Shown here: one piece after another, positions 1-64,000 of the stretch
Position numbering within the stretch: position 1 is the stretch's first letter
How the letters are laid out: every line of letters starts with the position of its first letter
NCBI RefSeq assembly: GCF_011065895.1
Contig: NZ_JAALCR010000010.1
Span: 1 to 64,000 of the forward strand
DNA: 64,000 nucleotides
Origin: Paludisphaera rhizosphaerae
GTDB taxonomy: Bacteria; Planctomycetota; Planctomycetia; Isosphaerales; Isosphaeraceae
Reading direction: 5' to 3'
The notes under the pieces: model-generated
Seen by the model: the letters and a program-made list of their open reading frames with translations, nothing else
The model's database searches: none
What the model was told of the DNA's origin: nothing
Position numbers and translations under genes: made by a program

Positions 1-23
1 GGACGCCACACGTGAACATAAAG

Positions 24-192
24 CGTCTTCCCCCCTGGAGAGGGAAGACAGACCGCGCAGCGGTCAGATGAGGGGGACGACCGGCGTCGGAAAGACATCG
101 GATCCGACGGCTCCCTCGAACGCGGGGCCGGTCGTCCCCCTCATCCGGCCCTGCGGGCCACCTTCCCCCGCGAGGGGGGAAGGCCGTTGTGG
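24..192. repeat. REP-like repeat pair, type A (24-83) and A' (129-192)
   Basis: Two related elements face each other. The first has a hairpin of CTTCCC and GGGAAG, a second hairpin GACCGC-GCA-GCGGTC, and the tail GATGAGGGGGACGACCG. The second, read on the minus strand, has the same first hairpin and the same tail, but its middle stem is GGCCC-GCA-GGGCC. The head-to-head arrangement resembles REPIN/BIME units. Near copies lie at 31369-31427, 53330-53494 and 59240-59304. Confidence 0.85.
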
Positions 193-224
193 CTCAGACA
201 ATGAGAGTCGGAGGCTGACGGCTT

Positions 225-392
225 CGTCCCCTCTCCCCCCGGGAGAGGGCAGCCGCGCAGCGGCGGGTGAGGGTCGTGGGATTTCGGAGGGCGTGACGGT
301 TGTGCAAGTCGTCGAGCCGGGCTGCGCCTACAGGTCCGACGACCCTCACCCGGCCCTTCGGGCCACCCTCTCCCGGCGGGAGAGGGGACGAG
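225..392. repeat. REP-like repeat pair, type B (225-292) and B' (336-392)
   Basis: These two elements share the architecture of the A family: a C-rich/G-rich stem (CCTCTCCC with GGGAGAGG), a second short stem (GCCGC-GCA-GCGGC in B, GGCCC-TTC-GGGCC type in B'), and the tail GGGTGAGGGTCG. They face each other. Bases 226-292 reappear exactly, as the reverse complement, at 31573-31639. B' reappears with one mismatch, as the reverse complement, at 31286-31339. Confidence 0.85.
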
Positions 393-593
393 TCAAATCT
401 GCGTCGCAAAACGCGACGAACGAAGCCAACGTCGCATCGATCGAAACGGTGATTGAACAGGCAGTTACGCCAATCACCATCGTCCCGTCGCCGCGCAAAC
501 GAACCCGCCCAAGGGCGACGGCCGGTTGAGGCGGACGACGCTGGGGCGGGGTGGGTCTTTGACAATTCGGCCGAATGTGTGCGGGAGGGCTCG
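393..593. other. Intergenic, no gene recognised
   Basis: This lies between the repeat cluster and the 3' end of the DUF3826 gene. The open frames across it have no recognisable protein features, and I see no RNA gene or clear promoter. Confidence 0.5.
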
Positions 594-1286
594 TCAGGGA
601 GCGGCCGGCTTGGCTGCTGCCTTCTTGGCCTTCACGGCGTCGGTGTAGGCCTTGTACAGGGCCTTCCAGTTGCGGCCGTTGGCGTTGAGGAGTTGTTCGG
701 ACCGGGTCTTGTAGATCTCGAAGATCGCCGAGATCTCGTTCATGGATTTGTAGTCCACGGCCTCCTCGCGGGCCTTCTTGAGGAAGGCGAGGATTCCAGC
801 CTCTTCCTCAGCCGTGAGGTCGGGGACGATCGCGTGGTAGCCCTTCATGGTGAAGGCGACCTTCCCCACGGTGTACCGGTCGAGGATCGTCTCCACCTGT
901 TCGGGAGTCAGGTCTTTCTGAAGGCCCGTCATCAGCGCCTCGTGGACGTCGGCCGGGATTGCGGAGTCGGCGATCACCTGGCGGTCGAGGTTCGAGAGGC
1001 GGCTTCCCGTGGCCGGATTGATCCCGGCGGGGACGGTGGTGAAGGGGTGCGAGTTATGCCAGTCGCGGACGGCCTTGAGGTGGGCCGTGATCACGTCCTT
1101 CACGCGGGCTTCCTTCCCCGGGTCGTCGAGCTTGAGCGCCGCGGCCCACTCCGCGGCCTTCTTCGCCTGCTCCATGTCCGACCGGGCCGCCGCCTCCGCC
1201 GAGGGCTGGTCGACCGGGGGAGTCTGGCCGAAGGCGTTATGCGAGACGAGAAAGGCGGCCAGCAAGAGGGAGGGGACGGCTTTCAT
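594..1286 (-). CDS. DUF3826 family secreted protein
   Basis: About 230 residues with an N-terminal signal peptide (MKAVPSLLLAAFLVSHNAFGQ), so it is probably exported. The body is charged and helical. It carries the LTPEQVE...TMKGYHAIVPDLTAEEE...LKKAREEAVDY pattern of DUF3826 proteins, which occur in Bacteroidetes and planctomycetes and have no established function. The Met at 1286 was chosen over the one at 1334 because it opens directly into the signal sequence. The Ala/Lys-rich C-terminal tail is low complexity. The disulfide reductase gene lies 88 bp upstream on the same strand, with a small dyad between them, so co-transcription is possible but not shown. The family assignment is from memory of the motif pattern. 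Confidence 0.8.
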   Translation of the reverse strand: MKAVPSLLLAAFLVSHNAFGQTPPVDQPSAEAAARSDMEQAKKAAEWAAALKLDDPGKEARVKDVITAHLKAVRDWHNSHPFTTVPAGINPATGSRLSNLDRQVIADSAIPADVHEALMTGLQKDLTPEQVETILDRYTVGKVAFTMKGYHAIVPDLTAEEEAGILAFLKKAREEAVDYKSMNEISAIFEIYKTRSEQLLNANGRNWKALYKAYTDAVKAKKAAAKPAAP

Positions 1287-1320
1287 GAGGACCCTCGAAG
1301 TCGGTGGTTCGGTCGGGCCA

Positions 1321-1341
1321 GGACGTTTCATCATAACGTCC
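1321..1341. terminator. Small dyad between DUF3826 and reductase genes
   Basis: GGACGTT (1321-1327), a seven-base loop and AACGTCC (1335-1341) form a perfect hairpin. It lies downstream of the reductase stop codon and upstream of the DUF3826 start. There is no T run, so it could be a weak terminator, an mRNA stability element or an operator. Confidence 0.3.
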
Positions 1342-1374
1342 AGGTGAGCACGAGCGTGAGATCCGAGGCCGACG

Positions 1375-2754
1375 TCATCTCGATGGGACTGATGAGAACA
1401 GGCCGGCGAGCCCTTCGGCCATCGTCGGGTGGGTCAGGACGGCGTCTCGAAGGGCCGTGTAGGGGAGGCCGGCGAGCATCGCCACCTGGACCACGGCCAG
1501 GACCTCGCCGGCGTCGGGACCGAAGGCGGTGAAGCCAAGGATCCGGTCGCCGTTCTTTTCGACGAGCGCCTTGAAGAAGCCCCGCGTTTCGGAGAGCGTT
1601 CGGGCTCGCAGCACGGCGTTCATGGGGATCTTGGCCAGCCGATACTGGACGCCGCGTTCGCGAGCCTCGCGTTCGCTGAGGCCGACTCGGGCCAGCTCGG
1701 GATCGGTGAAGAGGCAGTAGGGGACCTGCCGACCGGTCGTCACGCGATCGCCGCCGGTGAGATTCGCCAGCAAGACGCGGAAGTCGTCCTCGCCGATGTG
1801 GGTGAAGTGCGGGCTGCCGGCGCAGTCGCCCGCCGCCCAGACGCCCTCGGCCGTGGTCCGCAGGTGGTCGTCGACCTTGACGTGCCCGTGCTCGTTCGTC
1901 TCGACGCCCGCCTTCTCCAGGCCGATTCCGTCGGTGTTCGGCGTGCGGCCGCCGGCGACGAGGAGATGCGTCCCCTCGATCGAACCTCGGCTGGTTTCCA
2001 GGCGGACGGACCGGCCCGAAGTCCCCTCGACGCGATGGAGGGCGGTCCCGGTCAGAACCTCGACCCCCTCGTCTCGGAGAAGGCGTTCGATCTCCTCGGT
2101 GACGTCGGGGTCTTCACGGTGAATCAGGGCCTTGTTCCGCTCGACGACCGTCACCCGGCTGCCGAAGCGCCGAAAGGCCTGGGCCAGCTCCAGGCCCACG
2201 TAGCCGCCCCCCAGGACGATCAGGTGTCCGGGGATCTCGTCCAGATCAAGGGCCTCGACGTGAGTCAGCGGCTTCGACTCGGCCAGCCCGAGGGTGTCGT
2301 CGAGCCGAGCGCGCGAGCCGGTGTCGATGACGACGACCTCGCCGCGGAGCGTTCGGGAGCCGCCCTCGTTCAGCTCGACCTCGATCGTCTTCGGGGCGAC
2401 GAAGCGGCCCTCGCCCATGACCAGCTCAGCGCCGCTGGCCCGGTATTTCTCCAGGTGCAACTCGACCAGGCCGTCCACCATCTTCCGCTTACGGTCGCGG
2501 ACGGCGGTCATGTCGACCTTCCAGCCCCGGTCGGCGATCCCGAACGCCCCGCCGTGGCGAAACGTGTCGGCCGCCTTCGCGGAGTGGATCACGTTCTTGC
2601 TCGGGAGGCAGGCGATGTTGGGGCAGGAACCGCCGATGTACCGCCGCTCGACGACCGCCGCACGCTTCCCACTCGAAGCGAGAGCCCAAGCCAGCAGCTT
2701 GCCCGGAGCGCCGCTTCCCAAAACCACCAGGTCGTATCCCTCGGGATGAGTCAT
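1375..2754 (-). CDS. FAD-dependent pyridine nucleotide-disulfide oxidoreductase (mercuric reductase/lipoamide dehydrogenase-like)
   Basis: This 459-residue flavoprotein has the full class I disulfide reductase layout. There is an N-terminal FAD Rossmann motif (VVLGSGAPGK), a redox-active pair C44/C49 in GGSCPNIACLPSKN, a central NAD(P)H Rossmann motif (VLGGGYVGLELAQ), the second FAD motif ending in AAGDCAG, and a dimerisation domain with the HPTMAE sequence that supplies the active-site His-Glu pair. It probably transfers electrons from NAD(P)H to a disulfide or metal substrate in the cytosol. The HMA domain and C-terminal Cys pair of true MerA are absent, and no 2-oxo-acid dehydrogenase genes are nearby, so the substrate is open. 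An AAGGAG ribosome site lies 7 nt before the ATG. Confidence 0.9.
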   Translation of the reverse strand: MTHPEGYDLVVLGSGAPGKLLAWALASSGKRAAVVERRYIGGSCPNIACLPSKNVIHSAKAADTFRHGGAFGIADRGWKVDMTAVRDRKRKMVDGLVELHLEKYRASGAELVMGEGRFVAPKTIEVELNEGGSRTLRGEVVVIDTGSRARLDDTLGLAESKPLTHVEALDLDEIPGHLIVLGGGYVGLELAQAFRRFGSRVTVVERNKALIHREDPDVTEEIERLLRDEGVEVLTGTALHRVEGTSGRSVRLETSRGSIEGTHLLVAGGRTPNTDGIGLEKAGVETNEHGHVKVDDHLRTTAEGVWAAGDCAGSPHFTHIGEDDFRVLLANLTGGDRVTTGRQVPYCLFTDPELARVGLSEREARERGVQYRLAKIPMNAVLRARTLSETRGFFKALVEKNGDRILGFTAFGPDAGEVLAVVQVAMLAGLPYTALRDAVLTHPTMAEGLAGLFSSVPSR

Positions 2755-2972
2755 GCCTTACTCCTTCGAATGTGAAGAGGGGTTAACCAATGATGGAGTC
2801 CTCGTCAAGCATCCGGAGGTTGCCGATCGGCAGGGCCCGTCGCGTGATGGAAGCGAATGAGGTCGGGGGGTAAGATGATGGTCGTGCACAATCGACGGGC
2901 AAGGCGGAGGCAGACGCTAAGGATCGACGCTCTCGGACGTGGTAGAGGTGGACCCCATCTCAGGAGGACGCC

Positions 2973-3500
2973 ATGACGACCCGATGGGCTGAATCAGATT
3001 TCGGAGACTGTCCCAAGAAAGGCCCGATGCGGTGGTGGACTCGCCGCATTCTGGGAATGCGGCCCGCGTTCGTGGGCGTCGCGACGCCTCTGCTGGCCGC
3101 GGTCCTTGCGGTCATGGGCTCGCTCGAACAGGCGACGTCTCCAGCGAACGTCCCCAGGCGGCCCTTGCCGCCGTACTCGCCGCCCGTCGTTCCGATGCCG
3201 TCGAGGCTGACCCGGACCGTCGTCGTCCCGCGAGAAGCGTGGACGATCGACCCCCAGATGATCCACCAGGCGCGGTCGGGGGTCGACGAGGCGATGATCC
3301 ACCAGGCGCGACCGGACGTGGACCCGAGGATGGTCGTCCCGACCGTGCCGGAGGCCGTGACCGCTCCGGTTCCGGTTCCCGGTTACACCCCGATCCCGAC
3401 CGCCCCGCGGTTCATACCGCCGCCGCCGGTTCCTGGCTTCCCGGTCGTCCCGCACGGCCCGAGGTTCAGGGGGCCGGGCGGAACCATTCCTCGCCGATGA
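2973..3500 (+). CDS. Proline-rich membrane-anchored hypothetical protein
   Basis: 175 residues with no family I recognise. One hydrophobic segment (roughly residues 33-50, AFVGVATPLLAAVLAVMG) follows a basic stretch, so it is a single-pass membrane or exported protein. The rest is rich in Pro and Val. It contains an imperfect tandem unit, MIHQARSGVDE then MIHQARPDVDP, and ends in PGF/PRF proline clusters. The start is well supported by a strong AGGAGG ribosome site 6 nt upstream of the ATG. The last 35 bases overlap the 3' end of the convergent sialidase-like gene. No function is proposed. Confidence 0.6.
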   Translation: MTTRWAESDFGDCPKKGPMRWWTRRILGMRPAFVGVATPLLAAVLAVMGSLEQATSPANVPRRPLPPYSPPVVPMPSRLTRTVVVPREAWTIDPQMIHQARSGVDEAMIHQARPDVDPRMVVPTVPEAVTAPVPVPGYTPIPTAPRFIPPPPVPGFPVVPHGPRFRGPGGTIPRR

Positions 3501-4875
3501 TCCGGCCGAGGAGGAAGAACTTGCGGTCGGGGTACCAGAGGACGGCCTGGCCGTGGCGGACGGTCGAGCTGGCGTACATCGCCAGGTCGAGCCGGCCGGG
3601 CGTGCCGGGCTTGCCCAGCGGGACGCCGTCGTGGTCCATGAAGAACCGGGGCTCGTCGAACCAGACGGGCTGATCGGCGCCGGGCTGGAAGCGGCCGGCG
3701 GCCAGGTAGATCGGCCGGCGGTGGAAGCCGGTCTGGGTCGGGCCGTAGTTCTTGTAGTGGCCGTCGTGGTTGTGGAGGAACAGGGCGTACCGGCCGCTGC
3801 CGGCGGCCTCGCCGCCGACGTCGTAGATCGGACAGGGGGAGAGGGGGTGGAGCAGGGGCTCGCCGCCGTCCTTCCGCAGGAGGACGCGCGGGGCGTCCCA
3901 GGTCTCGCCGCCGTCCCGGCTCTGCGACCAGTACGGGCTGCCGGCGGCCGTCCGCATGACCACGAACAGGCGGCCGTCTGGGAGCTTGACCGTCGCGGGC
4001 TCCTGGCAGGCGCTTAGTTCGGGATGATCGGGGAACGGCACGGTCAGCGCCTTGTCGTTGGCGGCGAACCAGGAGATCTTGAGGTCCTTCGGCTCGGGCG
4101 AGTCGTCCACGTTCTCGAACCGCATGAACTCGACCCGGGCGTCGGCCGCGCGCCAGTCCTTGAGCTTGTGCGGGACCACGGCGTGGCTGGTCCAGCGGGT
4201 GAAGCCGGCGCAGTACTTGCCGTCGGCCCCCAGCCGGAGCGGCTTCTGCCAGCAGAGCATGTTGGGGGGCATCGTGGGGTCGGGGTTGTCCTGCGTGCTC
4301 CTCGCGACGGGGACTTCCTGCGGGGCCGACCAGGTCTTGCCGGCGTCGTCGGAGTAGATGCCGTGCAGCCAGCCGGTGTGGTGGAAGAACGTGTCGAACT
4401 TGCCGATGTGCTGGCTGTACAGCACGAAGAGCCGGCCCTTCTTCGAGACCAGCGGGTAGGCCCAACTGGCCATTGGGCCGTCGCCCGGCTTCTTGGGGCC
4501 GGCGATGATCCGGGGATCGGTCCAGGTCTTCCCCTCGTCGTCGCTGCGGGCGAAGGCGATGTGTTGGTCGGGGGGCAGAGCGGCCGAGGAGTTCTCGACC
4601 GAGCTTTGAGTCCAGACGGCCATCAGCGAGCCGTCCGGGCCGTCGAAGGCCAGGAAGTGCTCGTTGCCGGTGTCGACGATCCGGTCCCCCTGGACCCTGG
4701 GCACGAACACGACGAAGTCGGGCTTCGTCATCTTCAACTCGCGGTCGATCCGGCTCCGCAGGTCGTCGGCGTCCTTGATGAATCCCGGCGGTTTCGGCTT
4801 CTCCTGCGCGAAGGCCGACGAGCCCCAGGCTCCGACCAACAGGGCGGCGACCGCAAGTTTCCTCGATCCGCGCAT
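3466..4875 (-). CDS. Sialidase-like (BNR/Asp-box) secreted protein
   Basis: About 469 residues, with a signal peptide (KLAVAALLVGAWGSSAFAQ). The fold is the six-bladed sialidase beta-propeller, shown by three Asp boxes: SDDEGKTW, SDDAGKTW and SRDGGETW. Members of this group in planctomycetes are annotated as exo-alpha-sialidases, but many act on other glycans or have no measured activity. It would work in the periplasm or outside the cell. The start at 4875 is preferred to 4914 because GGGGAGG lies 8 nt upstream and the signal peptide begins there. It ends by overlapping the convergent proline-rich gene by 35 bp. The RNase P RNA gene lies upstream on the same strand. Confidence 0.8.
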   Translation of the reverse strand: MRGSRKLAVAALLVGAWGSSAFAQEKPKPPGFIKDADDLRSRIDRELKMTKPDFVVFVPRVQGDRIVDTGNEHFLAFDGPDGSLMAVWTQSSVENSSAALPPDQHIAFARSDDEGKTWTDPRIIAGPKKPGDGPMASWAYPLVSKKGRLFVLYSQHIGKFDTFFHHTGWLHGIYSDDAGKTWSAPQEVPVARSTQDNPDPTMPPNMLCWQKPLRLGADGKYCAGFTRWTSHAVVPHKLKDWRAADARVEFMRFENVDDSPEPKDLKISWFAANDKALTVPFPDHPELSACQEPATVKLPDGRLFVVMRTAAGSPYWSQSRDGGETWDAPRVLLRKDGGEPLLHPLSPCPIYDVGGEAAGSGRYALFLHNHDGHYKNYGPTQTGFHRRPIYLAAGRFQPGADQPVWFDEPRFFMDHDGVPLGKPGTPGRLDLAMYASSTVRHGQAVLWYPDRKFFLLGRIIGEEWFRPAP

Positions 4876-5003
4876 GGCGAGACCTCCCCGACCGACTCGA
4901 CGTTCCGTTCGCACGAGCCCGCCATGATACGGCGCGCCCGAGCCGGGATCGAGGCCCCGGAGGGATGTGAATCCCAGGGGGGCGGCGACCAGGAGGAAAA
5001 GGT

Positions 5004-5556
5004 GAGAGGGCGTCGCGACGAGCGGCCTAAGCCGGATTCTGTCGAGGTCGGGGGGACGATTGCCGTCCCAAACGGCCTCGGATGATCATTTCTCTGGGAC
5101 GCCGGTCTCCCGACGCCTCAAGCGACCTACCCGGGAGTCGATGACGGATCGGGCCGACCCGTGCGGGACGAAGGCTGATGAGGCCCGGTTGCCCGGCCCT
5201 CCGTCGCCCACGCTTTTTCCCGCTGCTCCCCTATTTGGTCTTGCTCCCGGTGGGGTTTGCCGAGCCAGACCGGTCGCCCGGCCTGCTGGTGAGCTCTTAC
5301 CTCACCGTTTCACCCTTACCCCGACGTGGAGGCCGAAGCCCCGCCGCCGTGGCGGTTTGCTTTCTGTGGCACTTTCCCTATCCGATGCGCGAACGCAACG
5401 GACGGTGGGCGTTACCCACCACCGCGCCCTTCGGAGTCCGGACTTTCCTCCGCGGCACGTCCCCCAGACCGGTCCGCGCTCGCCGGAGAAATCCCCGACG
5501 CGCCCGAGCCGCCCTGGGGCGCCACGGCGATCATCGCACCCGCCGCGAGCCCTCTT
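5004..5556 (-). ncRNA. rnpB: RNase P RNA (bacterial type A)
   Basis: On the minus strand the core RNase P motifs appear in order: GAGGAAAGTCCGGACTCC, CACAGAAAGCAAACCGCC, GGTAAGGGTGAAACGGTGAG, GAGCAAGACCAAATAGGGG, the GGGTAGG(T)CGCTTGAG block, and near the 3' end GACAGAATCCGGCTTA. The ends were set by a long P1 helix: 5' AGAGGGC...CGCGGCG pairs with 3' CGTCGCGACGCCCTCT at about 5005-5020. This RNA is the catalytic subunit that trims the 5' ends of pre-tRNAs. A promoter-like pair sits just upstream. At about 550 nt it is longer than most type A RNAs, mainly because of P1 and the GC-rich arms. Confidence 0.95.
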
Positions 5557-5561
5557 CACCT

Positions 5562-5590
5562 ATGATAGGAGGTTTCCCTCCCTTCCCCAA
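5562..5590 (-). promoter_or_regulatory. Candidate sigma-70-type promoter of rnpB
   Basis: On the minus strand, TTGGGG is followed by a 17 bp spacer and TATCAT (5562-5567). The predicted start near 5555 coincides with the 5' strand of the P1 helix of the RNase P RNA, which supports both calls. Confidence 0.5.
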
Positions 5591-5665
5591 GACGAATCCG
5601 ACGCGGAAAGGTTCGAATGGGAACGTGGAAATGCCTGCGAGGGCGCCAACTTCATCCACGTCTCT

Positions 5666-6133
5666 CTATTTGCCCATGTGGGCCACGAGTTTGCCGTCGA
5701 CGCGGAAGCCCGCATTGATGAGGCGGGTCGACTTCGATCGCCTCCAATCTTCGCCGGCCTTGGCGTTCGAAATGAAACTCAGATCGATCGACAATCTCGT
5801 CCCGTTTGCCAGCACTGGGCCGGCCCCCATACCCGGCGGCGTCGTAGGTTGTTGAAGGCCGATCTGATAGCTCGCGAACAGAAAGGGACCGTTCCCAATA
5901 CCTATCCAGTTCGAGGCGCTCAACCCACCTCGAAGCCAGGACTTCTCAAGGCCCAGGATCTCCTCGACCTGTTCATATGTCATATCCGGACGGAGGCGGG
6001 CGAAGCGGTCCGGGATGCTCCGGACGATGAAGCGGGGAGGTACGCCGTCCTGAAACTCCTCGTAGGCGAAGAGCGACAAGGCTGCCAGTGCGACGAGGGC
6101 CATCGAGCGACGAAGCGTGATTCTGACTCGCAT
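5666..6133 (-). CDS. Small membrane-anchored protein, tandem paralogue 2
   Basis: 155 residues, clearly related to the neighbouring upstream gene. Both begin MRVR-TLRRSM-LVALAALS, a signal anchor, then share FQDGVPPRF-VRSIP and a RLRP-MTYE--E-ILGLEKSWL block. The latter resembles the G-M-T-x-x-x-V-x-x-I-L-G motif of BamE/SmpA-like small domains. The protein is probably anchored in the inner membrane with the domain outside the cytosol. The conserved C terminus reads KSTRL...GKLVAHM. The function is unknown, and the BamE resemblance is a motif-level inference. The Met at 6133 was chosen because it aligns with the start of the paralogue. Confidence 0.7.
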   Translation of the reverse strand: MRVRITLRRSMALVALAALSLFAYEEFQDGVPPRFIVRSIPDRFARLRPDMTYEQVEEILGLEKSWLRGGLSASNWIGIGNGPFLFASYQIGLQQPTTPPGMGAGPVLANGTRLSIDLSFISNAKAGEDWRRSKSTRLINAGFRVDGKLVAHMGK

Positions 6134-6241
6134 GGTAGCCCGCCAGGGATGTGGACCTTCGGTTTCAACCAGATGGTATTTCCGGAAGAAGGAGAACCTC
6201 AGAAGAGGCATCCCAAGGGAGACGTCCGCCCCAACCGTACT

Positions 6242-6712
6242 TCACTGCCGCATCTGGGCGACCATCTTGCCTTCGCTCTCCAAGTGCGCTTCGCATAGGC
6301 GGGTCGACCGGGAACTTTTCCAATCGTCGTTGGGACCGACGTCTGTGGTGAATAGCAAGTGGATCTCCGAGAGGGGCCAGGTGACTGCTGGCGACGCGGC
6401 AGCTCCATTCTGAGCCGTCACCCCACGCGGTATCGACCCGACTGGATAAATCGCGTTCACAAAGGGGCCATCCCAGGCCTCGCCGACCCCCGAGACATTC
6501 ACGCCGCCCAGGAGCCAGGACTTCTCCAACCCCAGGATCGCTTCGGCTTCCTCGTAGGTCATGCCTGGTCGAAGGCGAGCGATGCGGTTTGGGATGCTCC
6601 GAACGACAAAGCGGGGAGGTACGCCGTCCTGGAACTCTTCCCAGGCGAAGCAGGATAGGGCAGCCAAGGCGACCAGGACCATCGAACGGCGAAGAGTCAT
6701 CCTGACGCGCAT
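6242..6712 (-). CDS. Small membrane-anchored protein, tandem paralogue 1
   Basis: 156 residues, the upstream member of a tandem duplication separated by 108 bp. It has the signal anchor MRVRMTLRRSMVLVALAALS, then FQDGVPPRFVVRSIPNR, then RLRPGMTYEEAEAILGLEKSWLL. Its middle region (an Asp/Gly/Pro-rich loop) has diverged from the second copy, while both ends are conserved. A longer in-frame Met exists at 6913, but it would add a basic, repeat-free leader absent from the paralogue, so 6712 is preferred. No function is proposed beyond an exported BamE-like small domain. Confidence 0.7.
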   Translation of the reverse strand: MRVRMTLRRSMVLVALAALSCFAWEEFQDGVPPRFVVRSIPNRIARLRPGMTYEEAEAILGLEKSWLLGGVNVSGVGEAWDGPFVNAIYPVGSIPRGVTAQNGAAASPAVTWPLSEIHLLFTTDVGPNDDWKSSRSTRLCEAHLESEGKMVAQMRQ

Positions 6713-6869
6713 AGGTCCGCCCCACGGCTTGGAAACTTCTGAAAGCAGTGTTTGCGGCGATTGTATTGGCTGTGGCGATCGGATGGATCCCGAAAAGTCT
6801 GCGATCTGCCGCCGACCAGGCCGGCGCGCCTTATACTTGGGTCGAGTCACCTCTCTCGGAGTCGACACC

Positions 6870-7385
6870 ATGTATCTCACCGAGTATCTCCGAAGCCGTC
6901 GCGTTTGGTTCAAGCCTCTGCTGCATGCTCCGGCCTTCTCGGCCGAGCGGCTGGCGGCGCGGTTGCACGTTTCGGGACGAGGAGTGGCGAAGGCCGTTCT
7001 GATGAACGTCGGCGGCGAGGAGTGGCTGGCGGTCCTGCCGGCTTCCTCGCGGATCGACCTCGCCCGGCTGGCTGGGGCGCTGGGACGTGACTCGGCCGAC
7101 GTCCGGCTCGCGACCGCCGACGAAGTCGCCCGTCGGTTCTCCGACTGCGAGCCCGGCGCGGTGCCGCCGTTCGGCCGGCCCTACGGCGTCGGCACGATTC
7201 TCGACGCCTCGCTGACGGACTCCGAGATCGCCTTCGCCTCCCACACGCGGCACGAGGCCCTCCGCATGCGGCTGGCCGACTACGACATCGTCGAAGCCCC
7301 GATCCACGCCGAGTTCGCGACGCCCCTCGCGCCGGCCCCGTCGCCAAGGCCCTCGCGACGCCCCCGACGCCGCCGCGCCGGTTGA
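6870..7385 (+). CDS. YbaK/EbsC-type aminoacyl-tRNA deacylase domain protein
   Basis: 171 residues with the YbaK/ProX-like fold. After MYLTEYLRSR comes a helix, then SGRGVAKAVLMNV with the conserved Lys, then EEWLAVLPASSRIDLARLAGAL, RLATADEVARRFSDCEPGAVPPFG, and GTILDASL...IAFASHTRHEALRM. These match the strands around the substrate pocket of the INS-like editing domains, which hydrolyse mischarged aminoacyl-tRNAs in trans in the cytosol. The C-terminal 20 residues are Pro/Arg-rich and not part of the domain. The ATG at 6870 was chosen because the domain begins there. It is divergent from the paralogue pair. Confidence 0.8.
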   Translation: MYLTEYLRSRRVWFKPLLHAPAFSAERLAARLHVSGRGVAKAVLMNVGGEEWLAVLPASSRIDLARLAGALGRDSADVRLATADEVARRFSDCEPGAVPPFGRPYGVGTILDASLTDSEIAFASHTRHEALRMRLADYDIVEAPIHAEFATPLAPAPSPRPSRRPRRRRAG

Positions 7386-7423
7386 CCGTCACCCGGCGCC
7401 GCGTCGCCCTCTGCCGATCAGGG

Positions 7424-7942
7424 TTAGGCGTAATGCGTCAGCTCCCAGAAGCCGGGGGATGAACCAGCGGCTCGGGGGATGAGCTGAAATAGTCGGTCGA
7501 ATTCAGTCGGGTCGATCCGCACCGGGGACGCGTACCCCAGGGCGAGCAGAATCGCAGGGATCGTCACATCGTGGCCGACGATCAGGACGATCTCGTCCGG
7601 GCTCTTCTCCTGGAGCGTCTGGACGGCCGATCGGCCGTAGGATGCGAGCAGGCTGGCGTCTTCAGGATGCTCGAGAAGGGTCGTCGGCAGATCCAGCGAC
7701 AGGATTTGCACGTGTGAGCCCGCCGCCTCCAGCGCGGCTTTAACAGGGGCGGCGGTCTGTCGCGTCCGCTCGAACTGGCTCGTGTAGATGCTCGTGACGC
7801 CGGAGTTTTTCAGGAGATCGGCGAGCTTGTCGGCCTGTTTGCGGCCCGTCGCGCTGAGGGCGTCGCCGTCCTTCTCGGCGTGGCGAACGAGATAAACGGC
7901 CCGTAAGGCGACAGCAGAGGCAGGCGAATTTGCAGCGAGCAT
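7424..7942 (-). CDS. Histidine phosphatase superfamily protein (SixA/phosphoglycerate mutase-like)
   Basis: 172 residues. The catalytic motif LVRHAEK (His21) is near the N terminus, followed by LSATGRKQADKLADLL, an Arg in SQFERTRQTA, and the second catalytic His in IVLIVGHDVTIP. This is the single-domain, alpha-ribazole-phosphatase/SixA-sized branch, which forms a phosphohistidine intermediate. There is a weakly hydrophobic stretch before the RHAEK motif, so a short signal is possible but not convincing. The GH13-like gene lies 52 bp upstream on the same strand and the two may be co-transcribed. The substrate cannot be predicted. Confidence 0.85.
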   Translation of the reverse strand: MLAANSPASAVALRAVYLVRHAEKDGDALSATGRKQADKLADLLKNSGVTSIYTSQFERTRQTAAPVKAALEAAGSHVQILSLDLPTTLLEHPEDASLLASYGRSAVQTLQEKSPDEIVLIVGHDVTIPAILLALGYASPVRIDPTEFDRLFQLIPRAAGSSPGFWELTHYA

Positions 7943-7993
7943 GGTGAGGCCCTGGATACGAGGGAATCCCGAAGCGTGCAGACGTTCGTTTCA

Positions 7994-9541
7994 TCAACCC
8001 AGGATCTGAACCTCGATCGGGGCCAGATCGACCTCGATCGTGTTCGCGGGGCCCGTTCCTAAGCCCCCCTCGACCTCCTGGATGGTGAGCCCATCGCGGG
8101 TGCGTACAGGGCCGGGGGGAACGCCTGACCCCGGTGCGAAGGGGGCGTTGAGGATGCGTAGGACGTCGCCCTCGGCGTGGAGGGAGAGGTCCAGCAGGAC
8201 ATGGCCAGTGAAGCGGGCGGTCGTGCTCGTGTTGGCGACGATCAGGATCTCGCGGTTGTGGAGGATTCGCGAGAAGGCCAGCACGCCCGGGGCGAACGTC
8301 GAGGCCCCGAAGTGGACGCCGTCGCCGGAGATCGGCCGGAAATAGAGCCGGCCGTAGCGCAGGGCCGGCTCGGCGTCGCGAACTTCAGAAAGGGACTGGA
8401 TCGCCCGGTACAGGGGAAGGCTTGAGTCGAGGCCGCCTCGTCCGTGTTCGCCGATCTTGGCGCCGTGGCCGAGGCAGGGGATTCCCTGAAGTCCAAACAG
8501 GAGGGCGACGGCCAGAACCGCCTGCGGATCTTCGGCGTCGGTCGTCCCGTCCTGGACCCGATGCTGGTCGTCGAGGTAGGCGACGAAGCAGCGCCCGGCC
8601 TCGCCGTGGCTGCTGAGCAGGTGACGTTCGACGGCCTTGCGACGGCGGTAGACGTCGATGACGCTGGTCGGCGGGGCGACCCCCCTGGCGACTCGCGGCA
8701 GGAGGGATGCGAGCGGAACGTCGAGCGCCGCGTCGACGCCTGGCATGTCTCGATCATCGCTGGTGTTGCGGCCGATGAACCGGGCGAGCCGATCCTCGCC
8801 TTCGTCGACCTCGCCGAAGGTGAAGAAGTTCTTCTTGCCAATACTCAGCGCGTATTCGCGGATGGCGTTGCCGAAGGTCCGGGTGAAGCCGCGACCGACG
8901 GATTCGAGGGGGGCGACGTGAAGGCCGTCGACGTCGTATCGGGCGATGACGTACTGGTGAGCGTGGATCAAGGCGTTCGGGGCGAGGTGGACCATCCCTT
9001 CGCGCGCGGGGATGGCGAAACCGTTCAACCCGGAGCCGGAGTACCCGAAGACGCCGCCGGGGGGATTGAGAACGGCATCGAAGATCACGTAGAGGCCCTG
9101 GGCATGGGCCTCGTCGACCAGGTTCCGCAGCTCGTCGTCGGCCGTTTCCGGGGCTGGGGCGGACCGAGGTTCGGGCTGGAGGAAGTTCCGGCCCCTTGAG
9201 TCGTCGAAGCTCGACGGGTTGGATTGACGGTTCCCGATCGCAAGAGAGAGCCAGATCGCTGCTGCACCAAGCTCCTTGATCGACTTCAAGCGTGCGCGAT
9301 TCCCATGAAACACGCCACCCTGGAACGAATCTCCGGCGAGGAGGCTTACGGGGGATCGACTTTCGCCGCCGTCGAGACGGTCGAGCGTCAGGCGGTGGAT
9401 CCAGACGTCGCGCCAGTCCTGGGGGGAAGGGTAGGGGGTCAGGATCGGCCGCGGTTCGCCGGCGACGTCCACGACCTTGACGGTCCGCTCGGCCGCGGCC
9501 TCGAAGGCGGCCTGGACCCGCGGGTCGTTCAGCGAGAGCAT
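7994..9541 (-). CDS. GH13-like (alpha-amylase family) protein lacking catalytic residues
   Basis: 515 residues with the shape of an alpha-amylase (beta/alpha)8 barrel: ELGAAAIWLSLAIG, LVDEAHAQGLYVIFDAVLN, RYDVDGLHVAPL, NFFTFGEVDEGED and LFGLQGIPCLGHGAKIGEHG, then a C-terminal beta domain. Region I has NP where NH is expected. Region II reads DGLHVA where G-x-R-x-D is expected, so the nucleophile Asp and the Arg are missing. Region IV reads DDQHR instead of NHD. Only the region III Glu remains. It is probably not an active glycosidase and may bind carbohydrate or have another role. No signal peptide is seen. A GAGGAG site precedes the ATG by 9 nt. Confidence 0.8.
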   Translation of the reverse strand: MLSLNDPRVQAAFEAAAERTVKVVDVAGEPRPILTPYPSPQDWRDVWIHRLTLDRLDGGESRSPVSLLAGDSFQGGVFHGNRARLKSIKELGAAAIWLSLAIGNRQSNPSSFDDSRGRNFLQPEPRSAPAPETADDELRNLVDEAHAQGLYVIFDAVLNPPGGVFGYSGSGLNGFAIPAREGMVHLAPNALIHAHQYVIARYDVDGLHVAPLESVGRGFTRTFGNAIREYALSIGKKNFFTFGEVDEGEDRLARFIGRNTSDDRDMPGVDAALDVPLASLLPRVARGVAPPTSVIDVYRRRKAVERHLLSSHGEAGRCFVAYLDDQHRVQDGTTDAEDPQAVLAVALLFGLQGIPCLGHGAKIGEHGRGGLDSSLPLYRAIQSLSEVRDAEPALRYGRLYFRPISGDGVHFGASTFAPGVLAFSRILHNREILIVANTSTTARFTGHVLLDLSLHAEGDVLRILNAPFAPGSGVPPGPVRTRDGLTIQEVEGGLGTGPANTIEVDLAPIEVQILG

Positions 9542-9782
9542 GACGCAGGACTCCTCGACGCCGTCGGCAGCAACCTGACGAAACCGTCTTTAAGATCAAA
9601 ACGCGTGCCAGGCAGGAATCTGTACATGATGCCCCGGGCTTGGGGCCTCGAGACGTTGGTGCAGAGTCGGATCCCCTGCGTGCGGCCTGGGTACGCCGGT
9701 TCGGAAGCGATACAATGCGTGGGGTCGTCAGCCGCCGCTCCACGATCGGGGCGGAGCGGTCGACGGGCGGCGAGGGGCGGCG

Positions 9783-12700
9783 ATGGATGGGCGATGGGAT
9801 CGGAACAAGACCGCGGGAGTCGCGGCGTTGGGGCTGCTCGTCGTCGTCAACGCGGCGATCTCGTACCGCAACGCCCGGGCGATCCGATCCGATTCTGAAG
9901 AGGTCGTCCATACGGAACAGGTTCTGGCCGATGTGGCGGCCCTTCGGGCCGACCTTCGAGGGATGGAGGCCGCTCAGCGTCGCTTTCTTCTCCTGGGAGA
10001 CGATTCCTCGCAGGCGGAATTCCTCAGGACCGCCGGCCGGGTCGACGCCGGGGTCGACGAACTGGCTCGACTGACTCTGGACAACACCGAGCAGAAGCCG
10101 CGGATCACCGCTTTGCACGATGCGGTCCGCCGGACTTACACAAAGCTCTCCGAGGCCGTCAGAATCCGCCGTGAACTCGGGCCGGAGGCCGCGCGGGCGA
10201 ATGTGGCGGGTGGAGGCGCCCATGCGGCGCTGGACGACTCCGAACGCCGGCTCGACGACGTCGGCGCGGCGGAGCGGACGCTGTTGACGAAGCGGCGGAC
10301 TGAGACGGACAAGGCGTATGACGATGCGGTGCTGTTCGGCGCCGCTTCGACGGTCTTCGGTCTGGCGGCGGTGGCCGGCTTCGCATGGCTGCTGGCCCGC
10401 GACGCCGCCATCCGCCGTCGCGCCGAGGAGGTCCGGGCGCGGCTGGCCGCGATCGTGGAATCCTCGGCCGACGCAATCGTGGGCATGACGCCGGAAGGGA
10501 TCGTCCAGACGTGGAACGCCGGCGCCGAGGCCCTCTTCGATCGATCGGCGGAGGAGGCTGTCGGACGGCCGATCGACGAGTTGATCGTCCCTCCCGAGCT
10601 TCGCGAGGAGTCGCGCGGCGTGCTGAGGCGGGTCGCTCGCGACGAGCCGGTCGAGCCGTTCGAGACGGTCCGGATGAGTCGGGGAGGCCGGAAAATCGAG
10701 GTCTCGGCGACTGTCTCGCCCATCCGCGACCCCGCCGGCCGGGTCGTCGGCGCGTCGAAGGTTTTGCGCGACGTGGGCGCCCGCAAGCGGGCCGAACGAC
10801 AGGCCCGGGAGGGAGAGGCCCGGTTTCGAACACTCTTTGAGCAGGGGGTGCAGTTCGCCGGAGTCCTCTCGGCTGACGGCGAGATTCTGGAGGCCAATCG
10901 GTCGTGCTTCGACTCGTGGGGACTTCAGCGCGAGGACGTCCTCGGCCGGCCGTTCTGGGAATGTCCATGGTGGGCGTCGTCGCCGACTCTCGCCAGGACG
11001 ATTCGAGACGCCTGCGAACGGGCCGCGTCCGGCGAGACCCTGCGCTTCGAGGAGCCTTACCTCGTCGTCGACGGAACTGAGCGGGTCATGGACCTGGCGA
11101 TCACTCCCGTGGTTGATGAGGTCGGGCGGATCCTCTTCCTCTCCTCGACGGCGACGGACGTGACCGACCGCAAGCGCGGCGAGGAGTCGCTGCGGCGCTC
11201 GGAGGAACGCTACCGGACCCTGTTCAACTCGATCGACCAGGGCTTCTGCGTGGCTCAGGTCGTCTTCGACGGGGATCGGCCGGTCGACTATCGATTCATG
11301 GAGGCCAACCCTGTCTTCGAAACGCAGACCGGGCTCGTCGACGTGGTCGGCCGGTCGGCCAGGGAACTGGTGCCCGATCTGGAAGACCACTGGTTCGCCA
11401 TCTACGGCGAAGTGGCTCGGACCGGCGTGCCGACTCGGTTCCTTGAGCGGGCGGAGGCGATGGGCCGCTGGTTCGACGTCTACGCCTTTCGGGTCGGCGC
11501 TCCGGATGAGGCGATGGTGGCCATTCTGTTCACCGACGTCACGGAGCGGAAGCGCGCTGAGGAAGAACGCGAGCGGCTGCTCCGCCACGCCTCCGAGGAG
11601 CGCGAGCGGCTGGCCGAGGCGTTCGAGCGGTCGCCGGCCTTCGTGGCCGTCCTCCGCGGCCCCGAGCACGTCTACGAGCGGGTCAACGCCCGCTACGAGG
11701 AGTTGATCGGCCGTCGCGATCTGGTCGGTCGGACGGTCCGCGAGGTCGTTCCCGAGGTCGGCGAGCAGGGGTATTTTGAAGTCCTCGACCGGGTCTTCCG
11801 CGAGAGCGAGGCGTACATCGCCACCGGCCGTCGCGTCCAGTTGGCGCGCGGACCCGCCGGCGAGATCGAGGACCGCTGGCTGGACTTCGTCTTCCAGCCC
11901 CTGATCGGCCCCGACGGAGGGGTGTCGGGCGTTCTCATCCACGGCATCGACCTTAGCGATCGCTTCCGCGCCGAGGCCGAGGCCCGCGAGAAGGACCAGC
12001 GGCTTCAGCTCTTGCTCGGCAACGCGACCGACTATGCGGTTCTGATCACCGACCCCGAGGGGATCGTCGTGGATTGGGCCGGGGGCGCTGAGGCGATCAC
12101 CGGGTATGCGCCGGCCGACGTGCTGGGCCGACCGGCCGACGTGATCTTCACGCCCGACGACCGCGCCGCCGGGGTTCCGGCTCGGGAGATGGCGACGGCG
12201 GCCCGCGAGGGGCGGGCCGAGGACAAGCGCTGGCACCTCCGCAAGGACGGCTCGACGTTCTTCGCCGAGGGGGTCATGGTGCCGCTCCGCGAAGAGGGCC
12301 TGTTGCGCGGGTTCGGTAAGCTCTTTCGCGACGCCACGGCGCGGCGACGGTCGGAGGAAGGGGTTCGATTCCTGGCGGACGCCGGGGCCTCGATCGCCGA
12401 GTTGGTCGACTATGAAAGCACGCTCCAGCGGATCGCCCGTCTGGCCGTCGGCGGTTTCGCCGACTGGTGCGCCGTCGATCTGGTCGAGGAAGACGGGCGG
12501 CTCCGTCGGCTGGCCCTCAACCGCTCGACGGCCGTCGAGGAGTCCGCCGAATCGGGCGTTGAGAAGGAACTCGACGGCCTCGTCTCGCACGTCATGGCAA
12601 CCGGGGAGCCGGAGGTGGTCTACGACCTGGCGGGGATCGATCCGGGCTCCACGGTCGTTGGGGACGACCGACTGGCCGCCGTCGGGATTCGCTCATGCCT

Positions 12701-13982
12701 CGGCGTGCCGATCCTCTCCCGGGGCCGGGTCGCCGGCTGCCTGACGTTCCTCAGCGCCTCGGGAAGGCGGCGGTTCGGGCCGGAGCAACTCCGCGTGGCC
12801 CAGGATCTGGCCGAGCGCGTGGCGGTGGCCGTTGAGAACGGCCGCCTCTATCGCGCCCTCCAGGAAGCCGACCGCCGCAAGGCCGAGTTCCTGGCGACGC
12901 TCGCCCACGAGCTGCGCAACCCGCTGGCGCCGGTCCGCAACGGCGTTCAGGTCCTCCGGCTGGGGGGAGACGACCCCGCGGCCCGAGCGCGGGCCGTCGA
13001 GATGATGGACCGCCAGATCGTTCACCTCGTCCGCCTGGTCGACGACTTGATGGACGTCTCACGCGTGAACAGTGGCAAGGTCGCCCTTCGTCTCGCGCCG
13101 GTCGACCTTCGAGAGATCGTCGAAGCGGCGGTGGAGATCAGCCGTCAGATGATCGACTCCGGCGGACATGAGTTGGGCGTCCGCGTGGCCGACGAGCCGC
13201 TGCCGCTGGAGGCCGATCGGACGCGGCTGGTGCAGGTGCTGGCCAACCTCCTGAACAACGCGGCCAAGTACACGCCGCACGGCGGCCGGATCGAGCTGTC
13301 CGCCGGTCGCGAGGGGATGGACGCCGTCGTTTGCGTGACCGATTCCGGCGTGGGGATCTCGGCTGAGATGCTCCCGCGGATCTTCGACATGTTCACGCAG
13401 ATTGGTACGACGATCGACCGATCCCAGGGCGGCCTGGGGATCGGCCTGACGCTGGTCCGCCGGCTGGTGGAGATGCACGGCGGCACGGTTTCCGCCCGTA
13501 GCGAGGGCGCCGGCCAGGGCTCAACCCTCATCGTCCGCCTGCCGCTGGCTCGTCCCGCGACCGTCGATGAGGGCTCGGTCGCGGCTGCGCCGGCGGTTCC
13601 TGCGTCGTCGCGACTGAACGTCCTGGTCGTCGACGACAACCGCGATTCGGCCGAGAGCCTGGCGATCCTCCTGGGCCTGAAGGGGCACGAGGTCCGCACG
13701 GCCCACGACGGGCCCGAGGCCCTGCGAACGCTTGAATCCTTCCGCCCGCACCTGGTGCTGCTGGATCTGGGCCTTCCCGGAATGAGCGGCTTCGAGGTCG
13801 CCCGCCGCATCCGCTCCAGCGCGGGGCTTCGCGGCGTGCAACTGGCCGCGTTGACAGGCTGGGGCCAGGAGGAGGATCGCCGTCGGACTCGCGAGGCCGG
13901 CTTCGACCACCATCTGGTCAAGCCGGCCGATCCCGAGGCGGTCGAGGCCGTCCTGGCGACGCTGCTGCACGCCGCCGGCTGA
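9783..13982 (+). CDS. Hybrid sensor histidine kinase (CHASE3-like, five PAS, GAF, HisKA, HATPase, receiver)
   Basis: 1399 residues. A transmembrane segment (about 8-26), a CHASE3-like sensory region and a second transmembrane segment (about 186-204) are followed by five PAS-type domains starting near 217, 343, 476, 609 and 741. A GAF domain follows (about 861-1030). The kinase core is a HisKA helix with FLATLAHELRNPLAP (phospho-acceptor His near 1042), then an ATPase domain with the N box (LANLLNNAAKYTP) and the G boxes (DSGVGIS, GGLGIGLTLV). The C-terminal receiver starts LNVLVVDDN, has the phospho-acceptor Asp in LLDLGLPG near 1326, and the conserved Lys in HLVKPAD. It probably senses both periplasmic and cytosolic signals. 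No output regulator lies beside it. It converges on the HlyD-type gene with 5 bp between stops. Confidence 0.92.
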   Translation: MDGRWDRNKTAGVAALGLLVVVNAAISYRNARAIRSDSEEVVHTEQVLADVAALRADLRGMEAAQRRFLLLGDDSSQAEFLRTAGRVDAGVDELARLTLDNTEQKPRITALHDAVRRTYTKLSEAVRIRRELGPEAARANVAGGGAHAALDDSERRLDDVGAAERTLLTKRRTETDKAYDDAVLFGAASTVFGLAAVAGFAWLLARDAAIRRRAEEVRARLAAIVESSADAIVGMTPEGIVQTWNAGAEALFDRSAEEAVGRPIDELIVPPELREESRGVLRRVARDEPVEPFETVRMSRGGRKIEVSATVSPIRDPAGRVVGASKVLRDVGARKRAERQAREGEARFRTLFEQGVQFAGVLSADGEILEANRSCFDSWGLQREDVLGRPFWECPWWASSPTLARTIRDACERAASGETLRFEEPYLVVDGTERVMDLAITPVVDEVGRILFLSSTATDVTDRKRGEESLRRSEERYRTLFNSIDQGFCVAQVVFDGDRPVDYRFMEANPVFETQTGLVDVVGRSARELVPDLEDHWFAIYGEVARTGVPTRFLERAEAMGRWFDVYAFRVGAPDEAMVAILFTDVTERKRAEEERERLLRHASEERERLAEAFERSPAFVAVLRGPEHVYERVNARYEELIGRRDLVGRTVREVVPEVGEQGYFEVLDRVFRESEAYIATGRRVQLARGPAGEIEDRWLDFVFQPLIGPDGGVSGVLIHGIDLSDRFRAEAEAREKDQRLQLLLGNATDYAVLITDPEGIVVDWAGGAEAITGYAPADVLGRPADVIFTPDDRAAGVPAREMATAAREGRAEDKRWHLRKDGSTFFAEGVMVPLREEGLLRGFGKLFRDATARRRSEEGVRFLADAGASIAELVDYESTLQRIARLAVGGFADWCAVDLVEEDGRLRRLALNRSTAVEESAESGVEKELDGLVSHVMATGEPEVVYDLAGIDPGSTVVGDDRLAAVGIRSCLGVPILSRGRVAGCLTFLSASGRRRFGPEQLRVAQDLAERVAVAVENGRLYRALQEADRRKAEFLATLAHELRNPLAPVRNGVQVLRLGGDDPAARARAVEMMDRQIVHLVRLVDDLMDVSRVNSGKVALRLAPVDLREIVEAAVEISRQMIDSGGHELGVRVADEPLPLEADRTRLVQVLANLLNNAAKYTPHGGRIELSAGREGMDAVVCVTDSGVGISAEMLPRIFDMFTQIGTTIDRSQGGLGIGLTLVRRLVEMHGGTVSARSEGAGQGSTLIVRLPLARPATVDEGSVAAAPAVPASSRLNVLVVDDNRDSAESLAILLGLKGHEVRTAHDGPEALRTLESFRPHLVLLDLGLPGMSGFEVARRIRSSAGLRGVQLAALTGWGQEEDRRRTREAGFDHHLVKPADPEAVEAVLATLLHAAG

Positions 13983-13987
13983 CGAGA

Positions 13988-15493
13988 TCAGTGCCAGTCG
14001 TGAGCCGAGGTGGCGACGGTGGAGAAGGCGCGTCGTTTCTCGTCGTCGGTCATGAGCCGCATGGGGGCGAGCGAGACCGACTCACCCTCGGCGAGCCCTT
14101 CGACGACCTCGATCAGCCGGCCGTTGCCGCCGCCGAGGCGGATGCCGCGACGCAGCGGGCCCTGGTCGGAATCCACATAGACGAAGGCCTCGTTGCCGAT
14201 TTCGAGGACGGCCTCGGACGGGACGGCGACGACGGGTTCGGATTCGCGGACGAAGATCTCGACCTGGGCGGTCATCCCCGGCCGGAGCGAGGGATTCTGG
14301 CCGTCGAGGCCGATCAGCGCGGTGTAGAGCCGGATCTCGGGGGTCTCGCGGGTGATCGGGTCGGCCATCTGCTGGACGGCGGTGACCTTTCCATCCAGGC
14401 CTGAGCCCGGAAGGGCGTCGATCCGGATCCGCGCCTTGGACCCGGCCGGAATCCGGCTGACGATCGACTCGTCGAGCTTGGCGTTGACCCGCATCGAGCC
14501 GGGGTCGGGGATCTTGATGAGGACCTGGTTCTCGCGAGCCATCGCCCCTTCCTGGAGCAACTCCTGCTGGCTCCCCGGCCGCATCGACGCCTCATTGTTG
14601 TGGACGACCAGGCCGTCCACCGGGGCGAACATCTTGCAGCGTTCGATGAGCGTCTCGTACTTCTTCTTCTTGGTCTCTTCCAGGGCGAGCTTGGCCGCCT
14701 TGGAGAGTTCGTCGCTGCGGGCCTTGGCGACCGCCGCGGTCAGCTCGATGATCTTCTTCCGCTTGGTGTAGTTCTCCAGGACGGCGATCTTCCCCTGGGA
14801 GCGGTCGAGGGTGATCTCGCAGTTGGCCTTGGAATCGCGGTCGGCGACCGACTGCGACCGGGCGACGAGCCCCTTCTGGTACATGCTCGTCGACCAATCG
14901 TAACGCTGGGCAGCCTGGACGAGGTTGGTCTTGGCGAGCTTCAGGGCGATGTCGGCGTCCAGCTTGGTGGAGGGGTACGTCCCCCCTTCGTACTCATTGA
15001 GCGAGAACTCGGCGACCTCGCGGGTTTTGACCGCGCTTTGAAGCTCGGCGGCGGCCGTCTGAACGGTGATCCGCTCGGTCGTCAGCTTGTCGCGGAGCGA
15101 GGACGAATCCAGCTCGATGAGAAGATCGCCTTTTTTGACGGTCGAGCCGTCGTTGGCCAGGAAGATGATCCGATTCTGACCCTCGACGCGGTTGACGACC
15201 TCGCGATTCCTGCCGCTCTCCAGGCTGCCGCGAGCGTTGAAGGTCACGGGGATCTGGAGGCGCGAGACCCGCTGCATCGGCGTCTTGACGAGGGTCCGTC
15301 GGATCGGCAAGTAGCCCGTCTTGGCCGCAACGGCCGCCCCCGCCGCCGCAATCAGGGTGAGCCAAACGAGGCGACGCAAGCCAGACCGACGACGCGGAGC
15401 CGGCGGCGGTGGATCGTCCATGTTGGACGGTGCGATCACCGAGGGATCGAACGTGGGCCGTGGTTCTTCCGTCGTCTGAGTCGCCGTCGCCAT
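13988..15493 (-). CDS. HlyD-family membrane fusion (periplasmic adaptor) protein
   Basis: About 501 residues. A Pro-rich cytosolic tail is followed by a transmembrane helix (LRRLVWLTLIAAAGAAVAAKTG), a lipoyl-like half (GQNRIIFLANDGSTVKKGDLLIELD), a long alpha-helical hairpin rich in Lys, Glu and Ala, the second lipoyl half (MFAPVDGLVVH), a beta-barrel (PGSMRVNAKLDESIVSRIPAG), and a membrane-proximal domain (VVAVPSEAVLEIGNEAFVYV). This is the adaptor that links an inner-membrane pump (ABC or RND) to an outer-membrane channel. No pump or channel gene is adjacent here, so its partner is unknown. The Met at 15493 was chosen because GGAGG lies about 10 nt upstream. Confidence 0.88.
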   Translation of the reverse strand: MATATQTTEEPRPTFDPSVIAPSNMDDPPPPAPRRRSGLRRLVWLTLIAAAGAAVAAKTGYLPIRRTLVKTPMQRVSRLQIPVTFNARGSLESGRNREVVNRVEGQNRIIFLANDGSTVKKGDLLIELDSSSLRDKLTTERITVQTAAAELQSAVKTREVAEFSLNEYEGGTYPSTKLDADIALKLAKTNLVQAAQRYDWSTSMYQKGLVARSQSVADRDSKANCEITLDRSQGKIAVLENYTKRKKIIELTAAVAKARSDELSKAAKLALEETKKKKYETLIERCKMFAPVDGLVVHNNEASMRPGSQQELLQEGAMARENQVLIKIPDPGSMRVNAKLDESIVSRIPAGSKARIRIDALPGSGLDGKVTAVQQMADPITRETPEIRLYTALIGLDGQNPSLRPGMTAQVEIFVRESEPVVAVPSEAVLEIGNEAFVYVDSDQGPLRRGIRLGGGNGRLIEVVEGLAEGESVSLAPMRLMTDDEKRRAFSTVATSAHDWH

Positions 15494-15560
15494 TTCGGGG
15501 CCGCCTCCGTGTGCGGGAGACGTCCGAAGGGGGCGCGTCATTCCCCTCCGCATCGTCTCC

Positions 15561-15580
15561 GCCTCTATAGGTATAGAGGC
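15561..15580. promoter_or_regulatory. Perfect 9-2-9 dyad upstream of the HlyD gene
   Basis: GCCTCTATA, GG, TATAGAGGC forms a perfect 20 bp dyad 68 bp upstream of the chosen HlyD start. Its length and layout resemble operators of MerR- or MarR-type regulators, which often control efflux genes. No regulator gene is adjacent, so the binding protein is unknown. Confidence 0.45.
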
Positions 15581-15650
15581 GACGTTGGGAGCGAGGCTGG
15601 ACGGGAAATCATCCCAAGCCGACGAAGTTCATCGATCGGCCATTTCTGCC

Positions 15651-15755
15651 TTAAGAAGGCGGCGAGATGACGTCGGCTTTCCCTGTGACGGGATTGACGG
15701 CGATGAGAGACTTAAGATCGACTCGCTCATCGGGGTCGATTTCGACTCGAAGCAT
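15651..15755 (-). CDS. Possible 34-residue peptide or gene remnant
   Basis: A short minus-strand frame starting MLRVEIDPDERVDLKSLIAV and ending in TAA. The composition looks protein-like (alternating charged and hydrophobic residues, Gly/Pro turn), unlike the arginine-rich frames common in this GC-rich DNA. The ribosome site is weak. It may be the tail of a decayed gene or a chance frame. Confidence 0.25.
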   Translation of the reverse strand: MLRVEIDPDERVDLKSLIAVNPVTGKADVISPPS

Positions 15756-15940
15756 GGATGTTCTTCTGCCAGGAGAACGGGACCTGGTCCTGACGGCGGT
15801 CGCCTTGCGTTACACTACCGTTCCCCGTAATTGCTCCTGAACTGCCATGCTGGACGAACCATCCGACGCGCTTCGCGAGGTATGGTTCTTTGTGCTTGTG
15901 GTATCATAACCTGTGCGTGTCGAGACGAGGAGTAGCGACA

Positions 15941-16225
15941 ATGGAACAGAAGACCGTCGAAGGGACGTGGGAACAGGTCGCGACGCACGCCCGGGAATTC
16001 GCCGGACGCCGAGTCCGCGTTACCGTGCTTGACGAACTTGCGGCACCCGCCGACCAGGCTCTTCAGGAGAAGCTGGCCGAGGAGGCGTTCAAGCAGCATC
16101 TGCTTACCTCCGGGCTCGTTACGCGGTTCCCTTCGGCGCTCGACGCGGGAGAGGACGAGGACGACGCGCCGATCGCCGTTTCCGGTGAGCCTGTATCGGA
16201 GTCCCTTCTTCGTGAGCGTCGCTGA
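15941..16225 (+). CDS. Putative antitoxin of a PIN-type toxin-antitoxin module
   Basis: 94 residues. The N-terminal half (VEGTWEQVATHAREFAGRRVRVTVL) has the short strand-helix-strand look of small DNA-binding antitoxins. The C-terminal half is acidic (AGEDEDDAP) and suited to masking the toxin. The ATG at 15941 follows GAGGAG by 8 nt. The stop is separated from the PIN-domain gene by only 2 nt, the usual antitoxin-first order, so the pair is almost certainly co-translated and probably autoregulated. I cannot assign it to a named antitoxin family. Confidence 0.7.
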   Translation: MEQKTVEGTWEQVATHAREFAGRRVRVTVLDELAAPADQALQEKLAEEAFKQHLLTSGLVTRFPSALDAGEDEDDAPIAVSGEPVSESLLRERR

Positions 16226-16227
16226 GC

Positions 16228-16692
16228 GTGGCCGTCTACTTCCTAGACACCAGCACGCTGGTCAAGCGAAACGTGCAAGAGGCCGGGACTGCGTGGGTCC
16301 GCAACCTGACCCGCTCCGGTACGCCTCACGACCTTTACATCGCTCGCATCTCCGTCGTCGAGTTCGTGGCCGCCATCACCCGTCGCGAACGAGGGGGACA
16401 CCTGACTCCGGCTCAGGGGGCCGCCGTCATCGGGCACTTTCGCAGACGGGTGTCCCAACGCTACATCGTCGTCCAACTCTCTTCGGCCCTGTTCGACGAC
16501 GCTTCGCAACTCGCCCGGAGGTACGGGCTACGCGGGTACGACGCTGTTCAACTCGCCGCCGCCCTGGCGCTCCATCGGCCGAGGATGACCCGTGGCTTAT
16601 CGCCCGTAACGCTCGTCTCCGCAGATGCGGAACTCAATCGGACCGCCGTCGCAGAGGGCGTGCTCGTCGAAAACCCGAATCAATACCTCTGA
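16228..16692 (+). CDS. PIN-domain toxin (VapC-like ribonuclease)
   Basis: 154 residues starting at a GTG. The PIN fold is marked by four acidic metal ligands: Asp7 in YFLDTS, Glu45 in SVVEF, Asp105 in GYDAVQLA and Asp133 in VSADAEL. Such toxins are Mg2+-dependent ribonucleases that cleave tRNA or rRNA when the partner antitoxin is degraded. The GTG follows the antitoxin stop by 2 nt, so translation is probably coupled. All four ligands are present, so the toxin looks intact. Confidence 0.85.
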   Translation: MAVYFLDTSTLVKRNVQEAGTAWVRNLTRSGTPHDLYIARISVVEFVAAITRRERGGHLTPAQGAAVIGHFRRRVSQRYIVVQLSSALFDDASQLARRYGLRGYDAVQLAAALALHRPRMTRGLSPVTLVSADAELNRTAVAEGVLVENPNQYL

Positions 16693-16826
16693 TGCGGGTC
16701 CCTCCTCAAATGAGGGGCTGACTTGACGACAGCCCCCGCCGCGCGGACTCGCCGACCTTTCTGGATGCACCAAGTTGCGGAAAGTAGAGTTCCCAGGCGA
16801 GAAAGACGGTAGTTGGGCCCTCTCCC

Positions 16827-19800
16827 TCACTCCTCGCTCGTCGACAGATCCTCCGGCGCGAAGCCGCGCCTCATCGTGTTCTCGGTGATGGAGCGGGTGA
16901 GGAGGAATTCCAGGAGATACTCGGAGCCCCCGGCCTTGGCGCCGACTCCTGAGAGCTTGAAGCCGCCGAACGGCTGGCGGGCGACCAGGGCGCCGGTGAT
17001 CGTGCGGTTGATGTAGAGGTCGCCGACGCGGTACTCTCGGCGGACGCGTTCGATGGTGACCGGGCTGCGCGAGTAGAGGCCGCCGGTCAGGGCGTAGTCG
17101 GTTCCCTCGGCGATCGTCAGGGCGTCGTTCAGGTCCTTCGCCTTGATGACGGCCAGGATCGGGCCGAAGACTTCCTCCTGGGCGATTCGGGCGTTCGGCT
17201 TCACGTCGGCGACGATCAGCGGGCCGACGAACGTGCCGCGATCGGCGATCTCCGAGACGTCCACGTCGAGCACGACGCGACCTTCCTGCCTGGCGATCTC
17301 GCGGTATTCGAGGATTCGCTTGCGGGCGTCGGCGTCGATGACCGGGCCGACGAAGGTATCCGGATCGTCGGCCGGTCCGACGCGAAGCGACTTGCCGGCC
17401 TCGGCCAACCGAGCGAGGAAGGCGTCGTAAACCCCCTCCAGAACCACGGCCCGCGAGCAGGCCGAGCACTTCTGGCCGGCGTAGCCGAAGGCGCTCTGGA
17501 GGACGCCCACCACGGCCTCGTCAAGGTCGGCGTCGTCGTCGACGATGATCGCGTTCTTCCCCCCCATCTCGGCGATCACCTTCTTGACGTGGTTCTGCCC
17601 CTTGGGCGTTTCGGCCGCCTGCCGGTTCAACAGGAGCCCGACCGCCCGGGAGCCCGTGAACGAGACCACCGCCACGCGCGGGTCGTTCACCAAAGCCTGG
17701 CCGACCACTTCGCCTTCGCCCGGGAGGAAGTGCAGCACGCCCGGCGGCACGCCGGCTTCCAGGAGGATCTCCACGAGCTTCGAGGCGATGATCGGCGACT
17801 GCTCGGCCGGCTTGAGGATCACCGGGCAGCCGGCGACCAGCGGGCCGACGGTCATGCCGCAGGGGATGGCCAGGGGGAAGTTCCAGGGGGGGATGACCAC
17901 GGCGACCCCACGCGGGAGGCGGTCGCAGACGTTCGTTTCGCCGGGGACGTCGCGGCGGCGAGGCTCGGACAGGCGGATCATCTCGCGGGCGTAGAACTCG
18001 CAGAAGTCGATCGCCTCGGCGACGTCGGCGTCGGCCTCGCGCCAGGGCTTGCCGCACTCGTAGACCTCCCAGGCGGCCAGCTCGTACTTCCGCTCGCGCA
18101 TCAGAGCCGCCGCCTTCACCAGGACCGCGGCGCGTTGGGCAGGGGGCGTCGCCGACCACGAGTGCAGGGCAGCCTTCGACGCAGCGATCGCCCGGTCGGC
18201 ATGCCCGGCGTCGGCCCGGGAGACGTAACCGACGACCCGCGAGAGATGGCTGGGGTCGACCGAGGAGTCGTACTGCGGCGGGGGCGATGTGACGCCCGAG
18301 ATGACTTCGGCATGGACCGGGGCGTCGATCCGCTCGCCGTCGACGATCAACGGGTAATGCCGGCCCAACTCGTGCTGCACCTTTTCAATCGCCTGCTGCA
18401 TTGCTCGGCGGTTCTCGGCGCGGGCGAAATCGGCGACGGGCTCGTTGCGGAAGGGGGGGAGATTGGAGACGTCAGGGAGGGCGGGCGTCGGCGACGGCTC
18501 GGAGGGGAGGGCTCCACGCTTCCGGGTTTTGGTCCACATGGCTCCGGTCTCCTCGGGGTCGCGCAAGAGGTCGTCGACGGCGGCACCCGACGCGCCGCTG
18601 GCCTTGAGGAAGGATTCGTTCGAAGTGTTTTCCAGCAGCCGGCGGACGAGATACGCCATCCCCGGCAACATGGCCCCATAAGGCGTGTAGACCCGCACCC
18701 GACAGCCGCGCTCGACGAGGGCGTCGTTGATGGCGTCGCCCATGCCGTGGAGGGTCTGCAACTCGTAGGCGTCGATCGGGAGGCCGAGAACTTCGGCCGT
18801 GGCGATGGCGTGGGCCAGGCTTCGCAGGTTGTGGCTGGCGCAGGCCGGGCGGAGGTTGGCTCGATGCTCCATCAGGAACCGCGTGCAACGCTCGTAGTTG
18901 GCGTCGCTCTGCCACTTGTGAAGGAAGACGGGCTCAGGCCAGCCGTGGCGGCGGGAGGTGAGGACCTCGTAATCCCAGTACGCTCCCTTGACCAGGCGGA
19001 TGGTGATCGGAGCGCCCCGGCGCTCGACGAACTCGTTGAGCCGACGCAGCTCGGCCTCGGCGTCGGGCTGGTACGCCTGGACGACGATGCCGACGTCGGG
19101 CCAGTCTCGGAAGTCAGGTTCGGACAGAACGGCCTCGAAGAGGTCGTAGCTGAGCGTCCGGTAGTCGTACTGCTCCATATCGACGTGGACGTACGCCCCT
19201 AACTCCCGGGCCGTGTGGAGGATGGGGCGGAGTCGCTCGGCCGTGCGGGCGATGGTCCCGGCGGGGGAGATCGGGTCGAACCAGGTCGTCAGGCTGGAGA
19301 GCTTGAGCGAGAGGTTGACGCGAGGGATCGGCCCGTCGACGTCGCGGTCGATCTGGGGGATTTCCGGACGGGCGGCGAGTGGGCCGGCCAGGCCCTTGAG
19401 CAAGTGCAGGCACGTCTGCTGGTAGGCGTCGGCCTCAGCCTCGCTGATGACGGCCTCGCCCAGCAGGTCGGCCGTAAAGGCGACCTTCTTCGCCCGAAGC
19501 TTGAGGACCGTCTGGAACGCCTCCTCGGGCGTCGAGCCGGCGATGAACTTGCGGGCCATCAGCCCGGCGGCCGTCCGCGCCGAGGCCGCCAGCATCTCCT
19601 CTCGCTCTGAGCCCGGCGGCGCGAGGGCCACGGCGGTCCGCAGCCACCAGGGGACGCGGTCGCCGGCCTCGTCGAGATACTCCGCCAGGTGCCGACGGAC
19701 GGCCGGGGCCGTCTTCAACGCCGGCAGCACGTCGATGAACCGGAAAAGCTGGACGCGGACTTCCGGGTCGTCGAGGGTCGTCGCCATGAAGCGATCTTCC

Positions 19801-19952
19801 CACCACGCCCTTCGCCAGGGTCGTGACGCTCTCCCGACCCGCGCGAACAGCTCCCGACCAATCGCCCTCGTGCGATCCTCGATCCGCTCCCGGTCCCCGG
19901 GTTTGAACGATCGCGTCCCGGATCCTCGAAACCCCGCCGCAGTCGTCGCCAT
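16827..19952 (-). CDS. putA: Bifunctional proline dehydrogenase / L-glutamate gamma-semialdehyde dehydrogenase
   Basis: 1041 residues that convert proline to glutamate in two steps. The FAD-dependent proline dehydrogenase barrel covers roughly residues 180-480 (VNLSLKLSSL, YVHVDMEQYDYR, RLVKGAYWDYE, ASHNLRSLAHA, ELQTLHGMG). A linker leads to the aldehyde dehydrogenase domain (about 560-1010) with PPWNFPLAIP, the NAD-pocket FTGSRAVG, Glu in EMGGKN (near 795) and the catalytic Cys in GQKCSACSR (near 827). The N-terminal ribbon-helix-helix DNA-binding domain of enterobacterial PutA is absent, so this is a short, non-autoregulating type. Substrate channelling between the sites is expected. It converges with the toxin gene. 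Confidence 0.93.
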   Translation of the reverse strand: MATTAAGFRGSGTRSFKPGDRERIEDRTRAIGRELFARVGRASRPWRRAWWEDRFMATTLDDPEVRVQLFRFIDVLPALKTAPAVRRHLAEYLDEAGDRVPWWLRTAVALAPPGSEREEMLAASARTAAGLMARKFIAGSTPEEAFQTVLKLRAKKVAFTADLLGEAVISEAEADAYQQTCLHLLKGLAGPLAARPEIPQIDRDVDGPIPRVNLSLKLSSLTTWFDPISPAGTIARTAERLRPILHTARELGAYVHVDMEQYDYRTLSYDLFEAVLSEPDFRDWPDVGIVVQAYQPDAEAELRRLNEFVERRGAPITIRLVKGAYWDYEVLTSRRHGWPEPVFLHKWQSDANYERCTRFLMEHRANLRPACASHNLRSLAHAIATAEVLGLPIDAYELQTLHGMGDAINDALVERGCRVRVYTPYGAMLPGMAYLVRRLLENTSNESFLKASGASGAAVDDLLRDPEETGAMWTKTRKRGALPSEPSPTPALPDVSNLPPFRNEPVADFARAENRRAMQQAIEKVQHELGRHYPLIVDGERIDAPVHAEVISGVTSPPPQYDSSVDPSHLSRVVGYVSRADAGHADRAIAASKAALHSWSATPPAQRAAVLVKAAALMRERKYELAAWEVYECGKPWREADADVAEAIDFCEFYAREMIRLSEPRRRDVPGETNVCDRLPRGVAVVIPPWNFPLAIPCGMTVGPLVAGCPVILKPAEQSPIIASKLVEILLEAGVPPGVLHFLPGEGEVVGQALVNDPRVAVVSFTGSRAVGLLLNRQAAETPKGQNHVKKVIAEMGGKNAIIVDDDADLDEAVVGVLQSAFGYAGQKCSACSRAVVLEGVYDAFLARLAEAGKSLRVGPADDPDTFVGPVIDADARKRILEYREIARQEGRVVLDVDVSEIADRGTFVGPLIVADVKPNARIAQEEVFGPILAVIKAKDLNDALTIAEGTDYALTGGLYSRSPVTIERVRREYRVGDLYINRTITGALVARQPFGGFKLSGVGAKAGGSEYLLEFLLTRSITENTMRRGFAPEDLSTSEE

Positions 19953-20409
19953 GGGGGCCTGCCTGTGTTCGTTGGATTCCTGGAGAGGTTCATCTCAATC
20001 TTAGGGCCGTCCCCCCGCTTAGGCTACCGCCGCAGTTCGAAGCGTCTCGTTCGATCTGAAATTTGGATCGTGACCACGAAAACCCTCTCCGGATTCGATA
20101 CTTCACGCCGGCAACGGTGTTTCAGTGTTGTCGGAAACAACAGTTGATTTCGACGAATTTCGCTTGAGGAGTCCTGCAGTGCGCGTTAGGTTCCAGTTGG
20201 CGAACCGGACGAGGCCCGCCAACAGCCGGTGAAGGTCCGTCGCATCCTGCCTTTGCATCCAAGGTTCCTCCCGCCTCGGTTCAAGGAACGCCGACGACCC
20301 CGCGTTCTCAGGCACCCGCCTTATCGGACGACGCCCGCGACGAGTGGACCCGACGAGGGTCTGTGCGGAGGCGTTGCGCCCTTTTCTCTTCGAGTGTGGA
20401 GGCTTCGCC
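19953..20409. other. Intergenic region upstream of putA and the DUF1549 operon
   Basis: 457 bp between divergent genes, so promoters for both should lie here. I see one short dyad, GTTGT-CGGAA-ACAAC (20127-20141), in an AT-richer stretch, but no convincing promoter pair or RNA gene. Confidence 0.4.
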
Positions 20410-21741
20410 ATGCGGCTAACCCGTCGCGAATCGGTCACCCGATGGACCGGACGATCCGCGGATGTGGGAGGTCCTCCGTCGCCTCCATCGCCGATCCGGC
20501 GCGTGCATCGCGATCGGGTCAGGGGTTCGTTGATCGATGTGGAAGCGGTGCAGCATGCTTTTCTCGTGGCGACGCCGCGTCCCGGCGATTCGGCCGCGGC
20601 GGAGGCGGCGGACGCCGTTGGCATGCTCGGGGCTGCGCTCGATGAGATTGGGGCGAGACGCTCGGTCGTCCGGCAGACCGTCTTTCTCGCCGACGAGGAC
20701 GATGTCGAGCCTTGTCGCGAGGTTCTGCGCGCCTTCTACAGCGGGGACTGGCCGGCGACCTCGTTCGTCCCTCAGCCGCCGGCCGACGGGAGCCGCATGG
20801 CGATGGAGGTCTGGTCCGTCGGCCGCGGCGAATCCGACGTCGCGATCCGGCGGATGGAGGAGCGGTTGGTCTGCGCGGCGGCGAACGGGGTCGCGTGGCT
20901 GCACGCCGACGGCTTCGAGCCCGGCCCGGACGCAGCAGGCGTTGCGGCGGTGCATTCTCAGACGCTCGCGACGCTCCGCTCGCTGATCGTCGCCCTGGGT
21001 CGCGCCGGCTCAGGGCTCGACGCCGTGGTCCGCACCTGGCTGCATCTGGGCGACATCGTCGGTCCCGAGGGGGATACCCAACGCTACAAGGAGTTGAATC
21101 GGGCGCGGGCGGACGTCTATCGCTCGGTTGCCTTTCTGTCGCGGCTCTATCCTTTCAACGGCAACCGCCGCCGGCCACAGTTTCCCGCCAGCACCGGCAT
21201 CGGAACGACCGGACGAGGGATCCGCATGGGAGCCCTGGCGATGGAATCCGCCCGTAGCGACGTTCGGGCCGTACCGCTGGAGAACCCCCGTCAGACCCCG
21301 GCCTTCGACTACTCGGCCGTTTACAGTCCTTCGAGCCCCAAGTTCTCGCGAGGGATGGCGCTGGCGGTCGGTCGCGAGGCCTTGATCCTCGTCTCCGGCA
21401 CGGCGAGCATCACTGCCTCGGAGACCCGCCACGTCGGCGACGCCGCCGCCCAGACGCACGAGACGCTGGAGAACATCGCCGCGCTGATCGGCGAGGCGAA
21501 CCTGGCCCGCCATGACCTCCCCGGCCGGGGTGCGACGCTCGACGACCTGACCTGCGCCCGGGTCTACATCAAGCGTGAGAGCGATCGGGACGCCGTCCTC
21601 GCGGCATGTCGGGAGCGGATCGACGGCGTCCCCGTCGTGTTCACGCTGGCCGACGTCTGCCGCCCCGATCTGCTCGTTGAGATCGAGGCCGTGGCGGCCT
21701 CTCGCGCCCCCGTCGACGACTCCTGCGAGGTGGAACGATGA
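20410..21741 (+). CDS. Tandem RidA/YjgF-type protein, FkbO/Hyg5 chorismatase-like
   Basis: 443 residues. Two RidA-like halves are visible. The first has VAVVHSQTLATLRSLIVALGRAGSGLDAVVRTWLHL-type sequence. The second ends with a classical YjgF strand-helix pattern: LILVSGTASI, THETLENIAALIGEA, LDDLTCARVYIK and VFTLADVCRPDLLVEIEAVA. A two-lobed RidA fold of this size is typical of the FkbO/Hyg5 chorismatase group, but the chorismate-binding residues could not be checked, so the reaction is not assigned. A GGAG site lies 8 nt before the ATG at 20410. The stop overlaps the start of the DUF1549 gene (ATGA), making it the first gene of the operon. Confidence 0.7.
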   Translation: MRLTRRESVTRWTGRSADVGGPPSPPSPIRRVHRDRVRGSLIDVEAVQHAFLVATPRPGDSAAAEAADAVGMLGAALDEIGARRSVVRQTVFLADEDDVEPCREVLRAFYSGDWPATSFVPQPPADGSRMAMEVWSVGRGESDVAIRRMEERLVCAAANGVAWLHADGFEPGPDAAGVAAVHSQTLATLRSLIVALGRAGSGLDAVVRTWLHLGDIVGPEGDTQRYKELNRARADVYRSVAFLSRLYPFNGNRRRPQFPASTGIGTTGRGIRMGALAMESARSDVRAVPLENPRQTPAFDYSAVYSPSSPKFSRGMALAVGREALILVSGTASITASETRHVGDAAAQTHETLENIAALIGEANLARHDLPGRGATLDDLTCARVYIKRESDRDAVLAACRERIDGVPVVFTLADVCRPDLLVEIEAVAASRAPVDDSCEVER

Positions 21742-23993
21742 GCGGAATCTCGGGGCTCGCCCGGCTTGCCGCGACGGCTCTCGCCGCCCTGGCCGGCGTG
21801 TCGGTCGGCCTGGCGCAGACGCCGGTCGAGGACCGCCTGGACCGGACCGTCCCGGCCGAGACGAGCGTCGTTTTCGCGAAGCAGGTGGCCCCGCTCCTGA
21901 GCCGGGGCGGCTGCAACGCCGTGGACTGTCACGGCTCGTCGAAGGGGAAGGGGGGGCTCTCGCTGTCGCTCTTTGGCGGCGACGCGACGCTTGACCACGA
22001 AGCTTTCACGGCCGACGCCCACGGCCGGCGCATCGACCGCGTCGAGCCCGCGCGAAGCCTGATGATCCTCAAGGCGACCGGCCAGGTCGAGCACGGCGGC
22101 AAACGTCGGTTCGAGCCTTCTTCTCCGGAGGCCGCGCTGTTGACGGCCTGGATCGCCCAGGGAGCCCGACTCGACGACCCCCGCCTTCCCGGCGTCGTGG
22201 CTTTGGAAGTCACGCCGCGTCAGGCCGTGTTCGCGCCGGGGAGTCACGCCCAGGTCAAGGTGACGGCCGTCCTGACCGACGGCGCACGCCGCGACGTCAC
22301 CCGAGAGGCCGTCGTCCGGTCGTCGGATCCCAAGGTGGCGACCGTCGACGCCGACGGTTCGGCGAAGGCCGTCGCGCCGGGGCAGGCGGCTGTCTCGGCG
22401 TCGTACCAGCACCGGTTCGGTTCGATGATGCTGGTCGTCCCTCGCGACCTTCCCGGCGGCTTCCCTGACGTTCGACCGGCGAACGTCGTGGACGACGCCG
22501 TCCTGGCGAGGCTGCGTCTGCTGGGGATTCCTCCATCAGAGACCTGCGACGATGCGACGTTCCTCCGGCGCGTCAGCCTGGACGTGACCGGTCGCCTCCC
22601 TTCGCCCGAGGAGGTCGTCGCGTTCCTCGATGATTCGACCGCCGACAAGCGGGCCCGTCTGATCGACCGTCTCCTCGCCAGCGAGGACTTCGTCGACTTT
22701 CAGACCATGAAGTGGGGCGACCTGCTGCGGATCAAGAGCGAATATCCCAGTCGACTTTGGCCCAAGGCGGTCGCCTCGTATACGCGGTACATCCGCGAGA
22801 GCATCGCCGCCGACAAACCCTACGACCAGTTCGTCCGCGAATTGCTGACCGCCTACGGATCGAACTTCCGCGACGGTCCGGCCAACTACTGCCGCGCCGC
22901 GGCCGGCAAGAATCCCCAGACCTTCGCCGACGCGACGGCCCTGGTTTTCCTCGGCAAGCGGACCGCCTGCGCCCGCTGCCACGCCCACCCGGACGATTCG
23001 TGGACCCAGGACGATGAACTCGCGTTCGCCGCCTTCTTCGCCCGGGTCGGCTTCAAGCCGTCCAACGAGTGGAAGGAGGAGGTCGTCTACTACAACCCTA
23101 AAGGCGTCGTCCGCGACCCGCGCACCAACCAGGTCGTCGCCCCTCGACTGCCGGGCGGTCAGCCCCTGACGTTCGGCCCGGACGAGGACCCCCGGCGCAC
23201 GCTGGCTGAATGGATGACCTCGCCGGCCGACGAGGACTTCGCTCGCGCGATCGCCAACCGGGTCTGGTTCTGGCTGCTGGGCCGGGGGATCGTCCACGAG
23301 CCCGACGACTTCCGCCCGTCCAACCCGCCGTCGCAGCCCGAACTGCTCGACCGCCTGGCCTACGAGGTGGTCGCCAGCCGCTACGACCTGAAACACCTGT
23401 TCCGCCTGATCCTCAACTCGAAGACCTACCAGGCGTCGTCGAAGACCAGGCCCGAGAACGCCGACGACTTCGCCTGCTTCTCACACCACGTACCGCGGCG
23501 GCTCTCGGCCGAGCAACTGCTGGACGCCTTCGTGCAGATCACCGGGACGCCCGAGAAGTTCACCAGCCGCATCCCCGAGCCCTTCACGATCCTGCCGCCC
23601 GACACCCGCGCCGTGCAGTTGACGGACGGCAACATTGAGGAGTCGCCTTTCCCGTTCCTGGAACTCTTCGGCCGACCGGCTCGCGACACGCCCTATGAGC
23701 GCGAGCGGGACGACGAGCCGACTCTGCGCCAGGCCCTCTATCTGGCGAACTCGGATCACCTGGAATCCAAGATCGCCGCCAGCGCCGTGCTCAAGCAGAT
23801 GCTGGATTCGCACGAGCCGGACGCCGCGACCGTCGAGCGGCTCTATCTGGCGACCCTCAGCCGCAGGCCCAGCGAGGCCGAGCGCAAGGCCGCCGTCGAC
23901 CTTCTGACGCGCGACCCCAAGGTCCGTCCGCAGGCGCTCCGCGACCTGCTCTGGGCGCTCTTCAACACCAAGGAATTCCTGTTCAATCGTTGA
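21738..23993 (+). CDS. DUF1549/DUF1553 planctomycete protein with cytochrome-like Cys motif and Ig-like domain
   Basis: 751 residues with a signal peptide. After it comes a planctomycete cytochrome-type segment with a CNAVDCHG motif, a possible haem or metal site. A bacterial Ig-like (Big_2-type) domain follows (VALEVTPRQAVFAPGSH...KAVAPGQAAVSASY). Next is DUF1549 (RRVSLDVTGRLPSPEEV, FVRELLTAYGSN, CARCHAHPDDSWTQDD, with a second CxxCH), then DUF1553 (DFARAIANRVWFWLLGRG, LKHLFRLILNSKTYQAS, RRLSAEQLLDAFVQITG). Such proteins are abundant in planctomycetes and are thought to act at the cell surface with the DUF1501 partner. Their biochemistry is not established. The GAGGTGG site and the ATGA overlap fix the start. 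Confidence 0.9.
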   Translation: MSGISGLARLAATALAALAGVSVGLAQTPVEDRLDRTVPAETSVVFAKQVAPLLSRGGCNAVDCHGSSKGKGGLSLSLFGGDATLDHEAFTADAHGRRIDRVEPARSLMILKATGQVEHGGKRRFEPSSPEAALLTAWIAQGARLDDPRLPGVVALEVTPRQAVFAPGSHAQVKVTAVLTDGARRDVTREAVVRSSDPKVATVDADGSAKAVAPGQAAVSASYQHRFGSMMLVVPRDLPGGFPDVRPANVVDDAVLARLRLLGIPPSETCDDATFLRRVSLDVTGRLPSPEEVVAFLDDSTADKRARLIDRLLASEDFVDFQTMKWGDLLRIKSEYPSRLWPKAVASYTRYIRESIAADKPYDQFVRELLTAYGSNFRDGPANYCRAAAGKNPQTFADATALVFLGKRTACARCHAHPDDSWTQDDELAFAAFFARVGFKPSNEWKEEVVYYNPKGVVRDPRTNQVVAPRLPGGQPLTFGPDEDPRRTLAEWMTSPADEDFARAIANRVWFWLLGRGIVHEPDDFRPSNPPSQPELLDRLAYEVVASRYDLKHLFRLILNSKTYQASSKTRPENADDFACFSHHVPRRLSAEQLLDAFVQITGTPEKFTSRIPEPFTILPPDTRAVQLTDGNIEESPFPFLELFGRPARDTPYERERDDEPTLRQALYLANSDHLESKIAASAVLKQMLDSHEPDAATVERLYLATLSRRPSEAERKAAVDLLTRDPKVRPQALRDLLWALFNTKEFLFNR

Positions 23994-24062
23994 ACCCTAG
24001 GGAACCGCACCGAGTCGCCGAGGCCGATGGAAAGGGCCTCGGCCGGTCGGGAGGGCTTCGTC

Positions 24063-25424
24063 ATGCTCGACATCCGCTACGGCGCCTTGACCCGCACCTG
24101 CGACGGCGTCGGCCGTCGCGATTTCCTTCGAGTCGGGACGTTCGGTCTGCTGGGTCTCTCCGCGGCCGACTGGCTCGCGCTGCGGGCTCGGGGCGAGGTC
24201 GCCCCCGCGCCTCGGGCGCGGTCGGTGATCCAACTCTGGATGGGGGGCGGCCCGTCGCAGATCGACACCTTCGACCCCAAGCCCGACGCCCCCGAGGCGA
24301 TCACCGGGCCGCTTCGCAAGCCCGTCCAGACGAAGGTGCCGGGGACGTTCATCAGCCAGCTCCTGCCGAAGCTCGCCGAACAGGCCGACAAGTTCACGAT
24401 CCTCCGCGGCATGACTCACGGCAACAACAGCCATGAGACGGCGACCTACATGATGATGACCTGCACGAGCCCGACCGACGACGTCGTCTATCCGACGGTC
24501 GGCTCGGTCGTCGCGCAGCTTCGCGCTCCCGGCGGCTCGACGGCCAACGGCCTGCCTCCTTACGTCACCTTGACCCAGCCTCTGGGAAGGATCTCCGAGG
24601 CGGGCTTCCTCGGCTCGTCTGCCAGGAGCTTCGCCACCGGCGGAGACCCCAACTCGAAGGACTTCCGCGTTCAGGGGTTGGTTCCGCCTCGCGGTGCGAC
24701 CAACGAGCGGATCCAGCAGCGTCGCGGCCTCGTCGCGACACTCGACGCGATGGCCCGCGAGGTCGAGGACGATCCCGCCTCGCGCGAGCTGGACGCACAC
24801 CGCGGCAAGGCCTACGACCTGATCCTCGGCGACGCTCGCAAGGCCTTCGACCTCTCCGGCGAGAAGGACGAACTCCGCGATCGCTACGGCCGCAACCCGT
24901 TCGGCCAGAGCTGCCTGCTGGCTCGTCGGCTTGTGGAGCACGGCGTCCCCTTCGTCACCATCAACATGGGCGGTTGGGACACCCACACCGACAACTTCGG
25001 GGCTCTGGAGAAGCGGCAGGCGCCGACGCTCGACGGCGGTTTCGCCACGCTGCTCGCCGACCTGGCCGACCGTGGGCTGCTCGATTCGACCATCGTCCTC
25101 TGGTACGGCGAGTTCGGCCGCACGCCTCAGGTCCAGGCCGCGCCGCCGTGGTTCGGCGGTCGGCACCACTTCGGCGCGGTCTTCTCGGCGGTGGTCGCCG
25201 GCGGCGGATTCCAGGGGGGGCATGTCCTCGGCTCCAGCGACGCCCGAGGCGAGCGCCTCAAGGATCGGCCGATCTACCCGTGGGACCTCTCGGCCAGCAT
25301 GTACCAGTTGCTGGGGATTGACCCGATGGGTCGCCTGCCGCATCCGCTCGGCTGCGTGGCTCACGTCACCCCCTTGAGCGCCGGCGACGTCCCGACCGGG
25401 GGCGTGCTCAAGGAGATCATGTGA
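24063..25424 (+). CDS. DUF1501 family twin-arginine exported protein
   Basis: About 453 residues. The N terminus has a twin-arginine signal (GRRDFLRVGTFGLLGLSAADWLAL), so it is probably folded before export. The body is the alkaline-phosphatase-like DUF1501 fold: IQLWMGGGPSQIDTFDPKP, KFTILRGMTHGNNSHE, FVTINMGGWDTHTDNF, STIVLWYGEFGRTPQV, GRHHFG and YPWDLSASMYQLLGID. The Asp/His positions fit the sulfatase/phosphatase metal site. It is found almost always next to DUF1549/DUF1553, as here, 69 bp downstream. The ATG at 24063 has a GGGAGG site; the earlier Met at 24027 lacks one. Confidence 0.9.
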   Translation: MLDIRYGALTRTCDGVGRRDFLRVGTFGLLGLSAADWLALRARGEVAPAPRARSVIQLWMGGGPSQIDTFDPKPDAPEAITGPLRKPVQTKVPGTFISQLLPKLAEQADKFTILRGMTHGNNSHETATYMMMTCTSPTDDVVYPTVGSVVAQLRAPGGSTANGLPPYVTLTQPLGRISEAGFLGSSARSFATGGDPNSKDFRVQGLVPPRGATNERIQQRRGLVATLDAMAREVEDDPASRELDAHRGKAYDLILGDARKAFDLSGEKDELRDRYGRNPFGQSCLLARRLVEHGVPFVTINMGGWDTHTDNFGALEKRQAPTLDGGFATLLADLADRGLLDSTIVLWYGEFGRTPQVQAAPPWFGGRHHFGAVFSAVVAGGGFQGGHVLGSSDARGERLKDRPIYPWDLSASMYQLLGIDPMGRLPHPLGCVAHVTPLSAGDVPTGGVLKEIM

Positions 25425-26755
25425 TGAGGACGGTCATGAACCGCGCCGCCTTGCGCCTCGTCGCTCTGGCGTTCGTGCTGCCGGCCGGGGGACTCGTGGC
25501 GGCCGCTCCCCCGTCGTCGGGCGGCTCTGCTGCGCCGTCGAGCGTGCTGGAGATCGCGACGTCGGCCGGCGCGCCGTTGAAGATCCGCCGGGGGGCGTTT
25601 GCGCCGGCCTCGGCGCTGGCGTTCTCGCCCGACGGTCGGAGGCTGGCCTCGGGCGGTTACGGCGAGGTCCTGCTCTGGGACGTCGCCGCCGGCCGGATCG
25701 GCTCGCGGGCGGGAGCCGGGAAGATCGCGGGCCAGGTGCGGGCGGTCGTGTTCGTGGACGCGGGAACGCTCGCTGTTGCGGCCGGCGGCGAGGGGCCCGT
25801 CCTGCTCGATGCGGCCACGGGCGCAGTGAAGCCCGCGTTGAAGGAGACGCTGGGCGACGTCGTCTCGCTGGCTCGGGGCGAGGGCGGCCTGATCGCGGCG
25901 GGGTCGGCGGGCGGCAAGGTTCGCGTCTGGAAGGGGGGCGGCGACCCCGTCGCGAGGATCGACGTCCCCGGCTCGGCGGTCGACCTGGCGTTCAGTCCGG
26001 ACGGCGGGTTGCTGGCCGTCGCGACGGGCGATCGCCAGTTGAAGCTCTACCGGACGGGCGATTGGGGGCAGGAGCGATGGTTCCCGCTCGACGGGCCGCC
26101 GACCGCCGTGGCCTTCAGCCCGGGCGACGGCTCTTCCCTGATCACCTGCGTCGGCGGACCCACGGGACGAGGCGTTCGGATTCGGGTGAAGTCGACCGAG
26201 GAACCGACGACGAAGGCCGCGCGCAAGGCGGCCGCTGCGACGCCCGCCGAACCCTACGCCTCGCCCCCGCGCAAGGTCGATCTGGGCGGCGGCCTGCCCA
26301 TCGCCGCGGCGTTCCATCCCGCGAACGGCCGACTGTACGTCGCCCTGGCGGATCATACGGTCCGCGTCGTGACCTCGGGAGGATCGGTCGCGAACACCCT
26401 GCGCGGGCATGCGGAGAGCGTGTCCGCGGTCGCCGTCGACCCGGAAGGGCTGCTCGTCGCCACGGCAGGGGCTGAAGGGGCGGTCAAGTTGTGGGACGCC
26501 CGCAAGGACGCCCTGCTGGCGACGCTCGTGCCGCTGGCTCAGGGGACCGGCGGCTGGCTCGTCGCCACGCCGAAGGGGGAGTTCGACGCCTCCGACGCCG
26601 CCGTGGTCGTCGCCGATGACGCCGCGAAACGCACCCCCGCGCCAGAGGCCGTTCATCGCGCTTTGGAGTCTGTACGCCCCGCCAAACCGGCGCCCGCGGC
26701 CAGGCCGGCCGAGGTCAAGAAGGCCGAGCGGCCCGGCCGGAAGAAGCTGCATTGA
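25424..26755 (+). CDS. WD40-repeat secreted protein
   Basis: 443 residues with a signal peptide. WD40-type blades are recognisable as ALAFSPDGRRLASGG...VLLWDVAAG, GGLIAAGSAGGKVRVWKGGG, DLAFSPDGGLLAVATGDRQLKLY, AVAFSPGDGSSLITCVGG, and near the end VSAVAVDPEGLLVATAGAEGAVKLWDARKDALLATL. The C terminus is a Pro/Ala/Lys-rich tail ending RKKLH. It is probably a scaffold for the exported DUF1501/DUF1549 products, which is an inference from the operon. The ATG overlaps the preceding stop (TGATG). A GTG three bases earlier is an alternative start. Confidence 0.85.
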   Translation: MRTVMNRAALRLVALAFVLPAGGLVAAAPPSSGGSAAPSSVLEIATSAGAPLKIRRGAFAPASALAFSPDGRRLASGGYGEVLLWDVAAGRIGSRAGAGKIAGQVRAVVFVDAGTLAVAAGGEGPVLLDAATGAVKPALKETLGDVVSLARGEGGLIAAGSAGGKVRVWKGGGDPVARIDVPGSAVDLAFSPDGGLLAVATGDRQLKLYRTGDWGQERWFPLDGPPTAVAFSPGDGSSLITCVGGPTGRGVRIRVKSTEEPTTKAARKAAAATPAEPYASPPRKVDLGGGLPIAAAFHPANGRLYVALADHTVRVVTSGGSVANTLRGHAESVSAVAVDPEGLLVATAGAEGAVKLWDARKDALLATLVPLAQGTGGWLVATPKGEFDASDAAVVVADDAAKRTPAPEAVHRALESVRPAKPAPAARPAEVKKAERPGRKKLH

Positions 26756-26770
26756 AAAGGGGAAACGACC

Positions 26771-28876
26771 ATGAGGCCCGCCGCTCGCATCGCTTGCATC
26801 GCCGCCGGTTTGACGCTCTGTCTCGCCTTCGCACTCACGTCGACGCCGACGACGAGCGCCGGGGCGGCCGACCAACCGAAGACCAAGGCCGCGCAAACGA
26901 AGAAGGCCAGGAGCGGACGCTCGGCCGCGCCGTCGATCGCCTACGTCTTCCCGGCGGGCGGAGCCCGGACGGCCCGGGTGCAGGCGACCGTGACGGGGAC
27001 GAATCTGAAGACGTCGACCGATGTGCGGGTCTCGGGCGGAGGCGTCTCGGGCAAGATCGTTGGAGAGCCCTCGGCGACGTCAGCGAAGATCGAGCTTGAA
27101 GTAGCGGCCGACGCCGAGTTGGGTGAGCGAGACCTGCGGCTCCTGGGGCCGGGGGGCGTCTCCAACCGCTATCGCTTCTTCGTCGGCGACCACCGCGAGA
27201 TCCTGGAGGCCGAGCCCAATGCGCTGGCGACGCCGCAGTCGCTCGGCGACCTTCCGGTGGTCGTCAATGGCCAGATCACGGAGACCGACCGCGACGTTTT
27301 CCGGTTCCAGGCGAAGGCCGGCCAGACGCTTGTCTTCGACGTCTCGGCCCGTCGCGTGAAGCCGTTCATCGCCGATGCGGTTCCGGCCTGGCTGGAGTCG
27401 TCGCTCGTGCTGTACGGGCCTGGGAATCGAAAGATCGTCGAGGCCGCCGACTTCCGCTTCCGGCCCGACCCCCTGCTGATCCACCGCGTTGAGGCCGACG
27501 GTGAATACGCGATCGAGATTCGCGACGAGTTGACCCGCGGCCGGGGGGATTTCGTTTACCGCCTGGACGTGGGGGAGCTTCCTCGGATCACCCACGCGTT
27601 TCCGCTGGGCGTGCGTCGGGGAGAGTCGACGACCCTTGAACTCTTCGGCGCGAACCTGCCGGAATCGACCTTCACTCTGAACGTCCCGCCCGACGCCCCA
27701 TCTCGGATCGAGATCGTCCGCGAAAACCGAGGGCTGCACTCGAACGCCCTGCCGATCGCCGTCTGCGACTGGCCGGCGACGGCCGAACGGGAGTCGTCCA
27801 ACGCGCCGCCGCAGGAGGTCGCAATTCCGACGGCCGTCGACGGTCGCATCGATCGGCCCGGCGACGTCGATCGGTTCCTCGTCGCGGTCCCTCCCGATCG
27901 TCGTCGCCTCCTGTTCGAGATCCAGGCGCGAAGGTTTGAGTCGCCGCTCGATGCCCTGCTGACGATCTTCGACGAGAAGGGGAACGTCGTGGCGGAGAAC
28001 GACGACGAGATCGACGCTCGGCTGCCGCTCCTCACGCATCAGGCCGACCCTCGGCTGATCCGGGACCTCTCTCCCGGCAAGTACGTCGTCCAGGTCCGCG
28101 ACGCCCAACTCGCGGGGGGCGATTCGTATGGCTATCGCCTGCTGATCGGGCCGCCTCAGCCGGATTATTCGCTGCGGGTCACGCCCGACAACCTGCGCAT
28201 GGGGCCAGGCGAGACCGTCGTGGTCAACGTCGACGCCCTCCGTCTGGACGGCCACGCGGCCGAGATCGCGATCGACGTTCAAGGCTTGCCGCCGGGTTTC
28301 TCGGCGAGCGACGCGACGCTCGCGCCGGGGCAGAACCAGGCGGCGTTGACCATCACCGCGCCTGCAGGCGCAACGCCGGGCGTCTGCACGCCGAGGATCG
28401 TCGGCACGGCGAACGAAGGCGGCAAGTCCGTCGTCCGCACGGCTGACGCCGCCGAGACGGTGATGCAGGCTTTCACCTGGAGCCACACGATCCCGTGTCG
28501 AGAATACTCGCTGGCGATTGTCGAGGCTCCCGAACCCCTGTTCGCCCTGACGGCGGATCGGCCCGCCGAGGGATCGATCCAACTGCCCGCCGGCGGCGAG
28601 GTCGAGGTCAAGGTGAAGGTCGTCCGCGGTCCCGAGGTTCCCGGCCCCGTCGCGCTCACGGCCCTCGGCCTGCCGCCGGGCGTGACGGCCAAGCCCGGCC
28701 TGATCGACGCCGACAAATCGGAGGGCGTTTTGACCCTGACCGCCGCTCTTCGCGTCAAAGCGGGCCTGCGCCAGAACGTCGTGATTCGTGGATCGATCCG
28801 GACGACCGGCCGCAACAGCGTGACGCAAGTGGTGCCGGCCATTCCGTTCGTCGTCGCCCCAGCGAAGACGCCGTGA
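26771..28876 (+). CDS. Secreted protein with pre-peptidase C-terminal (PPC)-type domains
   Basis: 701 residues with a signal peptide and a basic linker. An IPT/TIG-like domain (IAYVFPAGGARTARVQATVTG) is followed by two PPC-like beta-sandwich domains, marked by NGQITETDRDVFRFQAKAGQTLVFDV...YAIEIRDELTRG and DGRIDRPGDVDRFLVAVPPDRR...KYVVQVRDAQLAGGDSYGY. The last third has Ig-like strands (VVVNVDALRLDGHAAEI...GLPPGFSASDATL). There is no catalytic domain, so the protein is probably structural or adhesive. It is the last gene of the five-gene operon and follows the WD40 gene by 15 bp with an AAAGGGG ribosome site. Confidence 0.85.
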   Translation: MRPAARIACIAAGLTLCLAFALTSTPTTSAGAADQPKTKAAQTKKARSGRSAAPSIAYVFPAGGARTARVQATVTGTNLKTSTDVRVSGGGVSGKIVGEPSATSAKIELEVAADAELGERDLRLLGPGGVSNRYRFFVGDHREILEAEPNALATPQSLGDLPVVVNGQITETDRDVFRFQAKAGQTLVFDVSARRVKPFIADAVPAWLESSLVLYGPGNRKIVEAADFRFRPDPLLIHRVEADGEYAIEIRDELTRGRGDFVYRLDVGELPRITHAFPLGVRRGESTTLELFGANLPESTFTLNVPPDAPSRIEIVRENRGLHSNALPIAVCDWPATAERESSNAPPQEVAIPTAVDGRIDRPGDVDRFLVAVPPDRRRLLFEIQARRFESPLDALLTIFDEKGNVVAENDDEIDARLPLLTHQADPRLIRDLSPGKYVVQVRDAQLAGGDSYGYRLLIGPPQPDYSLRVTPDNLRMGPGETVVVNVDALRLDGHAAEIAIDVQGLPPGFSASDATLAPGQNQAALTITAPAGATPGVCTPRIVGTANEGGKSVVRTADAAETVMQAFTWSHTIPCREYSLAIVEAPEPLFALTADRPAEGSIQLPAGGEVEVKVKVVRGPEVPGPVALTALGLPPGVTAKPGLIDADKSEGVLTLTAALRVKAGLRQNVVIRGSIRTTGRNSVTQVVPAIPFVVAPAKTP

Positions 28877-28885
28877 GACGACGGC

Positions 28886-30205
28886 TCAGGCCCGAGCCGC
28901 CGCCAGGGCCTCGCGGGCGGCGGCGATGGTGTGGTCGACGTCGGCCTCGGTGTGGGCGGCGGAGACGAAGGCGGCCTCGAACTGGCTGCACGGGAGGTAG
29001 ACGCCCCGGGCGAGCATCTCCCAGAAGAAGCGGGCGAATAGGGCCGTGTCGGACCGCTTGGCGTCCTCGTAGTCGTGGATCGGGCCGTCGTGGAAGAAGA
29101 GGGTGAGCATGCTCCCCACGCGCTGAACGACGTGCGGCACGCCTGCGTCGCGTGCGGCCTTCTCCAGTCCGTCGGCGAGCTTCGCGGAGAGGGCTTCCAG
29201 GCGGTCGTAGACTCCCGGCTCGCGGAGCAGATTCAGCGTGGCCAGGCCGGCGGCCATGGCCAGCGGGTTGCCGGACAGCGTGCCGGCCTGGTAGATGGGG
29301 CCGGTCGGCGAGACCTTCGTCATGATCTCGCGTGAGGCTCCGTACGCCGCCGCCGGCAGTCCGCCGCCGATGATCTTCCCCAGCGCGGTGACGTCGGGCG
29401 TGACGCCGAAGCGTTCCTGCGCCCCGCCGTAGGCGACGCGGAAGCCCGTCATCACCTCATCGAAGATCAGCAGCGTCCCGTGCTGGGTGGTCAGCTCGCG
29501 GAGGGCCTCCAGGTAGCCGGGCCTGGGCGGCACGAGGCCCATGTTGCCGGCGATCGGCTCCAGCAGGACGGCGGCGACCTGGCCGGGGTTGGCTTCGAGA
29601 AGCTTGCGGACGGCGTCGGCGTCGTTGAACGGGCAGAGGAGGGTGTCGGCCGCCGCGCCCGGGGTGACGCCTGGGCTGTTGGGGACGCCCAGCGTGGTCG
29701 CGGCCGAGCCCGCCTGGATCAGCAGGCAATCGGCGTGGCCGTGGTAGCAGCCGGCCATCTTCACGATCTTGTCCCGGCCGGTGAAGCCCCGCGCCACGCG
29801 GATCGCGGACATCGTCGCCTCGGTCCCGGACGAGACGAATCGGCACATCTCGATCGACGGGACGGCCGCCGCGACGGCCTCGGCGATCTCGGCCTCGCGC
29901 TCCGTGGGGGCCCCGAAGCTGGAGCCGAGCGCCAGGGCCTCGGAAACCGCCGCGGTCACCTTCGGGTGGGTGTGGCCGACGATCATCGGGCCCCACGAGC
30001 CGATGTAGTCGATGTAGCGATGGCCGTCGACGTCGAACAGGTACGCGCCATGGGCTTCCGCCATGAACGGCGGCTCACCGCCGACGGCGCCGAAGGCCCG
30101 CGCGGGGCTGTTGACGCCGCCGGGGATCACCTTCGACGCGCGGGCGAACGCGGCGGAGCTTTTGGGCAAGTCGTAACCGGGGACGGAGCGGGCGGGGGTG
30201 GTCAT
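28886..30205 (-). CDS. hemL: Glutamate-1-semialdehyde 2,1-aminomutase
   Basis: 439 residues. This PLP enzyme converts glutamate-1-semialdehyde to 5-aminolevulinate in the C5 haem pathway. Visible features are SAAFARASKVIPGGVNSPARAF at the N terminus, FVSSGTEATMSAIRVAR for phosphate binding, CYHGHAD, IFDEVMTGFRVA with the PLP Asp, and the Schiff-base Lys in ALGKIIGGGLPAAAYG (near 276). The length fits the family. The start at 30205 is preferred over the Met at 30235, which would overlap hemB by 19 bp. It directly follows hemB, the next pathway enzyme, with an 11 nt gap, so the two form an operon. Confidence 0.95.
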   Translation of the reverse strand: MTTPARSVPGYDLPKSSAAFARASKVIPGGVNSPARAFGAVGGEPPFMAEAHGAYLFDVDGHRYIDYIGSWGPMIVGHTHPKVTAAVSEALALGSSFGAPTEREAEIAEAVAAAVPSIEMCRFVSSGTEATMSAIRVARGFTGRDKIVKMAGCYHGHADCLLIQAGSAATTLGVPNSPGVTPGAAADTLLCPFNDADAVRKLLEANPGQVAAVLLEPIAGNMGLVPPRPGYLEALRELTTQHGTLLIFDEVMTGFRVAYGGAQERFGVTPDVTALGKIIGGGLPAAAYGASREIMTKVSPTGPIYQAGTLSGNPLAMAAGLATLNLLREPGVYDRLEALSAKLADGLEKAARDAGVPHVVQRVGSMLTLFFHDGPIHDYEDAKRSDTALFARFFWEMLARGVYLPCSQFEAAFVSAAHTEADVDHTIAAAREALAAARA

Positions 30206-30216
30206 GGCGGGTTGAT

Positions 30217-31221
<1,005 letters not shown>

Positions 31222-31285
31222 GGGGAGTGTTCCAGGGCGGAGCGAAGGAAGGAGGCTTCCCCCCTCGACGATCGGCTCGGCCTGA

Positions 31286-31427
31286 GTCCCCTCTCCCGCC
31301 GGGAGAGGGTGGCCCGAAGAGCCGGGTGAGGGTCGTCGGACTGGCGAGCATAGTACTGGAGGCGAGGACGTCTTCACCCTGGAGGGGGAAGACGGACCGC
31401 GAAGCGGTCAGATGAGGGGGACGACCG
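31286..31427 (+). repeat. REP-like repeats, type B' variant (31286-31339) and A (31369-31427)
   Basis: 31286-31339 is the reverse complement of 336-392, with one mismatch over 54 bases. 31369-31427 is a type A copy carrying GACCGC-GAA-GCGGTC and the GATGAGGGGGACGACCG tail, in the same orientation as 24-83. Confidence 0.8.
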
Positions 31428-31431
31428 CCGA

Positions 31432-31510
31432 GGAGTTCTCAGTTGGCAGTTCTCAGCTCTCAGATGTTTGGACTCATGTCCCTCTCTGGCAACTGACAAC
31501 TGACAACTCC
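31432..31510. repeat. Imperfect inverted repeat of CAGTTGTCAG-type units
   Basis: The left arm (31432-31456) reads GGAGTT followed by TCAGTT and CAGTT units. The right arm (31486-31510) is its reverse complement with a few changes and reads as GGAGTTGTCAGTTGTCAGTT on the minus strand. Each arm is itself a short tandem of a 7 bp unit. It is AT-richer than the surroundings and sits inside the REP cluster. Confidence 0.6.
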
Positions 31511-31520
31511 TGAGCGGATA

Positions 31521-31639
31521 CCTTCCTCCTGCAGGGGGGAAGGCCGTTATGGTCCCGGATTTCATCCGACGTGCCCTCCGAAATCCCACGACCCTCACCC
31601 GCCGCTGCGCGGCTGCCCTCTCCCGGGGGGAGAGGGGAC
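31521..31639 (-). repeat. REP-like repeats, partial A' (31521-31552) and exact B copy (31573-31639)
   Basis: 31573-31639 is an exact 67-base reverse-complement match to 226-292. 31521-31552 retains only the stem and the GGAAGGCCGTTATGG end of an A'-type unit. Confidence 0.8.
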
Positions 31640-31734
31640 TACAGAGCATCGCTTGAGACGGGTATGGAACGGGTTGGAGGAGCACGCCGGCCGCCCCTCC
31701 GGGTTGCGGAGGGGCGACCAGAATCGACCGCGGC

Positions 31735-34700
31735 TTAGTGGCCGCGGCGGTGGTGATGGTGGCCGGCGGAGGGGCTCGGCATGACCCGGACCTCGCCGTT
31801 GTTGGCGTCGAAGCACTCGATCTGGAGGTGCTCCGCGGCGACGCCTTCCTTGAAGTTGATCATCACGGACATGCCGGTTTCGGCCTCGATCCGGGCGATC
31901 GCCTTCCGCTTACGGTTGTTGAGGTAGGTCGCGACGGCGGAGCCGACGGTGACCTGGATCTTCCGCACGTCCTCGCGGTGCGAGGCCAGGGCGATGATCC
32001 GCATGACGTCGATTGCCATGCTCTCGGCCGACTTGACGACGCCGGCGCCGTTGCAGTTCGGGCAGTCCTCGTACACCGACCGCTTCAGGCTGGGCCGGAT
32101 CCGCTGGCGGGTCATCTCGATCAGGCCGAAGGCGCTCATGCGGAGCACCTTGGTGCGGGCCCGATCGCGCTTGATGGCCTCGCGGAGAGCCCGTTCGACG
32201 CCCCGACGGTGGCGCTCTTCACGCATGTCGATGAAGTCGTTGACGATGACTCCGCCGAGGTCACGCAGCCGGAGCTGCCGGGCGATCTCCTTGGCGGCCC
32301 GCAGGTTCATCTCGTAGGCCGTGCGCTCGGCGTCGTCCTCGACCCGGAAGTTGCCCGAGTTGACGTCGATGGCGACGAGGGCCTCGGTCTGGTCGATGAC
32401 GATCGAGCCGCCTTCCGGCAGCGGGACGTGCCGGCGCTGGATCTTGGCGATCTCGTCCTCGATCCCGTACTTGTGGAAGAGGGGGATCTTCTCGTCGTAG
32501 AGCTTGACCCGGTTGGCGAACCGAGGCATCACCACGCGGAGGAACTCCTGAGCCCGCTCGAAGGCGGCCGGCTCGTCGATCCAGATGGTGTCGATCTCGG
32601 ACGTGAAGACGTCCCGGATGGTCCGGGTGATCATGTCCGATTCCTGGTAGATCGGGGCCGGGCCCTTGGTCTTCTTGATGCGGCGGAGGATGACCTTCCA
32701 GAGCCGCAGCAGGTAGGCCAGGTCGCGGGCCAGCTCGCGCTTGGACCGCTCCAGGCCGGCGGTCCGGACGATGAAGCCGAGCCCCTTGGGCGGGTTCAGC
32801 TCGTGCATGATCTCGCGGAGCTTGCGGCGCTGGCCCTCGTCGACGATCTTGCGCGAGACGCCGACGCGGTTGAGCCCCGGCATCAGGACGAGGTAACGCC
32901 CGGGGATGCTGATGTAGGTGGAGAGGGTCGGCCCCTTGGTGCCGATGCTCTCCTTGATGCACTGGACGAGGACCTCGTCGCCGCGGCGGAAGACCTCCTG
33001 GATGGGAGGCTTGGACGCGCCTCGGCCGCCTCGGCCCTCGCCGCGATGGGGGCGGGCTTCGACGGGGCCGCGCAGGCCCATCTCGCGCTCCAGAACCTCG
33101 ATCTCCTCGATCTCCTTGCGGATCTCCTGCTCCAGCTCGGGGTCGATCTCCTCCTCGACGGCCGGCGGGGCGTCGTCGTGGTCGTGATCGTGGAGGTCGT
33201 CGGCGTCGCCGATCAGGTCGTCGAAGACGTCGACGTCTTCGCGTTCCAGGCGGCTGCTGGGGCGACGGCGGGCGGGCTCGCGGAACGAGACCTCTTCTTC
33301 TTCGTCGGCGACGTCGGCCGACTCGTCGGCCGTGGACGGCGTTTCGAGGCTCTCCGGACGCTCGCGATCGCGGCGACGGCCGCGGCGGCGGCGACGGCGG
33401 GTGCGGCCCTCGGAACGGCCCGTCCCAGACTCGGTTTCGCCTTCGCCCTCGGCCTCGGCCTCGGCCTCAACCTCTTCCTCGACTCCCGCGCCGAAGCCGC
33501 GGACGTCGTCTTCGGGGGGCTCGTAGCCGCGGGGGGCGGGCTGGTCGCCGAAGTCGTAGTCGGACGTCTTCAGGCGTTCGCGGCGGGGGACGTAGCCGGG
33601 CTCGCCGGCGCGGTCGTGGGCTCGCTGCCGGCTCGGCCGCTCGGGCCGTTCGCGGTCGCGCTCGCGTTCGACCTCGGGTTCGGCGGGCGAGCGGTAAGGG
33701 GATTCGATCTCGGCGGCTGGCCGGGTCCGCCGCGAGGGGGGAGCCGGAGGCTCAGCGGCCGGCGGCGGGGTGGTCGGGACGACCTCGCGGGGACGCAGGT
33801 CGGGACGGTCGCCGCCCCGGGAACGGATCGCCGCCCGGCCGCCTCGGCGTCGCGGCGGGGCCTCGGAGCCGAAGTCGGAAGGTTCTTCGTCCGAGACGGG
33901 CGAGGGGGCCTCGAACTCGACGGGTTCGAGCGTCTCCTCTTCGGGGACCGGCGGACGCGAGGCCCGGCCGCGGCCGTTGCCTCGGCGAGGCCGTTCGCGA
34001 CGGGAGGGCGACGGAGCCGGCTCGAACGAGTCCTCGCGCTCCGGCTCGCGCTCGGGCAGGGGCTCGCGCTCGACCTCGCGCGCCGGGCCGCGGCCGCGGG
34101 CGACGGCCGGTTCGTGGTCGCCGAACAGGGAGCGGGGACGGCCGCGGTCGTCGCGCTCGAAGCCGAGTCCCAGGTCGGGCTCGGGCTCGGCCGGCGGCGT
34201 CGGCGACTGCCGACGGGCGGTGCGGTTCGGGGGAAGGTCGGCCTCGGCCGGCTCGGGCTCGTCGCGGCGAGAGGTTCGTCCCCACCGCGATTCGAGCGGA
34301 TCGCTCTCAACGTCGCGGTCGTATTCGGTCGACTTGGACCAGGAGGTCGGGCCCGCCTCGCGGCCTCGTCCGCGGTCCTCGTCCTCGAAGGCGGGCTCGC
34401 GATGGGCTTCGGGGGGCGGCGGCGGGGTGAAGTCGTCGTCGTGGCCCTCGACGAGTCCCTCGCCGAAGTTGCGCGGCGACTCCGAACGGTCGCGGCGTCC
34501 CTTCACGGACAGATCGGGCCGTTCGCGATCACGATCGCGGTCCCGATCACGGCGGCGGGGCTCGCGGTCGCGATCACGCGAGGGTTCGCGGGAGCGGGGC
34601 GGGGCGGGGGGCTCGAAGTCGTCCCCTTCGTCGTCGGCGGAGGCGCCGTGGCGGTCGTAGTACTGGGCCTCGACGTCGGAGACGTGGAGAAAGCCGTTGC

Positions 34701-34893
34701 GGCCGACCGAGAAGTCGACGAACGCGGCCTGGATGGCCGGCTCCAGGTTGACGATCTTGCCTTTGTAGATATTGCCGGTATAGCTCTCGTGGCTGGTGCG
34801 CTCAACGTAGAGCTCTTCCAGCACGCCGTTCTCGATGATGGCGATCCGGCACTCCTCCGGCTGGAGCACGTTGATCAGCATTTCTTTCTTCAT
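31735..34893 (-). CDS. rne: Rne/Rng-family ribonuclease with a giant insert in the S1 domain
   Basis: 1052 residues. The N terminus has the RNase E/G start (KKEMLINVLQPEECRIAIIENG) and the first half of the S1 domain (GNIYKGKIVNLEPAIQAAFVDF, GRNGFLHVSDV). Residues about 84-628 are a low-complexity Arg/Asp/Glu/Pro-rich insert. The S1 domain then resumes (GDEVLVQCIKESIGTKGP), followed by the catalytic core with metal Asp843 (LVAIDVNSGN) and Asp886 (VIVNDFIDM) and the Zn-link Cys pair (CPNCNG, 944/947). The C-terminal tail is His-rich. It cleaves single-stranded RNA and processes mRNA and rRNA. The long C-terminal degradosome tail of E. coli RNase E is missing, and the insert may replace its scaffold role. 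It follows the DUF2344 gene by 102 bp. Confidence 0.92.
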   Translation of the reverse strand: MKKEMLINVLQPEECRIAIIENGVLEELYVERTSHESYTGNIYKGKIVNLEPAIQAAFVDFSVGRNGFLHVSDVEAQYYDRHGASADDEGDDFEPPAPPRSREPSRDRDREPRRRDRDRDRDRERPDLSVKGRRDRSESPRNFGEGLVEGHDDDFTPPPPPEAHREPAFEDEDRGRGREAGPTSWSKSTEYDRDVESDPLESRWGRTSRRDEPEPAEADLPPNRTARRQSPTPPAEPEPDLGLGFERDDRGRPRSLFGDHEPAVARGRGPAREVEREPLPEREPEREDSFEPAPSPSRRERPRRGNGRGRASRPPVPEEETLEPVEFEAPSPVSDEEPSDFGSEAPPRRRGGRAAIRSRGGDRPDLRPREVVPTTPPPAAEPPAPPSRRTRPAAEIESPYRSPAEPEVERERDRERPERPSRQRAHDRAGEPGYVPRRERLKTSDYDFGDQPAPRGYEPPEDDVRGFGAGVEEEVEAEAEAEGEGETESGTGRSEGRTRRRRRRGRRRDRERPESLETPSTADESADVADEEEEVSFREPARRRPSSRLEREDVDVFDDLIGDADDLHDHDHDDAPPAVEEEIDPELEQEIRKEIEEIEVLEREMGLRGPVEARPHRGEGRGGRGASKPPIQEVFRRGDEVLVQCIKESIGTKGPTLSTYISIPGRYLVLMPGLNRVGVSRKIVDEGQRRKLREIMHELNPPKGLGFIVRTAGLERSKRELARDLAYLLRLWKVILRRIKKTKGPAPIYQESDMITRTIRDVFTSEIDTIWIDEPAAFERAQEFLRVVMPRFANRVKLYDEKIPLFHKYGIEDEIAKIQRRHVPLPEGGSIVIDQTEALVAIDVNSGNFRVEDDAERTAYEMNLRAAKEIARQLRLRDLGGVIVNDFIDMREERHRRGVERALREAIKRDRARTKVLRMSAFGLIEMTRQRIRPSLKRSVYEDCPNCNGAGVVKSAESMAIDVMRIIALASHREDVRKIQVTVGSAVATYLNNRKRKAIARIEAETGMSVMINFKEGVAAEHLQIECFDANNGEVRVMPSPSAGHHHHRRGH

Positions 34894-34995
34894 GCGCTGT
34901 CTTCCGGTGTGGCTGCGGTTAGCGGTGATCGTTACGGCGGTCGGTCCTTGGGGACGCAACCCGGCGGTCGGCTTTGGTTCGGGGACGGGACGGGG

Positions 34996-35643
34996 TCAGT
35001 CGGCCAGCTCCACGCGGGTGCGCGTCAGGAAGGCGCCTTCTTCGAGAAGGTCGCGGACTTCCAGGCATTCGAGCACCTCTTCGGGGCGGACCGAGCCGTC
35101 GGAGGACGTCTTCAGTCGGATGCGGAGAGTCCCGTCTTCGGTCAGTTCGGCGGCGAGCAGGAGCGGTCGCATGTCAAGGACGACGTCGCGCTTCCGATCC
35201 GGTCGCTGCCGGGTGATGATGCGGCTTTCAGACCGCAAAAGGGCGTCGAGGGCGGCGGCCAGGGAGGCCCGGCGCGGCCCGGGGATGGGGATCTCATACT
35301 CGGCCCACGCGGGACGAGGAGCGGACGCGGAGGATTCCAGCGCCCCGGCCTCCAGCCATTCGATCCCCGGAGGGGAGGCGGCGGCCAGGCGGCCCTTCAG
35401 CGCGTCGGGGTCGGTCGGCTCGGTCAGTTCCAGATCGACGATCTCGCTTAGACCCTCGATTCCCAGGGCCATCGCCAGAGCGAAGGTGATCTTGGGGCGG
35501 GGCGAAAAGCCCTGTGACGACGCGATCGGCACGGCCGCGCGGCGGATCGTCCGCTCAAGGCAGCGCAGAAGGTCGTGGTGGCTGGTCAGGCGGAGGTCGC
35601 CGCGTTTGGCGAACCGGAGACGGACCTTGACGGCTGGAGTCAT
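34996..35643 (-). CDS. DUF2344 (TIGR03936-type) radical-SAM-associated protein
   Basis: 215 residues. The diagnostic N terminus VRLRFAKRGDLRLTSHHDLLRCLERTIRRA and the SQGFSPRPKITFALAMALGIEG block match DUF2344. In most bacteria this domain is fused to, or directly follows, a B12-binding radical SAM protein and lies next to rne and ribosomal genes; the exact role is not established. Here it is just upstream of rne, as expected, but no radical SAM gene lies upstream: the neighbour is ptsI, 309 bp away. The C-terminal half is acidic and ends LTRTRVELAD. Confidence 0.88.
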   Translation of the reverse strand: MTPAVKVRLRFAKRGDLRLTSHHDLLRCLERTIRRAAVPIASSQGFSPRPKITFALAMALGIEGLSEIVDLELTEPTDPDALKGRLAAASPPGIEWLEAGALESSASAPRPAWAEYEIPIPGPRRASLAAALDALLRSESRIITRQRPDRKRDVVLDMRPLLLAAELTEDGTLRIRLKTSSDGSVRPEEVLECLEVRDLLEEGAFLTRTRVELAD

Positions 35644-35952
35644 GGTTGCGAAGGCTTCGGCCGATCGGCCGGCGGATCAGTGCTGTCCCGGTCGGATCGT
35701 CGCTCAAGGGAGCGCGGCCACGGCGCCCGGCGTCGCTGTGAGCGAGGGCGTCTTCGTGGAGCGTTCGTCTCGGCTGGGATCGGGGGGGAGCCCGGTCGGC
35801 TGGTCTCGTTCGGGTCAGGGTGCGTGTTCGGCGTCAGTGTTCCCGGGGGCGTCGCTCTCCGTCGCCGCTGGGGGCTGGACGGAGGGGCCGGGCGGGAACC
35901 CGGGGGACGGTCGGTCGCGCGTTGCGGCGCGTCGGGTCGGGTGCGGCGTGGG
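35644..35952. other. Intergenic region between ptsI and DUF2344
   Basis: 309 bp of GC-rich sequence. Open frames exist on both strands but encode Pro/Arg-rich products with no recognisable domain. No promoter or hairpin stands out. Confidence 0.45.
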
Positions 35953-37806
35953 TCAGCCGGCTGGGGCCGCGGCGGCCGTTTCGGCCGGCCGCAGGGCCGA
36001 TTCCAGCAGGGCGACGACCTCGGCGGCGGTGTCGAGCCGCAGCGCCTCGGCGGCCACGGCCCGCGCCTGCTCAAGTCGCACGCCGCGGATCAGGCGGCGA
36101 ACTTCCGGCAACTGGTGCGGCGGCATACTCAACTCGCGGACGCCCAGCCCCAGAAGCAAAATCGTGAACAGCAGCTCTCCGCCCATTGAGCCGCAGACGC
36201 CGCAGGGGATCCCCTGCGCCGATGCGGCCTCGACGACCCCGGCGATCAGGCGGAGGACGGCGGGATCGGCGGCGCTGTAGAGGTCGGCGACGGTCTCGTT
36301 GGTGCGGTCGACGGCCAGCGCGTACTGAATCAGGTCGTTGGTCCCGATGGAGAAGAAATCCACCTCCTTTGCGAATCGGTCGGCCATGATCGCGGCGGCC
36401 GGCACTTCCACCATGAGCCCCAGCGGCAGGGCCTCGCGAAGCGGGCGGCCCTCGGCGCGAAGCTCGGCGGCCACCTCGTCGAGGATGGCGCGAGCCTGGC
36501 GCAGCTCATTCAGGGTGGTGACGAGCGGCAGCAGCACGCGGACGTCCCCCAGGGCCGAGGCCCGCAGGATGGCGCGGAGCTGGGTTCGGAACAGCTCCGG
36601 GCGACGGAGCGAGAACCGCAGGCTGCGCAGACCCAAGGCGGGATTGGCCTCGACCCCTGCGTCAACGCCCAGGTGGGGGGCCAGCTTGTCGGCCCCCAGG
36701 TCGAGCGTCCGGATGACGACCGGGCGGCCTTCCTGGGTTTGGACCGCCTCGGCGTAGGCGGCGAACTGCTCGTCCTCGCTGGGGGGGGCGGGAGAGCGAA
36801 GGTACAGGAACTCCGTGCGGAAGAGGCCGACGCCGGCGGCCCCCCACTTGCGACTGGCGGCGGCCTCGTCGATGAACTCGATGTTGGCGTACAGGCCGAT
36901 TTCAACGTCGTCGACCGTCGTCGCCGGCAGGCCCGTCTCGGCGGAGAGGGTCCGGTAGCGGGCCGTCCGCTCCTCGGCCGCGGCTCGGTGGCGGGCCAGG
37001 GTCTCGGGCGACGGGTCGAGGATGACGACGCCCTGTTCGCCGTCGACGATCGCCAGCCGGGTCGAGCGGGCGTGGTCGAGGGCCGGACCCAGGCCGACCA
37101 CGGCCGGGATCTCGAGCGCCGCGGCGACGATCGCCGTGTGGCTCGCCCGGCCGCCGGCCTCGGTGGCGAAGCCCAGGACCCGCGTCGGGTCGAGTTGGGC
37201 CGCATCGCTGGGGGTCAGATCGTGGGTCAGCACCAGCGAGGGAGTTTCCAGCTCGTCCTGAAACGAGGCCGGCCGGCCTCCGGCGAGCTGGGCGACGATC
37301 CGCGCCTCGATGTCGCGGACGTCGGCGGCGCGGGCGGCCAGGTGGGAGTCGCTGAGGTTCTCCAGGCGTGAGGCGTGGGCCTCGAGCACCTCGATGACCG
37401 CGTGCTCCGCCGAGATCTGCAGTCGTTCGATCCGAGCGTGGGCGTCGGCCTTGAGCTGCGGATCCTGGATCATCGCCGCGTGCGCCGCGAGGATGTCGGC
37501 GTACTGACGGCCCAGCCGGCTGCGGGCCTCGGCCTCGGCCTCGGCACCCTCGGCGGCGGCGGCCGCGAGCGCCGCTTCGAGGCGGGCGATCTCGCCGGGG
37601 ACGGCTTCCGGCGCAACCCTTCGGGGGGGGAGACGCAGGCCGCGACGGTCCAGCACCATGACCGGGCCGATGGCGATGCCCGGGCTCACGCCGATGCCCC
37701 GCAGCACCTGTTCGGCCGGCTCGGAAGCGGCCGAATCGCCGGGAGTCGGCGACTCGTGCGGTCGGACGCCCCGGTTCAGCGATGAGCCTTCGACCCCCAG
37801 GGTCAT
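35953..37806 (-). CDS. ptsI: Phosphoenolpyruvate-protein phosphotransferase (PTS enzyme I)
   Basis: 617 residues. It takes phosphate from PEP and passes it to HPr. The N-terminal swivelling domain begins LRGIGVSPGIAIGPV and has the phospho-acceptor His in GGRASHTAIVA (near 223). The C-terminal PEP-binding barrel has FRTEFLYL, IRTLDLGADK, PALGLRSLRF, GLMVEVPAA, FFSIGTNDLIQYALAVDR and the Cys in CGVCGSMGGE (near 534). The ATG at 37806 overlaps the HPr stop by 4 bp, so translation is coupled. An N-terminal Pro/Ser tail precedes the domain. No sugar-specific EIIB or EIIC lies nearby. Confidence 0.93.
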   Translation of the reverse strand: MTLGVEGSSLNRGVRPHESPTPGDSAASEPAEQVLRGIGVSPGIAIGPVMVLDRRGLRLPPRRVAPEAVPGEIARLEAALAAAAAEGAEAEAEARSRLGRQYADILAAHAAMIQDPQLKADAHARIERLQISAEHAVIEVLEAHASRLENLSDSHLAARAADVRDIEARIVAQLAGGRPASFQDELETPSLVLTHDLTPSDAAQLDPTRVLGFATEAGGRASHTAIVAAALEIPAVVGLGPALDHARSTRLAIVDGEQGVVILDPSPETLARHRAAAEERTARYRTLSAETGLPATTVDDVEIGLYANIEFIDEAAASRKWGAAGVGLFRTEFLYLRSPAPPSEDEQFAAYAEAVQTQEGRPVVIRTLDLGADKLAPHLGVDAGVEANPALGLRSLRFSLRRPELFRTQLRAILRASALGDVRVLLPLVTTLNELRQARAILDEVAAELRAEGRPLREALPLGLMVEVPAAAIMADRFAKEVDFFSIGTNDLIQYALAVDRTNETVADLYSAADPAVLRLIAGVVEAASAQGIPCGVCGSMGGELLFTILLLGLGVRELSMPPHQLPEVRRLIRGVRLEQARAVAAEALRLDTAAEVVALLESALRPAETAAAAPAG

Positions 37807-38150
37807 CGGGGAGGCTCCGCTTCGGGGACGGGGGCCGCGGGCGGATCGGCGATCGGTTCGCCGTCGTCGTCCTCGTAGAACCGCGCTTCGGCCAGGGCGG
37901 CCAGGGCGGCCACGGCTTCCTCGGCGTCGGGCCCTCGGGCCTCGACCTCCAGCTTTGAGCCGCACTCCGCGGCCAGCGAGGTCAGGTCGAGGATGCTCTT
38001 GCCGTTGAAGTCGCCGCCGTTGTAGTGGACCCGCACGTCCGACCGATACCGCAACGCGAGCTTCACGAACTTGTCGGCGGGCCGCAGGTGGAGGCCCAGA
38101 CTGTTCGCGATCTCGATCCAGCGGCGGGCGACGGTCGTTTCGTGGATCAT
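37803..38150 (-). CDS. ptsH: HPr-like phosphocarrier protein
   Basis: About 115 residues. The HPr fold is clear: IEIANSLGLHLRPADKFVKLA has the phospho-acceptor His21, and NGKSILDLTSL has Ser52, at the position used by HPr kinase in Firmicutes (no kinase gene is seen here). The final 22 residues are an acidic Pro-rich tail absent from typical HPr. It carries phosphate from enzyme I to the EIIA protein encoded 79 bp upstream. Its stop overlaps the ptsI start. The N terminus is uncertain: Met at 38150 fits the fold, and an earlier Met at 38174 adds eight residues. Confidence 0.88.
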   Translation of the reverse strand: MIHETTVARRWIEIANSLGLHLRPADKFVKLALRYRSDVRVHYNGGDFNGKSILDLTSLAAECGSKLEVEARGPDAEEAVAALAALAEARFYEDDDGEPIADPPAAPVPEAEPPR

Positions 38151-38229
38151 GCGGGGGGCTCGATCGGCATGCATGCCAGGCCGGGCCGGGCCGGCGGGTG
38201 CGGCGTTCGTCGGGTCTCGTCGACGCAGA

Positions 38230-38700
38230 TCAGACGGCGGCCCCGTCGGCCTCTTCAAGCACCTCGACGACCTGCTGGGGCGACTTCGACTGCCGGAGGA
38301 AGCTGACGAAGCGCTCGTCCTTCAGGTGCCGCGAGATGTTTTCCAGCGCCCGAAGGTGGTCGCCCGGTTGGTTGTGGGGGGAGACCAGAAGGAAGAAGAT
38401 GTCGACCGGTTCGCCGTCCAGGGCCGCGAAATCGACCCCCTGGGGGGACAGCGCCACGGTGCCGATCAGCCGTTGAAGCGTGGGATGGCGGGTGTGGGGG
38501 ACCGCTACGCCCATGCCGATCCCCGTGGAGCCCAGCTCCTCGCGGTTCAGGATGGCTCGGATCACGCTTTCCACGTCGCCGTCGGCGAGCTGGCCGGCGG
38601 AGTTGAGGCCGGCGACCATCTCGCGGATCGCCGCTTCCTTCGTCGTGGCCTTGAGGTCCACAATAATGCTGTCTCGGACCACGAAATCCAATAACTTCAT
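38230..38700 (-). CDS. ptsN: PTS EIIA protein, PtsN (EIIA-Ntr) type
   Basis: 156 residues. The EIIA fructose/Ntr fold is shown by [45 protein letters not shown] with phospho-acceptor His69, [21 protein letters not shown], and [17 protein letters not shown]. It receives phosphate from HPr and, in other bacteria, regulates potassium transport, nitrogen or stress responses rather than importing sugar. A GGAGGGG site 6 nt upstream supports the ATG at 38700 over the one at 38712. The gene order hpf-ptsN-HPr-ptsI supports a regulatory PTS. Confidence 0.9.
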
Positions 38701-38875
38701 CCGCCCCTCCATCGACGGGCCGCCAGGCCGATCGTTTCATCATCGTCTCGCCGGCGTCGCCCGCCCCGCCGGGAAGGTCGGGACTCGCGCCAGGCGGGGG
38801 CGCCCGTGCGGCGCCCGAATCTCAAGGCTGGGGACGTCCTTCGGGGTCGATCCGACGGCGTCCGGGACCGGTCGA

Positions 38876-39232
38876 TCAGTCCCCCTCGCCGGGGTGCTCC
38901 GGGCCGGTCGCCCGCGCGGAGCCGCCGCTCTGGGGGACGTCGCCTTTGTGGTTCTGAATCTTTTCTTTATAGCGGCGGAGCTGAGTCTCGATCTTATGCA
39001 GACACTGGTCCGTCGCAGCTTCCAGCGTCGGTCCCGTCTCGGTCGCCACGAAGTCGTTCTTGTGCTCGGCGGACACCTGGAACTCCACGTTCCAGACGCC
39101 CTTTTCCTGCAAGGTCGCGATCTCGATCGACATCAGCCGACCGAATTTGGTCAGCTTGCCCGCCTTCTCTTCCAGACGCTCGCGCTGGGCAGGGGCCAGC
39201 TCGCCGTGTCGCGTCGAGATCTTGATCTGCAC
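38876..39232 (-). CDS. hpf: Ribosome hibernation-promoting factor (HPF/RaiA family)
   Basis: 118 residues starting at GTG with an AAGGAG site 7 nt upstream. The sequence QIKISTRHGEL...RERLEEKAGKLTKFGRLMSIEIAT...EFQVSAEHKNDFVATETGPTLEAATDQCLHKIETQLRRYKEK is the HPF/YfiA beta-alpha-beta-beta-beta-alpha fold that binds the 30S decoding groove and silences ribosomes in slow growth. It is the short form without the C-terminal dimerisation domain. The Gly/Ser/Pro tail is disordered. It sits upstream of ptsN, as in many bacteria with an rpoN-hpf-ptsN cluster, but no rpoN lies here. Confidence 0.9.
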   Translation of the reverse strand: MQIKISTRHGELAPAQRERLEEKAGKLTKFGRLMSIEIATLQEKGVWNVEFQVSAEHKNDFVATETGPTLEAATDQCLHKIETQLRRYKEKIQNHKGDVPQSGGSARATGPEHPGEGD

Positions 39233-39407
39233 CCGTCGGCTCCTTCTCTATCGCCGGCCCGCGGGCCGGGAGAGGGCTCGCATCCAGACGGCGGAACTTC
39301 TGATCCACCTTAACCTCCGGTTCACGCGAAGGTCAAGTCACCTTCCCCCACCCTCCCGCGTCCCGCGGCGATCTCGCCCACCACTTTCGCCTCTTGAAGA
39401 AACGATA

Positions 39408-39417
39408 TATCGCGATA
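39408..39417. promoter_or_regulatory. Perfect TATCGCGATA palindrome upstream of padR
   Basis: The 10 bp palindrome sits in an AT-rich patch (39401-39425) about 82 bp before the padR start. PadR regulators often bind such AT-flanked dyads in their own promoter, so autoregulation is likely. The exact site is inference. Confidence 0.4.
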
Positions 39418-39498
39418 CTATAACGATGGCACGGCGAGACGTACCCGAGTGGGTCGGCCGGTCGTGCGGACCACGAGAAACCACAGGGTTAAGAATCA

Positions 39499-40041
39499 AT
39501 GTGCGGACGGCATCGACACGGACACGGACACGGGCACGGACACGGACGGCATCGCCACGGACATGAGCACGGCGGCTTCGGCCGGGGACCGGGCTGGGGA
39601 TTCGGAGAGGGCCCGCGGGCGCGCCGGGGGGACGTCAAGTTCTTCATTCTTGAGGTGCTGGCCGACGGCCCGAGGCACGGCTATGACGTGATCGCGGCGA
39701 TGGAGGCCAAGAGCGGCGGCCGTTATCGCCCGAGCCCCGGCTCGGTTTACCCGACGCTCCAGCTCCTGGAGGAAGGCGGCTTCGCAACTTCGGAGACGGT
39801 CGACGGCAAGCGCGTTTACACGATCACGGACGCCGGCCGCGCCTTGCTTCAGGAGAAGAAGGCTCCCGCAGCCGAGCCCGAGCGTCCCGAGGCCGAAGAC
39901 CTTCGTGGGGCGTTCATGCAACTCGCCCAGGCGGTCCGTCAGGCCGCCAGCGTCACGCCGTCGGAGCAGCATGCCCAGATTCGCGAGATCCTCGTCAACG
40001 CTCGTCGCGAGGTCTATAAGCTCCTGGCCGCGGCCGACTGA
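39499..40041 (+). CDS. PadR-family transcriptional regulator with His-rich N terminus
   Basis: 180 residues. The first 25 residues are almost all His, Gly and Arg (CGRHRHGHGHGHGHGRHRHG), followed by a Gly/Phe/Trp linker. The PadR winged helix then reads DVKFFILEVLADGPRHGYDVIAAMEAKSGGRYRPSPGSVYPTLQLLEEGGF, with the wing ending in GKRVYTITDAGRALL. The C-terminal helices (LRGAFMQLAQAVRQA...IREILVNARREVYKLL) form the dimer. The His-rich head could sense Ni, Zn or Cu, as in other metalloregulators, but this is inference. A palindrome upstream may be its operator. No target gene is identified. Confidence 0.88.
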   Translation: MCGRHRHGHGHGHGHGRHRHGHEHGGFGRGPGWGFGEGPRARRGDVKFFILEVLADGPRHGYDVIAAMEAKSGGRYRPSPGSVYPTLQLLEEGGFATSETVDGKRVYTITDAGRALLQEKKAPAAEPERPEAEDLRGAFMQLAQAVRQAASVTPSEQHAQIREILVNARREVYKLLAAAD

Positions 40042-40070
40042 CTGACCGACCGTTCAGGAGCACGCAGGCG

Positions 40071-40100
40071 GCCGAGCCGGCGTTGGAAGACCGGCTCGGC
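40071..40100. terminator. GC-rich hairpin between padR and the PEP-CTERM gene
   Basis: GCCGAGCCGG, a 10-base loop and CCGGCTCGGC form a perfect stem between two convergent stop codons. It has no T run, so it may be a bidirectional terminator of the kind seen in GC-rich genomes. Confidence 0.5.
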
Positions 40101-40132
40101 GGCGGCGATTCAGGGGCGACCCCCGGACTCGA

Positions 40133-40759
40133 TCACGCGAGGGGCGTCGTCCTGCCGCGGCCTCGCCGATGGGCCGAGGCCCCCGCGAGGCCGGCCAGCC
40201 CCACCCCGAGCATCACCAGGGAGCCAGGCTCAGGGACCAGGTCCCTGTTGCCGCCGTTGACATTCAGGGTTGCCGAGGCCGAGATCGAATTTCCGGGACC
40301 GCCGGTCTGCGTGAACGAGACCGTCAGCGAGGCCGGCTGAACCGCACCGCCTCCGACCAGGGAACCGGGCGTGAAGGTTCCGGTGATGAAGTACGTCACC
40401 CCCGTCACCACCCCGTTCACGATCGAGGTCGACGTTAAGATCGGCGCGAGCGTCTCCGTGAAGACGCCGATGTTGCCTCCGCCGATCACCAGGGCGGGCG
40501 TTCCACTCAGAGTGAAAGAACCGCTCCCGAACGAGGTTTGCGTCGGCACGGGTGCGAAGTCCCCGGTGGTGTTGCCGTTGGTGAGCAAACCGCCGAGGGT
40601 GAAGGTGGTCGCGGTGGCCAGGGCGTTTGTGTTGATCTTGGTTTCGAAGTCGGCGAGACCCAAAGAGCCTGAGATGAACGCAGCCCTGGCTGGCGCTGCC
40701 CCCCCAAGAACAAGGGCGGTGAGAACGAACAGGGAACGAAAGCGGACGGTTTTCACCAT
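40133..40759 (-). CDS. PEP-CTERM sorting-domain secreted protein
   Basis: About 208 residues. It has a signal peptide (RSLFVLTALVLGGAAPARA), a Thr/Ser/Gly-rich beta body and the C-terminal PEP-CTERM signal: VPEPGSLVMLGVGLAGLAG, then an Arg-rich end. Such proteins are processed by an exosortase and linked to the cell surface or exopolysaccharide. No exosortase gene is in the window, so the enzyme is elsewhere. The Met at 40759 opens directly into the signal peptide and is preferred to 40804. The function of the body is unknown. Confidence 0.88.
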   Translation of the reverse strand: MVKTVRFRSLFVLTALVLGGAAPARAAFISGSLGLADFETKINTNALATATTFTLGGLLTNGNTTGDFAPVPTQTSFGSGSFTLSGTPALVIGGGNIGVFTETLAPILTSTSIVNGVVTGVTYFITGTFTPGSLVGGGAVQPASLTVSFTQTGGPGNSISASATLNVNGGNRDLVPEPGSLVMLGVGLAGLAGASAHRRGRGRTTPLA

Positions 40760-41337
40760 TGCTTGGTCGCCTCTCTCCACGAGGGACGTGACGGAGTCAA
40801 TCATTCACGCTGAACGATCGTCGTAAGTGGTGTTGCGACAAATCGATCTGAAAAGATCGTCGAGAGTTGGGGAGGCCGAAACAAAACCGGCGTCCGTGCT
40901 GCAGGGTTCAGTTTTGGGTCTCGGCGATCTTGTGCGGCAGTGTCATAGGTTGACAGAGAAGAATAAAAATGTCAATCAAAAAGTTCAGAGTTCTTGGGTT
41001 GACGGATTCGACGAGCAGCATATGCGAAAATAATACTACGATGATCGCATTGGGGTGATTTTGGTTTACATGCGGGCCGGCGGCAAGATCGCCGATCGCC
41101 CATCTGATGGGTGGGTGAATTCCCCTTGGAGCGTTCCACCGGGTGATGGGTCCCAAGGCGCTCTCTCCCTCGCTTGAGGGCGAAGCCTGGTCCGGCGGTC
41201 GACTTCCTTGAGCGTCATGATGTTTTCAAGGCCGCCGGGGGCCGCGGCCGAAATCAGGGGAGGCGACGACGTGTTCGTCCACGATTCTCCCTTACGTCGT
41301 GACGATGCGGCGGTCGGACTCAACTCTGGAGGTCGAG
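40760..41337. other. AT-richer intergenic region before the OprB gene
   Basis: 578 bp between divergent genes. It has an AT-rich patch (about 40940-41050) with repeated TGTCA/TGACA half-sites, described separately. No gene is recognised. Confidence 0.5.
40941..40975. promoter_or_regulatory. Cluster of TGTCA half-sites
   Basis: TGTCA-TAGGT-TGACA (40941-40955) is a perfect 5-5-5 dyad, and TTGACA...TGTCAA (40950-40975) is a second overlapping dyad with a 14 bp spacer. They lie upstream of the porin and PEP-CTERM genes in AT-rich DNA and may be a regulator binding array; TTGACA could also be a -35 box. Confidence 0.35.
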
Positions 41338-42711
41338 ATGGGTCGCCCCGCGATTCGCGCCGGGATCCTGACGGCCTGGCTCATCGTCGGAGTGGGTGGG
41401 ATCCCCCAGGCTGCCGGGCAGGATCTCCCCGAGGGGAGCGCCTATCAGCCTTCCACGCCGGCTCGCGCGGTTTCGACGTATGATCGAGACCAGGAGACGC
41501 CCAAAGCGCCAGCCACCCCCGCGCCGGCCGTGGATCCGTACCCACAGGGCCCGTCGACGGAGCGGTTCTTGCTCGGGGACTTCTTCGGGGCCCGGCCCAC
41601 ATGGGAGGACCGCGGCCTTTCGTTCTTCACGTCGTTCACGCAGTTCGAGCAGGGGGTGGCCTCGGGAGGGCTCGAGCAGGCGTTCCGCTGGGGAGGCAAG
41701 TTCGACATGCTCGCCCATGTCGACAGCGGCAAGGCGGGCCTGTGGGAAGGCGGGACGTTCGACCTGTTCGCCGAGTCGAGGCTGGGGCAGTCGATCGACG
41801 GCTTCGCCGGGGTGTATTCGCCGACGAACCTGGCGATGTTCTTCCCCGTCCCCGACGCTCAGATCACGGCCATCACCGGGTTGAAGTTCACCCAGGCGAT
41901 CACCGAGCGGTCGGGGATCTTCTTCGGGAAGCTGAACGCGCTCAACGGCGATCGCGAGAAGTTCCTGAAGTACCCCCTGACCTCGCGGTTCTGGAACGGG
42001 GCGTTCAACTTCAACATGGCGCTCGACCGCTATCCGTACTCGACGCTCGGCGCGGGGGGGTACTCCACCCCGATCGACGGGACGGACCTGGCGTTTCTGG
42101 TCCTCGATTCCCACAACGCGCCGACCACCAGCGGTTTCGAGAACCTGGGTCGCAACGGCGTCTTCATGTACGCGGAGGCGAAGCAGAAGATCGAACTCTT
42201 CGGCCTGCCCGGCAAGCACGTCTTCGCCGGGCTCTTCGGGACGGGGTCGTTCACCGACCTGGCGCCGGCGTCGTTCATTACGCTCCCGTACACGCTCACG
42301 CCCTCGCCGAAGAAGGCGGGGACGTGGACGGTCCTCTGGAACTTCGAGCAGCGGCTGATCGCCGATCCCGACGACCCCGACCGCGGCCTGGGCTTGTACG
42401 TCCAGTTGGGGCTGGGCGACGGCAACCCGAACCCGGTCCGGGGATTCGCGAGCGCCGCGCTCTGCGGCAATAGCCCGATCCCGGGCCGTGACGGCGACTT
42501 ATTGGGCGTCGGCTGGTACGGTCTGGGGCTCAGCTCATACGCCAAGGATCAATGGCCTGGGGCCCGCAACGAGAACGGCGTCGAGTTGTTCTACAACATG
42601 CGGATCCGCCCTGGCTGTCACCTCACGCCCGACCTCCAGTTCATCCGACCCGGCCTCGCCCCGGTGGACGAGGCCGTGGTCTTCGGCCTGCGGATGAAGC
42701 TGGACTTCTGA
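41338..42711 (+). CDS. OprB-family carbohydrate porin
   Basis: 457 residues. A signal peptide is followed by a Pro/Ala linker and an outer-membrane beta-barrel with the OprB pattern: FLLGDFFGARPTWEDRGLSF, GLWEGGTFDLFAESRLGQ, LKFTQAITERSGIFFGKLNAL, GLYVQLGLGDGNPNPVRGF, and a C-terminal strand ending in FGLRMKLDF, with the terminal Phe typical of outer-membrane proteins. OprB porins are specific for glucose or other sugars. The ATG at 41338 follows CTGGAGG by 5 nt. It converges with the large GH64-like gene with 10 bp between stops, and its neighbours suggest glucan-derived oligosaccharides as substrates. Confidence 0.85.
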   Translation: MGRPAIRAGILTAWLIVGVGGIPQAAGQDLPEGSAYQPSTPARAVSTYDRDQETPKAPATPAPAVDPYPQGPSTERFLLGDFFGARPTWEDRGLSFFTSFTQFEQGVASGGLEQAFRWGGKFDMLAHVDSGKAGLWEGGTFDLFAESRLGQSIDGFAGVYSPTNLAMFFPVPDAQITAITGLKFTQAITERSGIFFGKLNALNGDREKFLKYPLTSRFWNGAFNFNMALDRYPYSTLGAGGYSTPIDGTDLAFLVLDSHNAPTTSGFENLGRNGVFMYAEAKQKIELFGLPGKHVFAGLFGTGSFTDLAPASFITLPYTLTPSPKKAGTWTVLWNFEQRLIADPDDPDRGLGLYVQLGLGDGNPNPVRGFASAALCGNSPIPGRDGDLLGVGWYGLGLSSYAKDQWPGARNENGVELFYNMRIRPGCHLTPDLQFIRPGLAPVDEAVVFGLRMKLDF

Positions 42712-42721
42712 CGACGGCCGG

Positions 42722-45547
42722 TCAGATGTGGTTGCGACGAAGCGCCGCGAGGTGCAGCCTCGGCGCGGCATGGCGAGGGGTTGGGCTGGGGCGGGTGGGT
42801 CGGATCGGCCGGAGCCGCCCGCGCGTCGACACGGCGATGGTGGAGTACAACTCGCCGGTGATGGTGACCGGGATCGGCCTGCTGGTCGTCCGGTTCGCCG
42901 TCTGGCTGAGGACGATCTGAGGGATGGTCCCCGAGACCGGTCCCTTGAAGATGAGCGTCGTGCCCGGTTTGAAGTAGCCGGGGCTCGCCGTGATCGTCGC
43001 CCCGACCTGGCCGGTGCCGGGGTTGTTGATCTGGTTGTAGATCGTGAGCGCGTCGTTCTGGTTGATGGAGTTCCGGCCCACGATCGTGATCATCGGCTTG
43101 CCGGAGTTGGGGTTGTTCGGGATGTCCGGCACGGTGCCGATGGTCGCCCAGGCCTGAAGGGCGCCCCAGGGCACGGTCGGGTACCACTGGTTCGGGTTCC
43201 CGAGACCTTGCGTGCCGCCGAAGTCGATCTGGAGGTTGTTCGGGTAGTGGTTGGCGGAGCCGTCCGCGGCCAGGAGCGGGCCGGTCGCCGTGGGGTTGGA
43301 GACGTCGTCGTCGACGGAGAACCCGTAGGCCGACATCCCCTGGACGTCGTGGACGAACCAGACGTAGGGATCCAGGTTGAAGACGTTGAAGTTCTGGCCG
43401 CTGGTCAACCCGGTCGGGACCGTGCCCGGGTTGGGATACCACTTCGATTGATCGGGGACCGCGTTGTAGTCGTAGACCCCGCGAAGGACGGATTTCACGA
43501 CGTCGCGGACGTCGGCGACGAGGGCCGGGCCGTTGGTCCGCCCATAGCCGGGGAGCTTCGCGTAGAACTGGATGACCTGGGATACCAGGTTCATCGAGTA
43601 CGGGAGATAGGAGAACGGGAGCGGGTCGACGCCGGCCTCGGCGGACATCGCCTCATAGACGGACGCCGCGAAAAGCTTGGCCCCGGGGGCGTGGTCGGCG
43701 TCGAACGACAGCGTGTACGGGGTCGTGTACACGGGGTCGTACTTGATGGGGGTCGGCTTGCTGAACGTGTAGATCTGGTTCGTCGCCGTCCCGTCGGCGG
43801 GTATCTGGCTGAGGTGGATCTTGTCGCCGTCGACCTTCACGATCGTCGTCCCCGCGGGGAGACCCGGGGCGGAGACCTGCATGCCGGGAAGGAGTTGCTG
43901 CGTGGGCGTGGAGGCCAGCGTGATGACGTTCGTCGCATTCTTGCCCGTGTAGGAGAGGGTGGCCGAGATCGGCTCGTCGACGAAGTTCGCGCTCTGCTGG
44001 ACGTAGTACTGGGCCCAGGAATACCAGAGGTTCGTGATGGCGGTGACGGCGTAATCCGACACCGGTCGCGAGAAGGCGTAGATGGCGCCGTACGGGGTGT
44101 TGGGGGCGAGGGTCGTGCTCACGTCGACGTAAGGCTGACCGCCTCCCGGCGGGTTGGCCACGAACTTGGAGACCGTCGCGAGGACGTCGCTCGAACCGGG
44201 GAGGGTGATGTTCACGGCCCCGGCCTTCAGCATCGCCTGAAGGTCGGAGACGAACTGGGCCGTCGGGTTGTTGAGATAGATGCGCTTGGTCGAGTCGCTG
44301 TGGACGTACCCTTGCTGCCCGTATCCGCCGCCGCCCGCTGTGATCGGGGCGTCGCCGTTGCTGGTCAGCAGCCAGCGGTTCGAGTCGTATGACGAGAGGT
44401 GGATGTTGTAGGTGAGGCCGGGGTTCAGCGGGCTGTTGGCGAAGACGTTGGCGCCGGACGGGATGTTGAGGTCGCCGGCGGTGGGGTTGTAATACTGCGG
44501 CCATCCCTTGCCGTTGAAATACTGGCCGACGCTCGCCGCTCCCGTGTTGTTGATGAAGGCGGCCATCGCTCCTTCGAACGTCGCCGTGTTGCGATTGGTC
44601 GCCAGCCAGCCGTAGTCCTGGAAGCCGTAGTAGGTGGGTGGATCGGGGAGCGGGTTCGTCTGGTAGGTGATCGGGACGTCGCTGGCCTCCATCGAGACGG
44701 GGGCCACCATGTTGTTCACGTAGGAGACGTCGTAGTTGATGAGCGGGAAGGTCTGGTTCACGTCCGTGATGAAGTGGGTCAGGTACTGGTCTCGGAACGT
44801 GATCTCCGTGAGCTGCGCCGGGGCGTCGTTGGGCAAGGTCAGGGGCGAGTTGTTCGAGTAGTAGAACATGACCAGAGGCGTCCGACCGCCCGAGTATCCG
44901 GTGCTGGTCTGAACCCAGGTGGTGCCGCTGACCTGCTGCCCGGCTCCGGCGATCGTGACCCAAGCGGTCGAGTCGTAGCCGAAGATGTTGCTGGACGTCA
45001 GGTCCTTGCCGTCGGTGGCGATGAACAGGTTGTCGCCGTCCCAGAGGGCCAGCGGCACCTGGATCGTGATCGAAGCCCCGCTCGGGAGCCCGAAGAAGGT
45101 CTTGCCGCTGGGGAGGCTGTAGCCGATGTACTCGCGGAACTCGTGGCCGTGGATGTCCTGGGGGTCGTAATACTGGTTATTCGAGTGGGGGTCGGTCCCG
45201 TTGTTCTGGCCCCGGAGGAACGGGTAGATCGTGCTGCTGCTGGAGTTCGTGATCGTGATGGTCTTGGCCGCGCCCGAGGCCGCCGGCGAGGGGATGTTCG
45301 AAAGACCTCCCTTGGGGGCCAGCGGCTGGGGCTCGCCGTTCCAGAAGATCTTCGACAACTCCACCTGCTTGTTGGAGCTGGGGATCGGGATCGCCAGGCC
45401 GGCCAGCGGAACCGAGCCGGATCGGGCCAGCAGCATGCGCTCTTCCAGAGGAAGAGGCTGAGGTCTGAGCGGGACTCCCCGGCGAGGCCGCCGCCGCTCA
45501 CCGCCGACTTTGCCGAAAAGCCGCGACGCCAGCTTCTTGTCGACCAC
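42722..45547 (-). CDS. Large secreted GH64/thaumatin-like protein, paralogue B
   Basis: About 941 residues if it starts at the GTG at 45547, which has GGGGAG 9 nt upstream; the only Met further up (45688) lacks a ribosome site. The N terminus has the planctomycete LExR signature (PLPLEERMLLARSG). The first half has the pattern of GH64 beta-1,3-glucanases and thaumatin-like proteins: ITNSSSSTIYPFLRGQN, ITIQVPLALWDGDNLFIATDG, AQLTEITFRD and LINYDVSYVNNMVAPVSMEA. The rest is beta-rich repeats, and there is an Arg-rich C-terminal end. It is clearly homologous to the next gene. The GH64 assignment is by motif resemblance only. Confidence 0.7.
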   Translation of the reverse strand: MVDKKLASRLFGKVGGERRRPRRGVPLRPQPLPLEERMLLARSGSVPLAGLAIPIPSSNKQVELSKIFWNGEPQPLAPKGGLSNIPSPAASGAAKTITITNSSSSTIYPFLRGQNNGTDPHSNNQYYDPQDIHGHEFREYIGYSLPSGKTFFGLPSGASITIQVPLALWDGDNLFIATDGKDLTSSNIFGYDSTAWVTIAGAGQQVSGTTWVQTSTGYSGGRTPLVMFYYSNNSPLTLPNDAPAQLTEITFRDQYLTHFITDVNQTFPLINYDVSYVNNMVAPVSMEASDVPITYQTNPLPDPPTYYGFQDYGWLATNRNTATFEGAMAAFINNTGAASVGQYFNGKGWPQYYNPTAGDLNIPSGANVFANSPLNPGLTYNIHLSSYDSNRWLLTSNGDAPITAGGGGYGQQGYVHSDSTKRIYLNNPTAQFVSDLQAMLKAGAVNITLPGSSDVLATVSKFVANPPGGGQPYVDVSTTLAPNTPYGAIYAFSRPVSDYAVTAITNLWYSWAQYYVQQSANFVDEPISATLSYTGKNATNVITLASTPTQQLLPGMQVSAPGLPAGTTIVKVDGDKIHLSQIPADGTATNQIYTFSKPTPIKYDPVYTTPYTLSFDADHAPGAKLFAASVYEAMSAEAGVDPLPFSYLPYSMNLVSQVIQFYAKLPGYGRTNGPALVADVRDVVKSVLRGVYDYNAVPDQSKWYPNPGTVPTGLTSGQNFNVFNLDPYVWFVHDVQGMSAYGFSVDDDVSNPTATGPLLAADGSANHYPNNLQIDFGGTQGLGNPNQWYPTVPWGALQAWATIGTVPDIPNNPNSGKPMITIVGRNSINQNDALTIYNQINNPGTGQVGATITASPGYFKPGTTLIFKGPVSGTIPQIVLSQTANRTTSRPIPVTITGELYSTIAVSTRGRLRPIRPTRPSPTPRHAAPRLHLAALRRNHI

Positions 45548-45775
45548 GATTCGCTTCTCCCCTTCGAGGGTCAGAGCGGACGACGGATGTTGATGGGTGT
45601 GGCGTCGCTCGCCCGAGAGTCGGCCCAGAGCCTCTACGCCTTCCGGCCGCGCCGGAGGAAGGGCCTCCGGCGCAGGCAGGAAACGCATGGATGCTGGGCC
45701 ATTATCGGGCGGGACGGTTCCCGGCTCAAGGGTCGACTGAAGAAGGCTTCATGCGATCCATGGATTCGCGGGCCG

Positions 45776-48415
45776 TCAGCTTATCCGCATTCGGGGCGTC
45801 CAGGCGGCGCGGGCCGCTGAACTCGTCGGTTTGGACGTGAAGGTGACCGTGGTCTCGCCGGTGAAGTCCACCTTCGTGCTGAGGACGAACTGGTGCTGGT
45901 CGATGAGTGCGTAGTCCGTGATCCTCAGATCCTTCACCTTGAAGTCAGGGCTGGAGACGTAGGCGCCCGTGACGGAATTCGCGGGGTCGTCGGCGCGCAC
46001 CTGGTTGTAGACGATCGGATCGGCGACGGTGAGGATCGTCTTGCCTGCCCATTTTCCGGTCCCCGGTGAGAGCGTGGCCTTGCTGGTCACGGCGCCCCAC
46101 TGAGTGCTGGGGCCCCATTCGGACGTGTTCTTCAGGCCGCCCAGGCCGCCGACGGCGATCGAGAGGGTGCTTGTGCCGTTCGCCCCGACGTCGGCCGTAT
46201 CGTCGTCGAACGAGAAGCCGTAACCGGACAGCCCCAGCTTGCGATGGATGAACCAGACGTACGGGTCGAGGTTGAAGACGTTGTAGGTCTGGTTCCCTTC
46301 TGGTTTGCTTGGGGCCGGGTACCACATCGACTCCGGATACTTGGCGGCGTCGGTGAAGTCGGGGACGCCTCGGAGGGCCGATTTGACGAGGTCGCGGACG
46401 TCGGCTGAGATGTTCACGTAGTCGATCGGTTCGGCGGTCGGCAGGAAGCCGACGTTGCCGCCGATCGAGTTGCCGACGATCTCCATGGAGTTCGGCAGCG
46501 CGGCGATCCGCTTCGGGGTCGTGCTGAAGACGCTGAGCACCTCGTAGACGGTCGCAGCGAAGGCCTGGGCGAATTTCTCCTTGGCGTCGGGGAACTTGAA
46601 GTAGATCCGCGTCGTCTCGCCGGCGAAGGCGATCGGCTGGGGGGCCGAGAAGGTCAACGACGCCTGGGTGGGGGCGGTCACGCCCGGCACCGGGGCGCTG
46701 AGGTAGACGTGCTGCAGACCGTTGGTGTCGGTCTTGATGGCGATGATCGTCGTCAGGCCGGTGATCCCGCCGCCGGTCACCTGCATGCCGATCGCCAGCT
46801 CGTCGCGGTTCTGGTCGAAGGTCAGGATCCGGTAGTCCTTGCCGCCGTTGTCGGTGTCGGACGAGATGTTGGCGGTGTACGTCTTGGAGGTGAATCCCTT
46901 GAACTGGTCCTGATAGTAGGCCGCCCACGAGTACCAGAGGTTCGTCAGCTTGGCGGCGTAAGGATCGCTCGCGGGATTCAGGAAGGTGAAGGTCTGAAGC
47001 GAGTCGTCGGGGGCCTTGTCGTTTTCGTCCAGGAACACCGTGTTGGTGGCCGGGACGACCCTGTCGACTCTCCCCAGCACTTTCCCGCCGTCGCCCGTGA
47101 CGATCATGTCCTTGTCGAGCGCTCGGAGGATCTTGTCGACACCCGGGACTTCCGTGATCACCGCGCGGTTCGGGGCCTTGTACCTCCCCGAAAGGGCGTA
47201 CTGGATGGGGCCGTCGCCGCCGCTGGAGAGCATCCAGTGGTTGTTCGGGCCGAAGGGCCGGCTGTACGACGATCGAATATTGGCCAGCGGACTGGCGAAG
47301 AGGATGTTCGCTCCGCCGGGGATCCGCAGGCCGACCTTCTCGTTGGCTGCGCTGTAGTTGGGGTTGAAGAACGTCGGCCAGCCGAGGTTCTTCCCCTTGG
47401 TCCGGAAGTAGCTCCCCAGACCGTTGGCCGGCGTGTCGCTGGTGAAAGCCCGGATCGCCGTCTGCAGGCTCCCCACTCCCAGGTAGGACTGCTTGGCTCC
47501 GATCCAGCCGTAGTCGCGCTTGACGTTGGTGTTCGGGACGGGGACGTCGGTGGCCTCCATGGCGATCGGCAGCAGCAGGTGGTCGACGTAGGAGACGTCG
47601 TAGTTGATCAGGGTGGTGATCTGCTTGGGGTCGATCGGGTTGACGAGGTCGTTGATCTTCTGCATGAACTCCTTGTCGCGGATCGTGAATTCCAGGAGCT
47701 GTTCGGGGGCGTCGGCGCCGGGATTCACCGGCGCGTCCTTGTCCTGGGCGTGGTAATACATCACGATCCCGTCGCCGCCGCTGCTGTCGGCCGCGTCGAC
47801 GACGTAGCGCGCGGTGTCGCCGCCTTTCAGGTTCTTGTAGAAGAAGAAGAACGGATTGGTGATCGGGCTGCTCTTGCTGGTGTTCGGGTCGCTGGGCAGG
47901 AAGTCGGTCGGGTCCGTGGCGATGGCCGCGCGGCCGGAATCCCAGAAGACCAGCGGCACGTCGATGGTGATCGAGTGGTCGGGCTCAAGGCCCAGGTAGA
48001 ATTTGTCGCCCACCTTGTACCCGATGTAGCCGCGATACTCCTCGTTGTTGGCGTCGAACGGGTCGTAATAGCCGGCGCCCTTGGATTTGCCCGTGTTGGG
48101 GTCGTAGAGGAACGGGTAAATCGTCTCCTTGGTGTTGTTGTAGAGCGTGATCTTCTTGATCGGCACGTTCCCGACGAGGTCGTTGCCGGTGAACAGCACG
48201 TCGCTCAGGCTGGCGACGGTGTTGTAGCGGCCCGGCGAGCCCTCGGGCGCCAGCGGCATCTCGAGCGGATCGGCCGACATCATCGACCGTTCTTCCAGCC
48301 TCCCGACCTCGGCCTTGAACCGCTTCTCGCGGCAGCGATTCTTCCGACCGTCGCTCGTGAAGAGCGATCGAAGGAGGAGTCGAGACGGACGGTCGGCGAG
48401 CGTGGGGCGGGTCAT
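45776..48415 (-). CDS. Large secreted GH64/thaumatin-like protein, paralogue A
   Basis: 879 residues, homologous over most of its length to the gene 228 bp downstream. It has the N-terminal signature VGRLEERSMMSADP, and then KITLYNNTKETIYPFLYDPN, YYDPFDANNEEYRGYIGYKVG, ITIDVPLVFWDSGRAAIATD, PEQLLEFTIRDKEF and LINYDVSYVDHLLLPIAMEA, which track the GH64/thaumatin-like core. Shared C-terminal blocks include NLWYSWAAYYQDQ, TYNVFNLDPYVWFIH and GFSFDDDTADVG. It is probably exported and acts on beta-1,3-glucan, which is inference. A GGAG site precedes the ATG. The pair arose by tandem duplication. Confidence 0.72.
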   Translation of the reverse strand: MTRPTLADRPSRLLLRSLFTSDGRKNRCREKRFKAEVGRLEERSMMSADPLEMPLAPEGSPGRYNTVASLSDVLFTGNDLVGNVPIKKITLYNNTKETIYPFLYDPNTGKSKGAGYYDPFDANNEEYRGYIGYKVGDKFYLGLEPDHSITIDVPLVFWDSGRAAIATDPTDFLPSDPNTSKSSPITNPFFFFYKNLKGGDTARYVVDAADSSGGDGIVMYYHAQDKDAPVNPGADAPEQLLEFTIRDKEFMQKINDLVNPIDPKQITTLINYDVSYVDHLLLPIAMEATDVPVPNTNVKRDYGWIGAKQSYLGVGSLQTAIRAFTSDTPANGLGSYFRTKGKNLGWPTFFNPNYSAANEKVGLRIPGGANILFASPLANIRSSYSRPFGPNNHWMLSSGGDGPIQYALSGRYKAPNRAVITEVPGVDKILRALDKDMIVTGDGGKVLGRVDRVVPATNTVFLDENDKAPDDSLQTFTFLNPASDPYAAKLTNLWYSWAAYYQDQFKGFTSKTYTANISSDTDNGGKDYRILTFDQNRDELAIGMQVTGGGITGLTTIIAIKTDTNGLQHVYLSAPVPGVTAPTQASLTFSAPQPIAFAGETTRIYFKFPDAKEKFAQAFAATVYEVLSVFSTTPKRIAALPNSMEIVGNSIGGNVGFLPTAEPIDYVNISADVRDLVKSALRGVPDFTDAAKYPESMWYPAPSKPEGNQTYNVFNLDPYVWFIHRKLGLSGYGFSFDDDTADVGANGTSTLSIAVGGLGGLKNTSEWGPSTQWGAVTSKATLSPGTGKWAGKTILTVADPIVYNQVRADDPANSVTGAYVSSPDFKVKDLRITDYALIDQHQFVLSTKVDFTGETTVTFTSKPTSSAARAAWTPRMRIS

Positions 48416-48630
48416 GTCGTCAATCTCCGATGGAGAAGGCCCGTCGTTGGGCCGTCGGCTCGTCAGAGCGCCGCAAGAAGGAGAAGGGACGTCGTCGACG
48501 GCTCCTTGAAGTCGCTTTCGAGGGTTGAAAGCGCTCCTGCGGAAGCTGAGGGCGTATCAATACGTTTGACAGAGTACGACGTTTCGAGAAGCCTGAGAAC
48601 TTGACACGATGAAACTTGGGCGATCGAAGC

Positions 48631-49941
48631 TCACCGAAGCCGATGCGCCGCCCAGACCCTGGCCGGTCGCGGCCGGATGTTGCGGATTCGGACGGTGGTC
48701 TGCATCGCGGCGTCGAGCGTCGTGTGGGTCGGGCTCTGGAGTTGGAGGACGACCGTCTCGCCGGGGTCGAAGACGTGGTCGGCGACGGCGGTCAGGCGGA
48801 TCGTCGTCCGCGAGGCGCCGGCGGCGAACGTCACCAGGCCGTTGTTGGGAAGGGGCAGGTAGTCGTCGGCCGTCGCCGTGCCGGCCGCTCCGACGACGAC
48901 CTGGACGCTCGCGGCGGAGGCTCGGCCGTCGGTTCGGATCAGCGTGATCGCAATCGAGCGGCCTTCGGCGACGGCGGCGGTGGGCCTCGCGAACCGGATC
49001 GACGAATGGACGCCCAAAAGGCTGAGGACCTGCTTGGGGTTGGCCGAGCCGTTGGCGTTGTTCAGCCCGTTCAGGCCCATGTGGGGCTCATAGGCGTTGG
49101 GCGTGGTCTTCCAGGGTTGGTCGAAGGCTTCCCCCCAGACGAAGGCGAACTGGCCGGCCTGCGCGGCGTCGTAGGCGATCTTGTACCAGTCGTACTGGTT
49201 CTGTTGCGAGGCCAGCGGCCCGCCGTCCGAAGGGTAGAACGCCTCCTTCGCGACCACGGGCCCACTCGTTTTATTGGCCCCGATCGCGAACTGGTAGAAG
49301 TACGAGACGTTGTTCCACATCGTCTGGGGCGTGGTCGGCTGGCCTCCCCAGATGAAGTAGTCGGTGTTCGGGAAGAGCCAATCGCCCAGGCCGAGAAGCT
49401 GCGTGCTGTAGGTCGAGCCCGTGTAATACTGGCCGCCGGGCTCCGAGGTCGTCGTCGGCTTGTGGGTCGCCTGCTGGACCTGGGCGACGGCCGCGCTCAA
49501 CTGGTCGTAGGTGTATCGACCGTCCTGGATCCCCTCGTTGCCGACGACGAAACCGTCCGCGTACGGCAAGACGCCCGGCGATGAGGCCGCGGCGATCTCC
49601 GCCTGGTCGGTGACGTTGTAGACCCCCGCGAGGACGTACTGAAAGCCGACCGACTTGGCGATCCGGGGGATGTTCGCATACGTCCCCTGGAGCGTGTAGG
49701 TCACCAGCCCCCGAAAGCCTTGCTGGAACAACGACGTGAGGTCGGCGGTGATCTTGGCGTCGCTGGGGTTGGCGTTGTAGGGATCGGTGAGGCTGTCGTA
49801 CGAGGGCGCGTAGTCGACCCAGTGGAAGCCGGCGTTCTTGAGCGCGGCGAACAGAGCGGGGTCGCCCGTGAGAACCAGCCGCGCTTCGAGCGCCTCCAAT
49901 CCCGGTCGGGAACGGCGAGGGCTCCTGGGAAGCCGATTCAT
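48631..49941 (-). CDS. GH17-like secreted beta-1,3-glucanase with Calx-beta-type domain
   Basis: About 436 residues. The N terminus has the signature PGLEALEARLVLTG. The barrel follows GH17: FRGLVTYTLQGTYANIPRIAKSVGFQYVLAGVY, the acid Glu in DGFVVGNEGI (near 136), LGLGDWLFPNTDYF, the nucleophile Glu in VVAKEAFYPSDGGP (near 232), and FAFVWGEAFDQPWK. GH17 enzymes are endo-beta-1,3-glucanases acting on laminarin or callose. The C-terminal third is a Calx-beta-like beta-sandwich (VAEGRSIAITLIRTDG...FDPGETVVLQL). The start at 49941 aligns with the signature; 50019 is a longer option. It is the first of three minus-strand secreted genes. Confidence 0.82.
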   Translation of the reverse strand: MNRLPRSPRRSRPGLEALEARLVLTGDPALFAALKNAGFHWVDYAPSYDSLTDPYNANPSDAKITADLTSLFQQGFRGLVTYTLQGTYANIPRIAKSVGFQYVLAGVYNVTDQAEIAAASSPGVLPYADGFVVGNEGIQDGRYTYDQLSAAVAQVQQATHKPTTTSEPGGQYYTGSTYSTQLLGLGDWLFPNTDYFIWGGQPTTPQTMWNNVSYFYQFAIGANKTSGPVVAKEAFYPSDGGPLASQQNQYDWYKIAYDAAQAGQFAFVWGEAFDQPWKTTPNAYEPHMGLNGLNNANGSANPKQVLSLLGVHSSIRFARPTAAVAEGRSIAITLIRTDGRASAASVQVVVGAAGTATADDYLPLPNNGLVTFAAGASRTTIRLTAVADHVFDPGETVVLQLQSPTHTTLDAAMQTTVRIRNIRPRPARVWAAHRLR

Positions 49942-50476
49942 GGATGTCGATCCTGGAGAGGTTTGGTTGCGGGCGACGTCGCTCCGCGTCCGCCAGTCAG
50001 AATATAGTGGCCGTCTCACCTCGGATGGAACCGTATGGTCGTCGCCTCGTCATGTTTTTGGAGTGCGTACTCCTTCTCCGGAACGCTGAGCGGACGAGTT
50101 TCCACGCTGCGTCCGGATTTCGCGAACAGAAATGGCGATCTGGAGCCATGGTCAATTCGAGGGATCGACTTCACGCGTTGAACGCGATCTCTCGTCCGAG
50201 GAGCGGAGGGACGGTCGCGAGTGTGAGGAAAATGGACGATCAAAGCCAATTCGAGTGAGCATTTTTGCGACGCAAGTTTCATGTGGCGAATGGGTTGCAT
50301 TGTCGACTGGGCGGGCGACGGACTGGCGAGCAAAGCCAATCGGAGCCAATCGCCGGTTCGGGGACGGGTGAGGCGTCGCGGCAGGGGGAGGTTCGATCCG
50401 GCGGGCCTCTATCGACGTGGGGGCGGCTCGTTTATCGTGGGGGCCACTTCCATTCAACACGAGGGTTCTAAAGCCG
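49942..50476. other. Intergenic region between the GH17 and lctP genes
   Basis: 535 bp between divergent genes. It holds CAAAGCCAAT twice, at 50241-50250 and 50331-50340, plus GGAGCCAAT at 50342-50350. No gene is recognised. Confidence 0.45.
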
Positions 50477-53377
50477 ATGTGGACCCAGAATTACGACCCC
50501 GTCGGCTGGTGGCCGGCCTCGACGTTTTTCGCGGCCTTGCCGATTTTGACGCTGATGGGGCTGTTGCTCTCGAACCGGATCGCGGCGTGGAAGGCCGCGG
50601 CGGCGGCGCTGGCGGCGGCCATGTTGACGGCGACCATGCGGTTCGGGATGCCCTGGCACATGGCGCTCTCGGCGGCCGGGATGGGGGTGGTCTTCGCCCT
50701 GATCCGGGTCGTCTACCTCATCGTCGCGGCGATGTTCCTTTACGACATCGCGGTCAAGACCGGTCGGTTCGAGGTGATGAAGGCGTCGATCGCCCGGCTC
50801 TCGCCCGATCGCCGGGTGCAGGCGGTGCTGGTGGCCTTCTCATTCGGCGGGTTCCTGGAGGGCTGCGCCGGGTTCGGCGCGCCGGTGGCGATCTGCTCCG
50901 CGTTCCTGGTCGGCCTGGGGTTCCACCCGCTTCAGGCGGCGATTCTTGGTCTGGTCGCCGACACGGTCTGTGTGTGCTGGGGGAGCGTCGGCATTCCTCT
51001 GGTGACCCTGGGGGCGATCTCAGGGATGGACGTGCAAGCGCTCAACGTCACAACGGCCGCGATCCTGGTCCCCGCCGCTTTGACGATCCCGTTCTGGCTG
51101 GCGGCGATCGTCGCCGGGCCTCGCGGAGCGCTCGGGGTCTGGCCGACCTTGTTGACGGTCGGCGGCACGTATGCGGCGGTGCAGTTCTTCTGGGCGCGCT
51201 TCGTCAACGTGGAGTTGGTTTCGATCGCCGCGGCGATCGCCAGCCTGGCGGCGGGCGCCGTGGCCCTTCGGCTCTGGAAGCCCGCGAATCACTGGCGATT
51301 CGACGGGGAGGACGCCGCCGACGCCGCCGTTTCGGAGACGTATTCCGCCCGCGAGATCGTCCGAGCGTGGCTGCCGTTCGCGGTCTTGACGGCGATCGTC
51401 ATGATCTGGGTCGCGCCGGCGGTGAAGCCTCGGCTGGAGACGCTGGGTACGTTCAAGTTCGAGGTCGCGCCCCTGCATTTGAAGGTCGCGCGCGGGGCGG
51501 CGGTGACGGGGCACGAGACGCCGACTCCGACCGACCTGGAGAAGGCGGTGGCCGAAGTGCCGCTGCTGTCGACGGTCGGGACGGCGGTGCTGCTGTCGGC
51601 GATCCTCGGCGGCTTGCTGGCCGGCGTGGGGCCGGTCGAGCAGGGGCGTGTTTTCGCCGGGACCGTGAAGCGGATGGCGAAACCGGCGGCGGCGATCCTC
51701 TGCATGCTGGCCCTGGGATACGTGACCCGATATTCGGGGATGGACGCCGTGCTCGGCCTGGCGTTCACCCGGACGGGCACGGCGCTTTACCCAGCGTTCG
51801 GCACCTGGCTGGGTTGGCTGGGGACGGCGCTGACGGGGTCGATCACGTCGAGCAACGTCCTGTTCGGCAACCTCCAGAAGATCACGGCCACGCACCTGGG
51901 GATCTCGCCGATTCTGATGGGGGCGGCGAACACCGCGGGCGGGGCGATGGGGAAGATGATCGCCGCCGCGTCGATCGTCGTGGCCGCCGCGGCGACTGGC
52001 GAGACGGGCCATGAGGGGAAGGTGCTGCGAGGCTCGCTGCCGCACAGCCTGGCGATGGGCCTGTTCACGGCGATCCTCGTCTGGGCCGTCGCCTGGTTCG
52101 CGCCTCTGGCCGCGATCGAGCCCGAGAAGAAGGGGGGCTCAGGATCGGAAAACGTCGTCCCCCGCTGGCGCTGGCGATCGGTCGACGCGGAAGTACCCCA
52201 GGTCGATCCGGGGCGGCCGACCCAGGACCACGTCGGCGACGAGTTCCGCGGTGGCCGGCGAGAGCTGCAGCCCCGCCCGGCGATGACCCGTGGCGACCAC
52301 CAGGTTTCGGAACCCCGGCGCGAGGCCGATGTACGGTCGGGAGTCCAGGCTGCCGGGCCGGAGCCCCGCCCAGGTGGCCTCGATCCGGGCGTCGGCCAGC
52401 GCCGGGCAGAGCGAGGCGGCCACGTCCAGAAGGCTTTGGAACGCATCGGCCGTGGGGAGCACGTCGAAACCGGCCTCTTCCTCGGTCGCCCCGATCAGGA
52501 CTCGGCCCTCGTCGCGCGGGACGAGGTAACGCTTGCCGTGCTCGACGATCCGTCGCAGCACGGGTCGGCCGCAGTCGACCAGCACGATCTGGCCTTTCAC
52601 CGGGGGCGTCGGCGCGGAGACGCCCACGCCTTCCAGCAGGTCGCCCGACCACGCGCCGGCGGCGACCACGACCGTCTCGGCGTGAACTTCGCCATCGGCG
52701 GTGCGGACGCCCGTCACGCGGTCGCCCTGGGTGGCGAAGCCCTCGACCCCACGGTGCGACAGGACGATCCCGCCGCGAAGGCGAAAGGCTTCCGCCAGCG
52801 CCCGCAGGTGCCACGGGTTGCGGATCTGGGCGCGGTCGGGGAGGAAGTACGCAGCGCGGAGGTCGGTCGTCAGGGCCGGCTCGACGCGGGCGATGTCGGC
52901 CGGGGCGAGCCGTTCGTAGGCGATCCCCTCGACGCGCCAGCGGCCGGCGGTGGTCCGCAGGTCGCGCTCGTCGGTCTCGGTCATGGCGACGTCGACGCCG
53001 CCGGAACGGCGATAGCCGTTGTCGATCCCAGTCTCCTCGCGGAGGACGGCCGACCACTCGGGATAAAGTCGGGCGCTCCAGGCCCTGAGGGCGAGCGTGG
53101 GATGCGAGGGCGTCCGGTCCGGGTCGCTCTGGGCGGGGAGCATCCCCGCGCCGGCCCACGAGGCCTCGCGACCGGGCTGGCGGCGGTCCAGCACGGCGAC
53201 GGAGAGTCCTTCGCGCGTCAGGGCGAAGGCGATGGAGAGCCCAACGATCCCGCCCCCCGCGACGACCACGTCGAAACGATCGGCCATATCCCCGGACGCC
53301 TTTCTCCTCAGCGGTCTTTCTTCGAGATTCGTCTTCCCCCCTGGAGGGGGAAGACAGACCGCGGAGCGGTCAGATGA
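50477..53377 (+). CDS. lctP: L-lactate permease (LctP family) with a non-stop antisense extension
   Basis: The conserved protein covers 50477 to about 52120 (roughly 548 residues, a normal LctP length). It has about 13 membrane segments and the motifs FGGFLEGCAGFGAPVAICSAFL, ITSSNVLFGNLQKITATHLG and ANTAGGAMGKMIAAASIVVAAAAT. It imports lactate or glycolate with a proton. After the last membrane helix (ILVWAVAWFAPLA) the frame has no stop until 53377, running antisense through thiO for about 1.2 kb, and the stop lies inside a REP-like repeat. Either the extension is real or a stop was lost; a G6 run at 52133-52138 is a candidate indel site. Confidence 0.75.
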   Translation: MWTQNYDPVGWWPASTFFAALPILTLMGLLLSNRIAAWKAAAAALAAAMLTATMRFGMPWHMALSAAGMGVVFALIRVVYLIVAAMFLYDIAVKTGRFEVMKASIARLSPDRRVQAVLVAFSFGGFLEGCAGFGAPVAICSAFLVGLGFHPLQAAILGLVADTVCVCWGSVGIPLVTLGAISGMDVQALNVTTAAILVPAALTIPFWLAAIVAGPRGALGVWPTLLTVGGTYAAVQFFWARFVNVELVSIAAAIASLAAGAVALRLWKPANHWRFDGEDAADAAVSETYSAREIVRAWLPFAVLTAIVMIWVAPAVKPRLETLGTFKFEVAPLHLKVARGAAVTGHETPTPTDLEKAVAEVPLLSTVGTAVLLSAILGGLLAGVGPVEQGRVFAGTVKRMAKPAAAILCMLALGYVTRYSGMDAVLGLAFTRTGTALYPAFGTWLGWLGTALTGSITSSNVLFGNLQKITATHLGISPILMGAANTAGGAMGKMIAAASIVVAAAATGETGHEGKVLRGSLPHSLAMGLFTAILVWAVAWFAPLAAIEPEKKGGSGSENVVPRWRWRSVDAEVPQVDPGRPTQDHVGDEFRGGRRELQPRPAMTRGDHQVSEPRREADVRSGVQAAGPEPRPGGLDPGVGQRRAERGGHVQKALERIGRGEHVETGLFLGRPDQDSALVARDEVTLAVLDDPSQHGSAAVDQHDLAFHRGRRRGDAHAFQQVARPRAGGDHDRLGVNFAIGGADARHAVALGGEALDPTVRQDDPAAKAKGFRQRPQVPRVADLGAVGEEVRSAEVGRQGRLDAGDVGRGEPFVGDPLDAPAAGGGPQVALVGLGHGDVDAAGTAIAVVDPSLLAEDGRPLGIKSGAPGPEGERGMRGRPVRVALGGEHPRAGPRGLATGLAAVQHGDGESFARQGEGDGEPNDPAPRDDHVETIGHIPGRLSPQRSFFEIRLPPWRGKTDRGAVR
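52139..53287 (-). CDS. thiO: Glycine oxidase ThiO (FAD-dependent amino-acid oxidase)
   Basis: 382 residues of the DAO fold. The FAD motif FDVVVAGGGIVGLSIAFALTREGLSVAVLDR is at the N terminus, then PGREASWAGAGML, ETVVVAAGAWSGDLL, PPVKGQIVLVD, YLVPRDEGRVLIGATEEEAGFD, and the C-terminal RPYIGLAPGFRNLVVATGHRRAGLQLSPATAELVADVVLG. ThiO oxidises glycine to dehydroglycine for the thiazole of thiamine, but no other thi genes are here. The Met at 53287 precedes the FAD motif; the frame upstream is repeat DNA. It overlaps the opposite lctP frame over its full length and shares the minus strand with the gene 20 bp upstream. Confidence 0.88.
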   Translation of the reverse strand: MADRFDVVVAGGGIVGLSIAFALTREGLSVAVLDRRQPGREASWAGAGMLPAQSDPDRTPSHPTLALRAWSARLYPEWSAVLREETGIDNGYRRSGGVDVAMTETDERDLRTTAGRWRVEGIAYERLAPADIARVEPALTTDLRAAYFLPDRAQIRNPWHLRALAEAFRLRGGIVLSHRGVEGFATQGDRVTGVRTADGEVHAETVVVAAGAWSGDLLEGVGVSAPTPPVKGQIVLVDCGRPVLRRIVEHGKRYLVPRDEGRVLIGATEEEAGFDVLPTADAFQSLLDVAASLCPALADARIEATWAGLRPGSLDSRPYIGLAPGFRNLVVATGHRRAGLQLSPATAELVADVVLGRPPRIDLGYFRVDRSPAPAGDDVFRS

Positions 53378-54369
53378 GGGGGACGACCGCCGTCGCATGC
53401 GCGTTCGAGCCTTGCCGTGAACGCGGAGCCGATCGCCCCCTCATCCGGCCCTTCGGGCCACCTTCCCCCTCCAGGGGGGAAGGCCGTTATGGTCGGCCCT
53501 CCGAATCCGTGACGATCGGCCTTCTTCAACGATCGCGGCGGGTGCGATTTCCAGGCCGAGGCCGAGAGGCGGTCGAGGCCGCCGTGCTCGCTGGCGAGGA
53601 TCAGGTCGTCGCCGTCCCAGGCGATCCCCTCGACCTGGCGGTCTCCCTTCAGCCGCACCTCGGCCGACATCCGCAGGCCGTCCCACGATGGCGGCGCGGG
53701 GCGGTCGTACACGCGGACGACGTCGACCCCGCAAACGGCCAGCCGACGGCCGTCGGGCGAGAGGTCCGCGCCGGTGGCCGGGTCGATGAAACCGGGGAGC
53801 ACGCCGATCTTCCGGGCGGTCGTCGGCCGCAGGAGCGGGGCGGGGGGCTCCAGCGGAACCTCGCGCAGCTCGGCCTCCTTGCCGTCGAATCGCTTGGTCA
53901 CCAGCACGGCGCGATCGCCCTCGACGACGAGGCTCTCGGCGTCGAAGCAGTCGTTGGTCGGCCGGGCGTAGAACGTGGCGGCGGTGGGTTTCAGCGGGCC
54001 GACCGCCGGTCGATCGGGGTCGGGTTCATCGAACCGATAGATGGCGCGGAGTCGAAGGAGGCCCTTGTTGTCGCCGATGTCGCCGATGTACAGCCGCCCG
54101 CGGTCGTCGATTGCCGCATCCTCCCAGTCGAGGTTCGGCGCGGCGAGGTCGAACGAGCGGATCGTGCGGGCGTCGCGGCCGACGGCGATGAGGGCCGGCG
54201 GATTGCCCGAGTCGTTATGGACCCAGAAGACGTCCGGTCGACGACGGCCTCGAACGATCCCCGAGGCCTCCGGCGCGACGCGGGCGTCGAACTCGCCGAG
54301 CGGCTCGGGACGGACGCGGGGCTCGTCTGCAACCAGCAGGATCAGGAAGGCGAGCAGCGGGACCATCAT
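53308..54369 (-). CDS. Propeller-like secreted protein with a repeat-derived C terminus
   Basis: 353 residues. A short hydrophobic N terminus (VPLLAFLILLVADE) suggests export. The body looks like a beta-propeller of the SMP-30/NHL kind: DVFWVHNDSGNPPALIAVGRDARTIRSFDL, WEDAAIDDRGRLYIGDIGDN, LSPDGRRLAVCGVDVVRVYD, VEGIAWDGDDLILASEHGGLDRL. No catalytic residues are evident. From about residue 293 onward (after LKKADRHGF) the sequence is read through the REP-like repeats at 53330-53494, so the last 60 residues are repeat-encoded and the stop lies beyond them. Confidence 0.75.
   Translation of the reverse strand: MMVPLLAFLILLVADEPRVRPEPLGEFDARVAPEASGIVRGRRRPDVFWVHNDSGNPPALIAVGRDARTIRSFDLAAPNLDWEDAAIDDRGRLYIGDIGDNKGLLRLRAIYRFDEPDPDRPAVGPLKPTAATFYARPTNDCFDAESLVVEGDRAVLVTKRFDGKEAELREVPLEPPAPLLRPTTARKIGVLPGFIDPATGADLSPDGRRLAVCGVDVVRVYDRPAPPSWDGLRMSAEVRLKGDRQVEGIAWDGDDLILASEHGGLDRLSASAWKSHPPRSLKKADRHGFGGPTITAFPPGGGRWPEGPDEGAIGSAFTARLERACDGGRPPHLTAPRSVFPLQGGRRISKKDR
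53330..53494. repeat. REP-like repeat pair, type A (53330-53389) and A' (53431-53494)
   Basis: Same head-to-head arrangement and spacing as 24-192. The pair lies inside the 3' end of the propeller-like gene and supplies the stop codon of the lctP frame. Confidence 0.85.
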
Positions 54370-54513
54370 GAGGCGGCGACCTTTCGGCAGGACGGCTTCC
54401 CATCGTACCAGGACGCCGCCCTACCGGCCACCGCTTGCGAGAGGCGGGTGAGCCCGTCAAACTGGTCCCGGGCTACGTCCGCCCCTTCCGCGATGAGCAT
54501 TCCTCGGTGATCA

Positions 54514-54795
54514 ATGATGGAAACCCCGATGATCCGCCCTGGGGCGGTGCAGAGCCCGGAATCGCCGCTCCGCCTGGCCGTCCGATTCGACGACGCCGCC
54601 GCGGGGAACCTGGCGATCCAGCTTTTGACCACCCTGGGCGTCTCCAACGACCGGCTCGGCGTCGTCGACCCTGACCGCATGGAAGGGGGCCGAGGCATGA
54701 TCCTCTCCGCCACCTTCGCCGATGAACCCACCCGCATTCGCGCCGAGGACGTCTGCCGCAAACTCGGCGGCCGCGTCCACCGCTGGCGAGGATAA
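54514..54795 (+). CDS. Small hypothetical protein
   Basis: 93 residues. The body RLAVRFDDAAAGNLAIQLLTTLGVSNDRLGVVDPDRMEGGRGMILSATFADEPTRIRAEDVCRKLGGRVHRWRG has the alternating strand-helix composition of a small ferredoxin-like or ACT-like domain, which is inference. It does not resemble the Arg-rich chance frames nearby. The start is uncertain: Met residues occur at 54514, 54517 and 54529. The DUF1080 gene follows by 69 bp on the same strand. Confidence 0.5.
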   Translation: MMETPMIRPGAVQSPESPLRLAVRFDDAAAGNLAIQLLTTLGVSNDRLGVVDPDRMEGGRGMILSATFADEPTRIRAEDVCRKLGGRVHRWRG

Positions 54796-54864
54796 GTGAT
54801 CCCGCTCGCTCCGGCACCTTCCTGCTCGACCCGCCCTACCATCCCAAGAAAGGCGTCCCACGAC

Positions 54865-55668
54865 ATGCCCACGATTCGACCCGCCCTGGCCCTGTCCGCG
54901 CTTGTGGTCTCTTTCGGTCTGGCCGCATCGGCGAAGGCTGAAGAGCCCGCGCCACTGCTCAAGTTCAACGGCAAGAATCTGGACGGGTTTTACACGTACC
55001 TGCACAACAACAAGTATGCGGATCCGGACGGCGTCTTCACGGTCGTCGACGGCGAGCTGCGGATCTCGGGCAAGGAGCTGGGGGGCGTCTGCACGAAGGG
55101 GGAGTTTGAGAACTACCGCCTGATCACCGAGTGGCGCTGGACGGGCGAGACCCACCCGCCCCGGACCAAGGCGGCGCGGGACTCGGGGATCCTCCTTCAT
55201 TGCACGGGGCCGGACGACGCCCACGGCGGGCACTGGATGCGATCGATGGAGTGCCAGCTCATCGAGGGGGGCTCGGGCGATTTCATCGTGGTGACGGGCA
55301 GCAAGTCGCCCGAGCCCATGAGCCTGAGCGCCCACGTCCGCCAGGAGACCGACAAGCAGTGGTACTACACGCCCGACGGCTCCGGCGAACTTCGCGCCTT
55401 CAACGGCGGCCGGATCAACTGGTGGGGCCGGAAGGTCGGCTGGAAGGACGAGGTCGGCATCCGCGGCGAGAAGGACGTCGAGAAGCCCGTCGGCGAGTGG
55501 AACACGATGGAAGTCGTCTGCGACGGCGACAAGATCACCAACATCCTCAACGGCCACGTCGTCAACGTCGGTGAGAAGTCGACCGTGACCAAGGGCAAGG
55601 TGACGTTCCAGTCCGAATTCGCGGGCGTCGCCTTCCGCCGGATCGAGATCCTGCCCCTGAAGAAGTGA
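54865..55668 (+). CDS. DUF1080 family (3-keto-disaccharide hydrolase-like) secreted protein
   Basis: 267 residues with a signal peptide (LALSALVVSFGLAASAKAEE). The concanavalin-like DUF1080 fold is seen in LLKFNGKNLDGFYTYLHNNK, FTVVDGELRISGKELGGVCTKGEFENYRLITEWRW, RDSGILLHCTGPDDAHGGHWMRSMECQLIEGGSGDF, and EWNTMEVVCDGDKITNILNGHVVN. The family includes 3-keto-glucoside-processing enzymes, and several members remain uncharacterised. The Met at 54865 has an AGAAAGG site and opens the signal peptide. A hairpin follows the stop. Confidence 0.88.
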   Translation: MPTIRPALALSALVVSFGLAASAKAEEPAPLLKFNGKNLDGFYTYLHNNKYADPDGVFTVVDGELRISGKELGGVCTKGEFENYRLITEWRWTGETHPPRTKAARDSGILLHCTGPDDAHGGHWMRSMECQLIEGGSGDFIVVTGSKSPEPMSLSAHVRQETDKQWYYTPDGSGELRAFNGGRINWWGRKVGWKDEVGIRGEKDVEKPVGEWNTMEVVCDGDKITNILNGHVVNVGEKSTVTKGKVTFQSEFAGVAFRRIEILPLKK

Positions 55669-55687
55669 CCTCAGTTGGCCCCACTTA

Positions 55688-55716
55688 GTAGGGGCGCCTC
55701 TTGTGGGCGCCCCTAC
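55688..55716. terminator. Hairpin terminator between DUF1080 and rbsK
   Basis: GTAGGGGCGCC (55688-55698), a 7-base loop and GGCGCCCCTAC (55706-55716) form a perfect 11 bp stem between two convergent stop codons, probably a bidirectional terminator. Confidence 0.6.
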
Positions 55717-55727
55717 GAGTCGACGCA

Positions 55728-56660
55728 TCAGTCCTCGACGTGGACGAAGCGGTCGATGGCCTCGCGAGTCGGCAGCGCCGACTGCGCGCCGAACTGGGTG
55801 ACGGCCAGCCCGGCCGCAGACGTGGCCCAGGCGAGGGCCTCGCCCAGCGGCCGGCCCTCGGCGATCACGGCGGCGAAGGCCCCGTTGAACGCGTCTCCCG
55901 CGCCGACGGCGTCGACGGCCGGCACGCGGCGGCCGGGGACCTCGTAGACCTCGCCGCCAGTCGCCGCCAGGCAGCCGTCGCGGCCAAGGGTGACGACCAC
56001 CGTCTTCGGCCCTCGCGCCCGGATACGGTCGGCGAGGTCGGCAGCCGAATCGCGGCGTCCGGCCTCTCCCGCCAGCGCCTGGGCCTCGACGCGGTTGGGG
56101 GTGACGATGTCGGCCGCGGCCAGCAGGTCGGCGATCGCCGGGTCGTCGGCCCGAGGCGCCGGCGCCGGGTTGAGGATGACCGTCATGCCCGCCTCACGCC
56201 CTCGCTTCATCGCCGCCAGCGCGACGGGGATCGGAACCTCCAGCCCAGTCAGGAGCACGTCGCCCGCGCGGAACAGATCGGCCGGCAGTGCGGCGATGTC
56301 CTCGGGCGTGAGGCTCAGGTTGGCCCCCGACGCGACGGCGATCACGTTCTCGCCGTCCTCCGCCACGAAGATCAGCGCGACCCCCGAAGCCACCCCCGGG
56401 ACGACCTTCACGTGCGAGACGTCGATCCCCTCGCCGCGGTAACGCTCAACCGCCTGCCGCCCCAGGTCGTCGTCTCCGACCGCCGTCATGAACACGACCT
56501 CCGCCCCCGCCCGCCGAGCCGCCACCGCCTGATTCGCCCCCTTGCCCCCGGGCGTCGTGGCGAACTCCCCGCCCAGGATGGTCTCCCCCGGAGCAGGCAA
56601 CCGCGGCACGCGCACAGTCATATCGGTGTTCGACGATCCGACCAGGACGATCCTTGCCAT
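55728..56660 (-). CDS. rbsK: Ribokinase (PfkB family)
   Basis: 310 residues. It phosphorylates ribose at O-5 with ATP. Signature 1 is GGKGANQAVAARRAGA near residue 38. Signature 2 is VDAVGAGDAFNGAFAAVIAEG with the catalytic Asp in GAGDAF. VITPN-like DIVTPNRVEAQAL and VVTLGRDGCL are also present. The first strand, GSSNTDMTVRVPRLPAPGETI, with its NTD, is typical of ribokinase rather than fructokinase. No ribose transporter is adjacent. A GGAAAGG site lies upstream of the ATG. Confidence 0.9.
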   Translation of the reverse strand: MARIVLVGSSNTDMTVRVPRLPAPGETILGGEFATTPGGKGANQAVAARRAGAEVVFMTAVGDDDLGRQAVERYRGEGIDVSHVKVVPGVASGVALIFVAEDGENVIAVASGANLSLTPEDIAALPADLFRAGDVLLTGLEVPIPVALAAMKRGREAGMTVILNPAPAPRADDPAIADLLAAADIVTPNRVEAQALAGEAGRRDSAADLADRIRARGPKTVVVTLGRDGCLAATGGEVYEVPGRRVPAVDAVGAGDAFNGAFAAVIAEGRPLGEALAWATSAAGLAVTQFGAQSALPTREAIDRFVHVED

Positions 56661-56717
56661 CGAGGGCCTTTCCGCAGCGGTTGGGAAGAGGAGGCCGAGA
56701 CGCGATTCCTCTCGATC

Positions 56718-58118
56718 TTAGCGGGCGCGGTCGGCCGGTGCGACGCCCTTGGCCTCATGCTCGACAGGCCCCTTCGAGGAGATCCGGCAGTCGCGGGCGT
56801 CGAGGCCGACGACGACGGGCATGGTCGTCTCGTTGCGAAGCAGGACGTCGCGGGCGGGGCGCGGAGGGATCGGGGCCATGCCCTCCCCCATCATCGGCGT
56901 CCCGAATCCCAGCAGGATCGGGACGGGGCGCTTTCGAGGGGGGCCCGAGGCAGGTCGGATGGTCACCTCGTGTCGCGCCCCTTGAATGGCCGCCAGAGCG
57001 TGGACGTTCATGTCGGACTCGACGGCTGACAGTTCCAGATCGACCTTTGCGTCGTCGCCCTCGATGAGCAGCAGCGGGCCGTACTGGGCGTCGCCGCGGC
57101 AGCCCTTGACGACGGTTCGGCCGCCGACCCAGAAGGCGACCTCGCAGCCGACCGCCGTGCAATTCTCGACCCGCACGCCCCGCTCTGGTCGGAGCTCGAA
57201 CCCGTGGCGCATGTTCCTGGCGGTGCAGTTCCGGATGGTGATTTCCCCGGCGGCTTGCTCGTACATGCGGAAGCCGTCCTCGGAGAGCGACTTGATGTAG
57301 CCAGGGGTGACCCGGGCCTCGCCGCGGCGGTTCTTGGCCAGGGTGCGAAACTCGGCCTTGAACGCCGGGCCGGAGGTCTCGGCCAGCATCTCCGCCGTCG
57401 GCCTCATCACGCCCTCGACGTAGCAGCCCTCGAACTGGTGGTCGGAGCCTCCCTGGACGTAGATCCCGTGGCCGAACGACCGCATGAAGACCTTGCAGTC
57501 GATCAGCCGCGTGCGATCGCCGACGACGTGGACGCCGCTCTTCTTGAGGGGGTTGATGATGTTCGGCCCTCCCTTGCCGAAGAGGTCGCCGTATCCGTAG
57601 GGGAATGATCCGCGGACGGTGATCGTCCAGCTCCGCAGTGTGTTGTCGGCCCCGTCGACCGAGACGGCTGCGCCGCCGTTGGAGATCCCATCCCCCAGGT
57701 CGACGATCGTCAGTCCGCTCAGCGTGTTGTGCGACCCTGATATGACGAACTCGTTGGTGTGGATGGGAGGGGCGAGCGCCTTCCGGATCACCGTGTCTTC
57801 CTCGATGACGACGCCGTCCAGCCGGAACTCGTTCCGATCGCCGCTGAACGTCAGGAGCTGGAACTCATTGCGATCGTGCCGGCGGCGGGCCTCCGCGATC
57901 GAGACGACGTCGGTGAGTCGGTAAACGCCGGGCTTCATCACGACGACGTTCCCGCTGCGCCCGGCGTAATCCGCCAACTCCTTCAGACTGGAGATCTGGA
58001 CGACGTCGGCGACCGCGGCGAGAGGCCACGCGGCGACGAGGATCGTCGCCAGGCGGAGCGCCGTCGAGGGCCGACTCGGCAGGCGGACGTGATTCATATG
58101 AGAGCACTGATCATTCAT
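56718..58118 (-). CDS. Right-handed parallel beta-helix protein (PL6-like)
   Basis: 466 residues with a signal peptide (LATILVAAWPLAAVADV). The body has successive helix coils: ISSLKELADYAGRSGNVVVMKPGVYRL, NEFQLLTFSGDRNEFRLDGVVI, TNEFVISGSHNTLSGLTIVDLGDG, GIYVQGGSDHQFEGCYVEGV and ITIRNCTARNMRHGFELRPERGVRVENCTAVGCEVAFWVGG. This resembles chondroitinase B/PL6-type helices that act on uronic-acid polysaccharides. The catalytic Lys/Arg pair could not be placed, so activity is uncertain. Two close Met codons (58118 and 58097) exist and neither has a good ribosome site. Confidence 0.75.
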   Translation of the reverse strand: MNDQCSHMNHVRLPSRPSTALRLATILVAAWPLAAVADVVQISSLKELADYAGRSGNVVVMKPGVYRLTDVVSIAEARRRHDRNEFQLLTFSGDRNEFRLDGVVIEEDTVIRKALAPPIHTNEFVISGSHNTLSGLTIVDLGDGISNGGAAVSVDGADNTLRSWTITVRGSFPYGYGDLFGKGGPNIINPLKKSGVHVVGDRTRLIDCKVFMRSFGHGIYVQGGSDHQFEGCYVEGVMRPTAEMLAETSGPAFKAEFRTLAKNRRGEARVTPGYIKSLSEDGFRMYEQAAGEITIRNCTARNMRHGFELRPERGVRVENCTAVGCEVAFWVGGRTVVKGCRGDAQYGPLLLIEGDDAKVDLELSAVESDMNVHALAAIQGARHEVTIRPASGPPRKRPVPILLGFGTPMMGEGMAPIPPRPARDVLLRNETTMPVVVGLDARDCRISSKGPVEHEAKGVAPADRAR

Positions 58119-58142
58119 GGTCGATCGGCTCGAGTGGGTGTG

Positions 58143-58616
58143 CTACGAATATCTGGGTCCGCTGTTGCGAACCGGGTCGGTTGTATCATCTGGCTTGGCG
58201 TTCAGTCTCCGCACCTTGAGCAACCCGGCCAACGCGCCGGCAACCAACCCGACCGGCACGCCGTACACCAACCCCACGTGCAGATAGGGCGCCTGCCTCA
58301 TCGGCGAGGGGCCGCCCAGCCAGTTGGCGACGATGAAGGTCGGCACGGCCATCGCCGCGACACCGACTAACCCGCCGACGACGGCGGCTCTCACCCACGC
58401 GGGCAACGGCGAGTCGCCGAACGCCCAGGCCAACGCAACGGCTGTCAGGGAGCCGACTCCGCCGATCACGCCGAACGCCCAGGGTGGAAGTTCCACGAGC
58501 GCCTCGCGAGTATACCCGCCGGCCGCGAACATCGCATGGAGGACGAAGTCCGTCGTCTGCCAGGCGATGAGGGAGCCGACGAAGGCTGCGACACAGAGCC
58601 GAGTCAGCCTTCCCAT
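58143..58616 (-). CDS. Four-helix membrane protein, unknown function
   Basis: 157 residues. Four hydrophobic segments are visible: LCVAAFVGSLIAWQTTDFVL, FGVIGGVGSLTAVALAWAFG, AAVVGGLVGVAAMAVPTFIV and LVYGVPVGLVAGALAGLL, followed by a basic tail. It is an integral inner-membrane protein with no recognisable family. The start at 58616 has a GGAGGA site 10 nt upstream, while the longer frame to 58679 does not begin with one. It is followed 24 bp later by the beta-helix gene on the same strand. Confidence 0.65.
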   Translation of the reverse strand: MGRLTRLCVAAFVGSLIAWQTTDFVLHAMFAAGGYTREALVELPPWAFGVIGGVGSLTAVALAWAFGDSPLPAWVRAAVVGGLVGVAAMAVPTFIVANWLGGPSPMRQAPYLHVGLVYGVPVGLVAGALAGLLKVRRLNAKPDDTTDPVRNSGPRYS

Positions 58617-58728
58617 GTTCCAGAATCCTCCGCCGTCGATCATGCCAGGCTCAGCGGACCTGGCGACAGGAGCGACCATCGATGTGGCTGGAAAGCCGGC
58701 GACGGGTTGTGGTTGCTACAGCACACCG

Positions 58729-59052
58729 TTAGCCATCCCGGCCCTCATCGTGGATGCCCGATCGTCGATGGGCCACCGCTTTCAGGGAGGCCGACACGAA
58801 GAGAAAGCCGACGCAGGCGGGAAACGCAATGATGCAGCCGGGCAACAGGCGCCACCATCGCAAGGCTCGCTCATCGCCCGGTGATACCAGGCCGCCGAGG
58901 CCAGCGACGATGACAGCCGCGATCGCGGTCGATAACGCGAGGACCGCGCCGAGCAAGCCGAGGTAATAGCCTCGGTCTCCGATCATCCAGAGCCGACCCA
59001 GGCGGCGGCTACGTTCGCGGATACGCAGGTAGTCGGGATAGTCGAGGGACAT
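58729..59052 (-). CDS. Small two-helix membrane protein, unknown function
   Basis: 107 residues. A charged N terminus (MSLDYPDYLRIRERSRRLGRLW) is followed by two membrane helices: YYLGLLGAVLALSTAIAAVIVAGLGGL and LPGCIIAFPACVGFLFVSASL. A basic tail ends it. No family is recognised. The Met at 59052 begins the charged segment; longer frames reach 59133 but pass through less plausible sequence. The ribosome site is weak. Confidence 0.55.
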   Translation of the reverse strand: MSLDYPDYLRIRERSRRLGRLWMIGDRGYYLGLLGAVLALSTAIAAVIVAGLGGLVSPGDERALRWWRLLPGCIIAFPACVGFLFVSASLKAVAHRRSGIHDEGRDG

Positions 59053-59136
59053 ACCGCATGTCTCGCCGCCGCCAAATTCGGATTCGCCGGAATCCATCAA
59101 GAAACAAACACCGGTTCGCCCCAGCCCTTCCAAAGC

Positions 59137-59304
59137 GCGACGACCCTCATCCGCCCCTTCGGGGCACCTATTCCCGGGGGGAGAAGGGACGAGGCGCGAG
59201 GCGCCTTGATCGAGGTTGGGGGAGTGACGCGTTCAATGCCGGTCGCCCCCACATCCGGCCGTGCGGGCCACCTTCCCCCGCGAGAGGGGAAGGCCGTTAT
59301 GGTT
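59137..59304. repeat. REP-like repeats, type B' (59137-59192) and A' (59240-59304)
   Basis: Both face the same way, unlike the head-to-head pairs elsewhere. A' ends in GGAAGGCCGTTATGGTT 11 bp before the stop codon of the cytochrome-type gene. Confidence 0.8.
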
Positions 59305-59315
59305 CAAATGCGGGC

Positions 59316-60695
59316 TTACTGATCGCCGCCGTAGGCGGAGGCGATCCATTCGCCGGTCTGGGTCAGGAACTCCCCGCGGTCGACGCCGTAGACGTCCTTG
59401 ACGACGTCGTCGATCTTCGCGCCGCCCTGTTTGCTGATCTCCTTGAGGAACTGCGGGAAGACCGGCCGGAACATGGGGGAGGTGAGGCATTCGACGAGGC
59501 CGAAGCTGACGCCGTGGAATTCGTCGGGGGAGACGTTGTCGCCGCCGCCGGCGAGGACCTCGGTCGCCTTGGTGGGCCAGCCGCGACGGAAGGCGTCGAG
59601 GGCGTCCATCCGGAGCTTCTGCGCCGGGCCGCTGCGACCTTCGAGGGCGACGACGCCGCCGAGGCCCTCGGCCAGCCAGCGGGGGGCGCCCGCGGCGGCA
59701 GCGGCGCCTCGGGTGACGTTCTCCGTGAGGAGGCTGGTGGTCGAGCGTCGGCCGGCCTCGGCGGGCTCGGGTCGACGGCTGCGGCCCTTGCGGCGGGGAG
59801 CGGCGGCCGTCGCCGCCGATTCGGTCGCGGCCTCGGGGGGCGAGTAGACCACGACGTAAGGCTGGGTCGTCTTCAGATCGGCGTCGCCGTCCTCATGCTC
59901 GTCGACCTCGCGCTGCTTGACCGTGCGGACGAATTCCACGTAGTCCTTACGCTCAGGGAAGACGTACAGACCGACCTTCTCCGGCCAGTTCGTCATCTCC
60001 GCGCCCAGGGCGCGGCGGATCGCGCCGAGCGAGCTTTCCATCGACTTGATGAGTCGCGTCGCGCGATCTTTCGGGAGGGTGCTGAACAGGGCGTAGTGTT
60101 CGGAGGTCTCGATCTCGGGTTTGAGTTCAGGGTTGGCCTTCTTCCAGCGTTCGAGGCCCGCTTCCTTGACCTTGGCGTCGCGTTCCTCGGGGCTGAGCTT
60201 GGCCGTGTTGGCCTTGGCGACGTCGTCCAGCGACGCGGCGTAGCTCTTGAACGGGGCCTTGGGGTTGAGGCCAGCGTCGAGCTTGGCGCCGGCCTTGATC
60301 CAGGCCTCCATCGCGGCGATCGCCGGAGCGCCCAGGCGGACGTCGTTCCCCCCCTGGGGCATCCTCGGGGTTTCTTCGCCCTTGACCCGCAGGACGAGGT
60401 GGCTTTCCTCGGGCTTGCCGGGTTCGGCGGCGGGGCCGTCGTTGCCCCCCTTGATGAACTTGTCGAACGAGGTCATGTCGAGCTTGCCGCGATTCGCCCC
60501 CGGCCGGCCGGGGCTGTGGCAGCCGACGCAGTTCGCCACCAGGATCGGGGCGACGTCGCGGGCGAACGAGGGGCCCTCGGCCTTGGGGGCGTCGGCTTTC
60601 CCCGACTGGGCCCTGGCCGGACCGGCTGCGAGGAGGCCCCACGCTGCGGCGAGACCCAGTGCGAACACGCAGGGTCGGCTGGTGGCTGTCGTCAT
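59316..60695 (-). CDS. Planctomycete cytochrome c-type secreted protein with peptidase-like C-terminal half
   Basis: 459 residues with a signal peptide (FALGLAAAWGLLAAGPARAQ). A single planctomycete cytochrome c motif follows: FARDVAPILVANCVGCHSPGRPGANRGKLDMTSFDKFIKGG. PRMPQGG supplies the likely Met ligand and AIAAMEAWIKAGA closes the domain. The rest resembles gluzincin-type MA-like scaffolds (SEHYALFSTLPKDRATRLIKSMESSL, YVFPERKDYVEFVRTV, PRWLAEGLGGVVALEG), but no HExxH motif is present, so it is probably not an active metallopeptidase. The start at 60695 has GGGGGGAT upstream. Confidence 0.8.
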   Translation of the reverse strand: MTTATSRPCVFALGLAAAWGLLAAGPARAQSGKADAPKAEGPSFARDVAPILVANCVGCHSPGRPGANRGKLDMTSFDKFIKGGNDGPAAEPGKPEESHLVLRVKGEETPRMPQGGNDVRLGAPAIAAMEAWIKAGAKLDAGLNPKAPFKSYAASLDDVAKANTAKLSPEERDAKVKEAGLERWKKANPELKPEIETSEHYALFSTLPKDRATRLIKSMESSLGAIRRALGAEMTNWPEKVGLYVFPERKDYVEFVRTVKQREVDEHEDGDADLKTTQPYVVVYSPPEAATESAATAAAPRRKGRSRRPEPAEAGRRSTTSLLTENVTRGAAAAAGAPRWLAEGLGGVVALEGRSGPAQKLRMDALDAFRRGWPTKATEVLAGGGDNVSPDEFHGVSFGLVECLTSPMFRPVFPQFLKEISKQGGAKIDDVVKDVYGVDRGEFLTQTGEWIASAYGGDQ

Positions 60696-60806
60696 GCTGT
60701 CATCCCCCCAGGCGGCGGCGGGCGAAATGGACTTGCACTCCATTTTTCGCCCATCGATCCGGTTTGGCAAGGCGCGCGAAAGCGCCCCAGTATGGGGGAA
60801 ACGGTC

Positions 60807-61895
60807 TTATCGGGCGATCGTGACGGGAATCTCGGCGGAGGCGGTCCGACCGTTGGCGGCGTCGGCCTGGTAGAGCCGCAACGTGTAGGGGCCCGGGGCG
60901 ATCGAATCGGGCAGGGTGATGAGCGTGGCGACGTACGAGTCGCGCCGCTTCGTCCGGCAGCGGTCGGCGGCCTCGCCGGAGACCTCCCACGCTTTCTCGC
61001 CGTTTCCGGGGCGGATCAACTCAACGCGGGTGGCGACGTGCGAGGCGAATCCTTCCGCTTCGGGGCGGTATTCCAGGCCGACCAGCTCGCAATAGACCAG
61101 GGCGGATTTGCCCGGTCGGAGAGCCCTGGCGTTCAGGGGCTCGAACGAGCCGAAGCCGTTGATCTTGCGGCAGAGCTGCACCGCGCCGATGGTCAGCGGC
61201 GGGGGCTCGTCCGAGATGGGCGTGGGGAGCGACGCCTCCGATTCCACCGACTTCGCCTCAGGCTCCGGCTGGGGCTCGATGGGGGCCGATTCAGGCTCGG
61301 GAGTCTTCCTGGGCTCGGGGGTTTTCTCGGGCTCAGTCGCCTCGACTGGGACCTCGACCTCGACCGACGCCGGTTTGACGGCGACATCCATCGGGGGAGC
61401 CGCCGGGGCAGGCTCGGCCGTCGTCGTGGGAGCGGGGTCCGAGGTGGGTTCAGGGGCCGGGGCGGGGGCGACCTCCGGCTCGGAAGCCGGTTCGGGAGGG
61501 ATCGGCTGGGCCGTCGCGATGGCCCGGAGGGTCCTCGCACGGTCGTCCTCGGCGGCCTCGGCCCGTCGCAGGGCGGCGTCGAGCATCGGGGTGGGGGCCG
61601 GGGTCGCCTCGGCCGTGGCCTCGGGCTGAGGTTCGGCCGGGGAGGGCGTCGGCATCGTCCGCGAGGGGACGGCGGGCGCTGCGGCCGGGACCGTCGCGGT
61701 CGTCGGGTTGGCGGCCACGACGGGAGCCAGTTCGGGGATCGCCTCGCGCTCCATGGTTGAAGCCAGCGTGGGAGCGCCGGGAGGCGCATCGGCCAGTCGT
61801 TGGAACGGCGATCGGCGGCAGCCGGCGGTGACTGCCAGGACGGCCGAACAGGCCATCAAAGCCAGAACGCGCCGGCCTGGGCGAGCATGCGACAT
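60807..61895 (-). CDS. Putative lipoprotein with Pro/Glu-rich linker
   Basis: 362 residues. The N terminus is a lipoprotein signal with the lipobox VTAGC (Cys near 26). A long Pro/Ala/Glu/Thr-rich linker (about residues 60-235) follows. The folded C-terminal domain reads AVQLCRKINGFGSFEPLNARALRPGKSALVYCELVGLEYRPEAEGF...YVATLITLPDSIAPGPYTLRLYQADAANG, an Ig-like beta-sandwich. It is probably anchored in a membrane with the linker spanning the cell envelope. No family is recognised. It lies between the pxp operon and the cytochrome-type gene on the same strand. Confidence 0.75.
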   Translation of the reverse strand: MSHARPGRRVLALMACSAVLAVTAGCRRSPFQRLADAPPGAPTLASTMEREAIPELAPVVAANPTTATVPAAAPAVPSRTMPTPSPAEPQPEATAEATPAPTPMLDAALRRAEAAEDDRARTLRAIATAQPIPPEPASEPEVAPAPAPEPTSDPAPTTTAEPAPAAPPMDVAVKPASVEVEVPVEATEPEKTPEPRKTPEPESAPIEPQPEPEAKSVESEASLPTPISDEPPPLTIGAVQLCRKINGFGSFEPLNARALRPGKSALVYCELVGLEYRPEAEGFASHVATRVELIRPGNGEKAWEVSGEAADRCRTKRRDSYVATLITLPDSIAPGPYTLRLYQADAANGRTASAEIPVTIAR

Positions 61896-61976
61896 CGAAC
61901 GACCCCTGCCTGAAACACCTTCGAGAGGCGACGTGAAGAGGCCGTGATGTACCCCAAGACGCCCAAACCGGCAAGC

Positions 61977-62900
61977 TCAACCGAGTGCGTCTCGCGCCGC
62001 GGCGGCGATCCGCAGATCCCGGAGCCGCAAGGTCTCGCGACGTTCCCGGTCCAGCCGGCGAGCCTCGGCCAGTTCCAACGCCCTGAACGCGGTCGAGTCC
62101 CCCGGCCAGAGCCTTCCCAGGCGGTCGAGGTCGGCCGAGATCACCTGGGCGACGTGCGGATATCCTCCCATCGTGCCGCTGGCGACCCCCAGCACGATCA
62201 GCCCGCCCCTCGTCGCCTGGATCGCTCCCGGTATCACAGGGGCTGAGAGCCGATCCAGGTCGGCTGCAACCTCGATCAATCCCTCCAGTCGCAGACCCAT
62301 CCGGTTGCTTTGAGGCGAGACGCGGAACGACCCGTCGACCAGCGCTCTCCGGTCGATCCGCGACCAGTCGGGGCCGGGGAGGATTCGGATCGGTCCCGTT
62401 TCCTCGTCTGCATCCGGGAATCGTCGCGATTCCAACTGGCTCGGCCCGGCGGGAAGGAAGTCGCCGGCGCGGAGGGGCTTCTCAGTCGACCGGCCGCTCA
62501 GGCGGACTTCTGTCCGAAATCCGCCGGGCGTCGCCAGATAGGCGCGGGCCGAGCCTTCGAGGCGGCCCAGGACGAGCTGGTCTCCCTCGCGGAGCCAGCC
62601 GCTGCCGGGCGAGGCCACGGGCCGCCGGCTGTCTTTGCCGACGATCTCCGCGTTCATCTCCGCACCGGCCAGGGCGATCCCCACGTCGCCGGTCGCCTGA
62701 AAGACCCCGCCCCGGAGCGTCATCTCGAGCGCGGCCGGGCCGGGGGCGTCCCCTGCCAGGGCCGTCGCTAGCTGGTACGACTCCCGATCGGCCGCACCGC
62801 CCAGGGGAACCCCGAACGCCCGCAGACCCGGTCGACCCAGGTCCTGAACCGTCGTGAAGAACCCCGGATCGATCACCAGCAGGCCGGCCGAGTTGTTCAA
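61977..62900 (-). CDS. pxpC: 5-oxoprolinase subunit C (biotin-dependent carboxyltransferase-like)
   Basis: 307 residues. The KipA/AHS2 domain is shown by LLVIDPGFFTTVQDLGRPGLRAFGVPLGGAADRESYQLA, PAALEMTLRGGVF, GSARAYLATPGGF, SRIDRRALVDGSFRVSPQSNRMGLRLEG and GLIVLGVASGTMGGYPHVAQVISADLDRLGRL. With PxpA and PxpB it hydrolyses 5-oxoproline to glutamate with ATP. The start is a TTG that overlaps the pxpA stop by 3 bases, so translation is coupled. Confidence 0.93.
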   Translation of the reverse strand: MNNSAGLLVIDPGFFTTVQDLGRPGLRAFGVPLGGAADRESYQLATALAGDAPGPAALEMTLRGGVFQATGDVGIALAGAEMNAEIVGKDSRRPVASPGSGWLREGDQLVLGRLEGSARAYLATPGGFRTEVRLSGRSTEKPLRAGDFLPAGPSQLESRRFPDADEETGPIRILPGPDWSRIDRRALVDGSFRVSPQSNRMGLRLEGLIEVAADLDRLSAPVIPGAIQATRGGLIVLGVASGTMGGYPHVAQVISADLDRLGRLWPGDSTAFRALELAEARRLDRERRETLRLRDLRIAAAARDALG

Positions 62901-63619
62901 GGCGAGTCCCCCGCGAACGGTCGCACGGCGATCCCCAGACCGTCCAGAATCGCCCGCAGCCGGTCGGCGTGGGCGACGGCGTCCGGGTGGTCGCCGTGCA
63001 GGCAGAGGGTGCGGACGCGACCGCCTTCCAGCAGGGCGCGGACGTTGGCGGCCAGTTCGTCGGGGTCGTGGATGACGGCGTCCGGCTGGGTTCGGGGCGT
63101 TAACGAGCCGTCGGGGAGGTAGCGGCGGTCGGGGAAGCCTTCCGGGATGTACTCCACGCCCGCCGCCTTTGCCAGCGATTCCAGCCGAGTCCCCGGCTGC
63201 CCCAGCAGCGGCAGACCCAGCGAGACGGCCGCCGCGACAACCCCCCGGGCCGTGGCCTCCCCGCGCTGAGCCTGGTTGTAGAGAGCGCCGTGGGGTTTCA
63301 GGAACCGGATCGGGACGCCCTCCGCATCGGCCAGTTCCTTCAAGAAGAGCGCCTGGTTTGCAACCAGGAGGTTGACGGTTTCAGCGTCCAGGTCCATGTC
63401 GCGCCGGCCGAAGCCCTCGCGGTCGGGATAGCCGGGGTGTGCTCCGACGACCACGCCCCGAGTACGGGCCGCGGCGAGCGTCCGGCGTATCGCGGCCGGG
63501 TCGCCGGCGTGGGCGCCGCAGGAAAGACTCGCGGAGGAGACCCGCTCCAGCAGGGCCTCGTCATTGGGGAAACCTTCGCCGAGGTCGGCGTTGACGTCGA
63601 TGGAGTCAGAGAGGTTCAT
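62897..63619 (-). CDS. pxpA: 5-oxoprolinase subunit A (LamB/YcsF family)
   Basis: 240 residues. It has the LamB/YcsF signature: IDVNADLGEGFPNDEALLERVSSASLSCGAHAGDPAAIRRTL, VVVGAHPGYPDREGFGRRDMDL, RFLKPHGALYNQAQR and RTLCLHGDHPDAVAHADRLRAIL. It is the subunit that acts on 5-oxoproline. The start at 63619 lies within the last 14 bases of pxpB and has a GAGG site upstream. It overlaps pxpC at its end. Confidence 0.93.
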   Translation of the reverse strand: MNLSDSIDVNADLGEGFPNDEALLERVSSASLSCGAHAGDPAAIRRTLAAARTRGVVVGAHPGYPDREGFGRRDMDLDAETVNLLVANQALFLKELADAEGVPIRFLKPHGALYNQAQRGEATARGVVAAAVSLGLPLLGQPGTRLESLAKAAGVEYIPEGFPDRRYLPDGSLTPRTQPDAVIHDPDELAANVRALLEGGRVRTLCLHGDHPDAVAHADRLRAILDGLGIAVRPFAGDSP

Positions 63620-64000
63620 CGGTCCTCGCCTCGAACTCGTCGCGATCGATGGGCTGGAACCGGATGCTGTCGCCGGCGCGGATGGGGAAGCGGCCGGCGT
63701 CGGGATCGGCGATCCGCAGCGGCGTGCGGCCGAGCAGCCGCCAGCCGCCGGGGGATGGGAACGGGTAGATCCCCGTCTGTCGCCCCGCGATGGCCACGGA
63801 ACCCGCCGGCACGCTCGTCCGAGGGGCGTCGAGTCGAGGGAGGCCGCAAAGCTCCTCGGGAAGATACCCCGCGTACGGGAACCCGGGCAGGAAGCCGACG
63901 GCGAACACCCGGTAATCGCGCTCCGAATGCCGAGCGACCACCTCGGCCGGCGTCATCCCGAGCCGTTCCGCCGCGTCGGCCAGGTCGGGGCCGTCGTAGA
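63606..64000 (-). CDS. pxpB: 5-oxoprolinase subunit B (KipI/AHS1 domain), partial
   Basis: Only the C-terminal part (about 130 residues) is inside the window; the frame is open to the last base, and the Met at 63956 is internal. It has the AHS1 pattern: YRVFAVGFLPGFPYAGYLPEELCGLPRLDAPRTSVPAGSVAIAGRQTGIYPFPSPGGWRLLGRT and a C terminus typical of PxpB (GDSIRFQPIDRDEFEA). It is the first gene of a pxpB-pxpA-pxpC operon, and its stop overlaps the pxpA start. Confidence 0.9.
   Translation of the reverse strand, partial: YDGPDLADAAERLGMTPAEVVARHSERDYRVFAVGFLPGFPYAGYLPEELCGLPRLDAPRTSVPAGSVAIAGRQTGIYPFPSPGGWRLLGRTPLRIADPDAGRFPIRAGDSIRFQPIDRDEFEARTDEPL

Follow-up and report, generated by a model that had tools for sequence, protein, structure and literature searches.

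Paired intergenic repeats of Paludisphaera rhizosphaerae with a candidate triplex fold bridged by a hairpin

Among known systems, the closest to the repeats described here is TMECO, the triplex motif of E. coli (Holder et al. 2015, PMC4666352). As described in the sections of that paper drawn on here, TMECO forms a triplex in vitro by CD and NMR, gives no triplex signal in double-stranded form or by in vivo DMS, is linked to instability and is reported in 262 proteobacterial genomes. The main text of the paper does not contain the string 'planctomyc'. The ITxF search described there allowed loops of 1-6 nt, and that of Hoyne et al., as cited in the same paper, loops of 0-10 nt. Other described systems resemble the present repeats in organisation. 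REPINs, which are associated with RAYTs, are inverted doublets, extragenic and non-autonomous (Bertels and Rainey 2011, PMC3116915). REPs that lack a dedicated transposase are also described, and protection from SbcCD has been put forward as a reason for their heterodimers (Di Nocera et al. 2013, PMC3733652). The RIMEs and A/B/C palindromes of rhizobia are intergenic repeated palindromes (PMC2573895).

The window, by which we mean the whole stretch of 64,000 nt that was analysed, is the start of contig C10 in the genome of Paludisphaera rhizosphaerae (8.05 Mb, 110 contigs). Its repeat units have the strand order of TMECO and PIT, 5'-CCCTCNCCC / GGGNGAGGG / GGGNGAGGG. Like TMECO they are intergenic, patchy between close relatives and found in inverted pairs, as some TMECO copies are in E. 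coli (PMC4666352). They differ from TMECO in loop 2, where TMECO has 3 nt and the present units have a hairpin of roughly 11-21 nt; units with such long hairpin loops therefore fell outside the 1-6 nt range of ITxF. Unlike the REPINs of PMC3116915, they have no linked RAYT that we could find, each unit has two hairpins and a tail, and unequal halves are the rule. The CGTC REPs of PMC3733652 share the lack of a dedicated transposase and the common heterodimers, and they differ in having a single 8-9 bp stem and a CCA tail. Membership in the CGTC REPs was considered and dropped: the CGTC edge is present in just 28/64 AL and 34/84 B/D units, so the tag is not conserved here, and no CCA tail was found on the units. 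The rhizobial palindromes are likened to our repeats by their description; matches to the units are present on Rhizobium and Sinorhizobium plasmids. Our literature search, mainly outside subscription papers, found no report of a triplex motif with a hairpin as loop 2. We class the elements not with the RAYT REPINs but with the triplex motif, as a variant bridged by a hairpin and organised like REPINs. Our data indicate that the unit is probably a purine-motif intrastrand DNA triplex with a hairpin as its second loop, and that paired units spread as a non-autonomous element.

Units, elements and their distribution

The four repeat loci listed in the first-pass annotation (24-392, 31286-31639, 53330-53494 and 59137-59304) all carry units as described, both by sequence and by nhmmer (Table 1). 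With the general unit pattern, the window yields 7 units vs 0 in 20 Markov-1 simulated windows. The 67-nt unit at 226-292 is repeated at 31573-31639 on the opposite strand with 0 differences, as had been stated. Stem 2 had also been named as the only difference between the two versions of a family. This was incorrect: AL and AR are distinguished by a single arm pair and a single tail base as well (T-A·A vs C-G·G). Head-to-head pairs were described, and inverted doublets are indeed common, but the two units at 59137-59304 are on the same strand and score low. The locus at 31286-31639 does contain units, but it is really a B element with an A element in its spacer. The nested A element itself holds a third repeat, and a similar sequence is present at the A copies L009 and L030.

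Table 1. Repeat features of the window (positions in the window) and copies of a MITE on five contigs (contig:positions)
Feature	Positions	Strand	Basis and details
AL, left unit of A element: hairpin 1, hairpin 2 (GACCGC/GCGGTC), putative third-strand tail	25-83	+	nhmmer 64.9 bits
AR, right unit of A element: hairpin 2 GGCCC/GGGCC	130-183	-	nhmmer 55.1 bits
BL, left unit of B element	226-276	+	nhmmer 56.5 bits; 9/9 allowed triads
5' arm of this BL, CCCTCTCCC	229-237		
3' arm of this BL, GGGAGAGGG	241-249		
Hairpin 2 of this BL	252-264		
Predicted third strand of this BL, GGGTGAGGG	265-273		
BR, right unit of B element	340-389	-	nhmmer 57.1 bits
BR, outer half of composite B[A]B element	31286-31335	+	nhmmer
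AL of A element nested in B spacer	31370-31427	+	nhmmer
Third repeat (GAGTTCTCAGTT...GACAACTGACAACTC) in spacer of nested A element	31430-31514		by eye, approximate boundaries
AR remnant of nested A element (family D2)	31515-31553	-	sequence
BL, other outer half of composite	31589-31639	-	nhmmer
AL of intact A element	53331-53389	+	nhmmer
AR of the same intact A element	53430-53483	-	nhmmer
BR, weak, probably decayed	59141-59190	-	nhmmer 32.4 bits
AR, no AL partner reported nearby	59240-59293	-	nhmmer 43.0 bits
MITE copies	C10:111892-112113, C18:108151-108372, C42:7886-8107, C53:17773-17995, C21:69433-69654		

Each element consists of two unequal halves (AL/AR or BL/BR) in inverted orientation, with the tails inward, and is about 165 bp long. 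BL/BR heterodimers account for 33/35 uninterrupted B elements, and the spacers are 62-66 nt in 29/35 of them. Inward-facing neighbours less than 90 nt apart are AL/AR in 84 cases vs AR/AR in 11, the latter being mostly D pairs with a match to the AR profile. An A element is inserted in the spacer of 12 B elements. The third family, D, is also paired, and several of its copies lie inside a MITE with terminal inverted repeats (TIR). Another palindromic repeat (GGGTGCCATGGCCACGC...GCGTGGCCATGGCACCC) was seen within A spacers at C43:14360, C59:16330, C6:276058 and C18:108564. A search of the elements against Rfam at gathering scores gave no match. Only RNase P was found, a bacterial class A RNA at 5015-5506 on the minus strand of the window (216 bits).

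The copy number in the genome is high, with 224 A-type and 159 B/D-type units and 0 control matches. The exact A tail is found at 93 places among the matches listed. Tail A with at most 2 mismatches occurs at 179 places vs 5 for the reversed-pattern control, and tail B with at most 1 mismatch at 167 places vs 21. In the own-genome unit set, 638 kb of stretches taken around matches and searched with nhmmer, there were 99 AL, 120 AR (some of them D-type), 57 BL and 64 BR units; weak units are under-counted in this set because the profiles came from regular-expression hits. Many contigs begin or end within or beside elements (C1, C6, C10, C22, C40, C42, C47, C48, C53, C56, C57, C58, C63 and others). 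The assembly seems to break there, so the copy number is probably underestimated.

The long tail ...GACGACCG occurs at 143 places in this genome vs no more than 19 in each of 44 other family members and marks a subfamily concentrated in P. rhizosphaerae. Four of five congeners contain the A-type core (56 places in G029, 150 in G030, 80 in G031 and 317 in G032, with 0 in G028). A view of the A family as nearly confined to its own genome was wrong for the core unit. A full-length A-like match is present in Planctomyces sp. SH-PL62 at 73.8% identity. The long-loop B/D pattern occurs in 24/392 genomes of the same phylum, P. rhizosphaerae included; 52 units are found in G413 and 13 or fewer in each of the others. 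The records with cross-phylum matches include Alpha-, Gamma- and Deltaproteobacteria, Acidobacteria, Chloroflexi, Thermomicrobiales, Armatimonadetes, Saganbacteria and Phycisphaerae. A second hairpin is not clear in some of these matches, L181 and L205 among them, which may be due to chance. Across 36 genomes from other lineages, each picked because of having a match, copies number from 4 to 238, with 0 control matches; the genome with 238 is that of Caulobacter endophyticus (L233).

Arm-tail covariation and the second hairpin

B units carry GGGAGAGGG as the purine arm of hairpin 1 and GGGTGAGGG as the tail, and in other units the two sequences are GGGAGAAGG and GGATGAGGG, respectively. Apart from a single A to T change, the tail mirrors the purine arm, and hairpin 2 lies between the two. 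Read from the sequence, such a mirror tail is arranged like the third strand of a purine-motif triplex (G·G-C, A·A-T, T·A-T). A pyrimidine arm, a purine arm and a candidate purine third strand giving R·R-Y triads are all present, and 9/9 triads are allowed in the B units tested and 8/9 in A units, where one triad is mismatched. The mirror relation would not be required by Watson-Crick pairing or by protein binding to direct or inverted repeats. The first-pass annotation had noted a conserved, single-stranded tail. The tail is real but is better interpreted as a third strand in a putative triplex, and the link between tail and hairpin 1 by the triplex rule is absent from that annotation.

Arm and tail switch together, as C-G·G or T-A·A, in 243/248 parsed units of P. 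rhizosphaerae. The 134 A-type triads comprise 66 T-A·A, 65 C-G·G and 3 others, and the 114 B/D-type triads comprise 82 C-G·G, 30 T-A·A and 2 others; no C-G·A or T-A·G unit is found among the 248. In A-type units of this genome a second triad position obeys the same rule. For the cross-phylum sample, genome contigs were scanned with a pattern in which the arm base and the matching tail base were left free. Most arm and tail letters were fixed in this pattern, and thus only one triad position was tested. Arm and tail agree in 96/98 of the matches listed (A/A 66, G/G 30; the listed matches come from 120 stretches, of which 80 loci are given). The two exceptions among them, one G/T (L181) and one G/A (L232), have no 4-bp stem in hairpin 2. 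All three triad bases agree in 91/98 of these matches. The mutual information of the arm base with the tail is 0.835 of 0.911 bits in the 98 matches listed, vs 0.688 with its Watson-Crick partner. Two free positions beside hairpin 2 share 0.246 and 0.18 bits with the arm base, above shuffles, as expected if the units also carry subfamily history; the rest are near shuffles.

The rule is also kept in other genomes of the phylum, in 52/56 units (exceptions G/C 3, A/T 1), after 9 of 65 matches were dropped because of an inner short-loop motif. It is obeyed by 43/44 units of G469 and by 41/44 units of G460, where the other 3 are mixed. At least two units with a G arm and an A tail were seen by eye, and not counted, in G467 (C365, C420). 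Descent and transfer link the units to one another, so that the unit counts are not independent.

Loop 2 is a self-complementary stretch. A hairpin-2 stem of at least 4 bp is found in 75/98 gaps vs 437/1960 shuffles among the cross-phylum matches listed. In P. rhizosphaerae the Watson-Crick cells of hairpin 2 number 123/126 in AL vs a shuffled mean of 103.1 (maximum 112) and 149/160 in B/D vs 120.4 (maximum 134). These excesses identify hairpin 2 as a second covarying hairpin that replaces the short loop of TMECO. Compensatory pair types were seen in the AL and B/D hairpins, which bears out the expectation of preserved hairpins for these units but not for AR, where 47/50 Watson-Crick cells vs 43.9 (maximum 47) are not above shuffles. 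It counts against the triplex that a plain Watson-Crick fold of the whole element already gives a stable cloverleaf (z -8.7 and -7.4), in which the tails pair with each other rather than with hairpin 1. Agreement of the hairpin-1 loops between the two halves is seen in 36/47 cases for A elements vs 19.9 in shuffles, and in 7/22 for B elements vs 8.7. The agreement in A suggests that pairing or copying between halves may homogenise the loops.

The match of arm and tail could instead be an inherited accident, in which two ancient lineages, an A class and a G class, spread by transfer and the triplex was never selected. Only two classes are common, the units are clearly related across taxa, and the B query has matches in three plasmid records at 95-99% identity (those seen are from Azospirillum, over about 50 nt). 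However, hairpin 2 has been combined with both classes within one genome. An identical hairpin-2 stretch is found 8 times with each class in G460, and hairpin 2 with GACCCC is found with both arm/tail classes in P. rhizosphaerae. The conformity of the second triad position in A-type units also argues against an accident. Furthermore, arm length tracks tail length while the hairpin 2 between them has turned over; arm extension accompanies tail extension (21:1 vs 39:37, Fisher p 1e-4, related sequences, among the matches listed). We regard the accident as unlikely and prefer the hairpin-bridged triplex. In the preferred model, on the strand with the G-rich tail, the pyrimidine arm and the purine arm would pair as hairpin 1, hairpin 2 would make the turn, and the tail would fold back antiparallel to the purine arm as the third strand. 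From the covariation we infer that the triplex forms, in cells too, and that it is under selection.

Genomic placement and the movement of the elements

The elements prefer intergenic DNA, as the first-pass annotation had led one to expect. Only 13/147 element clusters lie mostly in called genes vs about 119 under random placement in the same stretches, with genes called by a home-made Markov caller that missed some genes. Placement at gene 3' ends is seen as no more than a slight excess between convergent genes. The 110 clusters with both neighbours called lie between 22 convergent, 12 divergent and 76 co-directional pairs (24 clusters at fragment edges and 13 inside called ORFs were set aside), and the 245 gene pairs without an element comprise 38, 47 and 160, respectively. 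Such placement would also suit units that act mainly as RNA hairpins at gene ends, for transcript ends or mRNA stability, and were amplified by recombination. This is improbable, because the convergent excess is small, no terminator-like site was found in 31150-31760 of the window, the mirror relation between tail and arm would not be needed, and the element at 53330 sits in a gap that is short in relatives. That A element is absent from 5/5 congeners, in which the flanking genes are 12-80 nt apart. The gap of the composite element (31225-31732 in the window) holds no unit in G028 by eye. In G031 (L300) and G032 (L303) it holds a bare hairpin-1-like hairpin without hairpin 2 or a full tail, and in G029 and G030 other unit arrays, seen by eye.

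Conservation drops at the outer edge of hairpin 1, to at most 0.7 bits per base outside AL, BL and BR; AR has about nine more partly conserved bases outside hairpin 1. Flank repeats are not above chance in A pairs (5/64 vs 4.97 shuffled) or in B pairs (2/22 vs 2.3 shuffled). The AL edges are NGTC in 59/64 and NATC in 5/64, B/D edges are NGTC, NGTT or NGCC variants, and the AR edge is GGCC. The GTAG tag of RAYT-linked REPs is not present at the hairpin edge of the units. The elements deserve the REP/REPIN-like label given to them at first for their form, that is, for the high copy number, the inverted doublets, the intergenic position, the element-free site in relatives and the lack of target duplication.

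The proposal that RAYT transposases mobilise the elements fared differently. Movement in trans by a RAYT that recognises the unit hairpins, either the present one or one now lost, would make the elements classical REPINs, in keeping with their form and with the single RAYT gene of the genome. This gene is the only Y1 transposase match (80.5 bits vs the NCBIfam cut-off of 80). In C45:1-20000 around it no unit pattern is present; the contig begins about 2 kb upstream of the RAYT. Directly upstream of the RAYT are five tandem copies of a different repeat with the core GAAATTCGGTGTCAGTTC (C45:1753-1932 / L031:1245-1460). This core is found at 29 places in the genome with at most 1 mismatch, mostly in clusters on C3, C6, C23 and C45. 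The expected Y1 or RAYT gene flanked by the elements was also not found: no unit pattern occurs at 24 distinct Y1 loci of this genome family (26 stretches, two of them repeats), for which part of the Y1 matches were checked with a strict pattern, mostly in flanks of 1.5 kb. Y1 matches and A-type places number 1 and 224 in P. rhizosphaerae, 5 and 0 in G028, 1 and 56 in G029, 2 and 150 in G030, 0 and 80 in G031, and 5 and 317 in G032. The two numbers do not go together in these six congeneric genomes, and dependence on RAYT is therefore not supported. With the absence of a GTAG tag and the separate repeat of the RAYT, this leaves movement by RAYT with a low probability.

An autonomous parent of the elements was sought among inward-facing unit pairs 400-5000 nt apart, of which the stretches taken contain only two (C12:152446-153356 and C9:286087-287546); no transposase was recognised by eye in them or their ORFs. 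The MITE that contains D copies is about 222 bp long, has the TIR CAATACTGTTCGGCACG and is inserted in hairpin 2 of AR and BR units. Its target repeat (GCCCGAAGGG, with changes in some copies) measures about 10 bp, and a D-type pair of predicted triplex units lies inside it. Its termini number 31 in the genome at no more than 2 mismatches vs 1 in the control, and no longer, autonomous copy was noticed among the matches listed. That the elements are themselves DDE-type MITEs with terminal inverted repeats is very unlikely: their halves are inverted and such a MITE with a target repeat and a D pair does exist in the genome, but flank duplication at A and B elements does not exceed that in shuffles, and their conservation is lost at hairpin 1. 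In the preferred reading, two unequal inverted units would make up one short non-autonomous element that enters intergenic DNA without target duplication. The element would be copied by some enzyme via a single-stranded form. The unequal halves may limit the formation of a long perfect hairpin or cruciform cleaved by SbcCD, as argued for REP heterodimers in PMC3733652.

Significance for repeats and triplex motifs

Non-B DNA is often argued for from sequence potential alone. Here, a base of the third strand changes in step with the Watson-Crick pair it would contact, and this arm-tail covariation across distant bacteria constitutes evolutionary evidence for a DNA triplex. The repeats join REP-type repeats to triplex motifs, with a loop size beyond the two earlier searches described in PMC4666352. 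A wider reading, which we hold to be possible but rather doubtful, is that selection maintains the hairpin-bridged triplex as the structure by which a class of non-autonomous, RAYT-independent elements in many phyla is recognised. The REP-like palindromes of rhizobia, of xanthomonads and of the present lineage would then form one superfamily with the E. coli motif, and the mover would be an unrecognised enzyme or a replication process. The finding sharpens the question raised in 2013 (PMC3733652) of what moves REPs that have no dedicated transposase.
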